Shown here piece by piece: positions 1-64,000 of a DNA stretch of 64,000 nt (its first letter is position 1; each line of letters opens with the position of its first letter). Made by a program: the position numbers and the translations under genes. The notes beneath the pieces are model-generated. The model was not told the origin of the DNA. It saw nothing but the letters and a program-made list of their open reading frames with translations, and ran no database searches. Source of the stretch: Chloroflexota bacterium. GTDB lineage: Bacteria > Chloroflexota > UBA11872. The DNA lies in the NCBI GenBank assembly GCA_026707585.1, contig JAPOWQ010000029.1:169362-233361 (forward strand), read 5' to 3'.

Positions 1-172
1 TCAGGATTTCGCCGGCGTCGCCCATGGGGGCTTCGGCGACGTCGCCGCCTGCGGCAGTGCCGCCGGGCGCACTCTCCGGGCCGCCCTCGCCGCAGGCCGC
101 AACGAACATTGTCACGCCCAGGCTGCCCATCCCGGCCAACAGGCGTCGTCGCGGCAACTGGCGAGTGTTCAT
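1..172 (-). CDS. Tat-type lipoprotein, N-terminal part (third array copy, truncated by window edge)
   Basis: This is the first 57 codons of a protein whose remainder lies beyond position 1. It opens with MNT, a twin-arginine stretch (PRRRLLAG), a hydrophobic run and a lipobox ending FVAAC, then a low-complexity Gly/Ala/Pro spacer and AGEIL. This is nearly the N-terminus of the two complete lipoproteins at 239-1450 and 1517-2725. The start ATG is at 172, and the same AAAGGA ribosome-binding region (GTGAAAGGACCGAG) precedes all three copies. Start-to-start distances are 1278 and 1275 bases, so this is the third unit of a tandem array. The likely role is that of its paralogs: an exported, lipid-anchored beta-propeller-like protein of unknown ligand. 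Confidence 0.85.
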   Translation of the reverse strand, partial: MNTRQLPRRRLLAGMGSLGVTMFVAACGEGGPESAPGGTAAGGDVAEAPMGDAGEIL

Positions 173-238
173 TGGTCTCGGTCCTTTCACCGCCGGATCG
201 CTGCGGGCCCGCTGCCGGCCCACCCGACCGGCGCTGTC

Positions 239-1450
239 TTAGCGCTTGGTACCCAGGTTCTGCGTGGCGCAATACGCCGACGTATGCCTGCAGGCTTCAG
301 GCCGTTCCTGCTCGTCACGCAGGCGGCCCCCGACGGAGGTCATGCGCAGGAACATGCCGACCGGTGCCGATTCCAGCGCGATCGTGTTCTCCTTGGTGGA
401 GGTGATCGTGGAGCTATTGGCTTCCCAGTCCTGCTGATAGACCACGGCCACGGCCTGGTCATCGGTCAGCATGGCGTAGATGCGCGTGAAGTCCGGGCGC
501 ACGGCCACCATCTGCGGGTTCAGCCCCACGCGGATGTGCGCCAGCGCGCGGAGCTTGGCGGTGTCGACAACCTGCACGAAGTTGTCGTCGGCATGGCCGG
601 TGTAGGCGTAGCTGCCGTCGTAGGTGAAGGTCCCCAAGATGGGCTCGGTCCCGGTCTGGAGGCGCTTGACCAGTTCCAGGGCCGAGGGCTCGTAGACGGC
701 CACGGTGTGCTTGCCGGACTCCTGGACCCAGATGGACCCGTCGGGCGACGTCGTGAGCCGCGTGGGATTCCCGCCCTTCTTGGACTCGGCGGTGGCCAGC
801 ACGGAACCGCTGCTGGGATCGAGGGCCACGACGCGGTCGCCTTCGCCGGTGGGATAGACGAAGCGCTCCACGCCCTCCGCGTCGATGCTGAGATCGGCGT
901 CGGCCAGCACGCCGCCGTGGAGGGGCACGTCGCTAAACGTGTTGGTGACCTCCTGCGTGGCGGTATCGACGGTCAAGACTTCACCGGCGGCCATCTTGCT
1001 CACCAGCAGCGAGCCGTCCTGGCGGGCCTTGCCCAGGAAGACGCCCTCGGCCTCGCTGCCGAGGGGGATGCGGTGGGTGACGGTGAGGGCGTCAACGTCC
1101 AGGGTGATGAGTTCGGCGGTGCCGGCGGCGGGGTTGAGGGTGCCAAGCCAGAGGTGGCGGCCGTCGAAGAAGTTGTTGTCGTCGTTCCAAGCCCAAGTGG
1201 CCAGGCCGTCGAGGTCGCCGGTTCGGGTGACTTCCTCGGTGAGGATGTCGATGGCGGTGACATGGGGCGAACTGTTGCTGAAGACCAGGATTTCGCCGGC
1301 GTCGCCAACGGGAGCCTCGGCGACGTCGCCCGCCGTGCCAGCCGGTGCGCTTTCTGGGCCGCCCTCGCCGCAAGCGGCGGCAAGCAGCGCCACGCCAAGG
1401 CCACCCATGCCAGCCAGCAGTCGTCGTCGCGGGAGTTGTGGGGTGTTCAT
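239..1450 (-). CDS. Tat-exported lipoprotein with YncE-like beta-propeller repeats
   Basis: A 403-residue protein. The N-terminus has a twin-arginine motif (PRRRLLAG), a hydrophobic segment and a lipobox (LAAAC), so it is probably exported folded by Tat and lipid-anchored. After a short flexible spacer the body has repeated blade-like units (ITLDVDALTV, VYPTGEGDRVVALD, VAVYEPSALELV, VQVVDTAKLRAL), resembling the YncE/surface-layer seven-bladed propeller family, here with Asp-rich turns. The C-terminus holds two Cys (EAC...YC) and ends NLGTKR. Start 1450 is preceded by AAAGGA. It is the middle copy of a three-gene array. Residues from the RIPLGSEAEG region to VAVRPDF are identical to the neighbouring copy. 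Function unknown; a periplasmic or surface binding role is an inference. Confidence 0.88.
   Translation of the reverse strand: MNTPQLPRRRLLAGMGGLGVALLAAACGEGGPESAPAGTAGDVAEAPVGDAGEILVFSNSSPHVTAIDILTEEVTRTGDLDGLATWAWNDDNNFFDGRHLWLGTLNPAAGTAELITLDVDALTVTHRIPLGSEAEGVFLGKARQDGSLLVSKMAAGEVLTVDTATQEVTNTFSDVPLHGGVLADADLSIDAEGVERFVYPTGEGDRVVALDPSSGSVLATAESKKGGNPTRLTTSPDGSIWVQESGKHTVAVYEPSALELVKRLQTGTEPILGTFTYDGSYAYTGHADDNFVQVVDTAKLRALAHIRVGLNPQMVAVRPDFTRIYAMLTDDQAVAVVYQQDWEANSSTITSTKENTIALESAPVGMFLRMTSVGGRLRDEQERPEACRHTSAYCATQNLGTKR
487..1063. repeat. 577-bp block identical to 1762-2338 (gene-conversion tract)
   Basis: Read base by base, this segment of the middle lipoprotein gene matches 1762-2338 of the adjacent copy without a difference I could find, at a constant offset of 1275. 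Immediately outside the block the copies diverge: near 1064-1150 there are many substitutions and a 6-base length difference, and the 3' ends differ in codons and length. An identical core between diverged flanks indicates recent gene conversion or unequal crossing-over between the paralogs. Confidence 0.9.
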
Positions 1451-1482
1451 CGCCTCGGTCCTTTCACAGCCGGGGTGCCGAT

Positions 1483-1503
1483 GGCCTGCCGTCGGCGCAG
1501 GCC
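1483..1503. terminator. Hairpin between two lipoprotein genes
   Basis: GGCCTGC and GCAGGCC form a 7-bp perfect stem around a 7-base loop in the spacer downstream of the 1517-2725 gene. There is no U-run in the minus-strand transcript, so it may be a weak attenuator or an mRNA-stabilising hairpin rather than a full terminator. Confidence 0.35.
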
Positions 1504-1516
1504 GGCCGGGCGGGGG

Positions 1517-2725
1517 CTAGCGCTTGGTGCCCAGGTTCTGTGTGCCACAGGCATACGAAATCCTGCAGGCTTCAGCGCGTTCCGCGGAGTCACGCAGCCG
1601 GCCGCCGACGGAAGTCATGCGCAGGAACATGCCGACTGGTGCCGATTCCAGCGCAATGCTGTTCTCCTTGGTGGAGGTGATGGTCGAGCTGTTGGCTTCC
1701 CAGTCCTGCTGATACACCACGGCCACGGCCTGGTCGTCGGTCAGCATGGCGTAGATGCGGCTGAAGTCCGGGCGCACGGCCACCATCTGCGGGTTCAGCC
1801 CCACGCGGATGTGCGCCAGCGCGCGGAGCTTGGCGGTGTCGACAACCTGCACGAAGTTGTCGTCGGCATGGCCGGTGTAGGCGTAGCTGCCGTCGTAGGT
1901 GAAGGTCCCCAAGATGGGCTCGGTCCCGGTCTGGAGGCGCTTGACCAGTTCCAGGGCCGAGGGCTCGTAGACGGCCACGGTGTGCTTGCCGGACTCCTGG
2001 ACCCAGATGGACCCGTCGGGCGACGTCGTGAGCCGCGTGGGATTCCCGCCCTTCTTGGACTCGGCGGTGGCCAGCACGGAACCGCTGCTGGGATCGAGGG
2101 CCACGACGCGGTCGCCTTCGCCGGTGGGATAGACGAAGCGCTCCACGCCCTCCGCGTCGATGCTGAGATCGGCGTCGGCCAGCACGCCGCCGTGGAGGGG
2201 CACGTCGCTAAACGTGTTGGTGACCTCCTGCGTGGCGGTATCGACGGTCAAGACTTCACCGGCGGCCATCTTGCTCACCAGCAGCGAGCCGTCCTGGCGG
2301 GCCTTGCCCAGGAAGACGCCCTCGGCCTCGCTGCCGAGAGGAATGCGGTTGGCCACGGAGAGGGTGTCGACGTCGAGCGTGATCAGTTCGGCGCTGCCGG
2401 CGTTGAGCGTGCCCAGCCAGAGGTGGCGGCCGTCGAAGAAGTTGTTGTCGTCGTTCCAGGCCCAGGCGGCCAGGCCGTCGACGTCACCGGTGCGGGAGAT
2501 TTCCTCGGTGAGGATATCGATGGCGGTGACGTGCGGCGAGCTGTTGCTGAAGATCAGGATTTCGCCGGCGTCGCCCATGGGGGCTTCGGCGACGTCGCCG
2601 CCTGCGGCGCCGCCGCTGGGCGCACTCTCCGGGCCGCCCTCGCCGCAGGCCGCGGCAAGCACGGCTACGCCCAGGCCGCCCATGCCGGCCAGCAGTCGTC
2701 GTCGCGGAAACCGTGGGGTGTTCAT
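1517..2725 (-). CDS. Tat-exported lipoprotein with YncE-like beta-propeller repeats (upstream-most copy)
   Basis: A 402-residue paralog of the gene at 239-1450. It has a twin-arginine signal (PRRRLLAG), a lipobox LAAAC, a spacer rich in Gly/Ala, and then blade-like repeats such as LITLDVDTLSV and VVALDPSSGSV. It ends with two Cys (EACRISYAC) and NLGTKR like its neighbour. The start is placed at 2725 because the Tat signal begins there and AAAGGA lies just upstream; an in-frame extension to 2818 would bury the signal peptide. As the first gene of the minus-strand array it is probably transcribed from the 2726-3073 region. The 577-bp core is identical to the next copy while the N- and C-terminal parts have diverged. 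Confidence 0.88.
   Translation of the reverse strand: MNTPRFPRRRLLAGMGGLGVAVLAAACGEGGPESAPSGGAAGGDVAEAPMGDAGEILIFSNSSPHVTAIDILTEEISRTGDVDGLAAWAWNDDNNFFDGRHLWLGTLNAGSAELITLDVDTLSVANRIPLGSEAEGVFLGKARQDGSLLVSKMAAGEVLTVDTATQEVTNTFSDVPLHGGVLADADLSIDAEGVERFVYPTGEGDRVVALDPSSGSVLATAESKKGGNPTRLTTSPDGSIWVQESGKHTVAVYEPSALELVKRLQTGTEPILGTFTYDGSYAYTGHADDNFVQVVDTAKLRALAHIRVGLNPQMVAVRPDFSRIYAMLTDDQAVAVVYQQDWEANSSTITSTKENSIALESAPVGMFLRMTSVGGRLRDSAERAEACRISYACGTQNLGTKR
1762..2338. repeat. 577-bp block identical to 487-1063
   Basis: Partner of the block at 487-1063 (offset 1275). Flanking sequence of the same paralogs is clearly diverged, which marks the block as recently homogenised. Confidence 0.9.
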
Positions 2726-3073
2726 CGTCTCGGTCCTTTCACCGCCGGGTCGCCTGTCCAACGAGGACGCAGCCGGGCGGCTCGCGCTCGAGACTCCAGC
2801 CCAGTGACCCCAACTCACCTAGATCGCGCTCCGCGCAATGGTGACGCTCAAACGGATTCACCTGAATTCACGCTGCCCACATCGCGAATCCCAAGCTTGG
2901 GAAAGTATACCGCTGGATGGCTGCCAACCGATGCCCGGCGGCGTGCCTTCTCCCGGTGGTACGTGGCCGGGACTGCGCGTCGACCAGAAACGGGCTGGCC
3001 GCCAGCCACCACGCAAGGCAGAATCCCGGCATCCGCGCGGTAACCAGACCGCACCGACGTAGGCAGCCGCCTT
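2726..3073. promoter_or_regulatory. Divergent intergenic region with palindrome and minus-strand -10
   Basis: This 348-base gap separates the minus-strand lipoprotein array from the plus-strand dehydrogenase genes. At 2904-2909 the minus strand reads TATACT, a good -10, without a clear -35. Just downstream for that strand, at 2890-2901, is a perfect 12-bp palindrome CCCAAGCTTGGG that would cover the predicted start of transcription and could be an operator. I see no supported coding sequence here. Confidence 0.35.
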
Positions 3074-4180
3074 ATGACTGACAAGCTTCGTGTCGCGGTG
3101 ATTACCGAGCCCACCGCCTGGCACCTGGGCGCGCTGATCGACGCGCTCCACAACGACGAGGTCGGCGAGGTGGCCGTCGGCGACGTCACCGGCGGTACGT
3201 TCGACGAGGTCCGCCAGGGCGGCGCCGGCAAGGTGGCCGCCACGTACACCGACCTGGACGCGCTGTACCGCGACTTCCAGCCACAGGTGGCGCTCATCAC
3301 GATGGAGCCGTGGCGCATGCCGCCGGTGATCGTCCAGGCGCTGGAAGCCGGCGCTCATGTATTCCACGAAAAGCCGGGCTACGTCGATCTGGACGACTAC
3401 CGCGCGATCTATCGAATGGCCAGGAGCCGGGACCGGCACCTGGGGATTGCCTATATCTCCCGCGCCTACCCCATCGTCCAGGAAGCGCGGCGCCTGGTCG
3501 CCGAGGGCTTTCTGGGCGACCTCCTGTCCTTCCAGGCCTGGTTCGTCGCCGACCAGGAGCGCACCATTCAGAATCCCGCGGCCCGCGAGCAATACGACGT
3601 CGCCGCTGGCGGCTGGTTCTTCTCGAAGGAGTTGGGCGGCGGCGGGCATTTGACCATCCTGGGCTGCCACTACCTTGACCTGCTACGGCACATTGCGGGA
3701 TCCGACTTCAAGTCGGTCAGCGCGTTCTGCCGCAACGTCGGCGGCGAGGCGATCACGGTCGAGGACGCCGCGGTCGTGAACCTGGAGTTCGAGAACGGCA
3801 TGGTCGGTAACCTGAACTCCGGCTACTACACCAGCAGCGCCGAGTACGGCTCGTCCCGCCACAACGGCATCATCCTGTGGGGTCGCGACGGCTGGCTGAA
3901 GTTCAACCCGAACGGCGAGTCCAATCGCGAACCCATGCAGTGGGCCTCCTACAGCGGCGCCCAGGCCAGCGCACCGCTCAAGTCCTGGACGTTCGACAAG
4001 GCCGGCGCTCTCAACAACCCCTACCGTGTCTTGACCGGCGGCTTTTTCCGCGCCTGCCTGGGCTTGGAACCGCCGCCTATCGAACCGGAAGCCGGCATGT
4101 GGGTCAACGAGGTCACCACGGCCGCCTACGCGTCGTCCGATTCCGGCCAGATGCTGTCGGTCTCCATCCCGGAGGTTTAG
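3074..4180 (+). CDS. Gfo/Idh/MocA family oxidoreductase (copy 1 of 3)
   Basis: A 368-residue predicted NAD(P)-dependent dehydrogenase of the Gfo/Idh/MocA family, which oxidises or epimerises sugars, inositols and related polyols in the cytosol. The N-terminal Rossmann half includes the family EKP motif (FHEKPGYV, near residue 98), where Lys contacts the cofactor and substrate. The C-terminal half is the alpha/beta substrate domain, with GGWFFSKELGGGGHL and an H-Y-L-D-L-L helix typical of the family (catalytic His region). It is followed by two more members at 4248 and 5314 and probably forms one transcription unit with them. The substrate cannot be inferred. The ATG at 3074 is the first reasonable start. 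Confidence 0.88.
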   Translation: MTDKLRVAVITEPTAWHLGALIDALHNDEVGEVAVGDVTGGTFDEVRQGGAGKVAATYTDLDALYRDFQPQVALITMEPWRMPPVIVQALEAGAHVFHEKPGYVDLDDYRAIYRMARSRDRHLGIAYISRAYPIVQEARRLVAEGFLGDLLSFQAWFVADQERTIQNPAAREQYDVAAGGWFFSKELGGGGHLTILGCHYLDLLRHIAGSDFKSVSAFCRNVGGEAITVEDAAVVNLEFENGMVGNLNSGYYTSSAEYGSSRHNGIILWGRDGWLKFNPNGESNREPMQWASYSGAQASAPLKSWTFDKAGALNNPYRVLTGGFFRACLGLEPPPIEPEAGMWVNEVTTAAYASSDSGQMLSVSIPEV

Positions 4181-4247
4181 GCCCGGAGGAGAAGTCCCGT
4201 GAACGCAATCCTGCGTATGGCGCGAGTGCTGATGTGAGGTGGTAGCC

Positions 4248-5279
4248 ATGACTGCGTCTCCGTTGCGAGTTATCTCGGTCGGCGTGGGTGGCCGCGCACG
4301 TCCACACCTGAGCGCTCAGGTGGCGTTGCCTGAGAAGTTTGAGGCAGTTGGGCTGGTCGATATCGTTCCCGAGGCATTCAACGATGCGCTCGAGATCACG
4401 GGCCTGTCCGGGTCCGCCTGCTTCACCACCCTGACGGAGGCGATGGCCGCGACGCCGTGCGACGCGGTCGGAGTCTTCACGCCCGGTCATCTCCACACGT
4501 CATATATGGAGGAGGCCATCGCCGCGGGTAAACATGTGATCGTCGAGAAGCCGTTCACGTGCAGCTTGGAAGAGGCCGAACGCGTCGTCGCCGCCGCCGA
4601 GGCCAACGATGTGCGCGTCGTCGTGACGCAGAACGACCGCCTCTTTCACCCCTATCCGCTGCTGCGCGAGATGATTGCCGACCAGCGCTACGGCGAACTC
4701 GGCGCCATCACCATGGTGCACCACAACGCACGCGGCCGTCCGTTCGAGAACGGCTATCCGCCGATGCACCTGTGGCACCAGGGTTCGCACCAGGTCGACT
4801 CGTTGCTGTCGCTGGTCCAGCGGCCGCCGCGCTGCGTGTGGGGCGTGAACGCCACCCCCGCCAATAGCAACTGGACGGCTGAGCCGCACGTCTGCGCCAT
4901 CATCACCTTCGATGGTCCGGTGATCGTCAGTTACACCGCCACGTCGGATGCCCAAGCCTACGAAATGTATGTGCGCCTGGAGTTCTCGGAAGCCGCGGTG
5001 ACCATGCACGGCCTCACGATGAACTCAACGGACTTCGACCTCAAGATCACGCCGCGCCAGCCGCTGGAGCGCTATCCCCGCTCGGAGCTCTTTCCAATCG
5101 GCAAGGCTGAGCGCGGCGGTCGCTGGGCCGACATCGAGCAGGAAATCTGGAACGGCTTCTGGTCGCACATCATGGAGGGCCAGGACAACCCATGCTCCGG
5201 ACGCAATAACCTGGACACGATTGGGGTCCTGGACGCCATCATCCGCTCGAGTACCGAGCGAATCGCGGTGGAGTTGTAA
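4248..5279 (+). CDS. Gfo/Idh/MocA family oxidoreductase (copy 2 of 3)
   Basis: A 343-residue member of the Gfo/Idh/MocA dehydrogenases. The N-terminus starts a Rossmann strand (RVISVGVGGRARPHL), followed by the EKP motif (IVEKPFTCSLEEA) and a C-terminal substrate domain with GSHQVDSLLSL, where the His and Asp sit in the family catalytic helix. Start 4248 (ATG) is preferred to the in-frame GTG at 4239 because GAGGTGG at 4236-4242 makes a well spaced ribosome-binding site for it. It lies 67 bases after copy 1 and 34 bases before copy 3. The three paralogs share only family motifs, so they likely act on different steps or substrates of one catabolic route (inference). Confidence 0.87.
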   Translation: MTASPLRVISVGVGGRARPHLSAQVALPEKFEAVGLVDIVPEAFNDALEITGLSGSACFTTLTEAMAATPCDAVGVFTPGHLHTSYMEEAIAAGKHVIVEKPFTCSLEEAERVVAAAEANDVRVVVTQNDRLFHPYPLLREMIADQRYGELGAITMVHHNARGRPFENGYPPMHLWHQGSHQVDSLLSLVQRPPRCVWGVNATPANSNWTAEPHVCAIITFDGPVIVSYTATSDAQAYEMYVRLEFSEAAVTMHGLTMNSTDFDLKITPRQPLERYPRSELFPIGKAERGGRWADIEQEIWNGFWSHIMEGQDNPCSGRNNLDTIGVLDAIIRSSTERIAVEL

Positions 5280-5313
5280 GCCGAGGCAACTGGCACAGCA
5301 GGGGGAGGATCTG

Positions 5314-6381
5314 ATGGGCAGCACACTGAGAGCCGGCGTCGTCGGCCTGACCGGGATTGGCGCCCGTCCGCCGATTCCGGCCCCGAAGCACGGCTGGGGC
5401 ATCTCCATGCCGCACTCGCACGCCTCGGCCTACCACTTCGTGGAAGACACCGAGCTGGTGGCGGTTTGCGATCTGCGACAGGAGGCAATCGACGAGTTCG
5501 ACGTCAATTGGCGCTCCTACGTCTCAGAGGTCAACTCGTACATCGACTACCGCGAGATGCTCGATCGGGAAAACCTGGATCTGATCAGCGTGGTTACGAG
5601 CGATCACGTGCACACGCAGATCGTGATCGACGCGGCCGAGGCCGGGGTGAAGGGCATCGTCTGCGAGAAGCCGATCGCCACTACGCTGGCCGACGCCGAC
5701 CGCATGATCGAGGCCGTCGAAAAGGCCGGCATTCCCATGCTGATCGACCACGTCTACCGCTGGTGGTTCCCCTGGGCCGACGTCGGCAAGCTGATCGACG
5801 ACGGTGCCATTGGTGACGTGGTTCGAGTCATGTGCAACCAGGGTGGGCCCCGGGCGATGCTGTTCCGCAACGGCACGCACGTCTGCGACACGATCAACTG
5901 GTTTTCGACCGGCAATCCCACGGCCGTCTACGCCGTGGCCGAGAAGGGTTTCGAGGACTACGGCCCGCGCTACGCCAGCGACGGCGGCCACGACCCGGAC
6001 ACCGATCCGGCCCTCAGCATCATGATCGAGTACGACAACGACGTCCGGGCGTTCTGGAACGCTTGCAAGACCATGCCCGGCCGCTACATCGGGCCCTTCG
6101 ACATCTGGGGCACCGAGGGCCGCATTCACCTGACCAACGACTACGCCGTGCTCTACGACGATCCCGAGGAAGGCCTGCGCGGCCGGGAGCTGACGCCCAC
6201 GCACTACACCCAGGGCCACATCGCCGGCCTGGTGACGGAACTCGTTGGCCTGATCCGCGACGGCGGCGAACCAAGCTGCGACGGACGTCAGGCCCGCCAG
6301 GCTCTGGAGGTCCTCCTCGCCGCGCTCCAATCGCAGGCTGGCGGCAACGTGCGCGTTCAGCTGCCCATCACCGACGCCTGA
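5314..6381 (+). CDS. Gfo/Idh/MocA family oxidoreductase (copy 3 of 3)
   Basis: A 355-residue Gfo/Idh/MocA dehydrogenase. The Rossmann start (RAGVVGLTGIG) is followed by an unusual Pro-rich loop (RPPIPAPKHGWG) before the usual S-H-A-x-A-Y-H helix. The EKP motif is CEKPIATTLADAD, and the substrate domain contains GTHVCDTINWF in the place of the catalytic His helix. The ATG at 5314 is chosen because GGGGGAGG lies at 5301-5308; an in-frame extension to 5221 overlaps the previous gene and lacks a site. It ends in CTGA at 6378-6381, where a small lipoprotein may be translationally coupled. Expected to be cytosolic and NAD(P)-dependent; substrate unknown. Confidence 0.87.
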   Translation: MGSTLRAGVVGLTGIGARPPIPAPKHGWGISMPHSHASAYHFVEDTELVAVCDLRQEAIDEFDVNWRSYVSEVNSYIDYREMLDRENLDLISVVTSDHVHTQIVIDAAEAGVKGIVCEKPIATTLADADRMIEAVEKAGIPMLIDHVYRWWFPWADVGKLIDDGAIGDVVRVMCNQGGPRAMLFRNGTHVCDTINWFSTGNPTAVYAVAEKGFEDYGPRYASDGGHDPDTDPALSIMIEYDNDVRAFWNACKTMPGRYIGPFDIWGTEGRIHLTNDYAVLYDDPEEGLRGRELTPTHYTQGHIAGLVTELVGLIRDGGEPSCDGRQARQALEVLLAALQSQAGGNVRVQLPITDA

Positions 6382-6845
6382 GCAAGCGAGAGGAATCCGC
6401 CCAGCAACGTGCAGCTCGGCCGGAAACCGTATCTGGCCGAGCTGACCGGGGTCCTGGCCCGCGAATCCTTGTTGCACTTGGCGTGGTCCTCGTGCTGCTG
6501 CTCGGTGCGTGCGGGGCTGGTAAGCCGGACGCCCAGCCGACGCCCACAGTTGAGCCTCAGCCGACACCGACTACCGAGCCGACACCGGAAGTCACGCCCG
6601 AACCGACGCCGCTTGACGCACTCGAGGCCCGGCGCTGGGACGCCGCGCTGCGCGTGTGCGACGCGCTTGAAAACACGCTGCTCGTCGGCGAACCGGCGTT
6701 CTTCCTCGGGGCGCTGCAGTTTGCTCAAAACGAGGGCATGCGACAGTCGGAGTTGGCCCAGGCCATGCAGCGGGAGTGTCCGGGCCCGTTCGGCGCCCTT
6801 CGCTACGAACCCGATCTCATGGCCGAGTTCGACAAGCTGCCCTGA
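6378..6845 (+). CDS. Small Pro/Thr-rich lipoprotein, probable CTG start
   Basis: The clear part is a hydrophobic run ending in a lipobox (LVLLLGAC), a Pro/Thr/Glu stalk (repeats of PTPTVEPQ, TPEVTPEPTP) and a roughly 70-residue helical domain with two Cys (LRVCDALEN, QRECPGPF). No ATG, GTG or TTG lies in frame between the previous stop and GTG 6483, which sits inside the hydrophobic run and would leave no charged n-region. A CTG at 6378 overlaps the upstream TGA (CTGA) and gives a 155-residue protein with a basic n-region (SKREES...RGPGPR). The hydrophobic stalk-and-domain layout supports a surface or periplasmic protein. Function is not recognisable. Confidence 0.6.
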   Translation: MSKREESAQQRAARPETVSGRADRGPGPRILVALGVVLVLLLGACGAGKPDAQPTPTVEPQPTPTTEPTPEVTPEPTPLDALEARRWDAALRVCDALENTLLVGEPAFFLGALQFAQNEGMRQSELAQAMQRECPGPFGALRYEPDLMAEFDKLP

Positions 6846-6916
6846 CGCGGTGGTTTATCGCGCCCAAGGCCGCTTAGCATGGAGACTTGCGGGATCTCCG
6901 GAAGTGGATAGCCGTC

Positions 6917-8059
6917 ATGTATGACGTAGTGATTGTCGGCGCGGGCGTCATGGGCAGCGCCACCGCCTACTGGCTCAGCCGGGCCGGCAAGCAGGTGGCC
7001 TTGCTCGAACAGTACACACCCTCCCACGTGCGGGCGTCGTCCGCCGATGAGTCCCGCACGATCAGGTACCAGTACCGCGGCCAGGCGTCCTATACCCGAA
7101 TGGTGGCGGGGGCCGTGGAGCTGTGGAAGGAGTTCGACCGCCGGTCGGGCACCGGCTTCTACCGGGAAACCGGGACGCTCACCCTGCAAACCCAACCGGA
7201 CTTCCAACCGCTGCTCGACGGCTACCAGGGTTTGTGCGACTTGGGCTACACGCCGCGCTGGCTGGACGCCGACGATGTTCGCCAACAGTTCCCGCAGTTC
7301 ACCAACGTGGACTCCGGCTACCTCATGGAGGGCGTTGGCGGATACATCGCCGCGGGACCGGCGACTCGTGCGCTGGCCGAGGCCGCCGTCGAACAAGGTG
7401 CGGACGTATTCACGGGCGCTGAAGTCGTCGAGTTCCGTGAGTCCGGCGGGCGCGTCACGTCCGTGGAGACACGCAATGGACGCACGTTCGCCGGCGACGT
7501 CATCGTCATCACGGCCGGCCCCTGGACTGCTCGCCTGCTGCCCCATCTTCCCGTCCGCGTGCAACCAACCGCCGCTCGCCTGCATTACTTGAAGCCTGAC
7601 GACCCGGCTGCCTATGAGTATCCGCGCCTCACGCCCTTTTCCGTCATGGACACCCAGTTCTACGGATTCCCCGTGCATTGGCGCGGCTGTGTGAAAGTCG
7701 CCGACGACATGATCGGCGAGCCGTTCGATCCCGACCGCGACCGCGAGCACGAGGACCCCGTGGCCCTGGCCAAGCTGCGGGACTTTCTGGGTCGCCATCT
7801 GCCGGACCTGCGCGACGCCGAGGTCGTCTACAGCAAGACCTGCACCTACTCCATGACCCCGGACTCGGACTTCATCATCGACCGCGTGCCGAATCTCGAC
7901 AACGCGCTCGTGGCGGCCGGATTCTCAGGGCACGGGTTCAAGTTCGGCATCCTGATCGGCCAGATCATGGCCGACCTGGCGACCCTCGGCGCCACGTCCT
8001 GGGACCTGGGCCGCTTCCGGCTAAGCCGCGAGACTTCATCCGTCAGCCAGCACTGGTAG
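6917..8059 (+). CDS. Sarcosine / N-methyl-amino-acid oxidase family flavoprotein
   Basis: A 380-residue member of the monomeric sarcosine oxidase / N-methyltryptophan oxidase family, which oxidatively demethylates N-methyl amino acids using covalent FAD and O2. The N-terminus carries the dinucleotide motif VVIVGAGVMGSATA, and the family Ser/Arg-rich FAD loop follows (SSADESRTIRYQYR). Near the C-terminus CTYSMTPDSDFIID matches the motif whose Cys links FAD covalently, so the enzyme looks active. The start is at 6917, ten codons inside the longest frame, because the Rossmann strand begins there. It neighbours dehydrogenases and an M19 protein, suggesting small-molecule catabolism. The exact amine substrate cannot be told. 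Confidence 0.88.
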   Translation: MYDVVIVGAGVMGSATAYWLSRAGKQVALLEQYTPSHVRASSADESRTIRYQYRGQASYTRMVAGAVELWKEFDRRSGTGFYRETGTLTLQTQPDFQPLLDGYQGLCDLGYTPRWLDADDVRQQFPQFTNVDSGYLMEGVGGYIAAGPATRALAEAAVEQGADVFTGAEVVEFRESGGRVTSVETRNGRTFAGDVIVITAGPWTARLLPHLPVRVQPTAARLHYLKPDDPAAYEYPRLTPFSVMDTQFYGFPVHWRGCVKVADDMIGEPFDPDRDREHEDPVALAKLRDFLGRHLPDLRDAEVVYSKTCTYSMTPDSDFIIDRVPNLDNALVAAGFSGHGFKFGILIGQIMADLATLGATSWDLGRFRLSRETSSVSQHW

Positions 8060-8077
8060 GCGACCAGCCGCTACCGA

Positions 8078-9097
8078 TCAGTCGCGCCACACCTCGCCGA
8101 ACAGCCGCAGCCAGTTGCCGCCCAGGATCTTGCGAGCGTCGTCTTCCCCGTAACCACGCCGCAGCAGCCCCTCAGCCACGTTCACGAACTCCAGCGGCCC
8201 TGCAAAGCCATGCAGGAGTCGGAAGGGCTGCGGGACGTCGCCCGACTGCAGAAACGGCTCGTGGCCATGCGAGGCGCCGATCCAGGCGAACCACTCGCGG
8301 GTCTGACCCATGCAGAAATCGGTCCCAATCGCGACCTGATCCGGACCGACCATGTCGACCAGATAGTCCACGGCGTCCAGGTAGTCGTCCAGCGTTGAGT
8401 CATAACCGTGGCGGTGGTGGTTGGGGAAGGCGTTGGCGCCAACAATTCCGCCCTTGGCGGTCAGCGCGCGAATCGCCTCGTCCGTCTTGTTCCTGGGATA
8501 GTCCGTCTGCGAGCGCGCGTTGGCGTGCGTGAAGGCCACCGGCTGCTCCGAGTGCTCGATGGTGTCCAGCACCGTGCGGTCGCCCACGTGCGACAGGTCG
8601 ATCAGGATCCCCAGCTTGTTCATCTCGCGGATCGCGGCCAGGCCAAGGACGCTCAGGCCTTCGTCCGTGCGCTCCCAGCATCCATTCCCAAACAGGTTTC
8701 GCTCGTTATAGGTGAGCTGCACAATCCGCACGCCCAGCGCGTGAAAGAGCCGGAATCGCCGGACGTCGCTCTCCACCGGCGTCGCGTTCTGCCAGCCGAG
8801 GATGATCCCGGTGCGTCCCTCCGCCTTGGCCGCGTGAATATCGGCCACCGAGTGAATCGGCCTGATGTACTCGCTGAACTCCTCAAACCAGTGCAGCCAG
8901 GTCGTCAGGTTGTCCAGGGTCTCCTGGAAGTTGTGCCAGATGGCTGAAGTGGCGTTGCAGGCCGTGACGCCCCCATCCCGCAACTCGCGAAAGATTTGCT
9001 CCGCGCCCCAGTTGCTGGTATCGAGTCCGTCGATCACCACGGCCGACTCAAAAAGGCGGCGAGCCGCCGCGCTGGGAACCAACTGCTCAGTCGTCAT
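8078..9097 (-). CDS. M19 membrane-dipeptidase-like protein with altered metal site
   Basis: A 339-residue TIM-barrel protein of the M19 (renal dipeptidase) family. Recognisable blocks are IDLSHVGDRTVLD and PVAFTHANARS, which carry the two later His ligands, and a C-terminal KILGGNWLRLFGEVW. The first zinc-ligand motif, normally D-G-H-x-D, reads DGLDTSNW here, losing the His. The segment that usually supplies the bridging Glu reads GWQNATPVE. The metal site is therefore not the textbook binuclear one, and activity or substrate may differ. Start 9097 is supported by GGCGGAGGCGG just upstream; the longer frame to 9271 has no such site. It is convergent with the flavoprotein gene. Confidence 0.85.
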   Translation of the reverse strand: MTTEQLVPSAAARRLFESAVVIDGLDTSNWGAEQIFRELRDGGVTACNATSAIWHNFQETLDNLTTWLHWFEEFSEYIRPIHSVADIHAAKAEGRTGIILGWQNATPVESDVRRFRLFHALGVRIVQLTYNERNLFGNGCWERTDEGLSVLGLAAIREMNKLGILIDLSHVGDRTVLDTIEHSEQPVAFTHANARSQTDYPRNKTDEAIRALTAKGGIVGANAFPNHHRHGYDSTLDDYLDAVDYLVDMVGPDQVAIGTDFCMGQTREWFAWIGASHGHEPFLQSGDVPQPFRLLHGFAGPLEFVNVAEGLLRRGYGEDDARKILGGNWLRLFGEVWRD

Positions 9098-9317
9098 CGC
9101 CGCCTCCGCCCGTCCGGGCCTGGGGCTTCGTCCTGCGCCCGCGAGCATAACCGGCGGCGGAGCAATCATCGGCGCGGCCTGCCCACGCGGATAATCATCC
9201 CGGCCCCTCACACTGGAATCCCTGTCCGACCAGCGGCGCCAGGCTCCGACGCGGTCGCTCGCACGCTGCATGTCCGGAGTTGTTCTAGGCCATTCCTGCG
9301 TTCTGAATATAAAAGGA

Positions 9318-9338
9318 CTTGATAGCTAGACGCTCAAG
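9318..9338. promoter_or_regulatory. HAIR-like operator (HspR box)
   Basis: CTTGATA, seven bases, GCTCAAG. The known HspR-associated inverted repeat is CTTGAGT-N7-ACTCAAG, so this site has the exact 7-7-7 geometry with 5/7 and 6/7 half-site matches. It overlaps the -35 and spacer of the clpB promoter, where a bound repressor would block RNA polymerase. clpB is a known HspR target in actinobacteria. No hspR gene is in this window. Confidence 0.7.
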
Positions 9339-9347
9339 TGATATAAA
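9319..9347 (+). promoter_or_regulatory. clpB promoter, TTGATA-N17-TATAAA
   Basis: The -35 TTGATA (9319-9324) and -10 TATAAA (9342-9347) are separated by exactly 17 bases. This is the best housekeeping-type promoter I found in the window, in a locally AT-rich stretch. Predicted initiation is near 9354, leaving a leader of about 128 bases before the clpB ATG. Confidence 0.75.
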
Positions 9348-9481
9348 GGCGCTGCACGAAGGGGTTCGGTTGAGACGGCCCGTGGCGCGACCTGCGATTG
9401 AGCAGCCGCACGCACGCCGATCACGACGGCGGCCCGAACGTGCGCTTTCCGTGACATCGGCGGACGAGGAGGTTCGCGGAT

Positions 9482-12076
9482 ATGGCATTTGACATCAATC
9501 GCTTCACGGAGCGTTCCCAGCAGGCCATCAGCCAGGCCGCGAGCCTGGCGGCCGAGCACGGGCATGCCCAAATCCGGCCCGAGCACTTGCTGGCCGAGCT
9601 GCTGGCTGATAGCGAGGGCATCGCCGCGGCGACGCTCGAACGGTCCGGAGCGTCCATCACCGATCTTCGGTCGGCAACCGACGCCGCGATTGAGCGGTTG
9701 CCGCGCGTACGTGGCGATGCGGCGTCGCCGCAGTTGGCGCCGGCTGCACGCGATGTGCTGGTGCATAGCCACGACGAACTGTCGTCGTTCGGGGACGAGT
9801 ACGTCTCCACCGAGCACCTGCTGCTGGCCCTGCTGGAGCACGGCGACGCGGCATCCCGGCTGCTGCGCGACGCCGGCGTCAGCCGGGAGTCGCTCCTGGC
9901 GGCCCTGCGTGAAGTCCGTGGCGCCCAGCGTGTCACGTCGCAGTCGCCGGAGGCGTCATTCGACGCCCTGGCCAAGTACGCCGTCGACCTCACCGACCTG
10001 GCCGACCGCGGCAAGCTGGACCCGGTCGTCGGGCGCGACGAAGAGATTCGCCGCGTCATCCAAATCCTCAGCCGCCGCACCAAGAACAACCCCGTGCTGT
10101 TGGGGGAACCCGGCGTGGGCAAGACCGCCATCGTTGAAGGCCTGGCCCAGCGGATCGTCCGCGGCGACGTGCCTGAGGGCCTGAAAAACAAGCACGTGCT
10201 CGCGCTGGACTTCGGCGCGATGGTTGCCGGCGCCAGGTACCGCGGTGAGTTCGAGGAGCGTCTGAAGGCCGTCTTGCAGGAAATCACCGCTGCCGACGGC
10301 GAGATCGTGCCCTTCATCGACGAACTGCACACCGTGGTCGGCGCTGGCGCGGCCGAAGGCGCCATGGACGCGGCCAACATGCTCAAGCCCATGCTGGCGC
10401 GCGGCGAACTGCACGCCGTCGGCGCCACCACGCTCAACGAATACCGCAAGCACGTGGAGTCCGACGCCGCCCTGGAGCGGCGCTTTCAGCCGGTTTTGGT
10501 GGACGAGCCGTCGGTCGAGGACACCATCTCGATCCTGCGCGGTCTCCGTGACCGCTATGAGACCCATCACCAGGTCCGGATTCGGGACAGCGCGCTGATT
10601 GCCGCCGCGACCCTGGCGCATCGCTATATCTCCGACCGCCAGTTGCCCGACAAGGCCATCGACGCCGTCGACGAAGCGGCCAGCCGCCTGCGCATGGAGT
10701 TGACCTCGGCGCCGGCGGAGCTCGACGAACTCAGCCGCAAGGTCGTGCAGCTCGAAATCGAGCGCGAGGGTCTGCGCAAGGAATCCGACGACGCGTCCCG
10801 CGAGCGCCTGGCTTTGCTTGAAGCCAAACTGGCCGCCCTCCAGGAGGATCAGCGCTCGTTGCAGGCCCGTTGGGACCGTGAACTTGCGGCTGCTGACGGT
10901 ATCGCCGACCTCAAGCGCCGCGTCGATGAACTGCAAACCGAGTTGGAGCGAGCCACCCGCGATATGGACCTCGAGACCGCGGCGCGCATTCGCTATGGCG
11001 AGCTTCGCGACGCCCAACAGGCACTCTCGGACGCCGAGGACGCGAACGAGACCGGCAACCGGCTGGTCCGACAGGACGTCGACGAGGAAGACATCGCCGG
11101 CGTTGTGGCCCTCTGGACCGGCATCCCGGTGAACAAGCTACTGGAAGGCGACGCCCGCAAGCTGCTGCAGCTGGAAGCGCGATTACACGCACGCGTCGTG
11201 GGCCAGGACGACGCCGTCCATGCCGTCTCCACCGCCGTCCGCCGCGCCCGAGCCGGTCTGCAGGATCCCAACCGGCCCTTGGGCTCGTTGCTCTTCCTGG
11301 GACCCACCGGCGTCGGCAAGACCGAACTGGCCCGCGCCCTCGCCGAGCAGTTGTTCGACGACGAACAGGCCCTCATCCGGCTGGACATGAGCGAGTACAT
11401 GGAGCGGCACGCCGTCAGCCGCATGATCGGCGCGCCGCCCGGCTACGTGGGCTACGACGAGGCTGGCCAACTCACGGAAGCCGTGCGTCGCCATCCCTAC
11501 AGCGTCGTGCTCTTCGACGAGGTCGAGAAGGCGCATCCGGACGTCCTCAACGCCCTGCTGCAAATCCTCGACGACGGCCGCCTGACCGACGGTCGCGGTC
11601 GCCTCGTAGACTTCCGCAACGTCGTGGCCATCATGACCAGCAACATCGGCAGCGCGGCCATCATGGACGCCCTGGCGGTCCGACCCAACGAAGCGGGCGA
11701 CCAGGCGCTGGCTGCGGCGCGCGCCCACTTCCGTCCCGAGCTCATCAACCGGCTAGACGACATCGTGGTCTTTCAGTCGCTGACGCGCGACCAACTACGC
11801 GAGATCGTCGGTCTCCGGATCGCGGAAGTGAATCGCCGGCTGGCCGATCGGGCCATCGAGTTGAGCTTGTCGCCGGAAGCGCTCGACCTCCTGGCCGAGC
11901 AGGGCTACGAGCCGGCCTACGGCGCGCGCCCGCTGCGACGAGCCATCCAACGGACGCTCCTGGACTCGCTGTCCGACCGCATTCTCCAGGGCGAGATTTC
12001 GGAAGGATCCCGCGTGGCCGTTGGCGCGGACAACGGCGGCCTCAGCTTCCGGTCGGAGGAACCTCTGGCGGCCTAG
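9482..12076 (+). CDS. clpB: ClpB disaggregase
   Basis: An 864-residue Hsp100 ATPase that extracts polypeptides from aggregates together with DnaK. The order is a Clp N-domain (two repeats, FTERSQQAI and [10 protein letters not shown]), AAA-1 with Walker A GEPGVGKT and Walker B FIDELHT, the ClpB-specific coiled-coil middle domain (about residues 400-520, Glu/Arg/Leu-rich), AAA-2 with Walker A GPTGVGKT and Walker [12 protein letters not shown], and the C-terminal D2-small domain ([11 protein letters not shown]). All catalytic motifs are present and the length is normal. The ATG at 9482 follows GAGGAGG at a normal distance. A strong promoter with an overlapping HAIR-like box upstream points to heat-shock repression by an HspR-type regulator. 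A strong hairpin follows the gene. Confidence 0.97.
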
Positions 12077-12095
12077 GCGTGGCGCGGTCCCGTCC

Positions 12096-12130
12096 GGGTT
12101 GGGCCGTCGCCCACTGGCGGCGCCCAACCC
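12096..12130 (+). terminator. GC-rich hairpin after clpB
   Basis: GGGTTGGGC pairs with GCCCAACCC (9 bp), with further GCC/GGC pairing inside. It begins 20 bases after the clpB stop. No U-run follows, so it is a likely 3' hairpin or non-canonical terminator. Confidence 0.45.
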
Positions 12131-12259
12131 TGCGTCGGGGGGCAACGTCCCGGCAGAATCGGGAAGTGAGTTCGCCAAATCGGCTGACCCTGCGCGCCTC
12201 CCTGTATGCTTCGTACCTGAACATGCGAGGTTGATTCCTACGCGAAGGTGAGCCCCCAA

Positions 12260-13285
12260 ATGGCCAACGATTGGCAGGAACTCCGAGTCTCAAACGACGC
12301 CCTGAACGATCCGCCTGAACTGCGCGCCCGGATGGACACCGAGGGCTACGTCTTCCTGAAGGGGCTCTTCAACCCTGACGACATGCTCTCGTTGCGGCGT
12401 GCGATGACCGCGAAGCTGCAACAGCACGGCTGGTTACAGGCGGGCACGGATCCAATGGACGGCATTGCCGTCATCGAGGCCCAGTGCACCGAGGGCGACG
12501 TCGGTTACACCGACGTGTACCACGAGGTCTACAAGCTGCAGGCATTCCACGAGTCCGGGCATTGGCCCGTGATCATGGACACCATGGAGAAGATCATCGA
12601 CGCGCCGGTGCTCTCCCATCCAATGAAAATTGCCCGCATCTGGTTTCCCCAGTACACCGACCACACCACGCCGGCGCACCAGGACTTCGTCCATTTCCAG
12701 GGCACGTTTGATACCTACACCTGTTGGGCCCCCGTAGGCGACTGTCCGGAAGCGTTAGGCGGACTTGCCGTGGTACCCGGGACCCACAAGGTGGGCAAGG
12801 TGGTCGATCACCACTTTTCCCTCGGGGCAGGCTCGCTGGTAGTGGACGAACAGGTCCAGGAAGGCCCCTGGCATTCGACCAACTACGAGATTGGCGATGC
12901 CTTGCTGTTCCACAGCCTCACGGTCCACAAGGCCCTGCCGAACGTCACCGAGGACCGCATGCGCATCTCGCTGGACAACCGCTACCAGTCCGTCCACGAG
13001 CCGATCGCCGAGCACATGCTCACCCCGCACCTGTCGCAGGACAATACCTACGACTGGGACGACGTCTACGCGGATTGGACGAACGACTCGCTGAAGTACT
13101 ACTGGACCGGCCGCGACCAAGCCACCGTTCCGCGCGACATGAGCTACGGCGAGCGCGGGTTCGCGGAAGCCTTGGAGCGGGCGATTCAGGGCGACCCGGC
13201 CGCGCGCCTTCACCTCGAGCGCATCGTCCGTCGAGATCCAGCCTCCGACAACGCGCGTAAGGCCGCCGCGGCCCTGTCAGCCTGA
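12260..13285 (+). CDS. Phytanoyl-CoA dioxygenase (PhyH) family protein
   Basis: A 341-residue Fe(II)/2-oxoglutarate oxygenase of the PhyH family. The jelly-roll iron triad is visible: the H-x-D pair in PAHQDFVHFQG and the distal His in SLTVHKALPN, followed by RMRISLDNRYQ, whose Arg would hold 2-oxoglutarate. GGLAVVPGTHK is the usual turn between them. The ATG at 12260 is preferred over GTG 12248 because AAGGTGAG lies just upstream at a proper distance. PhyH enzymes in environmental bacteria hydroxylate diverse lipids and secondary metabolites, so the substrate is open. It is separated from clpB by a hairpin and 183 bases and is probably transcribed on its own. Confidence 0.88.
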   Translation: MANDWQELRVSNDALNDPPELRARMDTEGYVFLKGLFNPDDMLSLRRAMTAKLQQHGWLQAGTDPMDGIAVIEAQCTEGDVGYTDVYHEVYKLQAFHESGHWPVIMDTMEKIIDAPVLSHPMKIARIWFPQYTDHTTPAHQDFVHFQGTFDTYTCWAPVGDCPEALGGLAVVPGTHKVGKVVDHHFSLGAGSLVVDEQVQEGPWHSTNYEIGDALLFHSLTVHKALPNVTEDRMRISLDNRYQSVHEPIAEHMLTPHLSQDNTYDWDDVYADWTNDSLKYYWTGRDQATVPRDMSYGERGFAEALERAIQGDPAARLHLERIVRRDPASDNARKAAAALSA

Positions 13286-13343
13286 GTTTCGCGGCGCGGC
13301 GAGTCGTCGGATCTCCCGACGTCACTGACGCTGGGCGCTTCCG

Positions 13344-14936
13344 CTAGCCCTGCGGCCCATGTCTGCGTTGCAAATCGCGGAGCTGCTGACTGCGGACGGA
13401 AACTAAGGTCGACTCAGCGCCAGGCCAGCCGCCGCCCTCGCCCACGCGCTCGACGACGATGCCCTGGTAATAGTGCGTCAGAATCTCGTCGAATGAATGC
13501 CCGGCGCGGGCCATGCCCTGCGCCCCCCACTGGCTCATCCCCACGCCGTGACCGAATCCCCGTCCGTTGACGATCAAACGAGCCGGCAGGCGAAACTCGG
13601 CCACGTCCAGCGTCCCCCGGACAAGCTGCACGCCGGCCGGCGCTTCGGCGAAAGCCAGGCTGCGACGTCGCTGTTCTAACGCGTAGCCGTCGGCTTGCAG
13701 CGCCGCCATGCGCCGCGGCGTTGGGTTTAGCAACACCAGGCGTTCACCGGGCACGGTTCGGAACTCGGCAAATGCGCTGGGTAGCCCCAGGGTGATTCGA
13801 ATGGCGTCGCCGGAGAGCGTCACAGCGCCTTGATCGCCCAGGAGTTCCACCTCCGCCGGCTGCCCGCTCTGCGCGGAACGCAGAACGCGAACCTCGCTCA
13901 ATTCCCCAAGCACGCCACCGGCCGTTCGCAGATCGGCCAGCCGCTGCACCGGGATGGCTCGCGTCCAGCGGTAACCCTCCGCCCCCCAGTTCGTGCTTAG
14001 GGCTTCCGCATCGCTTGGCGATGGCACCCCGCGCAGGTACGGCACGTCCCGACCCCACACGTCCACCGCGCTCGTGGTGTGATCGCCCATGTTCGAGGCG
14101 TAGTACGCCGCGATCAGATCGCCCCCATACATCGCCACCACGCCCGAGGTCTCTCGCACCGCCTGAATCGTCGACGGGTGCTCGCTCGCCACCCCGCCGT
14201 AGGCCTGGCAAAACTGCGAATCGCAGATGTCATAGTCGGCCGACGGGTCCACCTGCCGCAGGGCGTAGTTGCGCGCGGCCACCGCCTGGGCCTTCAGGGC
14301 TTCGACTTCCCACGTCGGCGGAATCTCAGACCCCACCACCGACGCCAGGTAGTCCGCCAGCCGCACTTCGTTCACCACCTGCGGGTCCCCGCCGCTGAAA
14401 TCGACCCGAACGCGCCCCCGATAGGCACGGTCATTGATTGTCGTCACATCGGCCAGATCTCGCGGCTGGATATCGATCAGTTGCGGAAGCGGCGCCAGCA
14501 TTCGGTACCCGAGATGCAGGCCCGCGCGCGGCATTGTCAGCGCCGGCGCCACGCCCACTTCCGAGCGCACCAGCCGGCGGTCGCGCTGCTCGCGTCCGTC
14601 CCAGCCGTACGGCCCAATCAAGAGCTGCCCGTCGGGCCAGGCGCCGTCCGGCGTGCGAGTCGCCAGCCCATCGACCATCGGCGTGGCGTCCACCGCCGGC
14701 AGCCGCAGGTAGCGCAGGGCCCAACCCACGGTCATCGCGGCGGGCTCGGCCGGCAGCGGCTGCGAGTCCACCTGCACCGTCGCCGTCGGCGGCGGAACCA
14801 GCCGCAGGGCGCCCGGCGCCACCGTCAATTGGACCCGGATAGTCTCCGGCAGGCTCGGGGCGGCGGCCGACGGTGCCGGGCCCACGGCGAGCGTGACCGC
14901 CAGCACCAGAACAATACAAATGGCCCGCCCGGCCAA
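13344..14936 (-). CDS. SpoIID/LytB-domain protein (exported)
   Basis: A 530-residue protein with a hydrophobic signal segment (ICIVLVLAVTLAV, then an Ala-x-Ala site) and a C-terminal SpoIID/LytB domain. Diagnostic blocks are EVEALKAQAVAARNYAL, AAYYASNMGDHTTSA and the terminal GRGFGHGVGMSQWGAQGMA. In SpoIID this fold is a peptidoglycan lytic transglycosylase; in non-sporulating phyla it serves wall remodelling. The middle carries an extra region (about residues 30-180) with no family I recognise. The start is TTG 14936, the only common start codon near the signal peptide, without a clear ribosome-binding site. It lies 28 bases after tatA and is probably co-transcribed. An in-frame extension upstream is antisense to nothing but overlaps tatA and is rejected. 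Confidence 0.85.
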   Translation of the reverse strand: MAGRAICIVLVLAVTLAVGPAPSAAAPSLPETIRVQLTVAPGALRLVPPPTATVQVDSQPLPAEPAAMTVGWALRYLRLPAVDATPMVDGLATRTPDGAWPDGQLLIGPYGWDGREQRDRRLVRSEVGVAPALTMPRAGLHLGYRMLAPLPQLIDIQPRDLADVTTINDRAYRGRVRVDFSGGDPQVVNEVRLADYLASVVGSEIPPTWEVEALKAQAVAARNYALRQVDPSADYDICDSQFCQAYGGVASEHPSTIQAVRETSGVVAMYGGDLIAAYYASNMGDHTTSAVDVWGRDVPYLRGVPSPSDAEALSTNWGAEGYRWTRAIPVQRLADLRTAGGVLGELSEVRVLRSAQSGQPAEVELLGDQGAVTLSGDAIRITLGLPSAFAEFRTVPGERLVLLNPTPRRMAALQADGYALEQRRRSLAFAEAPAGVQLVRGTLDVAEFRLPARLIVNGRGFGHGVGMSQWGAQGMARAGHSFDEILTHYYQGIVVERVGEGGGWPGAESTLVSVRSQQLRDLQRRHGPQG

Positions 14937-14964
14937 CCGGCCGGACGGGCCACGGACCCAACGC

Positions 14965-15228
14965 TTAGCTGGTGGGTTCTTCCCGCTTCTTCGCTGGCGG
15001 AGTCTCGGCGTCCTCAGCCGTGGCCGCGGTCTCCCCGGCGGCGCCCGCCGCCTCGTCCTCGCCGGCTCCTTCGCCGTCTTCGTCCTCCTCATTGCGCGCC
15101 TCTTCGCGGAATTCGCGCACGCTGGTGCCGAGCGCCCGGCCGATCCCCGCGATCCGGCCAGCGCCGAACACGGCGATGACAATGAGAAGAATGATGATGA
15201 GCTCGAACGGTCCAACGTTGAAGGGCAT
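14965..15228 (-). CDS. tatA: Twin-arginine translocase subunit TatA
   Basis: An 87-residue Sec-independent translocase component. It has a short periplasmic N-terminus, one membrane helix (ELIIILLIVIAVFGAG), the hinge G, and an amphipathic helix (RIAGIGRALGTSVREFREEAR) followed by an acidic, Ala/Glu-rich disordered tail ending in basic residues. TatA oligomers form the passage for folded proteins, and the lipoproteins at 1-2725 and the molybdoenzyme at 50494 are likely substrates. The ATG 15228 is preceded by AGGAGGG. tatB or tatC are not adjacent, so this may be a single TatA/E acting with a distant TatC. Confidence 0.93.
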   Translation of the reverse strand: MPFNVGPFELIIILLIVIAVFGAGRIAGIGRALGTSVREFREEARNEEDEDGEGAGEDEAAGAAGETAATAEDAETPPAKKREEPTS

Positions 15229-15439
15229 GTCCCTCCTCTTTCTCGTGAGCGATTAGCCGCCGGGCAACCCGCGAGTCCCGCCTGTATCGAGCAGACTGTC
15301 GGACCACAACGATTCGGGCTGTGGAACCCTTGGATGCACATCCACCCGCAGGTCCGGATCCCGAAGCGGCGCACCGGTCACCGTAACGATACGCGATTGT
15401 GCCACTCCAGCCGGCCGCGCACCCGCGATTCCACATCAC

Positions 15440-16564
15440 CTAGCCTCGCGCCGCCAGCGCCCGGTAGCCGAAGTCCAGCAAGGTCTCGGCGTCGGCCAGG
15501 CGGTTCTCGCTGCCCAGCAACACCACCATCAGCCGCCGTGACCCGCGCTGCGCTGCCACCACCAGGTTGCCGCCGGCCTCTTCCGTCTGCCCCGTCTTGA
15601 CGCCAATGGTCCCCTCGTACGACCAGAGCAGCCTGTTCAGGTTCCGGACGCTGTAGGAACGGTTGGCCGGCCCTCCGGGAATCACGTAAACCTGCGTGGC
15701 GACAATCTTGGCGAGCAGCGGAAAGCGATCGATCGCGTCCGCCGCCAGTACCGCCAAATCGAAGGCCGTGCTGTATTGGTTGTCCGCGTCCCGGCCGCTG
15801 GCGTTGGCAAAGTGGGTGTCGCTCAGGTCGAGCCGCCGGGCCAGGTCATTCATCTGCGCCACCGTGTACTCGTGACCGCCAATGCCGTCGGCAATGCTGG
15901 CCGCGGCGTCGTTCGCGGATGGCAGCAGCAGGGCGTACAGCAGCTGTTCCAGGGTCAACACGTCGCCCGGCCGAAGACCAGCCAGCACGGAAGGCTCGGT
16001 CGCCGCGCTCTCGGGTACCTGGATCCGCGTGTCCGGTGGCGCCTGCTCCAGCGCCACGATTGCCGTCGCCAGTTTGGCCAGGCTGGCCGGCGGGCGACGC
16101 TCCCCGGGGTTCTTGGAGAACACCACCGTTCGCTCACCCATGTCCACCAGCAGGGCCGAGTGCGCTGATATCGGTGGCGCTTCCACCGGCCTTGTAAAGG
16201 GACTGTCGATAAACGGCGCGGTCGTGGGCGCGCGCTGGACACGGGCTTGGGTGGCTTTGGGCGACAGCAGGTTGACCACGCGACCGGCATCCGGCGGCGG
16301 AGGCTCGACCGATGACAGCAACCGCACGACGAACAAGATCCCCGCAATCACCAGCAGACCCATGAACACCAAGCTGGCCAGCTGTCGCAATTGGTTTCGC
16401 TGGGCGTGGCGCGCCTTGGCCACGGCCGAGCGTTCCCGCAGGCGGGCGTGGTAGATCGGTGGCGGGATGGCCGTCGGGCGCCGCCGCACCGGCCGAGCGA
16501 ACAAGGCGTCCTGCGACCAGGCGTCGTCGTCCAGGTCGGGCCGAGGCGGAGCGCGACGACTCAT
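15440..16564 (-). CDS. D-alanyl-D-alanine carboxypeptidase (S11 family, DacA-like)
   Basis: A 374-residue membrane-anchored penicillin-binding protein of the low-molecular-mass S11 class, which trims the terminal D-Ala of peptidoglycan stem peptides. The active-site triad of motifs is complete: SLAK (S-x-x-K), SAN (S-x-N) and KTG in KTGQTEEAG. The N-terminus is a 60-residue Arg/Pro-rich cytosolic part, then one membrane helix (LVFMGLLVIAGILFVV) and a Pro-rich linker, a type II topology rather than the cleaved signal of E. coli DacA. The start ATG overlaps the pyrE stop by four bases (ATGA), so the two are one operon. Confidence 0.9.
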   Translation of the reverse strand: MSRRAPPRPDLDDDAWSQDALFARPVRRRPTAIPPPIYHARLRERSAVAKARHAQRNQLRQLASLVFMGLLVIAGILFVVRLLSSVEPPPPDAGRVVNLLSPKATQARVQRAPTTAPFIDSPFTRPVEAPPISAHSALLVDMGERTVVFSKNPGERRPPASLAKLATAIVALEQAPPDTRIQVPESAATEPSVLAGLRPGDVLTLEQLLYALLLPSANDAAASIADGIGGHEYTVAQMNDLARRLDLSDTHFANASGRDADNQYSTAFDLAVLAADAIDRFPLLAKIVATQVYVIPGGPANRSYSVRNLNRLLWSYEGTIGVKTGQTEEAGGNLVVAAQRGSRRLMVVLLGSENRLADAETLLDFGYRALAARG

Positions 16565-17229
16565 CGCCGTTGCGCTTCGAGGAAGTCCAGGCTGCTCCGG
16601 AATTCGTCTTCGCTGATCAGACGCTCGCTCATGTACAGGTTCAGCATGGCCGGCAGCGTCACGATCGAGATCAGGCGCAGACCGTGGTACTCCAGCCGCC
16701 GAGCGGCGCCCACGTCGCGGTCCACCAGCACGATCACGTCGCGCACCCGCAGCCCTTCGCCGCGCAGCGCCTGAGCCGTTTGAATCACTGAACCGCCCGA
16801 CGTAATCAAGTCATCCACCAGCAGCACGTGCTGGCCCGGCAGGAACCGGCCCACGATCTCGAGTCCTGCCGGATCGGATTCTGGCTTGACATAAATCAGC
16901 GGCATATCGCAAGTCAGCGAATACGCCGTGGCCAGGTGCAGCCCCCCCATCGGAACGCCGGCCACCAACTCAAAGGGCTCCGCCCGCTGATGCCGCCGGG
17001 TCTCGGCCAGGTTCGCCGCGTCGCGCACCAGCGCCGCCGCCGTCCGCAGCGCCGCCGGCACCGCCACCAGGCGCTTGGGGTCGACGTAGACCGGCGAGTT
17101 CACCGTGGACCGGCCCAGCGTGTAGCTGCCGAACTGGATGCCGCCCAGTTCGTAGATCTGCCGAGCCAGGTCGAGGGCGCTGAGTTCGTCCGTGAGCGCT
17201 TCTCCGCGTGTGTGAAGACCAGCGGCCAA
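16561..17229 (-). CDS. pyrE: Orotate phosphoribosyltransferase
   Basis: A 222-residue enzyme joining orotate and PRPP to give OMP in de novo pyrimidine synthesis. Visible are the N-terminal IQFGSYTLGRSTVNSP region, VAGVPMGGLHLA, and the PRPP-binding motif VLLVDDLITSGGSVIQ. The C-terminal half (DRDVGAARRLEYHGL, MLNLYMSERLISEDEF) fits the family. No ATG occurs near the expected N-terminus; TTG 17229 is the first usable start and lies about 40 bases from a promoter at 17273-17301. The reading frame stays open far upstream antisense to the ABC gene, which is not coding. The stop overlaps the carboxypeptidase start. Confidence 0.9.
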   Translation of the reverse strand: MAAGLHTRGEALTDELSALDLARQIYELGGIQFGSYTLGRSTVNSPVYVDPKRLVAVPAALRTAAALVRDAANLAETRRHQRAEPFELVAGVPMGGLHLATAYSLTCDMPLIYVKPESDPAGLEIVGRFLPGQHVLLVDDLITSGGSVIQTAQALRGEGLRVRDVIVLVDRDVGAARRLEYHGLRLISIVTLPAMLNLYMSERLISEDEFRSSLDFLEAQRR

Positions 17230-17272
17230 CGGCCCCGCCGACGCCCCCCAACGGCGGACCGGGTATGCGCAG

Positions 17273-17301
17273 ATTATTGTCAAGTCGAATTGGCGGGTCA
17301 A
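17273..17301 (-). promoter_or_regulatory. pyrE promoter, TTGACC-N17-AATAAT
   Basis: On the minus strand the -35 TTGACC (17301-17296) and -10 AATAAT (17278-17273) are separated by 17 bases, placing initiation near 17265, about 36 bases before the pyrE start. It would drive pyrE and the carboxypeptidase. Confidence 0.6.
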
Positions 17302-17538
17302 GAGTTTCGTAGCCGGCTCGGGTGCAACGTGGCTGCTGCCGCGGCGATGGCCGACGCTCTTGGCGATTGCTCGGCCGGCGCCGTGAAGCCAGCCTGCCGT
17401 CCTGCGTGGGACAATTGACCACCGGGCGACGGACCCGGCGCCGCGCTCCGGCCGGCCCTCACCTGCGGACCACGTCCCATCCGAATCCTTTGGCGGCTGA
17501 TTCTCTACCTGCGCAGTCAAAAGCTGCTTCTGGCGGGC

Positions 17539-19245
17539 ATGCTCATCACGCTCACCCTCGGGTCGCTGCTCCGCACGCTGCCGCCCACCCTCAGCAAGGT
17601 CGCCATTGATGACGGGGTGCGGGCCAACAACCTGAATGTCTTGTTCGTCACCGTCGGCCTGTTCGTCGGGGCCGTGCTGCTCTCCAACGTCGCCATGGCG
17701 GGGCGTCTCTACGCCGCGCGCTACAGCTCCCAGAAGGTCATCCACGACATTCGCAACGACCTCTATACCCACCTCAGCGCCAAGTCCATGAGCTTCTTCG
17801 ACCGGCACCAGACCGGCGACCTGATGTCCCGGGTCACCAACGACGTCAACATGATTCAGTTCTTCTTCACCATGGCCGGCACCGTCATCCTGTCCTCCAT
17901 CGCCCTCACGGCCATGAACCTGATCTTTATGTTCGCCCTGGACTGGGTGATGGCGCTGGCGATTATTGCCCTGGTCCCCTTCTTCGTCGCCATGCAGTCC
18001 GTCGCCAAGCGCGTGGTCCCGCTCTTCCGCCAATCCAACCAGCAGATGGGCGTGGTAAATGTCGAAATCCGCGAGGCCATCTCCGGCATCAAGGTCATTC
18101 AGGCGTTCGGCCGCGAGCAGTACCAGGAGGAACGGTTCGACCGCGAAAACTGGAAGCTGCGCGATCTGCGCACCCGCGTGCTGCGGACCTTTGCCCTCTA
18201 CTCCCAGGGCATTGAGCTGATCGCCGGCGCCGCCACCGCGCTGATTCTGGGCCTCGGCGCCTGGCGGATTGTTAACGGCGAATTCACGCTCGGCGGCTTG
18301 GTGGCCTTCCAGGGCTACCTGCTGCTCATGCTCGCCCCCACCCGCTTCCTCGGCTTCGCCGTCCAGATCACCCAACAGGCCGTCACCTCGGGCGAGCGGG
18401 TGTTCCAGATCATCGACACCCCGCTGGACGTGCAGGAGAAGCCCGATGCCCATCCGCTGCCCGACGTGCGGGGCGAGATTGACTTCGACGCGGTCACCTT
18501 CCAATACGGCGACCGCGATCCGATCCTGCGCGACGTTTCGGTCCATGTGCCCGCCGGCGGATCGCTCGCCATCGTCGGGCGCAGCGGCTCAGGCAAGAGC
18601 ACCCTGGCCAACCTGCTGCCCCGCTTCTACGACCCCACCGAAGGCGCCATTCGGGTCGACGGCCACGACCTGCGCGATATCCGCCTGCAAGACCTTCGGT
18701 CGGGCATCGGCATGGTCATGCAGGAAACCTTCCTCTTTAACATGACCGTCGCCGAGAACCTGCGCTTTGGCCGCAAGAACGCCAGCCACGAAGATCTGGA
18801 AGCCGCCGCGCGCATGGCCGCCGCGCATGACTTCATTACCGAGTTGCCCAACGGCTACGACACGCTCATTGGCGACCGTGGCGTACGGCTCTCCGGCGGT
18901 CAGCGCCAGCGCGTCGCCATTGCCCGCGCCCTCCTCGTGCGGCCCGCCATCCTGGTGCTGGACGAGGCCACCTCCAGTGTCGACACCCGCACCGACCGCG
19001 CCATCCAACGCGCCTTGGAGCGGCTCATGCAGGAGCGCACCACCATCGTGATCGCCCACAGGCTGTCGACCATTCGCCGGGTCGACCAAATCATCGTGGT
19101 CGACGCTGGCCGCATCGTCGCGCGCGGCACGCACGAGGAACTGCTGGAAACCAGCGACGACTACCGCGCCATTTACGAGTTGCAGTTCCGCTTGCAGGAA
19201 GAGCTTCCGGTCACGGTCGCAGCCGAGGGGCAGGTCAGCACCTGA
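17539..19245 (+). CDS. ABC exporter, half-transporter A (TMD-NBD)
   Basis: A 568-residue fused membrane and ATPase protein of the MsbA/LmrA/BmrC type. It has about six membrane helices over the first 300 residues, then the nucleotide domain with Walker A GRSGSGKST, Q-loop VMQETFLF, signature LSGGQRQR, Walker B ILVLDEATS and the H-loop IVIAHRLSTI. The ATG at 17539 cuts into the first helix. Family-typical sequence (RLILYLRSQKLLLAG) extends upstream to about 17482, yet no ATG, GTG or TTG exists between the in-frame stop at 17416 and 17539, so translation may begin at CTG 17497 or ATC 17485. The stop overlaps the next gene's ATG by one base. Substrate unknown; the pair is probably heterodimeric. 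Confidence 0.92.
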   Translation: MLITLTLGSLLRTLPPTLSKVAIDDGVRANNLNVLFVTVGLFVGAVLLSNVAMAGRLYAARYSSQKVIHDIRNDLYTHLSAKSMSFFDRHQTGDLMSRVTNDVNMIQFFFTMAGTVILSSIALTAMNLIFMFALDWVMALAIIALVPFFVAMQSVAKRVVPLFRQSNQQMGVVNVEIREAISGIKVIQAFGREQYQEERFDRENWKLRDLRTRVLRTFALYSQGIELIAGAATALILGLGAWRIVNGEFTLGGLVAFQGYLLLMLAPTRFLGFAVQITQQAVTSGERVFQIIDTPLDVQEKPDAHPLPDVRGEIDFDAVTFQYGDRDPILRDVSVHVPAGGSLAIVGRSGSGKSTLANLLPRFYDPTEGAIRVDGHDLRDIRLQDLRSGIGMVMQETFLFNMTVAENLRFGRKNASHEDLEAAARMAAAHDFITELPNGYDTLIGDRGVRLSGGQRQRVAIARALLVRPAILVLDEATSSVDTRTDRAIQRALERLMQERTTIVIAHRLSTIRRVDQIIVVDAGRIVARGTHEELLETSDDYRAIYELQFRLQEELPVTVAAEGQVST

Positions 19246-21047
19246 TGGGTATGCGTCAGACCTACGTCGATACCTCCAACCTCAGCGGTCGCACCGTAGC
19301 CGGCACCCTGCGGCGCTTGCTCTACTACGTCGGTCTGCACCGGCGCCACATCGGGATCGCCTTCGCGGCCCTATCCGTCGCCTCGCTCTTGAACATGGTG
19401 CCGCCCTGGGCCTTGAAAATCGCGGTCGACGACTTCATCCCCCAAGCGGACGCGGCCGGGGCTGTGCGAATCGCCGCGGCCATGCTGCTGGTTTACCTGG
19501 CGCGCGGCGCCCTGAACTATCTGAACTTCTATCTCTTTGCGCGCAGCAGCCAGACCATCGTGTACCAGGTGTCGCGCGACATGTTTACGCGGTTGGTGCG
19601 TCACTCCATGCGCTTCTTCGAGAGCCAGCGCACCGGCGAAACGGTCTCGCACTTGACCGCAGACGTCACCGCCGTCCAGCAGGCCATGCAAGGCCAGGTG
19701 CTCACCGCCAGCGCTGGCATCGTCACGATGCTGCTCTACCTCGTCGTCATGCTCACGCTCGACTGGCGCCTCACCCTGGTCATCCTCTCCGTCGTGCCCC
19801 TCATGCTGATCGCCAGCGTCATCACCGCGCGCATGCTGCGCGTGCGCTACCGCCGGGTGCAGGAGTCGATCGCCAACATCAACACCGCCATTGAGGAAAA
19901 CGTCAGCGGCGTTCGCGTCAGCCGCGCCTTCGCCCGCGAGGAGGCCGACGCCCGCCGCTTCCAGACCGAGAACCGCGCCAACCTGCAGGCCAACCTCAAT
20001 ACCACCATGGTGGAGTCCATTGCCACGCCGGTGATCGAGGGGCTCAGCACCCTCAGCGTGGCGGCCCTGCTGGCCTACGGCGGCTGGCAGATCACCATCG
20101 GCGAGATGCAACCCGGCACGCTCATCGCCTTCCTGGCCTACGTGCAGATCTTTCACCAGCCAATGACCGAACTGGTGCGCGTCAACTACGTCGTCCAGTC
20201 CGGCCTGGCCGCGGCCGACCGCATCTTCCAGTTCATGGACGTGCCGCGGCACATCGTCGACCGCCCCTCCGCCGTGGACCTGGTCCAGCCGCGCGGACGC
20301 GTCGAGTTTCGCAACGTCGACTTCAGCTACGACGGCACGACGCCGGTGCTTCAGGACATCTCCGTGACCGCCGAGCCGGGCCAGACCGTCGCCCTCGTCG
20401 GCGCCACCGGCTCCGGCAAGACCACCATGGTCAACCTCATCGCCCGCTTCTACGACCCCACGTCGGGCCAAATCCTGGTCGACGGTGCCGATCTCCGCGA
20501 TCTGCGTATGGAGAGCCTCCGCTCGCGCCTCGCCTTCGTGCCCCAGGAGACCTTCCTCTTCAGCGGCACCATCGCCGAGAACATCCGCTACGGGGACCCC
20601 GAGGCCGGCGACGGCCAGGTCGCCGCCGCCGCCGCGCTGGCCCGCGCCGACGACTTCATTGAGCAGCTGGACGACGGCTACGAAACCGTTGTCGGCGACG
20701 GCGGCCTGCGCCTCTCGCGCGGCCAGCAGCAGCGCGTCGCCTTGGCTCGCGCGATCCTTGCGGATCCCGCCGTCCTCGTGCTCGACGAAGCCACCTCCGA
20801 CATCGACACCGAATCCGAATACGAGATCCAACAGGCCCTGATCCAGGTCATGCACAACCGCACCAGCTTCGTCATCGCCCACCGCCTCTCCACCATCCGC
20901 AACGCCGACCTCATCGTCGTCCTCGACGAAGGCCGCATCGTCCAACGCGGCGCCCACACCGACCTCATCGCCCAACCCGGCCCCTACCGCGACCTCCACG
21001 CCGCCCAATTCGACGACCCCTCCGAGGCCACGTCCGTTCAGGCGTAG
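19245..21047 (+). CDS. ABC exporter, half-transporter B (TMD-NBD)
   Basis: A 600-residue partner of the preceding exporter half. It has about six membrane helices (for example IGIAFAALSVASLLNMV, YLVVMLTLDWRLTLVIL), then Walker A GATGSGKTT, Q-loop FVPQETFLF, the signature LSRGQQQR with Arg replacing the second conserved Gly, Walker B VLVLDEATSD and H-loop FVIAHRLSTI. The altered signature on this half and the intact one on the other suggest a heterodimer with one weakened ATP site, as in several bacterial exporters. Translation is coupled to half A through TGATG. The C-terminus is short and without extra domains. Confidence 0.92.
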   Translation: MGMRQTYVDTSNLSGRTVAGTLRRLLYYVGLHRRHIGIAFAALSVASLLNMVPPWALKIAVDDFIPQADAAGAVRIAAAMLLVYLARGALNYLNFYLFARSSQTIVYQVSRDMFTRLVRHSMRFFESQRTGETVSHLTADVTAVQQAMQGQVLTASAGIVTMLLYLVVMLTLDWRLTLVILSVVPLMLIASVITARMLRVRYRRVQESIANINTAIEENVSGVRVSRAFAREEADARRFQTENRANLQANLNTTMVESIATPVIEGLSTLSVAALLAYGGWQITIGEMQPGTLIAFLAYVQIFHQPMTELVRVNYVVQSGLAAADRIFQFMDVPRHIVDRPSAVDLVQPRGRVEFRNVDFSYDGTTPVLQDISVTAEPGQTVALVGATGSGKTTMVNLIARFYDPTSGQILVDGADLRDLRMESLRSRLAFVPQETFLFSGTIAENIRYGDPEAGDGQVAAAAALARADDFIEQLDDGYETVVGDGGLRLSRGQQQRVALARAILADPAVLVLDEATSDIDTESEYEIQQALIQVMHNRTSFVIAHRLSTIRNADLIVVLDEGRIVQRGAHTDLIAQPGPYRDLHAAQFDDPSEATSVQA

Positions 21048-21110
21048 ACCCGCTCAGCGGTACGATGAGCGCCAGGCTCCGAAGTTCGGTGCCGGCAGAT
21101 CCGAAGCTTG

Positions 21111-23780
21111 ATGGACTCCAAACGCCCACGCTCCGTCCTTGACGCCATGGCCGGCCCATACGATCCCGCCGCTGTCGAGTCCCGGCTCTACGACACCTGG
21201 GACGAGTCCGGTGCCTTCCAGCCTTCGGACGACGCCGACCGACGCCCGTTCACCATCGCCATTCCCCCGCCCAACATCACTGGGCAACTACACAACGGAC
21301 ACGTGCTTTTCGTTGCCTACCAGGACCTGATGATTCGCTGGCAGCGCATGCACGGACGAGCCGCCCTGTGGGTGCCCGGCACCGATCACGCCGCCATCGC
21401 CACCCAGAACGTGATCGAGCGCGAACTGGCCAAGGAGGGGCTCACCCGTCACGACCTTGGGCGTGACGGATTCGAAGAGCGGTTCTGGCAATGGAAGGAC
21501 GAAGTCGGCGACAACATCAACGAGCAACTGCGGCGGCTGGGCGCCTCCGTCGACTGGACGCGCGAGCACTTCACGCTCGACGAGCAGCTCTCCCGCGCGG
21601 TCCGCGAGGCCTTCGTGCGCCTGTACGAAAAGGGCCTGATCTACCGCGGCCGCTATATGGTCAACTGGTGTCCCGACGACCAGTCCGCCATCAGCGACCT
21701 CGAAGTCGAGCACCACGACGTCGAAGGCTCCCTCTGGCACATCCGCTACCCGCTGACCGACGGCGGTCATCTGACCGTGGCAACGACGCGCCCCGAGACA
21801 ATGCTGGGCGACACGGCCATTGCCGTGCATCCGGATGACGAGCGCTACCAGTCGCTGCTGGGGCGGGAAGCCATGGTCCCCGGAATCGGTCGCCGGATCC
21901 CAATCATCGCCGATGCCTTCGTCGATCCCGAATTCGGGTCCGGAGCGGTCAAGGTCACGCCGGGACACGACCCCAACGACGCGGCCATGGGCGAACGCCA
22001 CGACCTGCCGGTCATCAACATCATGAACGGCGACGGCACCCTCAACGACAACGCCGGACGCTGGGCCGGCCAGGATCGCTTCGATGCCCGGGCGGCCTAC
22101 CTGGACTTTCTGCAAGCCGAGGGACTGCTGGAACGCATCGAACCGCACACGCACCCGGTCGGCCACTGCTCGCGCGACGAAGCCGTGATCGAGCCGCTGG
22201 TCTCCGAACAGTGGTTCGTGAATGTTCGTCCGCTGGCCGACGCCTCTGCGGCCGCCGTGAACGACGGCCGCATCCGCTTCCACCCCGCCCGCTTCAAGAA
22301 CGAGTTCCTGCGCTGGCTGGACGAGATTCAACCGTGGTGTATCTCTCGGCAGCTCTGGCTTGGCCACCGCATCCCGGTCTGGTACTGCGGGTCGTGCAAG
22401 GCGGTCATCGTCCCGCGCGAGGATCCGACCACCTGCCCAACCTGCGGCGGCTCTGAGCTCGAGCAGGACCCGGACGTGCTCGACACCTGGTTCAGCTCAG
22501 GCCTGTGGCCCTTCTCCACCCTTGGCTGGCCCGACGACACCCCCGACATGCGCCGGTTCTACCCGACCGACGTCATGGAAACCGGCTACGACATCATCTT
22601 CTTCTGGGTCGCCCGCATGGTGATGTTGGGTCTGGAGCTGGTTGGCGAGGTCCCGTTTCATGACGTGTACTTCCACGGCCTGGTGCGCCATCTCGATGGA
22701 ACCAAGGTCAGCAAGACCAACTACCAGCCCGGCGACGATCCGCTCGAAACCATCGAGGCCTACGGCGCCGACGCCATGCGCTTCAGCTTCGTCACCGCCG
22801 CCGCGCCCGGCAACGACATGCGCCTGGACCTGCGCCAGGTCGAGCGCGGCGGCCACTTCGCCAACAAGATCTGGAATGGCGCCAAGTTCGTCATCGGCGC
22901 CATGGAACGTACGGTCGGCAGCGCGGCCGGCGAGCCTTCTCTGATTGATCGCTGGATCCTCAGCCGCTTCAACCAGGTGCATGCCGAAGCCATCCGCGAC
23001 GTGGAACGGTTCCGCTTCGGCGAAGCCGGTCGCGCCCTCCACGACTTCCTGTGGACCGAGTTCTTCGACTGGTACGTCGAGGCCGCCAAGATTCGGTTGT
23101 ACGGCAACGACACGGCCGCCGCCGCCCGCACGTCGGCCACGCTGGCCACGGTGCTGGACGGCTCCCTGCGGCTGCTCCATCCGTTCATGCCGTACGTCAC
23201 CGAGGAAATCTGGCGCCACTTCCGAGCCGCGTGCGGCGCTCCCGACTCCCCCGAGCTACTGATCGAGACAGAAATTCCTGTTGCGTCCCCAGACGTCGAC
23301 GAGGAAGCAATCTCCCGGGCTCGAGCGCTGATCGACATCGTCCAGGGCATCCGCAACGCCCGGCATGAGTCTGGCGTTGAAGCGGGCCGCCACGTCGAGG
23401 CGCGCGTCATCGGCGGCGGCGCCGAACTGAGGGACCAGGCCGTGTTCATCCGGCGCCTGGCTCGCGTGGACCCGCTTACGTTCCATCCCGCTGGTACAAC
23501 GTTCGAGGAGCCTGCCGTCACGGCACGCGCCGGCGGCGTGGAGATCTTCCTGCCGCTAGCCGGATTGGTTGATCTCACGGCCGAGCGCCAGCGCCTGGCG
23601 CGCGAGCTGGCCGAAGCCGAAGCCACGCTCGGCCGCGCCGAGCAATTGCTGGCCAATCCGAGCTTCGTCGAGCGCGCGCCTGCAGCGGTGGTCGCCAAGG
23701 AACGCGCACGAGCCCGGGCCGCCGGCGAGCGAGTTGCTCAGGTCAGGGAACGACAGGCCGCGCTGGTCGGCTCGCCGTAG
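21111..23780 (+). CDS. valS: Valyl-tRNA synthetase
   Basis: An 889-residue class Ia aminoacyl-tRNA synthetase charging tRNA-Val. It begins PYDPAAVESRLYDTW, then has the HIGH-type motif as HNGH in ITGQLHNGHVLF, the editing (CP1) domain, a zinc-like pair C-G-S-C and C-P-T-C, and WFSSGLWPFSTLGWP. The KMSKS loop is TKVSKTNYQ. The anticodon-binding domain follows, with a C-terminal coiled coil (LTAERQRLARELAEAEATL to VAKERARARAAGERV) that touches the tRNA. Both signature motifs are unusual (HNGH for the more common HMGH, KVSKT for KMSKS). The start is taken as ATG 21111; ATG 21147 is a possible alternative. Confidence 0.95.
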   Translation: MDSKRPRSVLDAMAGPYDPAAVESRLYDTWDESGAFQPSDDADRRPFTIAIPPPNITGQLHNGHVLFVAYQDLMIRWQRMHGRAALWVPGTDHAAIATQNVIERELAKEGLTRHDLGRDGFEERFWQWKDEVGDNINEQLRRLGASVDWTREHFTLDEQLSRAVREAFVRLYEKGLIYRGRYMVNWCPDDQSAISDLEVEHHDVEGSLWHIRYPLTDGGHLTVATTRPETMLGDTAIAVHPDDERYQSLLGREAMVPGIGRRIPIIADAFVDPEFGSGAVKVTPGHDPNDAAMGERHDLPVINIMNGDGTLNDNAGRWAGQDRFDARAAYLDFLQAEGLLERIEPHTHPVGHCSRDEAVIEPLVSEQWFVNVRPLADASAAAVNDGRIRFHPARFKNEFLRWLDEIQPWCISRQLWLGHRIPVWYCGSCKAVIVPREDPTTCPTCGGSELEQDPDVLDTWFSSGLWPFSTLGWPDDTPDMRRFYPTDVMETGYDIIFFWVARMVMLGLELVGEVPFHDVYFHGLVRHLDGTKVSKTNYQPGDDPLETIEAYGADAMRFSFVTAAAPGNDMRLDLRQVERGGHFANKIWNGAKFVIGAMERTVGSAAGEPSLIDRWILSRFNQVHAEAIRDVERFRFGEAGRALHDFLWTEFFDWYVEAAKIRLYGNDTAAAARTSATLATVLDGSLRLLHPFMPYVTEEIWRHFRAACGAPDSPELLIETEIPVASPDVDEEAISRARALIDIVQGIRNARHESGVEAGRHVEARVIGGGAELRDQAVFIRRLARVDPLTFHPAGTTFEEPAVTARAGGVEIFLPLAGLVDLTAERQRLARELAEAEATLGRAEQLLANPSFVERAPAAVVAKERARARAAGERVAQVRERQAALVGSP

Positions 23781-23793
23781 TTCGACGCGCCAG

Positions 23794-24801
23794 TCAGCGC
23801 CCGGACGATTCGGTCGCCGGCGGCTCGTCCTCCGCTCGAACGTACAACTCGCGCATGGCGGTTGGCCCGCGCACCATTTCGCCCTTGACCCCGCGCTCCC
23901 GGGCAGCCACCACGTCCTCGATCGCCGGCCGTACCTGCGACGAGAGCTGGTCGATGTAGTGCAGCGCAATAGCCTCTGGGATCATCGGTTCGGTGACCGC
24001 CGCGAACTCCAGCAGCCCCTGGTGACTCAGCACCAAGTGACGCAAGAGCGTCGCGATCTCGCCGTCGCAGCCCGTCGCCACCAGCGCCCGGTCCAGGATC
24101 CGCACCCCCTGCACCATGTGGCCTTCCAGGTTGCCGGCATCCGTGTAAACGATGCTGGCTTGCAAGTCCAGCTCCTCCAGCTTGCCCAAATCGTGCAGCA
24201 CGACACCCGCCAGCAGCAGGTCGCGATCCAACTGCGGATAGACCCTGGCGACCCGCTCGGCGATCTGCAGCATCTCCACCGTGTGCTCTGCCAGCCCTCC
24301 CAGCCAGGCGTGATGCCGGGTTTTGGCGGCCGGCCAACGGGGAAGCCGTTCCACAACCAGCGGGTCCGCAATCACGGCGCGCAGCACGTCCTTCAACACT
24401 GGCGACTCGATGGATTCAACGGCGTCGCGGATTGAGCCGGTGAGCGCTTCCGCGCTCTGAGACGAGCGCGGCAGGTACTCGGTCGCGTCCCATGTTTCGT
24501 CCGAGTGCCGCAAGGTGTCGACCTTGATGTTGACCCGGTTCCGAAACTCGTCGGCCCGTCCCTCCACCTCGTACGGCTCGCCCGCGGTGACGGCCGCAAT
24601 CTGCGCCTCCGTGACTTGAAACATCACTGCGTCAATCGTGGCGCCGGCGCGGTCGCGCAGGTTAATCCGCAGAAAGCGGTTCCCGGTGCGAGCCTCGCGA
24701 ACCTCGACGGATGCAACCAGGAACACGGCGTGCACGTAGGTGCCCGGAGTGATGTCGGCGATGTTCAAGCGCGTAGGCTTCCCGTGGGTAGTAGGGGACA
24801 A
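23794..24801 (-). CDS. YhaM-like 3'-5' exoribonuclease (OB-fold plus HD domain)
   Basis: A 335-residue protein. An N-terminal OB-fold nucleic-acid-binding domain (residues about 10-100, VEVREARTGNRFLRINL) is followed by an HD domain with HHAWLGGLAEHTVEM and VVLHDLGKLEEL, whose His and Asp residues bind the divalent metal. This layout and length match YhaM/CbfA, a Mn-dependent 3'-5' exonuclease acting on RNA and single-stranded DNA. Translation starts at TTG 24801 with AGTAGGA just upstream. It is convergent with valS, with 13 bases between stops, so the stops probably share a termination region. Confidence 0.88.
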   Translation of the reverse strand: MSPTTHGKPTRLNIADITPGTYVHAVFLVASVEVREARTGNRFLRINLRDRAGATIDAVMFQVTEAQIAAVTAGEPYEVEGRADEFRNRVNIKVDTLRHSDETWDATEYLPRSSQSAEALTGSIRDAVESIESPVLKDVLRAVIADPLVVERLPRWPAAKTRHHAWLGGLAEHTVEMLQIAERVARVYPQLDRDLLLAGVVLHDLGKLEELDLQASIVYTDAGNLEGHMVQGVRILDRALVATGCDGEIATLLRHLVLSHQGLLEFAAVTEPMIPEAIALHYIDQLSSQVRPAIEDVVAARERGVKGEMVRGPTAMRELYVRAEDEPPATESSGR

Positions 24802-24852
24802 GTCATCCTACTGGGCGGCGCCTCGCGGGGCGCGCCCCAATCCTCGATATCG

Positions 24853-25284
24853 TCAGCGACGTCGGCGAAGTGCGTCGCGAAGTCGCTGCCTCAAGGACGG
24901 GCGTTCATCGGGAAGCTCAATCACCTGCCCACGCCACATAACCGCGCTGCCGCGGCCACCGGCCGAACGCGCCGACCGTCGCTCCATGATCCCGCGGAAC
25001 AGCGCAGCCGCAAAGACCACCGCGCCGGCAATCGCCACGATCGAGGCGAACTGCCGCAGAAAGATGGACAAGAACAGCGCCGCCACCACCAGCACGGCCG
25101 CCGTAACCAGCATTTCTCCCGTCGTCGAGAAGCGAGCCATGATCCACCGGCCAAGAAGCTCGACGTAGTTTCGTCGAGGTTGATCCGGCTGCGGCGCCCG
25201 CGAAACTCGTCGCTTCGGCGGTGGAGCCGAGGCGTCCGCCCGATCGAGGATTTCCTTGACTTCGTCCTGCCAACTCTTGGGCAT
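24853..25284 (-). CDS. Small membrane protein of unknown function
   Basis: A 143-residue protein not assigned to a family. It has a charged N-terminus with a Pro/Arg-rich part (about residues 1-45), two adjacent membrane helices (MLVTAAVLVVAALFLSIFL and SIVAIAGAVVFAAALF), and a basic C-terminal tail starting MWRGQVIELPDERPSLRQRL, a motif resembling the tail of small Chloroflexi membrane proteins. The start is ATG 25284. It lies 51 bases upstream of the YhaM-like gene and may be co-transcribed with it. Function cannot be stated. Confidence 0.7.
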   Translation of the reverse strand: MPKSWQDEVKEILDRADASAPPPKRRVSRAPQPDQPRRNYVELLGRWIMARFSTTGEMLVTAAVLVVAALFLSIFLRQFASIVAIAGAVVFAAALFRGIMERRSARSAGGRGSAVMWRGQVIELPDERPSLRQRLRDALRRRR

Positions 25285-25420
25285 AGAGAGCGTTGTGGAG
25301 AGCTGCGCCTCGAGTATATCGCCGCGTCGATGTTCGTGGACTGGCGACGAGCCGACTTGATCTCAGCAACCATCGACGGCAGCACCCGGCAAACGCCAGC
25401 AAGCTGGCTATGCTTCACCC

Positions 25421-27031
25421 ATGCCCACGCCCGCATCCGATCCCTTCGAGATCGAAGTCTTCCGGCACCTCTTCGCCTCGGTCGCCGAGGAGATGGGCGT
25501 CACGGTTCAGCGCAGCGCGCACTCGCCCAACATCAAGGAGCGGCGTGACCATTCGTGCGCCGTGTTCGACGCCGACGGGCGCATGATCGCGCAGGCGGCC
25601 CACATTCCGGTTCATCTCGGATCAATGCCCGCCTCGGTGACGGCGGCGATCGAGGCCTATGAGGGCACGGCGCCAACGCCCGGCGACGTCCTCATCGTGA
25701 ACGACCCCTACCTGGGCGGCACCCACCTGCCGGATATCACCACCGTCTCCCCGGTCTTCGTCGGTTCGGAACGCCGGCCCAGGCACTGGGGTTGGGTGGC
25801 GACGCGCGCCCACCACGCCGATGTCGGCGGTCTGGCGCCGGGCTCCATGCCGCCCTCGACCGAGCTATACCACGAAGGCCTCATCATTCCGCCGCTCAAG
25901 CTGGTGGACGCGGGCAGGCTGGACCAGCAGCTGGTGGAGATCATCTGTCGTAATGTCCGCACGCCTGAGGAACGCCGTGGTGATCTTGAGGCACAGTTGG
26001 CCTCGCACCGGGTGGGTGAAGCGCGCCTGGCCCAGTTCGCCCGTCGCTACGGCGCCGAGCCCCTGCGCCGCCGAGCCGAAGCGCTGCTCGCCTATTCCGA
26101 AAAACTGGCCCGGGCGCGCCTGCAGGTGGTTCCCGACGGCACCTACGGCTTTACCGACTACCTGGACGATGACGGCGCCGGCGGGCCTGCGATACCAATC
26201 AAGGTCACCATTCAAGCGCGAAGCGGGCGACTGAGCTTTGATTTCGCCGGTACCGGACCCGCGGCGGCCGGCGCGCTGAACGCGCCCGAAGCCGTCACGC
26301 GGTCGGCCGTCATCTACGTGGCGCGCTGCCTCATGGGCGACGATGTACCCGCTAACGACGGCGCAACGGAGCCGCTGGAGGTCATCGTCCCGGCTGGCAC
26401 CGTCCTCAATCCGCCGCGACCGCACGCCGTGGCGGCCGGCAACGTGGAAACCTCCCAGCGCGTGGTTGACGTCTTGTGGGGCGCGCTGGCACACGCACTA
26501 CCCCATGTCGTCCCATCCGCCAGCCAGGGCACCATGAACAACCTGATCATCGGCGGATTCGATCCGCGGCACGGCCGCGCCTTCACCTACTACGAGACCA
26601 TCGCCGGCGGCGCGGGCGCCGGTCCCGACGGTCCCGGTGCCGATGCGGTCCAGGTGGCGATGACGAATACGCTGAACACACCCATCGAGGCGATGGAACT
26701 GGCCTATCCCCTGGCCGCCCGCCGCTACGCCATCCGCCGCGGATCCGGAGGAAGGGGTCGCCACCGGGGCGGTGACGGCGTGATTCGAGAGATTGAAACG
26801 CTGGTCCCGGCGGTGGTCACCATCGTCACGGAGCGTCGGAAGCGCCAGCCCTGGGGATCTGCCGGCGGCCAGGCTGGCAGTTCGGGTGTCAACCGCGGAG
26901 TCATCGGCGACACGTTGCGCGACTTGCCGGGTAAGGCCGCGATGGAGCTGGCCGCTGGTGACGTGATCCGAATCGAAACGCCCGGCGGCGGCGGCTGGGG
27001 CACGTCACGCGGCCCTTGGCAGCCTGCCTAA
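25421..27031 (+). CDS. Hydantoinase B / 5-oxoprolinase family protein (HyuB)
   Basis: A 536-residue member of the HyuB family, the partner subunit of ATP-dependent hydantoinases, oxoprolinases and acetone-carboxylase-like enzymes. Typical blocks are EMGVTVQRSAHSPNIKERRDHSCAVFD, VNDPYLGGTHLPDITTVSPVF, AHHADVGGLAPGSMP and a C-terminal GGSGGRGRHRGGDGVIREIE. No HyuA subunit lies next to it, although HyuA and HyuB usually pair, so the partner must be encoded elsewhere. Its 3' end overlaps the convergent thpR gene by four bases. It would act in the cytosol on cyclic amides; the substrate is unknown. Confidence 0.9.
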   Translation: MPTPASDPFEIEVFRHLFASVAEEMGVTVQRSAHSPNIKERRDHSCAVFDADGRMIAQAAHIPVHLGSMPASVTAAIEAYEGTAPTPGDVLIVNDPYLGGTHLPDITTVSPVFVGSERRPRHWGWVATRAHHADVGGLAPGSMPPSTELYHEGLIIPPLKLVDAGRLDQQLVEIICRNVRTPEERRGDLEAQLASHRVGEARLAQFARRYGAEPLRRRAEALLAYSEKLARARLQVVPDGTYGFTDYLDDDGAGGPAIPIKVTIQARSGRLSFDFAGTGPAAAGALNAPEAVTRSAVIYVARCLMGDDVPANDGATEPLEVIVPAGTVLNPPRPHAVAAGNVETSQRVVDVLWGALAHALPHVVPSASQGTMNNLIIGGFDPRHGRAFTYYETIAGGAGAGPDGPGADAVQVAMTNTLNTPIEAMELAYPLAARRYAIRRGSGGRGRHRGGDGVIREIETLVPAVVTIVTERRKRQPWGSAGGQAGSSGVNRGVIGDTLRDLPGKAAMELAAGDVIRIETPGGGGWGTSRGPWQPA

Positions 27032-27645
27032 AAGAACCCGAACCGCCGCTTCGGCGGGGCCTCGACGTTGACCTCATCCGGAGCGAACTCCACGGAGAAC
27101 GCCTCGTGGTGGATGGCCCCGGTTGGCGTCAGGTCACTCTCCATCAGGCTGATGTGAGACACCGTGAAGAGTCCCAGCCGGTCGAGTTCCATCGCCTCGA
27201 ACCCGCGGCTAATCGAACGGCGCGCTGTTGGCGCGGCCATGCGCCCAATGCGCGCGAGGGTGACGTGCGGACTGAACGGCCGCCGGTCCACCCGCAGTCC
27301 CAGCCCTCGCACGGCCTCCAGCACCGCCGCCTGCAAGTCGCGCAGGGCCTCGGTCTCGCCGCTGATCCCGGCCCACGCAACCCGAGGCTCGCGATTCTCT
27401 GGAAAGGTGCCCCCGCCGCTGAACCCAATGCTGAAGGGGTGCCGACCCCGCACGGCCGCCTGCATCCCGGATCGAACGCTATCGGTGCTCTGGGCGGGAA
27501 TGTTGCCCAGAAAGGCCAGCGTAAGGTGCAGGTTCTCCGGCGCGACGGTGCGAATGTGACGCGAAACGCGAGCCAACGACGCCGCTTCGGCAGCCAGCGC
27601 GTCCCGAAACGGCTTGGGGATCGTGACAGCCACGAAGGCCCGCAT
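27028..27645 (-). CDS. thpR: RNA 2',3'-cyclic phosphodiesterase (ThpR, 2H family)
   Basis: A 205-residue 2H phosphoesterase. Both catalytic H-x-T motifs are present, HLTL in ENLHLTLAFLG and HVTL in FSPHVTLARIG, about 85 residues apart as usual, and the start (RAFVAVTIP) fits the family. These enzymes open 2',3'-cyclic phosphates and can ligate tRNA halves in vitro. The C-terminal half ends with a beta-strand LDRLGLFTVSHI and a basic tail. It is divergent from the DXS-like gene, with 88 bases between starts. Confidence 0.88.
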   Translation of the reverse strand: MRAFVAVTIPKPFRDALAAEAASLARVSRHIRTVAPENLHLTLAFLGNIPAQSTDSVRSGMQAAVRGRHPFSIGFSGGGTFPENREPRVAWAGISGETEALRDLQAAVLEAVRGLGLRVDRRPFSPHVTLARIGRMAAPTARRSISRGFEAMELDRLGLFTVSHISLMESDLTPTGAIHHEAFSVEFAPDEVNVEAPPKRRFGFF

Positions 27646-27733
27646 GGGAGATCAGTATAGTGAGGTCACACACCCACTGGTGGTCCCGGTCGCTCGCCAT
27701 CTGGCAACCGCCGGCCGACAAACCCGAGTCCCA

Positions 27734-29005
27734 ATGACAGCCGCGTTTCCCGAGCGCCTGGCGGCTCAGCCGACCGTACCCGTTGAAGCGAGCGCTCGCG
27801 CCGCGACAATTGAGGCGCTGCGCAAACAGCTTGCCAGTCGCTTGCCATCGACCTCCCTGGCACTGAGCGGCGCTGCTGAATTGGTTGTCATGGTCGCGGA
27901 ATCCGTGGTCGACCCCGCAGCTGACGTCTTTTGGGATCGGGCCGACCACGCCCTGGCTCACGACCTGCTGCTGAAGGGCCTGGCCGAGGACACGGTTCTA
28001 ACCACGCCCGGACGTGCGGCCTCCGAGGCGGCCGGCGTGGCGGTCGCCAGGACGCTGCAACGGCACCGTCAGCCCGTCGTCGCCGTCCTGGATGAAGCCG
28101 GCCTCGGAACCGGTCTGGCATTCGAGGCCGTGAACCACGTCGGCCATCTACAGGTGCCCTTCGTCCTGGTCCTGGTTGACGCGCAGACGCCGCGCGGACG
28201 CAACGCCGGCGCGATGGCCCGATATCTCACCCGCGTTCGCGGCCACGCTCGCTACGCCGACGCAAAGAACCTCATCGAAACGACGCTCGGGCGTATGCCC
28301 GCCGGTGAACAGGCCGTGGAAGTGGCCCGTCGGCTCAAGAATTCCGTGCGTGAACTGCTGGTTCCCACCGAAATGTGGGAAGAGCTCCTGGGCTTCATGT
28401 ATCTGGGCCCGGTCGACGCGCACCGTGTGGAGGCGCTGGGCGAGCTATTGCGCCTGGCCCTTCGCGTTGGGCGCCCGGTCGTGCTGCACGTGACGCTGGA
28501 CGGGCGGTCTCCCGTTCGCTCGCCGTCGCCCGACGCCGCCTCGAATGACCCTGACTTGGAGCGGGCGCTGGCGACATCGTTAGCCCGCGACGAGCAAACG
28601 CTGCTCATTGCAACGGACACCTACGGGGCGCTCGATACCGCCGCCCTGGCTGAACAGGCGCCCGAGCGCTATTTCGATCTGGGTCTGGGCGGGGCGCATG
28701 CCGTGGCGTTTGCCGACAGCCTGGCGGCGCAGGGCTACCGGCCAATCGTGGTCCTCGGTGACGCCAGCGTCGAGTCCGCCCTCGCGACCCTGACCGCTGA
28801 GCGTGAGCATCGCAACGGAACGGTAGTCGTCATCAGCACGGGCCGGGGACTGGCCCTGCGTCCGCCGGTGCGGGCGGCCCTCAAGACGGCCGGTTTCGTC
28901 TGGCACCGTCCCGATCCACCCAACGAGTGGGCCGAGGCCCTGCGCGCGGCCGGCGCCCGTAACCGCTGGACCTTCCTCACGCCAGGGGCGATCGACTCCG
29001 GCTGA
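27734..29005 (+). CDS. DXS-like thiamine-fold protein with lost catalytic residues
   Basis: A 423-residue protein that aligns along its length with the first two domains of 1-deoxy-D-xylulose-5-phosphate synthase. Compare AAGVAVARTLQRHRQPVVAVLDEAGLG with the family ALGIAVA...GDGAIT, GLAFEAVNH with GMAFEAMNH, LGFMYLGPVDAHRV with LGFNYIGPVDGHDV, and RYFDLGLGGAHAVAF with RYFDVAIAEQHAVTF. The thiamine pyrophosphate motif is gone (DEAG for GDGA, LVDAQ for LNDN), the WDVGHQ His is changed (WDRADH), and the catalytic Glu of AEQH is Gly (GGAH). The C-terminal transketolase domain is absent. The intact frame argues against simple decay. The start is ATG 27734; an earlier in-frame start overlaps thpR. 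Confidence 0.75.
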   Translation: MTAAFPERLAAQPTVPVEASARAATIEALRKQLASRLPSTSLALSGAAELVVMVAESVVDPAADVFWDRADHALAHDLLLKGLAEDTVLTTPGRAASEAAGVAVARTLQRHRQPVVAVLDEAGLGTGLAFEAVNHVGHLQVPFVLVLVDAQTPRGRNAGAMARYLTRVRGHARYADAKNLIETTLGRMPAGEQAVEVARRLKNSVRELLVPTEMWEELLGFMYLGPVDAHRVEALGELLRLALRVGRPVVLHVTLDGRSPVRSPSPDAASNDPDLERALATSLARDEQTLLIATDTYGALDTAALAEQAPERYFDLGLGGAHAVAFADSLAAQGYRPIVVLGDASVESALATLTAEREHRNGTVVVISTGRGLALRPPVRAALKTAGFVWHRPDPPNEWAEALRAAGARNRWTFLTPGAIDSG

Positions 29006-29031
29006 CGAGCCGCGCCCGGCCGGACGGCACA

Positions 29032-29973
29032 ATGCCGGTTGGCGCTATTTCAGGAACGTCACCCATTACCCAGGCCGAAGCAAGCGACCTGCCTGACGCT
29101 GGGCGGATTGACGTCCACACGCATATCGTCCCTCCGGACGTCGTCAATGGCCGTCGCCGCTACAGCCAGGCGGACCTCTGGTTCGGTCGGCTTTACCGCA
29201 ACGAGCGCCGCGTGCTCGCCACGGCCGACGATCTGCGCCGGAGTATGTGCCGAGCAGGCCTTGCCGCCAGCGTTACGTTCGGCTTCGCCTGGCGCGATCC
29301 TGGTCTCTGCCGCGTTAACAACGACTACGTGCTCGAAGCCGCTGCCGCGAGCAACCCAGGCAGCCGCCAAATCCTCCCGTTCTGCGTCGTCCCGCCCGGT
29401 GACCTGGACTTCGCCATCGCGGAGATGGAGCGCTGCCGGGCGCTCGGTGCAGTTGGCGTCGGCGAGCTGTTTCCCCAGGGCCAGAGCTGGAATCTCAACG
29501 ACCGGTCCGCCGTCCGGTCGTTCATGGACACTGTGCGCACGCTTGGTCTGATCCTCACCGTTCACACCAGCGAACCGGTCGGGCACGCTTATCCCGGTAA
29601 GGACAGCACCACTCCCAACGCGATCTGGTCCGTGATCGAAGCTGCGGAAGGCGAAGTGCCCATCATCCTGGCGCATTGGGGCGGCGGCCTCGCCTTCTAC
29701 GAGCTGATGCCCGAAGTCCAGCAGCAGGCCCAGAACGTCTACTACGACTCCTCCGCCAGCCACCTTCTTTATCGGCCGGCGATTTACCGGCTGATGAGCC
29801 AGCTTGCTCCGGGACGCGTGCTCTTCGGCAGCGACTACCCACTGATTCGCCAGACGCGGGCCATCCGCCTGGCACGCGAGGCGGGGCTACCGGCTAACGA
29901 ACGGGCCGCGCTCCTTGGGGGCAACGCCCGTCGGCTCGGCCTGGTCGACACGTCGTGTCAAACGGTGAACTAG
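29032..29973 (+). CDS. Amidohydrolase-2 (TIM-barrel) family protein
   Basis: A 313-residue metal-dependent hydrolase or decarboxylase of the amidohydrolase-2 group (ACMSD-like). The N-terminal metal motif IDVHTHIVPP, a later His in LTVHTSEP, LAHWGGGLAFYE and the terminal FGSDYP with the conserved Asp are all present, giving a complete metal site. It lies 26 bases after the DXS-like gene, and its 3' end overlaps the convergent corrinoid protein gene by four bases. The start is ATG 29032. The substrate is unknown; ring-cleavage or sugar-lactone chemistry are family options. Confidence 0.88.
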   Translation: MPVGAISGTSPITQAEASDLPDAGRIDVHTHIVPPDVVNGRRRYSQADLWFGRLYRNERRVLATADDLRRSMCRAGLAASVTFGFAWRDPGLCRVNNDYVLEAAAASNPGSRQILPFCVVPPGDLDFAIAEMERCRALGAVGVGELFPQGQSWNLNDRSAVRSFMDTVRTLGLILTVHTSEPVGHAYPGKDSTTPNAIWSVIEAAEGEVPIILAHWGGGLAFYELMPEVQQQAQNVYYDSSASHLLYRPAIYRLMSQLAPGRVLFGSDYPLIRQTRAIRLAREAGLPANERAALLGGNARRLGLVDTSCQTVN

Positions 29974-30845
29974 ACCGTCCGCACCTTCTCGCGCTCGATC
30001 TCGGCCATCAGCCGCTCGATGTGCGTGGGGTTGTAGCCGGCGGCTCGCGCCTGCTCTGTCAGCCCCTCGGCTTCCATCAGACCGTCGGCATGCGACTCGG
30101 TTCCGGGCTCTTCACGCACAGCCACCTGCAGCGCGTCACGCGCTCGCAGATAGAACGACCGACCCATATCTTCGGCCTCGTCCTCGTTGGCCAGCACGCC
30201 GAGCAAGCGCTTGGCCAGGATGACGGCCGAAGCCGCGTCGGCCGCGTAGCCATCCGCGCCGATTTCGTCGGCATAGCGCTGCGTGACGGGGGCCCCGCCG
30301 ATGATGCAGTGCACCTGGTCCTCCAGCCCGGCCGCCTCCACCGCCTCGATCGTGTTGCGCATGTTGGTCATGGTGGTCGTCAACAGGGCCGACATGCCGA
30401 TGATGTTGGCGTTCTGCTCCACTGCGTTCTGGATGTACTCGTCCGGGTGCGTGTCGATGCCGGTGTCGTGTACGCCGAACCCGGCGCCCTCCAGCATCAT
30501 CGCCACCAGGTTCTTGCCGATATCGTGCAGGTCGCCGCGGACCGTCCCGATAACCACCTGGCCCACCGGTTCAATGCCCGACGCGGCCAGGATCGGCCGC
30601 AGGATCGCCATTCCCGCCTTCATTGCCCGTGCCGAGATCAGCACCTCGGGCACGTAGTACTGGTTGGTGCGGAATAACTCGCCCACCACGTCCATGCCCG
30701 GAATCATTCCGTCGTTGATGATCGACGAAGCCTCCACGCCTTCGTCGAGCGCGGTGCGGACCGTGGAGTCCACGGTCGGGGCATCGCCACGGATGATGGC
30801 GTTGCCAAGGTCCTTGAACGCTTGCTCCACGTCGAAGCTGGACAT
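29970..30845 (-). CDS. Corrinoid (B12-binding) methyltransferase protein with long C-terminal tail
   Basis: A 291-residue protein of the MtbC/MttC/MtmC type. An N-terminal helical cap (about residues 1-85) precedes a Rossmann-like B12 domain (about 90-210) with GDLHDIGKNLVAMMLEGAGF, where His107 is the lower axial cobalt ligand, MSALLTTTMTNM, and IIGGAPV. Such proteins shuttle methyl groups between a substrate methyltransferase and a corrinoid:acceptor methyltransferase. After the domain come about 80 extra residues (DMGRSFYLRARDALQV to IEREKVRTV), helical and charged, which I do not recognise. Neither an MttB-like methyltransferase nor a reductive activator is nearby. The ATG 30845 follows AAGGAAGGG. 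Confidence 0.88.
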   Translation of the reverse strand: MSSFDVEQAFKDLGNAIIRGDAPTVDSTVRTALDEGVEASSIINDGMIPGMDVVGELFRTNQYYVPEVLISARAMKAGMAILRPILAASGIEPVGQVVIGTVRGDLHDIGKNLVAMMLEGAGFGVHDTGIDTHPDEYIQNAVEQNANIIGMSALLTTTMTNMRNTIEAVEAAGLEDQVHCIIGGAPVTQRYADEIGADGYAADAASAVILAKRLLGVLANEDEAEDMGRSFYLRARDALQVAVREEPGTESHADGLMEAEGLTEQARAAGYNPTHIERLMAEIEREKVRTV

Positions 30846-31012
30846 CAACGCCCTTCCTTAGGCCAACCGACAGGACGCCAAACCCGGGTACTGGTGTGCC
30901 GCCGACTCTCTGGCGGTGATACTGGCGGGCGACGTCGCGCGACGACTACGGAGTAACTCTAGCAATTCACCGGCGACCCGACGGCCCAAATACCTCGCAC
31001 GGCGCCTGCGTC

Positions 31013-31612
31013 GTGCTCGCCAGCGGCAGTGCCCACAAGCTGGCCGAGTTCCGGCGAGTTTTCGATGGTTCCCACGTCAGTCTGACTTCGCCGCTCGACC
31101 TGGGCTGCCAGTGCGACGTGGCTGAGACCGGCGAGACCTTCGCCGAAAACGCCCGCCTCAAGGCCGTCGCCTACGCGCGGGCTTGTCGTCGGTGGACGCT
31201 CGCCGACGATTCCGGACTTGAGATCGACGCGCTCAACGGCGCACCCGGCGTCCGTTCCAGCCGCTTCGCCGGGCCCACGGCGACCGACGACGACCGCAAT
31301 GCGCGCCTGTTGGAACTGCTGTACGAGATCCCCGACGTCCGACGAACCGCCCGCTATCGCTGCGCGGTAGCCGTCGCCGATCCCCAGGGCGCCATAGCCT
31401 TTCAGACGGAAGCCACGGTCGAGGGCGCGATTGGCCACGCGCCGCGTGGTGACGGCGGCTTCGGCTACGACCCGCTGTTCGTCGTGGGGCCGGGTGACAC
31501 GACCATGGCCGAGTTGCCCGGCGTAGCCAAGGACGTCATTAGCCACCGCGGCCAGGGCGGCCGAGCCGCGCGCGTCTTCCTGGAACGCGTCATGCGCGGC
31601 CGCCAGCCGTGA
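31013..31612 (+). CDS. rdgB: RdgB/HAM1 non-canonical purine NTP pyrophosphatase
   Basis: A 199-residue house-cleaning enzyme hydrolysing ITP, dITP and XTP to monophosphates. The N-terminus is LASGSAHKLAEF (family ASxNxxKxxEF), then GETFAENARLKA, LADDSGLEIDALNGAPGVRSSRF, and a C-terminal GFGYDPLFVV and SHRGQGGRA. The length is normal. GTG 31013 is the best start because the first strand begins there; no clear ribosome-binding site precedes it. It is followed by two SDR genes in the same direction, the first 98 bases away. Confidence 0.92.
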   Translation: MLASGSAHKLAEFRRVFDGSHVSLTSPLDLGCQCDVAETGETFAENARLKAVAYARACRRWTLADDSGLEIDALNGAPGVRSSRFAGPTATDDDRNARLLELLYEIPDVRRTARYRCAVAVADPQGAIAFQTEATVEGAIGHAPRGDGGFGYDPLFVVGPGDTTMAELPGVAKDVISHRGQGGRAARVFLERVMRGRQP

Positions 31613-31710
31613 AGCCTGTTGTCCAGCTCACCCGCGTCCAGGTGGCGTAGCCGGGCGAGCGCGACCCGCTGACGGGCCGCGACCCAGCCTTTGCTAGTCT
31701 CGCTACCCTC

Positions 31711-32484
31711 ATGACTGACGACACGCACGCCTCGCTGCCGCTTGCCGGTCGCGCGGCGCTGGTAACCGGCGCCGGTTCCGGATTCGGCCGAGCCATCAGC
31801 CAGCGCCTGGCCCGCGACGGCGCCCTCCTGGGGCTGGCCGAACTCAATGCCGCCGCCGCCGAGGAAACGCGAGCGCTCATTGAGGCCGACGGCGGCCAGG
31901 CCCTGGCGCTTCCCACGGACGTCACCGATTACGCCGCCATGCAAGCCGCTGTGCAAGCCGTGACGGACCGGTGGGGCCGGCTCGACATCATGGTCAATAA
32001 CGCCGGCATCACCAGGCGCGAGGCGTTTCTGGATCTCACGATCGATGCCTTCGACAAGGTTATAGCGGCAAACCTAACCGGTGTCTTCCACGGCGTCCGT
32101 GCGGCTGGCCTCCAGATGAAGCAACAGGGCGGCGGCGTCATCATCAACATGTCGTCCATCCGCGCCAACGTCGGCGGCTTCATTCATACGTCCTACTGCG
32201 CCTCCAAGGGCGGCGTCCGCATGCTCACCAAGGCCGCCGCCGTTGAACTTGGCCCGTACGGCGTTCGCGTCTGCGCCATTGGTCCCGGGGTTGCCGAAAC
32301 GCCGTTGACCGAGTCCCTGCTGGCCAACGAGGGCGCGCTGGACGAGCAGCTGGCCCGCGTCCCCATGGGTCGCCTCGGCCAGCCTGAAGACATATCCGAA
32401 GTCGCCGCCTTCCTGGCCTCCGACGACGCGGCTTACGTCTCTGGAGCCACGCTCTACGTGGACGGCGGGGAGATGACGCACTAA
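31711..32484 (+). CDS. Short-chain dehydrogenase/reductase (FabG-like), copy 1
   Basis: A 257-residue classical SDR. It has the cofactor motif TGAGSGFG, the NNAG motif in IMVNNAGITRR, the catalytic Ser in INMSSIRANV, and the Tyr and Lys in SYCASKGGVRM. GPGVAETPLT and the terminal ASDDAAYVSGATLYVDGGE complete the fold. NAD(P)-dependent oxidation of a hydroxyl substrate is expected, in the cytosol. It is followed by a second SDR with a one-base stop/start overlap (TAATG), so the two are co-translated. Confidence 0.9.
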   Translation: MTDDTHASLPLAGRAALVTGAGSGFGRAISQRLARDGALLGLAELNAAAAEETRALIEADGGQALALPTDVTDYAAMQAAVQAVTDRWGRLDIMVNNAGITRREAFLDLTIDAFDKVIAANLTGVFHGVRAAGLQMKQQGGGVIINMSSIRANVGGFIHTSYCASKGGVRMLTKAAAVELGPYGVRVCAIGPGVAETPLTESLLANEGALDEQLARVPMGRLGQPEDISEVAAFLASDDAAYVSGATLYVDGGEMTH

Positions 32485-33245
32485 TGCAGCCGGTAGCCAT
32501 CGTCACCGGCGCCGCCCACGGCATCGGTCGGGCCTGCGTTGAACGACTCGCCGGCGACGGCTACCAGGTCGTAGCAACTGATGTTGAGGGCGAAGCGCTC
32601 TCCGATTGGGTGGGACAGGCAGGCTACGCGGAGTCCGTCGAATCGCGAACACTGGACGTGTCCGACGTCGAGGCCGGCCAGGCCCTTGTTGCGGAGACCG
32701 TCGCCGCGCACGGCCGCGTGGACGCCCTGGCCAGCGTCGCCGGTTACACCCGGCGCCAGTCGCTGGAAGAGATCGACACCGACATCTGGAACGACATGCT
32801 GGCCGTGCACGTACGCGGTCCGGTGTTCCTGACCAAGGCCGTGGCCGAGGACATGATTCGCCGCGGCGAGCCGGGTTCGATTGTCCACGTTAGCTCGATT
32901 CGGTCCGAGTCAGCCGAGCCGGGCCAGGCCCACTACTGTTCGGCCAAGGGCGCGCTGCGCACCGTGACCCGCGCCATTGCCCAGGAACTGGCGCCACACC
33001 AGGTTCGGGTCAACTGCGTCGGCCCTGGCCTCACGGCTACGCGCATGACCGCCGACGTCCGCGCCAGCCCGGAGCTGTTCGTGCAGCGCAAGGCCACCGT
33101 GCCCCTGGGACGCTATGCGTCCGCCGCCGAGATTGCGAGTTGCGTCGCCTTCCTCCTGTCTCCGCGCTCGGCCTATGTCACCGGAACGACCCTCTATGCG
33201 GACGGCGGCTATCTCGCCGCGCTCGGCAAGACGCGGAAGTGGTGA
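32484..33245 (+). CDS. Short-chain dehydrogenase/reductase, copy 2
   Basis: A 253-residue classical SDR with TGAAHGIGRA, the catalytic Ser in VHVSSIRSE, Tyr in HYCSAKGALRT (Y-x-x-x-K), and a C-terminal LLSPRSAYVTGTTLYADGGYL. In the NNAG position it reads SVAGYT, a substitution at the structural Asn that some SDRs tolerate. It is directly coupled to copy 1, a common arrangement when two successive alcohol/ketone steps are needed. The substrate is unknown. Confidence 0.9.
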   Translation: MQPVAIVTGAAHGIGRACVERLAGDGYQVVATDVEGEALSDWVGQAGYAESVESRTLDVSDVEAGQALVAETVAAHGRVDALASVAGYTRRQSLEEIDTDIWNDMLAVHVRGPVFLTKAVAEDMIRRGEPGSIVHVSSIRSESAEPGQAHYCSAKGALRTVTRAIAQELAPHQVRVNCVGPGLTATRMTADVRASPELFVQRKATVPLGRYASAAEIASCVAFLLSPRSAYVTGTTLYADGGYLAALGKTRKW

Positions 33246-33304
33246 GACGGCCGCTTCGCTGGCTGATCCAAGCGGCAAATCCCTAGCCCCGGAGCCAGCA
33301 ACCG

Positions 33305-34159
33305 GTGGGATACTGGGGCGTGAATACCGCCCCGCGGGCGCCATTTCGCCCGAGCAGCCGGCGCGGCCAGAACTTCCTCGTGAATCGGGCCGTGCAACGG
33401 CGCATTGCATCCGCCGCCGCCCTCTCGCCCGGCTCGACCGTCGTCGAGATCGGCGCGGGGACCGGCAATCTGACCGAGGCGCTGCTCGCGCTCGGCCTGC
33501 GGGTGACGGCTGTGGAGATCGAGGACACGCTCGTTGCGCGCCTGCGCGACCGCTTTCGCAATCGTGACCATGTCCAGATCGTGCCCGGCGACGCCCGGCG
33601 GCTTGACCTTCGCCAGTTGGCCGGGGGGCCATTTCACATCGTGGCCAACCTGCCCTACAGCGTGGGTACACGCCTGGTCGTGAACTTCGTCACAGCCCCA
33701 AAGCCCCCCCGCAGTCTCACCGTGCTCCTACAGCGGGAAGTCGCGCGCCGCCTCACGGCTCAGCCGGGTGATATGGCGCTATTGAGCGTCATCGTCCAGT
33801 CCTACGCCCGCGCTCGCCGTCTGTTCGACGTGCCGCCCGAGGCGTTTCGTCCGCGGCCCAGGGTGGTCTCGACCCTTGTGCGAATTGATCCCGTTCGCCG
33901 ACCGGGTGTTGACACTGCGTCGGCCGCGGCTCGAATTGCGCTGGCACGCCACGGGTTCGCCCAGACTCGCAAGAAGCTACGCAATTCCCTGGCTGCCGGC
34001 TTGGGCCGGCCCGAGCCCGAGGTTGGCGCCGCGCTCGAAGCCGCCGGCATAGATCCCGGCCGGCGGCCGCAAACGCTCGCGCTCGGCGAGTGGGATCAGG
34101 CTGTCGCGGCGCTCGAAGTCAGGCAGCCCACGCAACATCCCCGCGGCGGGGCGGCATGA
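33305..34159 (+). CDS. rsmA: 16S rRNA dimethyladenosine transferase
   Basis: A 284-residue KsgA/RsmA enzyme that dimethylates two adjacent adenines near the 3' end of 16S rRNA during 30S maturation. GQNFLVNRAV opens the fold, followed by the S-adenosylmethionine loop VEIGAGTGNLT, the acidic strand VTAVEIEDTL, and the catalytic NLPY in ANLPYSVGT. The C-terminal helical rRNA-binding region has RARRLFDVPPEAFRPRPRV and FAQTRKKLRNSL. The frame allows GTG 33305 or GTG 33320; both leave a short basic leader. The stop overlaps the pth start (ATGA). Confidence 0.92.
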   Translation: MGYWGVNTAPRAPFRPSSRRGQNFLVNRAVQRRIASAAALSPGSTVVEIGAGTGNLTEALLALGLRVTAVEIEDTLVARLRDRFRNRDHVQIVPGDARRLDLRQLAGGPFHIVANLPYSVGTRLVVNFVTAPKPPRSLTVLLQREVARRLTAQPGDMALLSVIVQSYARARRLFDVPPEAFRPRPRVVSTLVRIDPVRRPGVDTASAAARIALARHGFAQTRKKLRNSLAAGLGRPEPEVGAALEAAGIDPGRRPQTLALGEWDQAVAALEVRQPTQHPRGGAA

Positions 34160-34794
34160 AGCGCTGGATGCGACGCTGGCGTCGCCGTTCCGGGCCGTCG
34201 TTTCGACCCGCACGCCTGATCGTCGGCCTCGGCAATCCGGGCGCCGACTACCTCGGCACCCGTCACAACCTTGGATTCCTGGTATGCGACCGCCTCGCCG
34301 CGCAAGGCCCCGCCCACTGGCGCGCCGCGCGCTACCGAGCCGAGATCTGGACTGGTCAGATTGAAGACTTGCCCGTGTGCCTGCTCAAGCCGCAGACCTT
34401 CGTCAACGATTCGGGATCCGCCGTCCAGGCCGCCCTGCGGACCTTTGGCTTGGAGCCGTCGACGCTCATCCTGGTGCATGACGATCTCGATCTGGACTTC
34501 GCTCGGATCCGTATTCGACCCGCCGGCGGCAGCGGCGGGCACAACGGCCTGCGCTCGATCATTCGTACCCTCGGCACCGACCAGCTGGTGCGGGTGAAGA
34601 TTGGGCTTGGCCGCCCGCCGGCCGGCGTCGATCCCGCCGACTTCGTGCTGTCACGCTTCGCTCCGGCGGAGCGCGACGACGCCAACCAGGCCGTGGGACA
34701 CGCGGCCGCTGCCGTTCGCGCGCTCCTGACCACTGATCTGGACTCGACCATGCAGCAATTCAATCGACTCAATGGCGCTCATCGGCCTGCTTGA
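34156..34794 (+). CDS. pth: Peptidyl-tRNA hydrolase
   Basis: A 212-residue enzyme releasing peptides from dropped-off peptidyl-tRNA. The core motifs are LIVGLGNPGADY, TRHNLGF (His is the catalytic base), LLKPQTFVNDSG, LVHDDLDLDF and AGGSGGHNGLRSI. A very basic 18-residue leader (KRWMRRWRRRSG) precedes the first strand and is not usual; it may help bind RNA. The start ATG overlaps the rsmA stop, and the 3' end overlaps the mfd start by 23 bases, so rsmA, pth and mfd form a tight operon. Confidence 0.93.
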   Translation: MKRWMRRWRRRSGPSFRPARLIVGLGNPGADYLGTRHNLGFLVCDRLAAQGPAHWRAARYRAEIWTGQIEDLPVCLLKPQTFVNDSGSAVQAALRTFGLEPSTLILVHDDLDLDFARIRIRPAGGSGGHNGLRSIIRTLGTDQLVRVKIGLGRPPAGVDPADFVLSRFAPAERDDANQAVGHAAAAVRALLTTDLDSTMQQFNRLNGAHRPA

Positions 34795-37700
34795 GCTGCT
34801 CGCCGAAGAGCCGTCCCTGACCGCCGCCGCGTCGCGCGCACGGCGTGGCCCGCATCCACTCACGGTCGAAGTCCGCGACGGAGCCAAATCCACGCTCCTC
34901 GCCTTGCTCGGACGTCAGGCCGGCCGGCCGCTCATCGTGGTCACGGCCGAAGACGGCCGGGCGGCGGAACTTGCCCACGACGTCGGCATGTGGTCAGACG
35001 CCCGTTCGGTCCTGCACTTCCCCGACCCGGATCAACCCGCCTACTCGATGCTGGCCATCGCTGGCGATGTGCTCGCCCAGCGAGTCGCGGTGCTCGGCCA
35101 CCTGTCACGTGCCAGCGAATCCGGCGGCTCCCCCGCGCCCATCGTCGTGACCTCCGTTCGGGCCCTGCTGCGGCGACTCGTTCCGCCGGGCGAATTCCGC
35201 ACCCACTTCCTTTCGCTGACGCCCGGCGCCGCCGCCGACCTGCCCGACGTGATGCGCCGCTTGTCGGCTCTTGGGTACGAATCGACACCGCTCGTCGAGC
35301 GGCCCGGTGAATTCGCCCATCGTGGAGGCATCGTCGACATCTTCCCGCCCGACGCACGCTTGCCTGTACGCGTCGACTTCTTCGGCGACGAGATCGAATC
35401 CGTCCGACACTTCGACCCCGAGACCCAGCGTTCGCTCGGTCCGGCCGGCGATGTCCTCATGACGCCGGCCACTGAAGTTCCGATCTGGATGGGTGAGACG
35501 GTCGCCGGGCGGCTGCGGGAGCTGGACCTTGACTCGCTGCGGCCGGAAGACCGCGTGGTCTGGCGCCGCCACCTGGAGCAGCTGGAGGGCAACGAGTACT
35601 TCGACGATGCCGCGTTTTACACGATGAGCCTCTTGCCCGACGCGGCCTCCCTGCTTGACTACGCGCCAGGCGCGCTGGTGGTAGTGGACGAACCCGACCA
35701 GGTCGCCGTGGCTGCTCGCGAAGCGGAGACGGCGGCCGCTGCCAATCGCGAACGCCTCGCCGCCAACGGCGAGCTTCCCAGCTGCTTTGACTCGCCCCTG
35801 TTCTCAGGCGCCGAGATCATGCGCGGCTTGGATCAAGCGCAGGTCCGCATGACCTTTGTTCCGGGACTGCCGGGCGAGGATGGCGCAAGCCGCGCCGTGG
35901 TTCAGGGCTTCCAGGCCCAGCCACCCTATGGCGGTCGTCTCCAGCACATGGCCGAGGACCTGCTGGCCCTGCGCGACGCCCGTGTCCGCACACTGATCGT
36001 CAGCTACCAGGGTCGCCGCCTGCGCCACCTGCTCGCCGAGCAAGGCGTCGCCGCCGAGGTGCACGAGCGCCTCGACGTGCCGTCCCCAGCCGGCTCGGTC
36101 ACCATCATTGCGGGCACGCTGGCCGAGGGCTGGCGGCACGCGCCGTCGGACGTGGTGCTCATCAGCGACGCCGAACTGTTCGGGCGCAAGCGCATTCGCC
36201 GTATCCGCCGTGGCGCACGAGGCGTCGACCGCTCATTCCTGGCCGACCTCGAGAAGGGCGACTACATCGTCCACGTGGAGCACGGCGTCGGGCAGTTCGA
36301 AGGCATCGTCCAGATGTCCGAAGGCTCCGGCGAGCGCGAGTACCTGGCCATCAGCTACGCCGGCGAGGACCGCCTCTATGTCCCGGTCGACCAGATCGGC
36401 CGCGTGCAGAAATACGTCGGCATCAGCGAGCGTGCACCCAGGCTCAGCCGCCTGGGCACCGCCGACTGGACACGCGCTAAGAAGAAGGCCCAACAGTCGG
36501 CCGAGGAAATCGCCGCGGAGCTCCTTGACATCTACGCCGCCCGTGAGCTTGCCAAGGGCTACGCCTTCCCCGAGGACTCGCCCTGGCAGCACGAGTTTGA
36601 CGAGAAGTTCCCCTTCATCGAGACGCCCGACCAATTGGAAGCCATCAACGACGCCAAGGCCGACATGGAACGCGCGCGTCCCATGGACCGCCTCATCGCC
36701 GGCGACGTGGGCTACGGCAAGACCGAAGTCGCCCTGCGCGCCGTCTTCAAGGCCGCCATGTCCAACAAGCAGGTCGCGGTGCTGGTGCCAACCACCGTCC
36801 TCGCCCAGCAGCACTACGACACCTTCGCCTTCCGCATGCGCGACTACCCGCTGAAGGTGGAACTGCTGAGTCGCTTTCGTGGGCGCGCCGAGCAGACCGA
36901 GGTCCTGGCCGGACTGGCTTCCGGCGACGTCAACGTCGTCGTCGGCACCCACCGCCTGCTCCAGAAGGACGTCACATTCGCTGACCTCGGTCTCATCGTC
37001 GTGGACGAAGAACAGCGCTTCGGCGTCAAGCAGAAGGAACGCCTCAAGGCGCTGCGACGCGACGTTGATGTACTAACGCTAACGGCCACCCCAATCCCCC
37101 GCACGCTGAACATGGCGCTCAGCGGCCTCCGGGAGATCAGCGTGATCGAGTCGCCACCCGAACGCCGTCTCGCCGTGAAGACCTATGTGGCTGGCTATAG
37201 CGACGCCATTGCCGCCGACGCCATCCGGGCCGAACTGGCACGCGGCGGACAGGTCTACTTCCTCCACAACCGCATCCAGACCATCGGCACCTGGGAAGAG
37301 CGCCTTCGCAATCTGCTCCCCGACGTCGACATCGTGGTGGGCCACGGCCAGATGCCGTCGCGCGACCTCGAGGAGGTCATGTACCGCTTTGCCCGCGGCG
37401 ACGCGCAGGTCCTGTTGTCCACGGCGATCATCGAAAACGGGCTCGACATCCCCAACGTCAACACGATCATCGTCAACGACGCCTGGCGCTTCGGGCTGGC
37501 CCAGCTCTATCAACTGCGCGGGCGCGTCGGGCGCAGCGCCACCCAGGCCTATGCCTACTTCCTCTATCAGAAAAACCACACGCTGACCGAGGAAGCCCAG
37601 AAGCGTTTGCAGACGATTTTGGAGGCCTCCGAACTTGGCGCCGGCTTTCGCATCGCGCTGCGCGACCTGGAAATCCGCGGCGCCGGCAGCTTGCTCGGCG

Positions 37701-38281
37701 CAGAGCAACATGGCCATGTCACCACCGTCGGCTTCGACCTCTATACCCGAATGCTGGCCTCCGCCGTTGATCGCCTTCGCGGCAAGGAACCCGACGAGCC
37801 AGACCTGGAAATCCGGGCCGTGGTGGACTTGCCACTCGCGGCCTACCTGCCGGACGACTACATGGGCACCTACGCGGCCAAAATCCGCGAATACCAGCGC
37901 CTGGCGCGCCTGCGCAGCATCGGCGACGTCGAAGAGGCCATCGCCGACATTCGCGACCGCTTTGGCGAGCTGCCCGAACCCGTCGCAAACCTCGCCTATC
38001 TGCTGCGCGTCAAGGCCCGCGCCATTGCGCTTGAGATCCCCAGCATCACTGTCTACGGGCGCGAGCTCATTATTCGCATTCCGACTGGTCTCCACGTAAG
38101 CCGTGGCGTGCTGCTCAACGAGATCGGCCGCGGTCCGCGCCGCAGCCACCAGGGTCTTCTCTGGCCCAACTTCCAGCGCGACCGCCAATGGCAAGCCAAG
38201 CTCCTGTCTCTCCTTGACGCTCTCCTCCGCTGGCACGACCACGCCGACGCGCCCCCCGCCCAGACACTCGCAGGGGTGTAG
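34772..38281 (+). CDS. mfd: Transcription-repair coupling factor
   Basis: An 1169-residue motor that removes stalled RNA polymerase and recruits UvrA. The UvrB-homology region (residues about 20-330, RPGEFAHRGGIVDIFPP) is followed by the polymerase-interacting Tudor-like domain (KGDYIVHVEHGVGQFEG and YVPVDQIG), and the RecG-like motor with Walker A GDVGYGKTEVALRA, DEEQRFGV, TATPIPRT, NRIQTI and the TRG motif (YQLRGRVGRS). The C-terminal regulatory D7-like domain is present. The length is typical. The ATG 34772 lies within the end of pth, indicating coupled translation. Confidence 0.96.
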   Translation: MALIGLLELLAEEPSLTAAASRARRGPHPLTVEVRDGAKSTLLALLGRQAGRPLIVVTAEDGRAAELAHDVGMWSDARSVLHFPDPDQPAYSMLAIAGDVLAQRVAVLGHLSRASESGGSPAPIVVTSVRALLRRLVPPGEFRTHFLSLTPGAAADLPDVMRRLSALGYESTPLVERPGEFAHRGGIVDIFPPDARLPVRVDFFGDEIESVRHFDPETQRSLGPAGDVLMTPATEVPIWMGETVAGRLRELDLDSLRPEDRVVWRRHLEQLEGNEYFDDAAFYTMSLLPDAASLLDYAPGALVVVDEPDQVAVAAREAETAAAANRERLAANGELPSCFDSPLFSGAEIMRGLDQAQVRMTFVPGLPGEDGASRAVVQGFQAQPPYGGRLQHMAEDLLALRDARVRTLIVSYQGRRLRHLLAEQGVAAEVHERLDVPSPAGSVTIIAGTLAEGWRHAPSDVVLISDAELFGRKRIRRIRRGARGVDRSFLADLEKGDYIVHVEHGVGQFEGIVQMSEGSGEREYLAISYAGEDRLYVPVDQIGRVQKYVGISERAPRLSRLGTADWTRAKKKAQQSAEEIAAELLDIYAARELAKGYAFPEDSPWQHEFDEKFPFIETPDQLEAINDAKADMERARPMDRLIAGDVGYGKTEVALRAVFKAAMSNKQVAVLVPTTVLAQQHYDTFAFRMRDYPLKVELLSRFRGRAEQTEVLAGLASGDVNVVVGTHRLLQKDVTFADLGLIVVDEEQRFGVKQKERLKALRRDVDVLTLTATPIPRTLNMALSGLREISVIESPPERRLAVKTYVAGYSDAIAADAIRAELARGGQVYFLHNRIQTIGTWEERLRNLLPDVDIVVGHGQMPSRDLEEVMYRFARGDAQVLLSTAIIENGLDIPNVNTIIVNDAWRFGLAQLYQLRGRVGRSATQAYAYFLYQKNHTLTEEAQKRLQTILEASELGAGFRIALRDLEIRGAGSLLGAEQHGHVTTVGFDLYTRMLASAVDRLRGKEPDEPDLEIRAVVDLPLAAYLPDDYMGTYAAKIREYQRLARLRSIGDVEEAIADIRDRFGELPEPVANLAYLLRVKARAIALEIPSITVYGRELIIRIPTGLHVSRGVLLNEIGRGPRRSHQGLLWPNFQRDRQWQAKLLSLLDALLRWHDHADAPPAQTLAGV

Positions 38282-38313
38282 TAGGTACAGCGAGCTCGCG
38301 GTCTCGACGACTC

Positions 38314-39342
38314 CTAATGCGCCTCGAGCGCGGCGCGCTCCGCGCGCTCGATGAAGCGAAGCAGCCGCTCGCGCACTGCCGAGACTTCGGCCGTTGGCTG
38401 CGTAAGGCGTTCCCGATCCGGCCCCGCATGCGCGCTCCACAGCCAGCGCAGGAGTACGAGTGCCCATCGTGTCGAGATCAGCCGGTCCCATACCGCCAGT
38501 CGTCTCTCAAACCCGAGATCGTCCGCAGGCCGGCGGTAGCGATCACGCAACCGGTCATGCTCCGCCGGGCCCAGCCCGTCCAGCGACACGTGCCACCGCA
38601 GGTCCGCCAGCTCCAGCGCCGGGTCGCCCCAGCCGCTGTATTCCCAGTCGACCCACCGGAGCCGCCCGTCGTCGCACCACAGGGCGTTTGCCAGGCCGGG
38701 GTCGACCCGGCACAGACGCCGCGGCACTTGCCCTCGACTGGGATCCGCGTCGCTGCTTGCAACGCCACGGGCGCAGGATTCCACCAGCCCGTTGAGCCGC
38801 GCCCGCAGCTCACGTCCTCGCTTGTCAACGTCGGCGAGCCAGGGTCCGTGCTCGGCAAGAAGGCCGCGGAGTTCGTCCAGGTAGGTCCCAAACTCAAACC
38901 AATGGAACCAGGCGTCCGCCAGCTCCAATCCCGTCGGATCTTCCGGTCGGACGCTGTGGATTCGCTGCAGGCTCTCGATCAGTGCGGCGAGCTGCTGTGC
39001 TGCTGGATCCGGACCGATCGGGGTTCCGGAGAGCCACCGGTACGCGACCACCGGGTAAGGAACCACGCGACAACGCTCGTCCAGCCATAGCGGTCCGGGC
39101 GCCAGATCCATGCCCGCCGCCGCCAGGACCCGCAGGGCGCCGTACTCGCGCCTGGCCCGTTGACGCTCGTCGTCCACGCAAAGCTTGAACGCGAAGTGCT
39201 CGCTGCCGGCCTCCACGCGATACAGGGCGTTATTTGCGCCGCCGGTCACTCGCCGGATCGTCACGCCGGACGCGGACCACACCCGCGCCTGCCGCGCATG
39301 CGCGGCCGCAACGGCCTTCAGCAACGCGTGATCGCCGCCCAC
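38314..39342 (-). CDS. Aminoglycoside/choline kinase-fold phosphotransferase
   Basis: A 342-residue APH-family protein. It has a small lobe with ANNALYRVEAGSEHFAFKL (ATP-binding Lys), a PVVAYRWLSGTPI hinge, and a large lobe where the Brenner motif H-x-D-x4-N reads CRVDPGLANALW. The catalytic Asp and the Asn are kept, but Arg replaces the His. WVDWEYSGWGDPALELADL supplies the DFG-like metal Asp. Family members phosphorylate aminoglycosides, choline, thiamine or fructosamines; nothing indicates which. GTG 39342 follows GGAGG. It is convergent with mfd. Confidence 0.85.
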   Translation of the reverse strand: MGGDHALLKAVAAAHARQARVWSASGVTIRRVTGGANNALYRVEAGSEHFAFKLCVDDERQRARREYGALRVLAAAGMDLAPGPLWLDERCRVVPYPVVAYRWLSGTPIGPDPAAQQLAALIESLQRIHSVRPEDPTGLELADAWFHWFEFGTYLDELRGLLAEHGPWLADVDKRGRELRARLNGLVESCARGVASSDADPSRGQVPRRLCRVDPGLANALWCDDGRLRWVDWEYSGWGDPALELADLRWHVSLDGLGPAEHDRLRDRYRRPADDLGFERRLAVWDRLISTRWALVLLRWLWSAHAGPDRERLTQPTAEVSAVRERLLRFIERAERAALEAH

Positions 39343-39511
39343 GTCAAACCTCCGCGACAGTGGTTGCCATATGCAACCCGACAGGACGCACCTCGCGAGA
39401 CGCCCCCTCGCAGGCTAGCGGGTCCGCCCGGTCTGCTCTTAACGCTCAGACGTGGACATCCATCCTCGCGCTGCCGACAATCGCACGCCATGCGGCAACC
39501 CTGAGGGTGCA

Positions 39512-40357
39512 GTGAAACTCGGCTACTTCCACAACGGCCATTTCCCGCCGATCGACTTCGAAGAATTCGTCCGCTGGGGCGCGGCCAACGGCTACCAGGC
39601 CATTGACGTGCCGCTGTTCGAGCCCAACGTCCGAGCGATCTGTGACCGCCACGGCTTGGAGCCCACGTCAACCGTCGGCCTGGCCTGCCAGCCAATCGCG
39701 ACAGATCCAGCCCAGCGAGCGCAGGAAGTAGCCCAGGCCCGGCGCGCCCTCGACTACGCCGCCGCCGAGCACATTCCCAACGTCTGGCTCGGCCACGAAA
39801 TGGCGCCCGACCTGGGCTTCGACGACAACGTCCGCCTCTTCGCCGAGGGCGTAGCCCCGGTCTTGGATCATGCGGACCGCGTCGGCGTTCGCCTGGTCAT
39901 GGAGAACTGGGCCAACGGCGGCCGCAACCTGGCGTACGCTCCAGCCCACTGGGCCGCGATCTTTAATGCCGTTCCCCACCCCGCCCTCGGTCTGTGCCCT
40001 GATCCCTCGCACCTGGTCTGGCTGGGGATCGACTACCTGCGTGCGGTGCGCGACTTCGGTTCTCGCGTCTACCACGCCCACGCCAAGGACACCGAGTTCC
40101 TGCGCGAAACGCAATACCAATTCGGCGTCATCGGTACCGACCGTGGGCGCGTCGGCCAGGGCACCTACCGCTTCCGCATTCCGGGATTCGGCGTTGTCGA
40201 CTGGCCCGGCTACATCTCCGCGCTGCTCGAAGTCGGCTACAGCGGCCCGCTCGTCGTCGAGCATGAGGACGCGTTCTGGAGCTCGCAAACCGACGCCGAA
40301 CACGCCCTCAACGGCCTCGTCCTGGCCCAGCGATTCCTCGCGCCGCTGCTGGTCTAA
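39512..40357 (+). CDS. Sugar phosphate isomerase/epimerase-like TIM barrel
   Basis: A 281-residue xylose-isomerase-like (AP-endonuclease-2 fold) barrel protein. KLGYFHNGHFPPIDFEEFV, VWLGHEM, VRLVMENWANG, GLCPDPSHLVWL, YHAHAKDTEF and the final PLVVEHED give the conserved metal ligands (Glu, Asp, His, Glu) of the family, so a metal site looks complete. The start is GTG 39512 because GAGGGTG precedes it and the first strand begins there, 20 codons inside the longest frame. It stands alone between the kinase-fold gene and topA. The substrate is unknown. Confidence 0.85.
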   Translation: MKLGYFHNGHFPPIDFEEFVRWGAANGYQAIDVPLFEPNVRAICDRHGLEPTSTVGLACQPIATDPAQRAQEVAQARRALDYAAAEHIPNVWLGHEMAPDLGFDDNVRLFAEGVAPVLDHADRVGVRLVMENWANGGRNLAYAPAHWAAIFNAVPHPALGLCPDPSHLVWLGIDYLRAVRDFGSRVYHAHAKDTEFLRETQYQFGVIGTDRGRVGQGTYRFRIPGFGVVDWPGYISALLEVGYSGPLVVEHEDAFWSSQTDAEHALNGLVLAQRFLAPLLV

Positions 40358-40512
40358 CCGCCGGGACAGCCAGACCGGGTTGGGCCGCTCCCGTGTCCTT
40401 CGCCGGCGAGGGGAAACGACGTGACGCCGCCGAGGGTCTTGACAGCAGGCCGTATGCTGAGCGCCGTTGTCAATTGTCCCTTGTAGGTCGCAGCCGCCCT
40501 CCGACCTGACCC

Positions 40513-43209
40513 ATGGCCACCCGACGCCGTTCAACACGCCAAGACACCAACGGGAACGCGTTGGTCATCGTCGAATCGCCCGCCAAGGCGCGCACCATCA
40601 AGCGCTTCCTGGGTGACGACTACACCGTGGCGTCCTCCATCGGCCACATTCGCGACCTGCCGTCCAGCGCCGCCGAAGTTCCCAAGAACCTCAAGGGCAA
40701 GGACTGGGCCACCCTCGCCGTCAACGTGGACGAAGGCTTCCGGCCGGTTTACATAATCCCAACCGACAAGAAGCGCGTCGTGACCGAACTGCGACGCGAG
40801 CTCAAGGGCGCCGGCCAGCTTCTCTTGGCCACCGATGAAGATCGCGAGGGCGAAGCCATCGCCTGGCACCTGGTCGAAGTGCTGAAGCCCAAGACGCCCG
40901 TTCGGCGCCTCGTCTTCCACGAAATCACCCGCACGGCTATTACCGAAGCCTTGTCGCACACCCGCGAAATCGACCAGCGTCTCGTCCAGGCCCAGGAATC
41001 GCGCCGTGTCCTGGACCGCCTGATCGGCTACCTCGTCTCCCCGGTCCTCTGGAAGAAGGTCGGCAGCGGCCTCTCCGCCGGCCGTGTTCAGACCCCCGCG
41101 CTCTGGCTGATTGTGCAGCGCGAGCGCGAGCGCATGGCTTTCGTCTCCGCCGCCTTCTGCATCCCGGTCGCCACGCTCGGCCCGTCCGGCGACGTCGCGA
41201 CCACCTTCGAGGCTCGCCTCATCAGCCTGGACGGCCATGCCCTGGCCACCGCGACCGACTTCGATCCCGACACCGGCCAACTACGCGCCGGCAGCAACGC
41301 GCGCCTGCTGCCCGAGGCCGACGCGCAATCCGTGATCCAGGCGCTGGCCGGCACAACATTCCAGGTATCGGACGTGACCAAGCGTCCCCGCACCCGCCGC
41401 CCCCAGCCCCCATTCATCACCTCCACGCTCCAGCGCGACGCCTCCACCCGCCTGCGCTTCTCGCCGCGTCAGACCATGCGCGTGGCCCAGCAGCTCTACG
41501 AAAACGGTCTCATCACCTATATGCGCACCGACTCACCCGCCCTCTCCGCCCAGGCAACCAGCGCCGCGCGCGCCGCCGTCCGTGCCGAGGTGCCAGAGAA
41601 TCGGGAGCGCGACTACCTGCCCGGGCGCCCCAGGAACTACCGAGCTCGGTCCGCCCGCGCCCAGGAGGCCCACGAGGCCATCCGCCCCGCCGGCGAACGC
41701 TTCCGGCATCCCGACGATCTCGGACCCGATGTCGACGCCGACGGCCGCCGCCTTTACCGGCTGATCTGGCAACGAACGCTCGCCTCGCAGATGCGTGATG
41801 CTCGATTCGAACAGACCCGCGTCCAGATCGCGGCGGAAGCGGCCGACCATGGTACGGCCGTCTTTCAGGCCAATGGGCAAGTCGTCGTCTTTGATGGCTT
41901 CCTTCGCGTATACGCCGGTCACCGAAGCGGCGACAGCATGCTCCCCGACATGGCCGCAGGCGATCGGCTCCAGGTCCACGGCATTGATCCCGGCCGGCGC
42001 GAGACCCGATCGCCCGATCGCTGGACCGAAGCGAGCCTCATTCGCGAACTCGAGCGCCTCGGCATCGGACGCCCCTCCACCTACGCCACCATCCTGGAGA
42101 CCGTGCAGGGCAAGTACGTGGAACGCAAGGACGGCGCGCTGGTCCCGCGCTGGCACGCCTTCGCCGTGATCCAGTTGCTGGAGGCCCACTTCCCCGAGCT
42201 GGTCGATGCCCAGTTCACCGCCCGCATGGAAGACGGGCTGGATCGCGTCGCGGAAGGATCGCTCAACCCATTGCCCTGGCTGACCACCTTCTACTTCGGC
42301 GCAGACACCCACGCCGAGAACGGCGGAGCCGGGATGTTGCGTGATGGCCTGCGTCAGCGCATCGAGGCCAGCCAGGACGCCATCGACGCGCGCGCCGTCT
42401 GCACCGTCCCGCTGGCCGGCCCCAACGGCTCGCCCATCGCCGTGCGCATCGGGCGCTACGGCCCTTACCTGGAGGCCATGGAGAGCGGCGCGCGCGCCCA
42501 GGCGCCGGACGACCTGGCGCCCGATCAGTTGACCCCCCAGGTCGCCGCCGGCCTGCTGGCCAAGGCCGCCAGCGGCGACGAACCGCTGGGTACCGACCCC
42601 GACTCCGGGCTGCCCGTGTTCCTCAAGTCCGGTCGGCTGGGCCCCTATCTTCAGCTTGGCCCAAGTCAGCGCGGCCGCCGGCCCAAGACGACCAGCCTGT
42701 GGCCGATGTACAAGCCCGAGTCCCTAACGCTGAAACAGGCGCTGGACATGCTCGCCTATCCCCGCACGCTGGGCGCCCACCCGGAAAACAGGTCCAGGGT
42801 CACTGTGCAGGATGGCCCCTACGGCCCCTACGTCAAGTGCGGCAAGGAGTCCCGCAGTCTGCCGGGCGAAGGCGATCAGCGTTACGCCAAACTCGCCTCG
42901 ATCGAGCTGGCCGAGGCTCTCGAAATCCTCAGCGCCCCGCGCCAGCCGCGCCGCCGGCGCGCTCAGCCGGCCCCCCTGGCCGAACTCGGCGCACATCCCG
43001 CCTCCGGCGCTGCGATCACCGTTCGCGACGGTCGATACGGCCCCTACGTCACCGATGGCGAACTCAACGCCAGTCTGCCCAGAGGCCGCGATCCAGCCTC
43101 GGTCACACTCGACGACGCCGTGGAGCTACTGGCCGCCCGTGCCCAGCGCGTGGCGGCCCAGGGAGGCCGTCGCCGCCGGCGATCCGGATCTCGCCGACGC
43201 ACGCGCTAG
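40513..43209 (+). CDS. topA: DNA topoisomerase I (type IA)
   Basis: An 898-residue enzyme relaxing negative supercoils. The Toprim domain (LVIVESPAKARTIKRFLG, ATDEDREGEAIAW with DxD), SGLSAGRVQTPAL, the catalytic Tyr in ENGLITYMRTDS, AHEAIRPAG and GIGRPSTYA are intact. The C-terminus has four Gly/Tyr-rich repeats (GRYGPYLE, GRLGPYLQL, GPYGPYVKC, GRYGPYVTD) in place of zinc fingers, as in actinobacterial and Chloroflexi enzymes, ending in a strongly basic tail. It is a monocistronic unit between the isomerase-like gene and rpsB. Confidence 0.96.
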   Translation: MATRRRSTRQDTNGNALVIVESPAKARTIKRFLGDDYTVASSIGHIRDLPSSAAEVPKNLKGKDWATLAVNVDEGFRPVYIIPTDKKRVVTELRRELKGAGQLLLATDEDREGEAIAWHLVEVLKPKTPVRRLVFHEITRTAITEALSHTREIDQRLVQAQESRRVLDRLIGYLVSPVLWKKVGSGLSAGRVQTPALWLIVQRERERMAFVSAAFCIPVATLGPSGDVATTFEARLISLDGHALATATDFDPDTGQLRAGSNARLLPEADAQSVIQALAGTTFQVSDVTKRPRTRRPQPPFITSTLQRDASTRLRFSPRQTMRVAQQLYENGLITYMRTDSPALSAQATSAARAAVRAEVPENRERDYLPGRPRNYRARSARAQEAHEAIRPAGERFRHPDDLGPDVDADGRRLYRLIWQRTLASQMRDARFEQTRVQIAAEAADHGTAVFQANGQVVVFDGFLRVYAGHRSGDSMLPDMAAGDRLQVHGIDPGRRETRSPDRWTEASLIRELERLGIGRPSTYATILETVQGKYVERKDGALVPRWHAFAVIQLLEAHFPELVDAQFTARMEDGLDRVAEGSLNPLPWLTTFYFGADTHAENGGAGMLRDGLRQRIEASQDAIDARAVCTVPLAGPNGSPIAVRIGRYGPYLEAMESGARAQAPDDLAPDQLTPQVAAGLLAKAASGDEPLGTDPDSGLPVFLKSGRLGPYLQLGPSQRGRRPKTTSLWPMYKPESLTLKQALDMLAYPRTLGAHPENRSRVTVQDGPYGPYVKCGKESRSLPGEGDQRYAKLASIELAEALEILSAPRQPRRRRAQPAPLAELGAHPASGAAITVRDGRYGPYVTDGELNASLPRGRDPASVTLDDAVELLAARAQRVAAQGGRRRRRSGSRRRTR

Positions 43210-43246
43210 AGCCTCCGCGCCCTTCGTACGATATGCTTGCCGCACG

Positions 43247-43262
43247 CCCGACGAACGTCGGG
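43247..43262. terminator. Small hairpin downstream of topA / in rpsB leader
   Basis: CCCGACG and CGTCGGG form a perfect 7-bp stem with a two-base AA gap, 38 bases after topA. It has no U-run. It could close the topA transcript or be part of the rpsB leader. Confidence 0.3.
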
Positions 43263-43370
43263 TGAATTCACACGCTGCTCGACGCAACCGGGTCCTGCCG
43301 CGACAGCGGTCCCGTGCGCGGCTGACGGCGGCGGAGGCCTTTTCAAGGACTAGAGAGGGGCAATACGCAC

Positions 43371-44438
43371 ATGCCGGCAGCCTCCATGCGAGATCTCCTC
43401 GCCGCAGGCGTGCATTTCGGCCACCGAACGCCGCGCTGGAACCCCAAGATGGCGCCGTTCATCTTCGGCGCGCGTGGCGGAGTGCACATCATCGACCTTC
43501 AACACACCGTTCGCGCCCTCGACCGCGCCACCGCCTTCATGCGGGCGACCGCGGCCAGTGGCGGCGCCGTCATCTTCGTCGGAACCAAGCGCCAGGCCCA
43601 GGACGTCGTGCGTGAGCACGCCGAACGTTGCGGCGCCCACTACGTCCAGCACCGCTGGCTCGGTGGCACGCTGACCAACTTCGAAACCCTGCGGGCGCGC
43701 TTGCAACGCCTGCGCGAACTCGAGGCGCGCGAGGCCGCCGGTGAGTTCGATGCGCTCTCCAAGAAGGACGCCCAGCGCTTGCGCGTGGAACTGGCCCGGC
43801 TCACCAAGAAGATGGGCGGGATCAAGCACATGTCGCGGCTTCCAGCCGCGCTCTTCATCATTGATCCCAAGCGCGAATCCAACGCCGTCACCGAGGCACG
43901 CAAACTCGACATCCCGATCGCCGCCATCGTTGACACGAACTGTGATCCCGACGACGTCGACTACGTGATCCCGGGCAACGACGACGCCATCCGCTCCATC
44001 ACCGCCGTCACCGCTATCGTTGCCGACGCCGTCACGGCGGGTCAGGAAGAGTTCCGGAACCGTCAGGCCGAGCGTGAGGCCCGCTTGGCTCGCGAAGCTC
44101 AGGCTGCCCTCGCTGCTGCCGCGCGGTCCGAAGCGGCCGGCGAGACGACCAGTGACATCGAAGCCGCCATGCTGGCCGCCGCCAGCGAAGCCGGCAACGT
44201 CCAGCAGGCGCCAACTCGGGCAGCCGGCGTCCCCGCCGCGCCCACCGGTGGTTCGCCCGCCGACCCTCAGGGGGCACCAAGAGGCCGTCGCCGCCCGCCG
44301 CCCCAGCCGCGCGGTGGCCGCCGCCGACCCAACGGCCGAGCGCCTCGCGCCGGCGACGGTGGGCCTCGGCCCCGCGGGCGGGCCCGGCCCGGCCAGCGCG
44401 GCGGGGCCAGCACACCTCGGCGCAATCAGGAGGATTGA
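43371..44438 (+). CDS. rpsB: 30S ribosomal protein S2 with Arg/Gly-rich C-terminal tail
   Basis: A 355-residue S2 protein. Residues about 1-225 are a normal S2 (LLAAGVHFGHRTPRWNPKM, HRWLGGTLTNFETL, PIAAIVDTNCDPDDVDYVIPGNDDA). Beyond that lie about 130 residues of tail, first an Ala/Glu-rich helix, then a disordered Pro/Gly/Arg region with several RG and RGG-like repeats (GRRRPP, PRGGRRR, GRAPRAG, RGRARPGQRGG). Ordinary S2 ends near residue 230-260. The basic tail could bind rRNA, mRNA or membrane lipids (inference). AGAGAGGGG lies before the ATG, and tsf begins five bases after the stop. Confidence 0.93.
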   Translation: MPAASMRDLLAAGVHFGHRTPRWNPKMAPFIFGARGGVHIIDLQHTVRALDRATAFMRATAASGGAVIFVGTKRQAQDVVREHAERCGAHYVQHRWLGGTLTNFETLRARLQRLRELEAREAAGEFDALSKKDAQRLRVELARLTKKMGGIKHMSRLPAALFIIDPKRESNAVTEARKLDIPIAAIVDTNCDPDDVDYVIPGNDDAIRSITAVTAIVADAVTAGQEEFRNRQAEREARLAREAQAALAAAARSEAAGETTSDIEAAMLAAASEAGNVQQAPTRAAGVPAAPTGGSPADPQGAPRGRRRPPPQPRGGRRRPNGRAPRAGDGGPRPRGRARPGQRGGASTPRRNQED

Positions 44439-44443
44439 CCGTC

Positions 44444-44935
44444 ATGGCGCACAAGGCTTCCGTGGCCGACATTCGCGCGATCCGAGCCGAGTCCGGCGCC
44501 GGCGTCATGGACATCAAGCGAGCCATCGAAGACGCCGAGGGTGATCTGGACAAGGCCCGCGAACTCCTCGGCCAGCGCGGGTCCCGGTTCTCGGCCAAGC
44601 GCGCGGAACGCGAGACCAGGGAAGGCCTTGTCGCTGCCTACGTCCATCCGGGGCGTCCGCTCGGCGCCCTCCTCGAACTGAACTGCGAGACCGACTTCGT
44701 GGCGCGCACCCAAGACTTCACCACCCTCGCCCACGACCTCGCCATGCACATCGCTGCTATGGCGCCGACCCGCATCAGTGACGACGATGCCCAGGCCGCC
44801 GACGATGGCCCGGCGTTGCTGTCCCAGCCGTGGTTCCGTGACGGCTCGCAAACCGTGGAACAAGTGATCCAGATGGCCGTTGCCAGGTTGGGCGAGAATA
44901 TCCAGGTCGGACGGTTCAGCCGCTTCGAGATCTGA
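44444..44935 (+). CDS. tsf: Elongation factor Ts (short form)
   Basis: A 163-residue nucleotide-exchange factor for EF-Tu. The N-terminal UBA-like domain (ADIRAIRAESGAGVMDIKRAI) and the core (GLVAAYVHPGRPLGALLELNCETDFVAR, with the TDFV residues touching EF-Tu) are present, ending at a single short dimer region (VEQVIQMAVARLGENIQVGRFSRFEI). The length resembles the short Thermus-type EF-Ts rather than the E. coli form. The start is ATG 44444 with AGGAGG at about 44428-44433. It follows rpsB by five bases. Confidence 0.95.
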   Translation: MAHKASVADIRAIRAESGAGVMDIKRAIEDAEGDLDKARELLGQRGSRFSAKRAERETREGLVAAYVHPGRPLGALLELNCETDFVARTQDFTTLAHDLAMHIAAMAPTRISDDDAQAADDGPALLSQPWFRDGSQTVEQVIQMAVARLGENIQVGRFSRFEI

Positions 44936-44969
44936 CGACCGACATCTGCCGACTCGCACTGGAGGGCTA

Positions 44970-45686
44970 ATGGCAAAACCTGGCCTGAAATACCGCCGTG
45001 TGCTCCTGAAGATTGGTGGCGAGTCGCTGGCCGGGGACCGAGCTTTTGGAATCGCCCCGCTCGCCGTGCAGGCGCTGGCCGCGCGGATCGTCGAAGCGCT
45101 GGAACTCGGCGTCGAACTCGCCGTGGTGGTCGGTGGCGGCAACTTCTGGCGCGGCGGCGAGCACAAGAACATCAATCGCGCCACCGCCGACTACATCGGA
45201 ATGCTCGGTACCGTCATGAACGCTTTGGCGCTCCAGGAGGCCATCGAGCGCCTGGACGTGCCGACCCGCGTGCAAACCGCCATCGAAATGCGCGAGGTGG
45301 CCGAGCCGTATATTCGGCGGAAGGCCGTGGCGCACCTGGAGGCCGGCCGCCTCGTCATCTTCGCCGCCGGCAGCGGGAATCCCTACTTCACCACCGACAC
45401 CGCCGGCGCCCTGCGCGCCATGGAGATCGGCGCCGAGGCCCTCCTCAAGGCCACCAAGGTTGACGGCGCGTACACTGACGATCCAATGACCAACCCCAAC
45501 GCCACCCGTATCGAGCGCACCACCTACCTGGAGGCCCTCAACAGCGGGCTGAAGATCTTGGACGCCACGGCGTTCAGCCTCTGCATGGACAACAACCTGC
45601 CCATCATCGTCTTCCGGCTGGAGGACGAAGGCAGCCTCGTGCGCGTGCTGGCTGGTTACCAGGTCGGCACGCTGGTCGCGGCCTGA
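44970..45686 (+). CDS. pyrH: UMP kinase
   Basis: A 238-residue hexameric kinase converting UMP to UDP. The motifs LLKIGGESLAGDRAFGI, AVVVGGGNFWRGGE, GMLGTVMNALALQ, GSGNPYFTTDTA and KATKVDGAYTDDP are all present, and the length is typical. The start is ATG 44970, following GGAGGG; the upstream in-frame extension overlaps tsf. It sits between tsf and frr as in most bacteria. Confidence 0.96.
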   Translation: MAKPGLKYRRVLLKIGGESLAGDRAFGIAPLAVQALAARIVEALELGVELAVVVGGGNFWRGGEHKNINRATADYIGMLGTVMNALALQEAIERLDVPTRVQTAIEMREVAEPYIRRKAVAHLEAGRLVIFAAGSGNPYFTTDTAGALRAMEIGAEALLKATKVDGAYTDDPMTNPNATRIERTTYLEALNSGLKILDATAFSLCMDNNLPIIVFRLEDEGSLVRVLAGYQVGTLVAA

Positions 45687-45693
45687 CCCGGCG

Positions 45694-46251
45694 ATGATCG
45701 ACGAGTTCCTGTTGGACGGCGAGCGGCGTATGAGCCAGGCCGTGGTGCATCTCCGCCACGAACTGGCCGGTATCCGGACAGGCCGCGCGTCGCCTGCGCT
45801 GATCCAGGACCTCAGCGTGCCCTATTACGGCCAGCCGACGCCCCTCAAACAGATCGCCGGGATTTCCGCCCCCGAGGCCCGGCTGCTGGTCGTGCAGCCC
45901 TGGGACAAATCCGCGCTGCCCGACATCGAGCGGGCCTTGATTACCTCGGACCTGGGAATCACGCCATCCAACGACGGCAATGTCATCCACTTGCCTATCC
46001 CGCAGCTCAGCGAAGACCGTCGCCGCGACCTCGTGCGAATCGTGCGACAGCGCGCCGAGGATTCCAAGGTGGCCGTCCGCAACGTTCGGCGCGATGTGCA
46101 TGAGGACTTGCGCGAGCTTGTGCGCGAAAAAGAAGCCTCGCAGGACGACCTCCGCCGCTCCGAGTCGCGACTGCAGGACGTAACGGACAAGTACGTCGCT
46201 GCGATTGATGAACTAAGCCGACAGAAGGAAGCCGAGGTGATGCAGGTCTGA
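45694..46251 (+). CDS. frr: Ribosome recycling factor
   Basis: A 185-residue two-domain protein that, with EF-G, splits the post-termination ribosome. The three-helix bundle begins MSQAVVHLRHELAGIRTGRASPAL, followed by the small beta domain (VPYYGQPTPLKQIAGI, LLVVQPWDKSAL) and the long C-terminal helices (DLVRIVRQRAEDSKVAVRN, SRLQDVTDKYVAAIDEL). The length is normal. It starts seven bases after pyrH. Confidence 0.96.
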   Translation: MIDEFLLDGERRMSQAVVHLRHELAGIRTGRASPALIQDLSVPYYGQPTPLKQIAGISAPEARLLVVQPWDKSALPDIERALITSDLGITPSNDGNVIHLPIPQLSEDRRRDLVRIVRQRAEDSKVAVRNVRRDVHEDLRELVREKEASQDDLRRSESRLQDVTDKYVAAIDELSRQKEAEVMQV

Positions 46252-46268
46252 GCGGTGAGTGCGAAAGG

Positions 46269-46978
<710 letters not shown>

Positions 46979-46982
<4 letters not shown>

Positions 46983-47776
46983 CGCCGCTGGCCGTTCGAG
47001 TCGCCAGCGCCCTCGTCCTGGCGCCGGCCGTTTTGGCGCTGACCTGGTGGCATCCGCTGGCACTTGCGGTTCCGATGGCGCTGGCGGCCGCGGTGATCGC
47101 GTTCGAAATCGGAACGATGTACGCGGCCAGCGGTCTCAGGGTCTCCCGCGGGGCCGGGGCGCTCCTCGCGGCCGCGCTGGTCGCGCGCTGGGCTGTGGCG
47201 CCCGAGCAGCAGCCCTGGACCGACCTGGCCATCGGTTTGATCGCCGCCTATACCCTGCTGCGCCAACTCTGGCATCCGCGCATGTACGGGCGCTTTACCA
47301 GCTGGGGCCTCGCACTCGCCGCCGCGGCCTATGCCGGCGGCCTGCTGGGCTTCCTGGTCTTGCTCCGTGACCTGCCGGATGGATTCTGGTGGGTGGCCCT
47401 GGCCCTGGCCGTCACTTGGGCTTATGACACCTTCGGATACGTTGTCGGTCGCAGCCTGGGTCGACGGGGCTTCATGACCCACATCTCACCGCGCAAGACC
47501 TGGGAGGGCGTGGCTGGCGGGTTACTGGCTGCCATCATCGCCGTTGGCGCCTTTGCCCCCGTGATCGGCTACGCCTGGTGGCTGGCCGTTCCCCTGGGCG
47601 TCCTTTGGGGCATTGCCGCCCAAGCGGGCGATCTGGTGGCGTCGATGCTCAAACGCGATACCGGGCAAAAGGACTCCGGTCGCCTGATCCCAGGGCACGG
47701 CGGCATGCTCGACCGTCTGGACGCGCTGCTCTTCGTGGCGCCGGCCGTGTTTGCCTTCGCCAGGCTGGCGGCATGA
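46979..47776 (+). CDS. cdsA: Phosphatidate cytidylyltransferase
   Basis: A 265-residue multi-pass membrane enzyme making CDP-diacylglycerol. It has several helices (LALTWWHPLALAVPMALAA, AYTLLRQLWHP, GFLVLLRDLP), then the signature HISPRKTWEGVAGGLLAA and GDLVASMLKRDTGQKDSGRLIPGHGGMLDRLDALLF with its Asp residues for Mg. The typical CdsA N-terminus (VRVASALVLAPAVLAL) lies before the first canonical start (TTG 47033). In frame, CTG 46979 overlaps the uppS stop as CTGA, and CTG 46988 is also possible, so a CTG start is likely. It is followed by dxr with an ATGA overlap. Confidence 0.88.
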
Positions 47777-48951
47777 TGCCATCGACTGCGTCCAACCAGT
47801 CGTCCCGGCCCAGGCGTGTCGTGATCCTGGGCTCCACCGGATCCATCGGCGTCCAGACGCTCGAAGTCGTGCGCGCCCATCCGGGCCGATTCGAAGTACT
47901 GGGTCTGGCCTGCGGCGCCAACTGCGACTTGCTATACCGCCAGATACGTGAATTCGGCGCCCGAATGGCCTGCATTCGCGATGTCGACCCGGCCGCTGGC
48001 GACTGGCCGGCCGGAACCGAGCGACTTCCCTATCCCGACGGCATGGCCGCTATGGCTGGTCTGGCCGAAGCCGACATCGTGGTGGTGGCCACCGTCGGGG
48101 ATGCCGGATTCCGCCCCACCGAAAGCGCCCTCCGAGCCGGCAACAACGTCGCCCTGGCCAGCAAGGAAATGCTCGTGATGGGCGGCGGGCTCTTTCGCAA
48201 ACTGGCCGATACCTCCGGCGCCGCCATCCTCCCCATCGACAGCGAGCACAGCGCCATCTGGCAGTGCCTCGCCGGCGAGGCGCCCGAGAGCATCCGCCGC
48301 CTGATTCTCACCGCCTCTGGAGGACCCTTCCGCACCTGGGCAATGCCGGAGATTCGCACCGCCACCGCCGAAGAAGCGCTGGAACATCCCAACTGGGATA
48401 TGGGCGCCAAAATCACCGTCGACTCGGCCAGCCTGCTCAACAAGGGCCTCGAAATCATCGAGGCTCACTGGCTGTTCCAGGTTCCCTACAAGGCCATTTC
48501 CGTAATTGTTCATCCAGAATCGATCGTGCACTCCATGGTTGAATTTCATGACGGATCCATCAAGGCGCAACTGGGAGTGCCCGACATGCGGCTGCCGATC
48601 CAGTACGCGATCGGATTTCCGGAACGCTTGCCCGAAACGCACGCGCCCCTGGACCTTCGCACGCTATCCCGCCTGAATTTCGAGCCGCCGGACGAGCGCC
48701 GCTTTCCGCTGCTCGCCGCGGCGCGCGCGGCAGGTGCAGTCGGCGGCACCGCCCCCGCCACTCTCTGCGGTGCTGACGACGCGGCGACCGCCTGGTTCAT
48801 TGAAACTGAAGGTCGCTTCGGCACGATGACCGACGCCGTCCAGGCCGCGATGGACGCTTTACCTCCGGCGCCGCTGGACGACCTGGACGCGGCGCTCGCG
48901 GCGCATCGTCGCGGATTCGAATTCGTACAGGCCCGACTGGCTGACGCGTGA
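47773..48951 (+). CDS. dxr: 1-deoxy-D-xylulose 5-phosphate reductoisomerase
   Basis: A 392-residue NADPH enzyme forming MEP in the second step of the non-mevalonate isoprenoid route. The motifs are ILGSTGSIGVQTLEVV, NVALASKEMLVMGG, LPIDSEHSAIWQCL (metal Asp and Glu), ILTASGGPFR, HPNWDMGAKITVDSASLLNKGLE and HPESIVHSMVEF. The C-terminal helical domain follows. The start is one of two adjacent ATG codons at 47773/47776, overlapping the cdsA stop. The longer upstream frame is antisense-free but lies inside cdsA and is not part of the protein. Confidence 0.95.
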   Translation: MMPSTASNQSSRPRRVVILGSTGSIGVQTLEVVRAHPGRFEVLGLACGANCDLLYRQIREFGARMACIRDVDPAAGDWPAGTERLPYPDGMAAMAGLAEADIVVVATVGDAGFRPTESALRAGNNVALASKEMLVMGGGLFRKLADTSGAAILPIDSEHSAIWQCLAGEAPESIRRLILTASGGPFRTWAMPEIRTATAEEALEHPNWDMGAKITVDSASLLNKGLEIIEAHWLFQVPYKAISVIVHPESIVHSMVEFHDGSIKAQLGVPDMRLPIQYAIGFPERLPETHAPLDLRTLSRLNFEPPDERRFPLLAAARAAGAVGGTAPATLCGADDAATAWFIETEGRFGTMTDAVQAAMDALPPAPLDDLDAALAAHRRGFEFVQARLADA

Positions 48952-50366
48952 GCCCCCTCCAGGCCCTCCTCAATAGCGAGGCGGGCCTGCTGGTCACGCT
49001 TCCCCTGGCGCTCATCGTGCTGAGCGTCATCGTCTTCTTCCATGAGCTGGGGCACTTCTGCGCTGCTCGCAGATTCGGCGTACATGTCAAGGAATTCGCC
49101 ATCGGATTCCCGCCCCGCCTGAAATCCGTCCTCCGCGGTGGCAACGCCTACGCTGCCGTTCGCCTGACGCCCGGTCCGATCAATGTGGATGGGCGCCTGG
49201 TTCGACTCTGGAGCGGCGATCCCGCGGCAAACCTCGCCAGGACGGTCGTGGTGCTCGATGGCGATGGCGCCTACCTGCGGGCTGACGCCGCCCACGCGGC
49301 CGCGAGTCTGGCCGCCGGGCTTGTGGTCGCCGCGCCCTTGTCCAGCGACGACGCGACCGTGCTTGCGGAAATGTCGATTCCGGTGGTTGTCGTCGAACGT
49401 GCTGACGCCTCGGCCATGCTCACCGATGCCGCCGGTCGCGAAGCCTTCATTGAGACCTATCGAGATGCGGACGGCCAGGACCAGGCGAGGGTTCGCATTG
49501 GCGCCACGCGGTATGCGCTCAACGCGTTGCCCCTGGGCGGCTACGTGCGCATGACCGGCGAGAGTGGCGAGTTTGACGCGCCCGGCAGCTTCACGACCCG
49601 TCCGGCCTGGCAACGCGGCGTGATTTTATTGGCCGGACCGCTGATGAACGTCCTGCTGACCCCCCTCTTTTTCCTGGTCGCCGCCATGATTGCGGACGTA
49701 ACCGGCAGCGTCGTCGCGGGCGTCGTCCCGGACTCGCCGGCGGCCCAGGCCGGCCTGCGGGCGGGCGATCAACTGCTGCGTATCGGTGAGCGCGACATCG
49801 TCTCGCCCGTTGACGTTCGCGACGCCGTGCGCGTCGCCGCCGGCCGGGAAGTCACCATCGTCGTTCAGCGGCAGGGGTTGGAACATAAGGTCGTCGCCAC
49901 TCCCCGTCGCAACCCACCGCCCGGGCAGGGTTCGCTAGGCATCCAGTTGCGAGCTACGGTCGGTCCGGCCCCAATCCACGTGGCTGTTCCGCGCGCCTTG
50001 CAGCGCACCGGGGATGCCCTGCTCTTGCTGCCCAGGGTGGTAGGCGAGGCTATCGCCGGCACCCAGCCGCTGGAGTTGGCCGGACCCGTCGGCATCGTCC
50101 AGACCGTCGGCATGGCGGCACAGCAAGGCCTGGAAATCGTATTCATCCTGGCCGCTTTCCTTACGGCCCAGATCGGCCTGCTCAACCTAGCGCCCTGGCC
50201 CGGCCTGGATGGTGGACGCCTGATCTTTGTGTTGGTCGAGCTCTTCACGGGCCACCGCGTGCCGCCGCGACGCGAAGCGGCCTTCCACTTCGTCGGCATC
50301 GTCGTGCTTCTCACGCTGGTGTTGTTCGTTACCGTGGGCGACGTCCAGCGCATTGCCGGGACCTGA
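48948..50366 (+). CDS. rseP: RIP site-2 metalloprotease RseP with large insertion
   Basis: A 472-residue intramembrane zinc protease that cuts anti-sigma factors and signal-peptide remnants. The first helix holds the HExxH motif (FFHELGHFCAARRFGV), and the end has LDGGRLIF with the third ligand. A PDZ domain with VVPDSPAAQAGLRAGDQLL sits in the middle. Between FPPRLKSVLRGG (about residue 65) and YALNALPLGGYVRM (about residue 186) there are roughly 120 additional residues (ARTVVVLDGDGAYLRADAAHAA, AAGLVVAAPL, IPVVVVERADASAML), replacing a short membrane-associated loop. The insert looks like an alpha/beta fold, perhaps PA-like. It starts with GTG overlapping the dxr stop. Confidence 0.93.
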   Translation: MSPLQALLNSEAGLLVTLPLALIVLSVIVFFHELGHFCAARRFGVHVKEFAIGFPPRLKSVLRGGNAYAAVRLTPGPINVDGRLVRLWSGDPAANLARTVVVLDGDGAYLRADAAHAAASLAAGLVVAAPLSSDDATVLAEMSIPVVVVERADASAMLTDAAGREAFIETYRDADGQDQARVRIGATRYALNALPLGGYVRMTGESGEFDAPGSFTTRPAWQRGVILLAGPLMNVLLTPLFFLVAAMIADVTGSVVAGVVPDSPAAQAGLRAGDQLLRIGERDIVSPVDVRDAVRVAAGREVTIVVQRQGLEHKVVATPRRNPPPGQGSLGIQLRATVGPAPIHVAVPRALQRTGDALLLLPRVVGEAIAGTQPLELAGPVGIVQTVGMAAQQGLEIVFILAAFLTAQIGLLNLAPWPGLDGGRLIFVLVELFTGHRVPPRREAAFHFVGIVVLLTLVLFVTVGDVQRIAGT

Positions 50367-50493
50367 TCGCCCCCACAGCCTGACAAACCAGCCGCATCTC
50401 GGGCTGGACGCGCCGGGTCGCTTCACGTGCCCGGCTGGCGGTGTCCGTTCGCGTTCGAGCCGTGGCCAGCCTGACGTCTAACGACAGCGCTCT

Positions 50494-52611
50494 TCAGCCG
50501 GCGACCTGGAAGCTGACCTGATGCCAGCCCTCGGCGCCGTTCGGCGCTGGTGGCCTGGGACCTTCCGGTTGGGTTGCCCCGCTGGCGTCGGTCGCGCGCA
50601 CCCTGGCCACGTGCGTGCCCGGTGTCGCCTCCCATTCGTGCACCCACTGCACCCAGGTGTGCTTGCTGATGGGCAACGCCAGCTTCGCTTCCTGCCAGTC
50701 GCCGCCGTCGATCTGCACCTCCACCTTGCTGATGCCGCGGTTCTGCGCCCACGCCACGCCGGCAATCGCCTGCGGGCCCGGCCTGATGCCCGTCGATCCG
50801 GGCCTGGGAACGTCGATGCGCGACTGCGTCTTAACCGGCCCTTGCTTGGACCACCCCCGCGGAATCCAGTAACCGTTGAACCCTTCCCAGGTTGTGAGTT
50901 CGATTTCCTGCAACCACTTCGTGGCGGACACATAGCCGTACAGCCCTGACACAATCAGGCGCGCCGGAAAGCCGTGCTTGAACGGCAGTGGCTCGCCGTT
51001 CATGCCCACCGCGACCAGCGCCGGGCGGCCGTCGAATGCCACCTCGCGTGGAAACCCGACCGTGAAACCGTCAACCGACCGGCCGACGATCTGGGTGGCC
51101 TCAGGCTTCACCCCGGCATGATTGATTAGGTGCCAGATCGGCACCCCTTGCCACGTCGCATTGCCGATCAGGTTTCCGCCCACTTCGTTGGAAACGCAGC
51201 ACAGCGTAATGAACTCCTCAAATACCGAAAGCCCGAGGAGATCGGAGAACGAAATGCTGTACGGACGTTCCACCAGCCCCGTGATGCTGAGTTGCCAGTT
51301 GTTGACGTCGACGCGTGGAATCGAGAACGCGGTGTCAATCCGGTAGAAGTCGTCATTTGGCGTGATCAGCGGCGAAATCCCATCCACCCCAACCGTCGTC
51401 GTTGTCAGCGGCTGGACCGGCGCGGGCGTGGGTTCCGGCGTGGGCTCGGGCGTGGGCTCGGGCGTCGGTTCGGGAGTAGGTTCCGGCGTTGGTTCGGGCG
51501 TTGGTTCGGGCGTCGGCTCGGGCGTGGGCTCGGGCGTCGGTTCCGGGGTCGGTTCCGGGGTGGCCTCGGGCGTCGGCTGGGGTGTGGCTGTTTCCGCGGC
51601 GCTGGCCGGGGCCACGGGCGTGGCTTCGGGCGTCGGAGAAGCTGTGGCCGTCTCCGTGGCGCTGACCACGGTCGCGGGGGTGGCCTCCGCCGTCGCCGTC
51701 GGTGCTGCCGTGGGAGGGGCTGGGGCCGCCGCTGACGGCGTCGCCGCAACCGTCGGGGGCGCCGTCGGCGTGGCCGTCGCCGCGGCACGGGGCAGGCTCG
51801 CGGGCGTCGGCGTCGCGGTCGCCGCGACCGTCGGAGGCGTCAGGCTGGTGGGGGGCGCCAGGCTGGGCGGCGACGGAATCGGCGCGACTGTCGGCGACGC
51901 CGTGGGCGCGGCCGCCTCCGCGGCGCTGGACACCGGCGTTGGGAGCGTCGCCACCGCCGGTCCGCGTACGGTCGGCAACACGACATCCTCTCGCTTCGCT
52001 ACTGATACCTTGGCGCGCTCGATCAGATTGCGTCCGACGACTCCGGTTACGACTGAAGTCGCCGCGACCAGCGTGGCCGTGCCAAGAAACAGTCGTCGCT
52101 GTCGCAGCAGCGGGACGGATAGCGCCGGCGCCGTGGCAGCCGCCGGCTCCCGTGTCAGGCTGATCAGCCACAAGAGGGTCGCCACCCCCGCCCCCACCGA
52201 AATCACGGCTGCGGCCGCCGCATGGGCCGGCGTTGATTGAGCGTCGAAGGCGTTCGCCAGACCGGCCAGGACTCCGAACGCCACGAATCCCGCAACCCCC
52301 GCCGGTCGTGACCGCAGGGCTACGACGCCGAAGGTGGTGCCCAGGATCGCGCTGAGCACTACAAGGAAGATGACCAGGGCCAGCTTGTCGCTGGTGCCGA
52401 AGACGCTGATGGCGAACTCTTCCATGGCCCGTGGACTCAGGTCGACGATTCGGCCGCTCATGGAGACGAGGAGCGACGGCAAACCGCCAAAGACCCCCGC
52501 GTACAGTTCGCTCACACCGATGGCCAGCAGCCCGGACAAAAGCCCCGCCAGGCCACCGCGCGCCAGAACGCTCAACTCGGGGATCCGCCGCCCCGCCCTC
52601 TCGTCAGCCAT
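50494..52611 (-). CDS. Membrane-anchored sulfite-oxidase-like molybdopterin oxidoreductase with PTPE stalk
   Basis: A 705-residue protein. About five membrane helices fill residues 15-195; before the fifth stands a twin-arginine motif (RQRRLFLGT), as in proteins whose last helix is inserted by Tat after Sec inserts the others. Residues about 215-405 are a Pro/Thr/Ala-rich stalk ending in about eleven PEPT units. Then comes the molybdopterin domain (about 415-600) with the Mo-ligand Cys in LCCVSNEVGGNLI, WQGVPI and GFPARLIV, and a C-terminal immunoglobulin-like dimerisation domain (KVEVQIDGGDWQEAKL). It would act outside the membrane on a small oxyanion or sulfoxide. The electron acceptor is unknown. 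Confidence 0.9.
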   Translation of the reverse strand: MADERAGRRIPELSVLARGGLAGLLSGLLAIGVSELYAGVFGGLPSLLVSMSGRIVDLSPRAMEEFAISVFGTSDKLALVIFLVVLSAILGTTFGVVALRSRPAGVAGFVAFGVLAGLANAFDAQSTPAHAAAAAVISVGAGVATLLWLISLTREPAAATAPALSVPLLRQRRLFLGTATLVAATSVVTGVVGRNLIERAKVSVAKREDVVLPTVRGPAVATLPTPVSSAAEAAAPTASPTVAPIPSPPSLAPPTSLTPPTVAATATPTPASLPRAAATATPTAPPTVAATPSAAAPAPPTAAPTATAEATPATVVSATETATASPTPEATPVAPASAAETATPQPTPEATPEPTPEPTPEPTPEPTPEPTPEPTPEPTPEPTPEPTPEPTPEPTPAPVQPLTTTTVGVDGISPLITPNDDFYRIDTAFSIPRVDVNNWQLSITGLVERPYSISFSDLLGLSVFEEFITLCCVSNEVGGNLIGNATWQGVPIWHLINHAGVKPEATQIVGRSVDGFTVGFPREVAFDGRPALVAVGMNGEPLPFKHGFPARLIVSGLYGYVSATKWLQEIELTTWEGFNGYWIPRGWSKQGPVKTQSRIDVPRPGSTGIRPGPQAIAGVAWAQNRGISKVEVQIDGGDWQEAKLALPISKHTWVQWVHEWEATPGTHVARVRATDASGATQPEGPRPPAPNGAEGWHQVSFQVAG
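51424..51570. repeat. 12-bp minisatellite encoding PEPT stalk repeats
   Basis: About eleven to twelve imperfect tandem copies of a 12-base unit (GGTTCGGGCGTC and variants on the plus strand) encode the PEPT repeats of the molybdoenzyme stalk. The units vary at third codon positions, so the array has been kept at protein level rather than freshly expanded, though copy number could still change. Confidence 0.85.
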
Positions 52612-53055
52612 TCGTTCCTCCTAGACGGGCAGTGCTCGCATGCTGTTGTTACGCCCACGTGGCCGGACTGGGTGCTCGCTCCACGGCAGATCCTCGTGGT
52701 TCAGCCTGGTGCGCACGGGCTCTTCTCCGAATCCAACGTTCCGGTCCAGCCACGGCATTAGCTGTCGAACTCACAGGCAGCCGTTACCAACAACCTTGCA
52801 ACACCCGCAGGCCATTCTATGGCCTATCCAATCGCTTCGATTCAGGCTGGGCCAGCAATCGCACTGGCGCGCGACGTGCCATCGCAGCGCTCAAGGGGGC
52901 GCAGCGCGGGTACACCCAGGAGGCTAATGCCCGTACCGCAAGCCGGCGGATTTGACGAATCTTTGGACCTGTAGAATCCTCTGCCCGTGTTGAACGCAGT
53001 GGATCACACGTGCCCGTCATGGTGGCGGGTCCCGCCTACGAAAGGCACTCCTCAC
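52612..53055. other. Divergent intergenic region, no gene seen
   Basis: A 444-base gap between the molybdoenzyme gene (minus) and the Met-rich protein gene (plus). It holds a perfect 17-base inverted repeat at 52809-52825 (AGGCCAT-TCT-ATGGCCT) and a -10-like TAGAAT at 52972-52977, with TTGACG at 52952-52957 but only 14 bases between, too short for a normal promoter. Other frames here are antisense or unsupported. Confidence 0.5.
52809..52825. promoter_or_regulatory. Perfect inverted repeat AGGCCAT-N3-ATGGCCT, possible operator
   Basis: A 7-bp perfect inverted repeat with a 3-base centre, midway between the divergent molybdoenzyme and Met-rich genes. Its placement suits a shared regulator, but the motif does not match one I know. 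Confidence 0.3.
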
Positions 53056-53637
53056 ATGATTCGTTCATTGACTCTACCCGCGCCGTTGCGTGTGCTGATG
53101 CTTCTGACGATCGTCAGCGCATTGGTCCTCGCAACATTCGCTCCCGCACTGGCGGGTATGCATCCGGCCGCCAACGACGGCCAGCGACTTGAAGACCAGT
53201 CGGCAGACGTGCAGGCCACCTATCGCGCGGTCTACGGCGATGACGCCGCGGCCAAGTGGGTCGAAGAACACAACGCCGCGATCGCCATGACCGGCAACAT
53301 GTACTACGACCGCATCGTCGCCGTGGCTAAGGCCCGCATCGAGGCGTCGAAGGCCATGAGCATGGACATGGGCATGGGCGACGACATGAGCATGGGCGAC
53401 GACATGAGCATGGGCGACGACATGAGCATGGGCGACGACATGAAGATGGGCGACGACATGGACATGAGCATGGACATGGACCTGCCCTACCGCATCGCCG
53501 CTGACGTGATTAGTCGTGGCACTGAGAAGGAATTCCTGGCGGGTACCGACGCCGGCGTCCTCTACGGCATCGGGATCTCGGAAGACGAGATCAACAAGAT
53601 GAAGATGGACGACATGTCGATGGGCGACATGATGTAG
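53056..53637 (+). CDS. Exported Met/Asp-rich repeat protein, possible metal-binding
   Basis: A 193-residue protein with a signal peptide (basic MIRSLTLPAPLR, hydrophobic VLMLLTIVSALVLATFA, cleavage after ALA). The mature part has a helical region (VQATYRAVYGDDAAAKWVEEHN), then five MGDD units spaced by MS or MK (53374-53463) and an MDMSMDMDL stretch, a further helical region and a Met/Asp-rich end (KMKMDDMSMGDMM). There are no Cys and few His. Dense Met suggests binding of soft metals such as Cu(I), with Asp adding acidity; this is an inference, and I recognise no family. The start is ATG 53056 after an AAAGG-like region. A strong hairpin follows the gene. Confidence 0.82.
   Translation: MIRSLTLPAPLRVLMLLTIVSALVLATFAPALAGMHPAANDGQRLEDQSADVQATYRAVYGDDAAAKWVEEHNAAIAMTGNMYYDRIVAVAKARIEASKAMSMDMGMGDDMSMGDDMSMGDDMSMGDDMKMGDDMDMSMDMDLPYRIAADVISRGTEKEFLAGTDAGVLYGIGISEDEINKMKMDDMSMGDMM
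53374..53463 (+). repeat. Five 18-bp tandem repeats encoding M-G-D-D units
   Basis: Repeats begin at 53374, 53392, 53410, 53428 and 53446 with an exact 18-base period (ATGGGCGACGACATGAGC). The copies are almost identical at DNA level, which means recent slippage expansion. They form the Met/Asp core of the exported protein. Confidence 0.9.
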
Positions 53638-53664
53638 CGCTGGCTGGGCTTGTCCCGTCCAGTT

Positions 53665-53699
53665 CCGACGCCGGCCGCGCGAGGCGCGGCCGGCGTCGG
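53665..53699 (+). terminator. Perfect 16-bp hairpin after the Met-rich gene
   Basis: CCGACGCCGGCCGCGC and its exact complement flank a GAG loop, starting 28 bases after the stop. It is one of the strongest palindromes in the window. There is no U-run, so it is probably a GC-rich terminator or 3' stabiliser. Confidence 0.6.
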
Positions 53700-53776
53700 G
53701 CGCGTTCTGGTCTGGGCGCGGAATCCGGGGTACGCTTCAAGTAACGACCCAATGCCACCACGCAGAGCCTGAGCGC

Positions 53777-54877
53777 ATGATCAAGCGACGCGGGTCCTAC
53801 CAGATCAAGGTCCGGGACGTGCCCATCGGCGGCGGCGCGCCCGTCGCAGTGCAGTCCATGACCATCACCGACACGCGCGACGTCGATGCCACCGTGGCCC
53901 AGATCGAGCGCCTGATGGAACACGGCTGCGACATTGTTCGCCTGGCCGTGCCCGACAAGTACGCCGGGGCGGCCCTCAAAGACATTCGCGCCCGCACCGA
54001 TGCGCCGCTGGTTGCGGACATCCACTTCGACTACCGGCTCGCCCTCATGGCCGCCGAGGCCGAGTTCGACTGCCTCCGCATCAACCCGGGCAACATTGGC
54101 GGACGGGAGAACGTGGAAGCCGTCGTCCGCGCCTGCAAGGAACGCGACATTCCGATCCGCATCGGCGTGAACTCCGGATCAATCCAGGAAGCCTGGTCCA
54201 AGAAGTTCGACGGTCGTCCCGAAGGCGACGAGCTCGTGGACCTCATGGTCGAGGACGCCGTGGAACACGTAAAAATCCTCGAAGACATGAACTTCGACCA
54301 GATCAAGATCTCCATGAAGTCCTTCGAGGTCGACGTCACCATCAACGCTTACAAGGCGCTGGCCCAGCTGGTCATGTACCCGTTCCACATCGGCATCACC
54401 GAGTCCGGGCCGCCGAGCACCGGGATCATCCGTTCATCGGTGGGCCTGGGCAGCCTGCTGTGGGACGGCTACGGCGACACCATGCGCGTCTCCCTCACCA
54501 CCGATCCGGTCGAGGAAGTCCGCGTCGCCAACGAGATCCTCAAGGTCCTCGGCCTTAAGACCGTGGGACCCACCATGGTCTCCTGCCCATCGTGCGGACG
54601 TTGCGAAATCGACCTCTACGGCTTGGCCGACGCGGTCGAGGACGTAATGAAGGGCGTCAAGCAGCCCATGAAGGTCGCCGTCATGGGCTGCGTGGTGAAT
54701 GGGCCCGGCGAAGCCATGGACGCCGACCTGGGCATCGCCGGCGGCAAGGGCCGCGCGGTGATCTTCCGCCACGGCGAAATCCTGCAGACCGTGGACGAAG
54801 CCGACATGCTGCCGGTGCTCACCGATGAGATCGCCAAGCTCGAAGTGGCAATGGCCGAAACGGCCGAGGTCTCCTGA
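53777..54877 (+). CDS. ispG: 4-hydroxy-3-methylbut-2-enyl diphosphate synthase (IspG/GcpE)
   Basis: A 366-residue [4Fe-4S] enzyme of the MEP route. It has a TIM-barrel domain (VPIGGGAPVAVQSMTITDTRD, LVADIHFDYRLAL, RINPGNIGGRENV, IRIGVNSGS) and a C-terminal iron-sulfur domain with ligands in SCPSCGRCE and MGCVVNGPGEA. The length is that of the standard bacterial two-domain form. It stands alone 140 bases after the Met-rich gene and is followed 27 bases later by the YdeI-like gene. With dxr nearby, a MEP pathway is well supported. Confidence 0.96.
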   Translation: MIKRRGSYQIKVRDVPIGGGAPVAVQSMTITDTRDVDATVAQIERLMEHGCDIVRLAVPDKYAGAALKDIRARTDAPLVADIHFDYRLALMAAEAEFDCLRINPGNIGGRENVEAVVRACKERDIPIRIGVNSGSIQEAWSKKFDGRPEGDELVDLMVEDAVEHVKILEDMNFDQIKISMKSFEVDVTINAYKALAQLVMYPFHIGITESGPPSTGIIRSSVGLGSLLWDGYGDTMRVSLTTDPVEEVRVANEILKVLGLKTVGPTMVSCPSCGRCEIDLYGLADAVEDVMKGVKQPMKVAVMGCVVNGPGEAMDADLGIAGGKGRAVIFRHGEILQTVDEADMLPVLTDEIAKLEVAMAETAEVS

Positions 54878-54904
54878 ACCGACCGGCCCGCCGGGACTGA
54901 GCGC

Positions 54905-55528
54905 GTGGCTAAATTGCACCGGGACGGCAAGCCCATGTTCCACGCCGAGTCGGTCGGCCAGTGGCGGGCCTGGCTACACGCAAACCACGACTCCTCCAGC
55001 GGCGTCTGGCTGGTCGTATGGAAAAAACACACCGGCAAGCCGGCCCTGGAATACTCCGACACCGTCGACGAAGCGCTGGCCTACGGCTGGATCGATTCGC
55101 GCACCAACCGGCTGGACGACAAACGCGCCATGCGCTGGTTCTGTCCGCGCAACCCCACCAGCCCCTGGTCCCGCATCAACCGGGCCAAAGTCGCCCGGCT
55201 CGTCGAGGAAGGCCGCCTCCAACCGGCCGGCCAGGCGCTGGTCGATGCCGCCAGGGCAAACGGCGCCTGGACGATCTCCGACGAAATCGAAGACCTCGTG
55301 ATTCCCGAAGATCTGGCCGAGGCCCTGCAATCCAATTCGTCGGCGGAAGCACACTTCGCCCGCTTCCCGGCCTCGGCCAAGAAGACCATTCTGTGGTGGA
55401 TCAAGTCGGCGAAAACCGCGCCGACCCGCATGCGGCGTATCGCCACCACCGTCGAACGCGCCGCCGAAAACCGCATGGCCAACCATCCCAAAGGCCGCGA
55501 CCAGGGGCCGAGAGCCTGTCCGACCTGA
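54905..55528 (+). CDS. YdeI/OmdA family protein
   Basis: A 207-residue protein of the YdeI/OmpD-associated family. Recognisable parts are WRAWLHANHDSSSGVWLVVWKKHTG, the AYGWIDSRTNRLDDKRAMRWFCPRNPTSPWSRIN core and a C-terminal helix (FPASAKKTILWWIKSAKTAPTR). The family is common in soil and marine bacteria and its biochemical role is not firmly known. It starts at GTG 54905, just after ispG, and may be read through from it. Confidence 0.82.
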   Translation: MAKLHRDGKPMFHAESVGQWRAWLHANHDSSSGVWLVVWKKHTGKPALEYSDTVDEALAYGWIDSRTNRLDDKRAMRWFCPRNPTSPWSRINRAKVARLVEEGRLQPAGQALVDAARANGAWTISDEIEDLVIPEDLAEALQSNSSAEAHFARFPASAKKTILWWIKSAKTAPTRMRRIATTVERAAENRMANHPKGRDQGPRACPT

Positions 55529-55591
55529 ACCACCCGTGGCCGCCGATCTCGCGATCCGTGGCTGCCAAGCAAGAGGAGCTTTTGACTGAAG

Positions 55592-56623
55592 ATGCTCGCC
55601 ATTCGAAAAGCGCGCCCCGAGCGCGGCGTGGACGTTGCCGAAGTGGAACGTCCGGAACCAGGGTTCGACGAACTGCTCCTTCGCGTTCGGCGCGCCGGCA
55701 TCTGCGGCTCGGACCGCCACCTCTACGCCTGGGACTCCTGGGCCGAACTCAACTTCCCCACGCCCTTCACCCTCGGCCACGAGATCGTGGGCGAGGTGGC
55801 CGCCGTCGGCGCCGCCGCCAAGGGCTTCAACGTGGGTGAGTTGGTCGCCGTCGAAAGTCACATCTTCTGTGGAGTCTGCCGCGCCTGCCGTACCGGCAAT
55901 GCCCACGTCTGCGAAGACTTGCGCATCCTCGGCATCGACGTGGACGGCGGTTTCGCCGAGCACGTCGCCGTCCCCGCCCGCGTTGCCTGGAAAGTGCGGC
56001 CCGAAATCCCCCTCGAGCGCGCCGTCCTGTTCGAGCCGTTGGGCAACGCCGTCCACGCCGCCATGCGCTTCGATGTCTCCGGCCAGCCCATTGCCGTCTA
56101 CGGCTGCGGCCCCATGGGCCTCATGTCCATTGCCGTCGCCCACTCGGTGGGTGCCTACCCCATTGTCGCCAGCGACATATCGGCCTATCGTCGCGGCCTG
56201 GCCGAAACCATGGGCGCCCACGCCACCCTGGATGCCGCCTCGCCGTCGTTCGAGTCAGACCTCTTCAACGCCCTGGGCAGCCGGCCAACCGTCAGCCTGG
56301 AAATGTCCGGCCACCCGGATGCCTTCCGCCAGGCGCTCCGTCTCTCGGCCAACGCCGGCAAAGTTGTACTGCTGGGCATCCCACCGACGCCGGTATCCAT
56401 CAACCTCGCCGACGACCTGCTCTTCAAGGGCCTGGAGGTCTACGGCGTCACCGGCCGCCTGATCTGGGACACCTGGTACCGGACCGAAGCCTTCCTCATC
56501 CGCCATGGCGACGTTCTCGACCCCATGCTCACCCACACCTTCCCGCTGGCCGAGTTCGAAAACGCCATGGACACGATCCACACTGGCCAGTGCGGCAAAG
56601 TCCTGCTGGAGATGGATGCCTAG
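55592..56623 (+). CDS. Zinc-type alcohol dehydrogenase, L-threonine-dehydrogenase-like
   Basis: A 343-residue medium-chain dehydrogenase. GICGSDRHLYAWDSWAELNFPTPFTLGHEIVGEV carries the catalytic zinc ligands (Cys and His-Glu) and closely follows L-threonine 3-dehydrogenase. The structural zinc lobe has four Cys (FCGVCRACRTGNAHVC). The Rossmann domain begins YGCGPMGLMSI, and the end reads VTGRLIWDTWY, again like threonine dehydrogenases. NAD-dependent oxidation of threonine or a polyol is likely. It is followed 63 bases later by an isomerase-like barrel, perhaps in one catabolic unit. Confidence 0.88.
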   Translation: MLAIRKARPERGVDVAEVERPEPGFDELLLRVRRAGICGSDRHLYAWDSWAELNFPTPFTLGHEIVGEVAAVGAAAKGFNVGELVAVESHIFCGVCRACRTGNAHVCEDLRILGIDVDGGFAEHVAVPARVAWKVRPEIPLERAVLFEPLGNAVHAAMRFDVSGQPIAVYGCGPMGLMSIAVAHSVGAYPIVASDISAYRRGLAETMGAHATLDAASPSFESDLFNALGSRPTVSLEMSGHPDAFRQALRLSANAGKVVLLGIPPTPVSINLADDLLFKGLEVYGVTGRLIWDTWYRTEAFLIRHGDVLDPMLTHTFPLAEFENAMDTIHTGQCGKVLLEMDA

Positions 56624-56686
56624 CGTGCGAGCCGTCGACTGCCAGAAGCCGGCAAGCTCGCCAACGAGCACTGTCAGGAGACCGAG

Positions 56687-57496
56687 ATGAAACTGGCGCT
56701 ATCCGGACGCGTCGTCGAAGCTCCCCACGAAAAAACCCGGGCCCTCATCGACCTGCCCGAATTAGCCGAGGCCGCCGCCCGCATCGGCTACGGAGCCCTC
56801 GAAGTCCGAAATTCACAGCTCGAGGTCGGGGCGACTGCCGCCCGCGTCACGGAAATCCGCCAGGCCCTGGACGAACACAACCTCGCTGCCTGTTGCCTCG
56901 TCGCCGACTCCGCCACCGAGGGCCGCTTCTCCCCCCGCTTCGACGAATACCTCGACCTCGCCCTCCGCATCGGCGCCGAACGCATCCGCCCCAGCATCGG
57001 CTCCATCGAGCAGATCCCCATGGTCCGCGAAGCCGCTGACAAGGCCGCCGCCTTCGGCGTCGACCTCGTCCAGTTCACCCACCACGGCACCCCCTTCAAC
57101 ACCGTCGCCGGCTCCCTCGACATGCTGCGCCGAGTCAACCGCGGCAACGTCGGCCTCGTCTTCGAACCGGCCAACCTCTACATCGAAGGCCAGGACTACC
57201 TGGAATCCGCCGTCCGCGCCCTCGCCCCCAACATCAAGCACGCCGAAGTCCAGAACATGCTGCTGGTCGGCGAAGACCAAGGCATCCCCATCACCGCCCA
57301 GGGCGGCTACGTCCAGTACCAGAACCTGCGCGTGGACGACCCCCGCGGCGTCGACATTCCCGGCGTGGTCGGCTGCCTCAAGGCCATCGGCTACGACGGC
57401 TGGTTGGTCATGCACAGCCCCAACTTCGACGGCCTCGACCCGCTAACCTACGCCGCCCAGGCCCACGACTATCTGCGCGGCCTAATCGACAGCTGA
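56687..57496 (+). CDS. Sugar phosphate isomerase/epimerase-like TIM barrel
   Basis: A 269-residue xylose-isomerase-like barrel. It starts with a KLALSGRVVEAPHE strand, includes GYGALEVRNSQLE, IRPSIGSIEQIP, VQFTHHGTPFNTV, GLVFEPANLYIEGQDY and ends with GYDGWLVMHSPNFDGL. In several ligand positions the usual Glu, Asp and His are changed (for instance VFEPANL), so the metal site may differ from the family norm. It is likely co-transcribed with the upstream dehydrogenase. The substrate is unknown. A MITE-like element begins 10 bases after its stop. Confidence 0.82.
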   Translation: MKLALSGRVVEAPHEKTRALIDLPELAEAAARIGYGALEVRNSQLEVGATAARVTEIRQALDEHNLAACCLVADSATEGRFSPRFDEYLDLALRIGAERIRPSIGSIEQIPMVREAADKAAAFGVDLVQFTHHGTPFNTVAGSLDMLRRVNRGNVGLVFEPANLYIEGQDYLESAVRALAPNIKHAEVQNMLLVGEDQGIPITAQGGYVQYQNLRVDDPRGVDIPGVVGCLKAIGYDGWLVMHSPNFDGLDPLTYAAQAHDYLRGLIDS

Positions 57497-57505
57497 CCCT
57501 CTACT

Positions 57506-57626
57506 GAGACCTTTGCATAGCGTCTCTCGTCTACTAATGAGCGGCCGCTCTTGCTCCCTCTCCCTGTGGGAGAGGGTTGGGGTGAGGGTCTTCCGGGCAA
57601 CCGCCCTCGGGTTACGCAAAGGTCTC
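57506..57626. mobile_element. MITE-like element with 11-bp terminal inverted repeats
   Basis: GAGACCTTTGC at 57506-57516 and its exact complement GCAAAGGTCTC at 57616-57626 bound a 121-bp segment. Inside is a perfect 9-bp hairpin (CCCTCTCCC, loop TGT, GGGAGAGGG) at 57556-57576 followed by GGGTGAGGGTCTTCCGG. The hairpin and tail recur at 62090-62130 and, degraded, near 63885. No target-site duplication is obvious and no transposase is encoded, so it would move only with help from elsewhere. Confidence 0.6.
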
Positions 57627-57714
57627 TCCATTAGGCGGACCAGGGCGACAGTTCGCCCGGTGCTAGGCTGAGCCAAAGTTCGGTTTTTGTCCGGCAGCGC
57701 GTAAGGGGAGGCGC

Positions 57715-60240
57715 TTGACGACAACCGAGCCCAAAATGACGCCTCTGCGGCGACAGTATCTTGACATAAAACAGCAGCAGCCCGACGCGATCCTGCTCTT
57801 CCGCCTCGGCGACTTCTACGAGATGTTCGATGAAGACGCCGAACGCGCCGCCGCCGTCCTCCAGATCGTCCTCACCTCCCGCGAGTTCGGTAAAGGCAAC
57901 CGCGTATCCATGTGCGGCGTCCCCTACCACGCCGCGCCCACCTACATCGGACGCCTCATCGAGGCCGGCCTGCGCGTCGCCGTCTGCGACCAGGTCGGCG
58001 AGGTCGGCCGCGGCCTCGTCGAACGCCAGGTCACCCGCGTCATCACGCCCGGCACCGTCCTCGACGAGGACTGGCTCCGACCCGAGTCCAACAACTACCT
58101 GGCCGTAGCCGTTGGCGATGGCGACGCCCGCGGCCTGGCCTATGCCGACATCACCACGGGCGACCTGGCCGCCTGCGAAGCCAGTCCCCAGGCCCTGTCA
58201 CGCGAACTCGCCCGCCTCGACGCCCGCGAGACGCTCACCCTCGGTCTCCCCGACGGCGAAGTCCCCACCGGCGTTCCCCAGGACGACCAGGCCTGGCTGC
58301 GCGATCCCGCCGCCGCCCGCGAAATGGTCGCCCGCCACTTCCAGGTCCGCGACCTCGAAGGCCTCGGCCTGAAGGGCCGCCCCCTCGCCACCCACGCCGT
58401 GGGCGTCCTGTTGCGCTATGTCGAGGACACCGACCCCGCCGCCCTCCACGTCCTCACCGGCGTCCACGCCTACGGCACCTCCGAGTTCATGGAGCTCGAC
58501 GCCTTCACCCGTCGCAATCTCGAACTCGAAACCGCCGGCCGCGACGCCCGCCGCGAGGGCAGCCTCCTGGCCGTCCTCGACCGCACCCACACCCCCATGG
58601 GCGCCCGCCGCCTGCGCGACCAGCTCACCCGCCCGCTGATCGACCGCGCTCGCCTCGAACAACGCCTCGACCGTGTGCAGGTCCTTCTCGATGACCCGGG
58701 ACTTCGCGCACTCGTGCAAGCCGCCCTTGATCGAGTTGGCGACCTTGAGCGCCTGGCCAACCGCGTCGTTCGCCGTGCCGTCTCCGCCTCCGACGTTCGC
58801 CACCTGGCCGCGGCCCTCGACGCCGTTACCGAACTGCGCGAGACACTGCATACCGAGCAGCCGGCCCTCACCGACCTGCGTAACGTCCTGGACCCCTGTG
58901 CTGAGGCTCGGGCCTTGATCGAGCGCGCCGTCACCGAACGCGGCAACCAGATCATCCGCCCCGGCTACAGCGCCGAACTCGATCGCGTCGTCGATGCCGC
59001 GACCGAGGCCAGGGGCTGGATCGCCGGCCTCGAACGCCGTGAACGCGAGGCCACCGGCCTGCGCGGCCTCAAGGTCGGCTACAACCGCGTCTTCGGCTAT
59101 TACCTGGAGGTCGGTCGCGCCTACAGCGAACAGGTGCCTGAGGTCTACCAGCGCCGCCAGACCCTCGCCAACGCCGAGCGCTACGTCACCCCCGAGCTCA
59201 AGGAGTACGAGTCCCGTGTCCTCGGCGCCGAGGAACGCATCGCCGACCTCGAACGCACCCTGTTTGACGAAGTGGTCGAACGCCTCAGCGCAGACGGCCC
59301 CGCCCTCCAGCGCACGGCCCAGGCCCTGGCCGCGCTCGACGTGGCCGCCGGTCTCGCCGAAGTGGCCGAACGCCAGGCCTACGTCCGCCCCCAGCTAGAC
59401 GAAGGCGACTGCCTGGAAATCGAATCCGGCCGCCATCCCGTCGTCGAGCTCGCCCAGCACGAACGCTTCGTCCCCAACGACTCGTTCCTGGACCCCGCCG
59501 AGCGCCAGATCGCCGTCCTCACCGGCCCCAACATGGCCGGCAAGTCCACCTACCTCCGCCAGGTCGCCCTGATCGTCCTCATGGCCCAGGTCGGCAGCTT
59601 CGTCCCCGCCGCTCGCGCCTCCGTCGGCATCGTCGACCGCATATTCACCCGCGTCGGCGCCCACGACGACCTCGCCGCCGGCGCCAGCACCTTCATGGTC
59701 GAGATGCTGGAACTCGCGGCCATCCTCGCCCAGGCCACCCCCCGCAGCCTCATAGTGCTGGACGAAATCGGCCGCGGCACCAGCACCTACGACGGCATTT
59801 CCGTCGCCCGTGCCGTGATTGAGCACCTCCACAACCATCCACGACTGCGCGCCCGCACCATCTTCGCCACCCACTACCACGAGCTCACCGCCGTGGCCGA
59901 TCTGCTCCCCCGCGTTCACAATCTCAACGCCTCGGCCATCGAGCAGGACGGCCAGGTGGTCTTCCTCCGCCGTGTCATGCCCGGCGCCGCCGACCGCAGC
60001 TTCGGCGTCCACGTCGCCGAGATGGCCGGCTTGCCCTCCACCATCATCCGCCGCGCCGCCGCCATCCTCGGCGACCTCGAAACCCAGTCCAACGGCCGCC
60101 CCTCGCCCACCCAGCTCAGCCTCCTCCCGCCCCCTGAACACCCCGTCCTAAACGACATCCGCTCCCTCGACCTCGAGCAGCTCGCTCCCCTGGACGCCCT
60201 CACCGCCCTGTACGAGCTACAGCGAACCCTGCGCTCGTGA
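57715..60240 (+). CDS. mutS: DNA mismatch repair protein MutS
   Basis: An 841-residue mismatch sensor. The N-terminal domain has the mismatch-contacting motif LGDFYEMFDEDAE, followed by the connector, lever and clamp (LETAGRDARREGSLLAVLDRT, YNRVFGYYLEV) and the ATPase with Walker A GPNMAGKSTYLRQ, VDRIFTRVGAHDDLAAGASTFMVE and Walker B VLDEIGRGTSTYDG. TTG 57715 is chosen because AAGGGGAGG is directly upstream; ATG 57736 is the alternative. The stop overlaps the GTG start of mutL (GTGA). Confidence 0.96.
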   Translation: MTTTEPKMTPLRRQYLDIKQQQPDAILLFRLGDFYEMFDEDAERAAAVLQIVLTSREFGKGNRVSMCGVPYHAAPTYIGRLIEAGLRVAVCDQVGEVGRGLVERQVTRVITPGTVLDEDWLRPESNNYLAVAVGDGDARGLAYADITTGDLAACEASPQALSRELARLDARETLTLGLPDGEVPTGVPQDDQAWLRDPAAAREMVARHFQVRDLEGLGLKGRPLATHAVGVLLRYVEDTDPAALHVLTGVHAYGTSEFMELDAFTRRNLELETAGRDARREGSLLAVLDRTHTPMGARRLRDQLTRPLIDRARLEQRLDRVQVLLDDPGLRALVQAALDRVGDLERLANRVVRRAVSASDVRHLAAALDAVTELRETLHTEQPALTDLRNVLDPCAEARALIERAVTERGNQIIRPGYSAELDRVVDAATEARGWIAGLERREREATGLRGLKVGYNRVFGYYLEVGRAYSEQVPEVYQRRQTLANAERYVTPELKEYESRVLGAEERIADLERTLFDEVVERLSADGPALQRTAQALAALDVAAGLAEVAERQAYVRPQLDEGDCLEIESGRHPVVELAQHERFVPNDSFLDPAERQIAVLTGPNMAGKSTYLRQVALIVLMAQVGSFVPAARASVGIVDRIFTRVGAHDDLAAGASTFMVEMLELAAILAQATPRSLIVLDEIGRGTSTYDGISVARAVIEHLHNHPRLRARTIFATHYHELTAVADLLPRVHNLNASAIEQDGQVVFLRRVMPGAADRSFGVHVAEMAGLPSTIIRRAAAILGDLETQSNGRPSPTQLSLLPPPEHPVLNDIRSLDLEQLAPLDALTALYELQRTLRS

Positions 60241-61955
60241 GCATCCGGCGCCTCCCGCCGGAAATCAGCGGCAAGATCGCCGCCGGCGAGGTCATCGAAC
60301 GCCCCGCCTCCGTCGTCCGCGAGCTCCTCGACAACGCCCTCGACGCCGGCGCTCGCCGCATCGATGTCGCCGTCGAACAGGGCGGAAAGGCTCTCATCGA
60401 GATCACCGACGACGGCTCCGGCATCCCGCCCAACCAGGTCGCCCTCGCCGTTGAACGCCACAGCACCAGCAAGCTGACCACCGTCGACGACCTCGCCCGC
60501 ATCCAGACGCTCGGCTTCCGCGGCGAAGCCCTCGCCAGCATCGCGGCCGTGGCCGAGCTAACCCTCAGGTCCGTCACGGCCGAAGGCCAACCCGGCCGCG
60601 AGGTCCTCGCCCGCGACGAGCGCGTCATCGAGGAACGACCCATCGGCGGCGCCCGCGGCACCCGCGTGACCGTCCGCGGACTCTTTCGAACCATTCCCGC
60701 CCGCCTCGAGTTCCTCAAGGCCGAACGCACCGAGCTTGGCCACATCGTCGCCGCCGTCACCCGCGCCGCCCTCGGCCACCCCCACGTCGCCTTCCGTCTC
60801 CACGACGGTCACCGCGAGCGCGTCCGCACCCCCGGCGACTGCGACCTCCGCACTGCCCTCCTCGCCATCTACGGCGCAACCCTCGTCGATGAGCTCATCG
60901 AGCTCCCGCCCGGCCAAACCCTGGGCATCGACGGCTTCGTCTCCCAGCCCCACCTCCAGCGCTCCTCCCGCGCCGACATCGCCCTCTTCGTCAACGGCCG
61001 CTGGGTCAGCGACCGCCTGCTCTCCGCCGCCGTCAGCGAGGCCTACCGCAGCGTCATGCCCACCGGCCGCTTCCCCGTGATCGTGCTGAACCTGACCATT
61101 CCCCCCGAGGAAGTCGACGTCAACGTCCACCCCTCCAAGGCTGAGGTCCGCTTCCGCCGCTCCGGCGAAGTCTTCCGCCGCCTCTCCGCCACCGTCCGCC
61201 GCGCCCTCGCCTCTGCCACCGAGATCGCCCCCGCCCGTCTCGACCGCCCGGTCGTCGACCAGTTCTTCTTCCCCACCGCCGGAAACCGCTGGGAATCAGG
61301 TCCGCCCCCGCCCAGCCGCCACCTCGGCGCCGGTGGAGGTCCGCCTCCATCGCCAAACGACTACGAGCCGGAACCCGCCTCCGGCCTGCGCTCCCCCGTC
61401 ATGCGCCCCCTCGGCCAGGTCGAAAACACCTACATCGTCGCCGCCGGACCCCGCGGCCTCTATCTCATCGACCAGCACGCCGCCCACGAACGCGTCCTCT
61501 TCGAGCGCCTCGGCAACTCCGCCGACGCTCCAACCCAGCGTCTCCTCGACCCCACCAGCGTCGACCTCAGCGCCGAGGAAAGCGACTGGCTCGCCGCCCA
61601 CGCCGACGATCTCCGCGCGCTCGGCTTCGACGTCACCGCCTTCGGCCCCTCCGCCTGGCTCCTCCGCGCCGTCCCCTCGGCCCTCGGCCGCATCGACGCC
61701 GCCACCTACCTCCGCGAAGTCGTCGCCGAAGCCCAGAGCTCCGATTTCCAGCGCCTCGCCGCCGCCGACCGCCTCCGCTGGACCCTCGCCTGCCGCGCCG
61801 CCGTCAAGTCCGGCGACCCCCTGGCCTTCGACGAAATGTCCGCCCTCATCCGCGACCTCGAAGCCTGCGACCTCGGCCTCACCTGCCCCCACGGCCGCCC
61901 CACCGTCATCCTCCTCAGCCGCCAACTCCTCGACCGCGAATTCGGCCGCACCTGA
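60237..61955 (+). CDS. mutL: DNA mismatch repair endonuclease MutL
   Basis: A 572-residue GHKL ATPase. The N-terminal motifs are AAGEVIERPASVVRELLDNALDAG, EITDDGSGI, SKLTTVDDL and TLGFRGEALASIAAV; RGTRVTVRGLF follows. After a Pro/Gly-rich linker (about residues 345-385) the C-terminal domain carries the endonuclease metal motif DQHAAHERVLFE. That motif is present in species without MutH, so nicking is probably done by MutL itself. Translation is coupled to mutS. The last 60 bases and the following spacer are repeated, in diverged form, after the lyase gene at 63709. Confidence 0.96.
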   Translation: MSIRRLPPEISGKIAAGEVIERPASVVRELLDNALDAGARRIDVAVEQGGKALIEITDDGSGIPPNQVALAVERHSTSKLTTVDDLARIQTLGFRGEALASIAAVAELTLRSVTAEGQPGREVLARDERVIEERPIGGARGTRVTVRGLFRTIPARLEFLKAERTELGHIVAAVTRAALGHPHVAFRLHDGHRERVRTPGDCDLRTALLAIYGATLVDELIELPPGQTLGIDGFVSQPHLQRSSRADIALFVNGRWVSDRLLSAAVSEAYRSVMPTGRFPVIVLNLTIPPEEVDVNVHPSKAEVRFRRSGEVFRRLSATVRRALASATEIAPARLDRPVVDQFFFPTAGNRWESGPPPPSRHLGAGGGPPPSPNDYEPEPASGLRSPVMRPLGQVENTYIVAAGPRGLYLIDQHAAHERVLFERLGNSADAPTQRLLDPTSVDLSAEESDWLAAHADDLRALGFDVTAFGPSAWLLRAVPSALGRIDAATYLREVVAEAQSSDFQRLAAADRLRWTLACRAAVKSGDPLAFDEMSALIRDLEACDLGLTCPHGRPTVILLSRQLLDREFGRT

Positions 61956-62010
61956 GAATGGCCTGAATGCGCGGGTAGTGGCGTGCTTTGGTCAGAATTC
62001 ATTCCTCGGG
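61899..62010. repeat. mutL 3' end and downstream spacer, first copy of a diverged direct repeat
   Basis: From CCCCACCG onward this segment matches 63709-63817 at an offset of 1810. Over the first 72 bases (61899-61970) I count 56 identities without a gap; similarity continues more weakly past the mutL stop. It is the intact mutL end in this copy. Confidence 0.75.
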
Positions 62011-62324
62011 GTGAACTGTCTTCTTTGGCCTTTTGGTAAGTGAGCAACCGAGTTCCGTGCCATTCTCTACAGGGAGGCGCCGTTCTTTCCCCTCTCCCCG
62101 TGGGAGAGGGTTAGGGTGAGGGTCTTCCGGTCGAGGCTTCATGCACCAGCTCCGTCACCTGGAGCCATCTCCCGGTTCGAGTTGGCTTCACTGAAAACCT
62201 CCGAAAACCCACCACCCGAGTCGCTATTCGATCCTGTGTCGGCCTAAACCCTTCCCGGCCTGGCCGCCTCGCCCGGCGCACTAGGCCGATCTCGTAGCAT
62301 CGCCGACCGTCCCAGGAGCACACG
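61956..62324. other. Spacer between mutL and lyase gene, hairpin repeat, no gene
   Basis: This 369-base stretch begins with the duplicated mutL tail, then carries the hairpin repeat (62090-62110). The remainder to 62324 has no supported gene. TAGCATCG near 62295 resembles a -10 without a clear -35. Confidence 0.5.
62090..62130. repeat. REP-like hairpin (CCCTCTCCC-CGT-GGGAGAGGG) plus conserved tail
   Basis: A perfect 9-bp stem with loop CGT at 62090-62110, followed by TTAGGGTGAGGGTCTTCCGG. It is the same as the core of the element at 57556-57596 except for the loop and one tail base, so it is a dispersed intergenic repeat. Palindromes of this kind are common between genes of many bacteria. 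Confidence 0.8.
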
Positions 62325-63698
62325 ATGAGCCAAGAACGACCATCCGCGCTGAGCCTCCGCGACCCCGGCATCCGAACGCTGTTCGCGCAGCAGGCGCGCT
62401 GGCAGGCCTGGCTTGACGTCGAGGCGGCGCTGGCCCGGGCCCAGGCGGAGATCGGGATGATTCCCGAGGCGGCCGCAACGGAGATCCAGCGCAAGGCGCT
62501 CCTCGAGCTATTCGACCTTGAGCGCGTCACCGAGGGGCTGCGCATCACCGGGCACGGGCTGGTGCCGCTCGTCTGAGAGCTCGACCGGCTCTGCGAGGGC
62601 GACGCCGGCGGCTACGTCCACTGGGGAGCGACCACCCAGAACATCACCCAGACGGGCAACATCCTGCAGCTGCGCCAGGCGCACCGCATCCTCCTTACCG
62701 AGCTTGCCGACCTGCTCGAGGCGCTCGCCTCACTCGCCGAGCGCACGAAGGACGACGCGATCGCCGGCCGCACGCACGGGCAGCACGCCGTGCCCTCGAC
62801 CTTCGGGGCCAAGGTTGCGGTCTGGATCGACGAGCTCTGCCGCCACGCGGAGCGGCTGCGGCAGCTTGAGCCGCGCGCCTTCGTCGCCATGCTCGGCGGC
62901 GGCGCCGGCACGGCCGCCTCGTTCCAGGGCCACGGTCCCGCGCTGCAGCAACGCATGGGCGAGCTGCTCGGGCTCGGCTCCATGCCGCTGCCCGGCCGCA
63001 CGATCTACGACCACCTGACGGAGTACGCCCTCGCCCTCGCCATGCTCGGCACGAGCTGCGGCAAAGCCGCGCGCGAGGTGCGCACGCTGATGGCGGATGA
63101 GTTCGGGGAGGTCGAGGAGCCCGTGCCCTCCGGCGCCGTCGGCAGCAGCACCATGCCCCAGAAGCGCAATCCGAAGCTCTGCATGGACATCATCGCCGAC
63201 GAGACCCACCTGCGATCGCTGGTCCCGCTCGCAATTGAGGCGATGCTCGGCGACCACGAGGCCGACGGCAGCCGCTCGATGATGATCGACCGCGCCCTGC
63301 GGCAGGCGGTCGAGCTGACTGGCGACATCCTCGTGCGGCTGCGCGACGTGGCCCAGGGGCTGCGCGTCTTCCCGGAACGGATGCGGGAGAACCTCGAACT
63401 CTCGGGCGGACTGATCATGTCGGAGAGCCTGATGCTGGAGCTGGGGCGCGAGATCGGGCGGCAGCGCGCGCACGACGTCATCTACGAGGCGGCGCAGGAA
63501 GCCGCCACCAGCGGAGCGTCCTTCGCCTCGCTGCTCGCCAGGGACGAGGAAATCGCCGCGCGCCTGGGCGCCGACCGGCTGGCCGAGATGCTGGACCCCG
63601 TCCGCTACACCGGCGACAGCGCCCGCCAGGCCTCCGAGCAGGCCGCCCGCGCCCTCCGCGTCGCCGCCGACCTGCGCCAGGCGACCGCCGCTGACTGA
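62325..63698 (+). pseudogene. Aspartase/fumarase-superfamily lyase (PcaB/PurB-like) interrupted by in-frame TGA
   Basis: The single frame encodes a 457-residue lyase related to 3-carboxymuconate cycloisomerase and adenylosuccinate lyase: VHWGATTQNITQTG, GRTHGQHAVPSTFG, and the family signature VGSSTMPQKRNP with the catalytic Ser loop. The TGA at 62574-62576 (between LVPLV and ELDRL) is the only break. Homologs have Lys or Arg at this surface position and a CGA to TGA change explains it, so it is likely a fresh pseudogene, a read-through codon or an assembly error. Codon style (GAG, GCG, CTC together) differs from mutS and mutL, and repeats flank it, both suggesting transfer. Confidence 0.75.
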
Positions 63699-64000
63699 GC
63701 GCGCCCACCCCCACCGTAGTCCTCCGCAGCCACAAATACCTCCACCGCGAATATGGCCGCACCTGCGGAGGGCCTGCGCGCTGGGTATTGGGTCAGTCTG
63801 GTCGAACCCTTCACTCCGACGCGGGCAGTCGTGTTTCTCCCCTTCCTGCGACCCCGGCAAACCTCGCCAGGGCCGCCTCTTGCTCCCTCTCTTCATTGAG
63901 AGACCCTTGCAAGACGCCCCCGGTTTCTCGTACATGCGGCCGCCTACTAAACCCTCGCCTGGGAGGCCTTTGCAAGCCTCGGCTAGCCCTCGCTGGGGCC
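63699..64000. other. Repeat-bearing tail of window, no gene seen
   Basis: This 302-base end holds a degenerate mutL 3' remnant (63709-63766, translating as PTVVLRSHKYLHREYGRT), a degraded hairpin repeat near 63885, and AGACCCTTGCAAG and GCCTTTGCAAG fragments resembling the ends of the element at 57506-57626. No coding region is supported. Confidence 0.6.
63709..63817. repeat. mutL 3'-end remnant, second copy of a diverged direct repeat
   Basis: Compared with 61899-61970 it has 56 of 72 identities, and it reads PTVVLRSHKYLHREYGRT where MutL ends PTVILLSRQLLDREFGRT. The stop is lost (TGC for TGA). It marks the right border of the segment that carries the lyase gene. Confidence 0.75.

Follow-up and report, generated by a model that had tools for sequence, protein, structure and literature searches.

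The window analysed here, a 64,000-nucleotide stretch of a Chloroflexota contig, holds two divergent genes: one for an exported Met/Asp-repeat protein, here called METASP, the other for a membrane-integrated molybdoenzyme (Table 1). The source organism and its relatives, Chloroflexi/Chloroflexota MAGs, are probably sponge symbionts, perhaps of class UBA2235, judging by sample codes and a published demosponge set (PMC8163846).

By the measures of sequence, METASP is a real gene: the ribosome-binding GAAAGG before the ATG, GTG or TTG start is kept in the orthologues compared across the intergenic region, and a dN/dS of 0.16–0.28 in its modules points to purifying selection. The initial annotation described an exported, Cys-free protein of no known family, and these points are confirmed. 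A hydrophobic segment (residues 13–31 by hydropathy) is followed by an AxA-type site, and the mature part contains 15.6% Met, 16.2% Asp, no Cys and few His, with a net charge of −21. No family in Pfam, NCBIfam or PHROGs is matched above its cut-off, the copper-protein families of Pfam and NCBIfam included. The AlphaFold2 model of METASP has a mean pLDDT of 56 and no Foldseek match. The array-free A+B core is modelled with a pLDDT of 73 as all helical; its best PDB match has E=2.6 only, and thus it is without a known fold. The periplasmic location given earlier is doubtful, since Chloroflexota are mostly regarded as monoderm.

Table 1. Features of the METASP–molybdoenzyme locus (positions are those of the window)
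Feature	Position	Strand	Basis and remarks
Molybdoenzyme, 705 aa, SUOX-fold catalytic domain	50494..52611	-	Pfam Oxidored_molyb 6.4e-39; hydropathy
Inverted repeat AGGCCAT-TCT-ATGGCCT	52809..52825		Core alone conserved; probably molybdoenzyme promoter element
Promoter-like TTGACG...TAGAA upstream of METASP	52952..52976	+	Intergenic comparison; most orthologues, spacer 14-17
METASP, exported Met/Asp-repeat protein, 193 aa	53056..53637 incl. stop (coding 53056-53634)	+	ORF; RBS/start conserved; dN/dS
Signal peptide, residues 1-33, predicted cleavage between ALA and GM	53056..53154	+	Hydropathy; ALA in all orthologues
Module A NDGQRLEDQSADVQATYRAVYGDDAAAKWVEEHNAAIAMT	53173..53292	+	Profile matches; recurrence in other predicted secreted proteins
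Module B, first helix, about GNMYYDRIVAVAKARIEA	53296..53349	+	Alignment A4; helix in models
Met/Asp insert MSMDMGMGDDMSMGDD...MDMSMDMD in module B turn	53356..53481	+	Alignment A4; tandem repeat finder; composition
Tandem array, 18-bp unit GACATGAGCATGGGCGAC, 5.3 copies	53365..53460	+	TRF (96%); periodicity
Module B, second half LPYRIAADVISRGTEKEFLAGTDAGVLYGIGI	53482..53577	+	Profile A3 matches
Met/Asp-rich C-terminal tail SEDEINKMKMDDMSMGDMM	53578..53634	+	Sequence; similar in kind across orthologues

Mature METASP is composed, as far as profiles and alignments define them, of two small, undescribed modules, A and B. Of the 251 Chloroflexota genomes sampled, 24 contain a match to the profile of module A (about 40 aa, DGQxL..VQ..Y..YGDDA..W..EHN), both inside and outside the class of the window. 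Module B (about 49 aa, ARSGDxxLAxxIAxDVIxRGTxxFLxGTDxGVLYG) is practically confined to the order of the window, with matches in 15 genomes and one chance match in a sigma-factor-like protein. Alone or together, the modules recur in predicted secreted proteins of relatives, with Ig-like (He_PIG), Fn3, SH3, cupredoxin, kelch and protease-like parts. Two homologues (L032, L033) have the same A+B head without the array, followed by a long C-terminal part, in which an Ig-like domain is recognised in L032. A protein from another family of the order (L043; 27% Asp) has another Met/Asp unit, MMDDD, placed in its tail and in the linker that joins A to B. A PDB sequence search with the module profiles gives no convincing relative. 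A match of profile A3 to the tendon repeat of 7rdr is rejected, as no single stretch is significant alone, and kinship of module A with a Cys-containing domain (CVELNDLAEA...) present in other module B proteins is not significant (hhalign probability 14%).

The array lies in the turn of module B, replacing the SGDADL of other members in alignment A4. Its five units, starting at 53365, 53383, 53401, 53419 and 53437, have 1, 0, 0, 0 and 2 mismatches to GACATGAGCATGGGCGAC, and none of 2000 codon shuffles reaches a periodicity score above 17, against 66 for the gene; the near-identical 18-bp repeats reported earlier are thus borne out. Species differ in copy number, from about 2 units to 9, and so do close relatives, which, with the near-identical DNA, upholds the proposed recent expansion. 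The assembly artefact that the initial annotation named as a refutation is ruled out, because the array is present, in other copy numbers, in orthologues from other genomes and its 96 bp are short. Composition is steadier: Met makes up about 13.7–17.7% of the mature part in all full-length orthologues and Asp 15.8–20%, and net charge spans −16 to −46 across the homologues compared. Both residues are enriched also in the C-terminal tail and, in genus g2, in the A–B linker. The Ser of MSM is encoded by AGC in g1 arrays and mainly by TCG or TCC in g2, yet the MSM and MxMGDD/MxMDDD motifs persist despite the differing codons and repeat units. Since AGC and TCG/TCC cannot be linked by one base change, we read the array as the likely product of selection for a Met/Asp protein pattern superimposed on slippage.

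The divergent arrangement of METASP and the molybdoenzyme, also part of the initial annotation, is kept in 11 of the 19 genomes of the family (G000, G001, G004–G006, G010, G012, G014, G016–G018; a contig end or gap interrupts the array in G005 and G012), in two genera and two gene contexts. In g1 the pair is flanked by rseP and ispG. Its neighbours in g2 are different genes, and there rseP and ispG adjoin each other elsewhere in the genomes checked. The same pair in two contexts argues for a shared history of the two genes. Three genomes (G007, G009, G011) have the enzyme adjoining ispG without METASP; in G011 the sequence passes from the conserved CCATTCTATGG straight into the ispG upstream region. 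Neither gene is present in G002 and G013 or seen in G003 (76% complete), and in G008 and G015, counted in neither group, the contig ends at the locus. No close METASP orthologue without an orthologous enzyme was found in this family, and the Met/Asp A–B protein of L043 has no such enzyme beside its gene. The enzymes of both pair-bearing genera form one clade relative to paralogues. Most simply, given this clade and the distribution over genomes, the pairing would be ancestral to both genera and moved or kept as a unit, with METASP later lost in some lineages.

The perfect 7-3-7 inverted repeat between the genes, suggested initially to bind a common regulator, is real; as a shared operator it is rejected. 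Inverted repeats with arms of at least 7 and loops of 0–8 occur at 1.36 per kb in the window, and about 0.6 are expected in the 445-bp gap between the two genes, so the repeat does not exceed what chance would give. For the most part its outer arms show no conservation (G012 also has 7/7), and the genome contains a single copy of GCCATAGAATGG. Nearly all genomes, including G011, which has no METASP, share the core TTCTATGG, which is thus assigned to the molybdoenzyme side. Read on the minus (enzyme) strand it is CCATAGAAT, resembling a −10 box, and is probably part of the promoter of the enzyme. The promoter-like sequence upstream of METASP is missed by a strict sigma-70 scan. Rfam matches in the region are all far under gathering scores, which argues against a known riboswitch.

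The molybdoenzyme has five TMDs by hydropathy (15–41, 79–97, 104–122, 132–150, 174–192), a twin-arginine motif (RR172-173) directly preceding TMD5 and a MoCo domain at the C terminus. The same arrangement is found in Sco3746, a five-TMD MoCo protein for which reporter fusions show dual Sec/Tat targeting, and which is called a distant homologue of the separate MsrP/MsrQ (PMC5449189, eLife 2017). Unlike Sco3746, the window enzyme lacks the haem-ligating His pattern: the haem-b histidines of TMD2–4 are absent, the sole His in residues 1–215 being H130. A long TPEP/TPTP-repeat spacer (window 51423–51573, residues about 351–398) also sets it apart, separating TMD5 from the catalytic domain. The spacer is variable in length, and the contigs of several relatives end near it. 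Against NCBIfam the enzyme stays under every curated cut-off. The best scores of its catalytic domain are to the sulfite dehydrogenases SorA (117.7 bits, cut-off 600) and SoxC (115, cut-off 420), followed by SorT (82.2, cut-off 570), and its nearest solved relative is 2ca3/2blf; however, it is membrane-fused. With MsrP/MsrQ (YedYZ) it shares a SUOX-fold enzyme outside the cytoplasmic membrane and a Tat-type export motif, but it scores 36.8 bits with MsrP (NF003767, cut-off 207) and no separate MsrQ is seen beside it. Of 121 Chloroflexota genomes sampled, 63 encode members of the enzyme family, and in most cases no Met-rich gene lies alongside. Among 84 loci of enzyme homologues (788 kb), one has a Met-rich immediate neighbour, against about 0.3 expected from a crude background rate. 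In this case, from a distant Chloroflexota family (L219:2069-2533, G075), a Met-rich exported ORF (16% of the mature part) with a strong RBS, unrelated to METASP, is divergent from a Sco3746-type enzyme homologue; it is not significant, is compatible with background and can be suggestive only.

We suggest, tentatively and with somewhat less than even confidence, that METASP is a surface Met-rich oxidant sink working like MrpX of Azospira suillum and BcrX of Brucella, and that it is perhaps recharged by the adjoining molybdoenzyme. MrpX and BcrX are Met-rich MXKDX repeat proteins that scavenge HOCl and are encoded with SUOX-fold MsrP-type enzymes (PMC8315932; PMC4623255). In the proposed scheme METASP would leave the cell via its signal peptide and be retained at or near the outer cell face, perhaps through modules A and B. 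The flexible acidic array would offer many solvent-exposed Met residues as a sacrificial sink for hypohalous acids or peroxides, which may come from a host animal. The membrane-integrated enzyme would then reduce the Met sulfoxides and recharge the sink, the whole being a Chloroflexota counterpart of MrpX with YedYZ (Azospira) and BcrX with BcrQP (Brucella). The parts of the scheme that the sequence itself shows are the export signal, the Met/Asp content, the conserved pairing, the enzyme family and the membrane topology motifs. The conserved pairing, modules A and B and the precedent of a Met-rich scavenger with a SUOX-fold enzyme are absent from the account of the initial annotation.

METASP shares with MrpX and BcrX the export, the Met-rich Met/Asp repeats and a SUOX-fold enzyme encoded alongside. 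However, its unit is MSMGDD rather than MxKDx, it has two additional modules, and it is divergent with its own promoter-like sequence instead of forming an operon; no sigma/anti-sigma pair was noticed. TIGR02953 (MXKDX, cut-off 41 bits) matches neither METASP nor the L043 protein at E<=10 and exceeds its cut-off in none of 41 genomes, so membership of the MXKDX family is rejected. We note that METASP resembles MrpX/BcrX in composition, export and neighbour and not in sequence; hence, it may work alike without being a member.

The oxidant-sink reading draws on the pair in 11 genomes, the Sco3746 layout of the enzyme, the lack of Cys and the steady Met content while units and codons vary. Against it stand the score of the enzyme, nearer to SorA/SoxC than to MsrP, the missing haem His, the Asp enrichment, which scavenging does not need, and the mostly unaccompanied enzyme family in the Chloroflexota sample. 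The genomes that keep the enzyme without METASP indicate that the enzyme has another use, and, with the enzyme-less L043 locus, they weaken a strict two-part system. Its main rival, which we consider unlikely, is a soft-metal buffer, in which the MxM-type array and Asp would capture extracellular Cu(I) or Ag(I) through many weak sites jointly. Soft-metal binding as such, suggested in the initial annotation, is plausible for this sequence. Buffering of Cu(I)/Ag(I) is chemically sound, and the Cu5 ligands of CueO are two Asp and two Met, although Asp made no contribution to Cu(I) binding in the same study (PMC11840665). With the Met-rich Cu(I)-binding regions of CueO METASP has in common export and Met clusters with Asp; in contrast to them it is almost without His and has no multicopper oxidase domain. 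Relatives that join module A to a cupredoxin-like domain (L091) or in which a His/Met-rich stretch accompanies it (L038) favour the buffer, whereas the neighbours examined in g1 and, less systematically, in g2 include no recognised copper-handling gene, and the conserved neighbour is a molybdoenzyme.

Less likely still is a secreted structural, adhesive or calcium-responsive protein, anchored to the envelope by A and B, with the acidic array as a flexible spacer or divalent-cation binder. The secreted company of the modules and the strongly negative charge, as well as the Asp content of L043, would suit such a role; however, Asp by itself would suffice for it, which leaves the steady Met (about 14–18%) unexplained, and Pfam shows no calcium-binding motif. 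We assign the lowest probability to near-neutral low-complexity expansion, that is, growth of the array by slippage in a permissive module B turn without a role of its own. It accords with the near-identical units and their shifting number, with the array-free L032 and L033 homologues and with the absence of the gene from some close relatives. Nevertheless, the motifs are kept across different Ser codons, L043 has another unit at another place in the same type of protein, and the Met/Asp enrichment extends beyond the array.

If the oxidant-sink reading is true, a distant phylum has evolved, from unrelated sequences, the kind of pairing of Met-rich scavenger and molybdoenzyme that is known from proteobacteria, and Sco3746-type enzymes gain a candidate substrate. 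In its fullest form, the reading would make METASP and the Sco3746-type enzyme a self-contained extracellular Met-cycling oxidant buffer of Chloroflexota, probably sponge symbionts; two undescribed shuffling modules would be its building blocks, and these enzymes would acquire a substrate. This fullest form we hold to be rather doubtful.

Function aside, A and B are unnamed domains that would let many predicted secreted Chloroflexota proteins be annotated. A cupredoxin-like protein from another family of the phylum (L091:1-759, G246; Pfam Cupredoxin_1 3.9e-12) ends in module A, as does a DUF7482 protein (L036:8144-9433, G040). In L038:3603-4835 (G007) two copies of module A stand with HNHGGPNGMHSHPHDGMHSHG, a stretch rich in His and Met that may be a metal site. 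In two large exported proteins (L109:4763-6757, L111:5032-7149) five similar CATAWDPADRNIYATDGASLNDVARATRTAFVTVWQ.DAWQRWRWEADCL repeats, which look like an elongated module A, precede module B. Secreted proteins of L108, L095, L112 and L045 combine module B with a Cys-containing CVELND...FAWA domain and, at the C terminus, a HEFWHAVS/HELSHAS segment that resembles a zinc protease motif, with no Pfam match in those tested. The genome of the window itself encodes, about 8 kb beyond the window end, a small exported protein (L041:5235-5738) in which a likely bacterial SH3 domain, scoring just under the cut-off, comes after module B.
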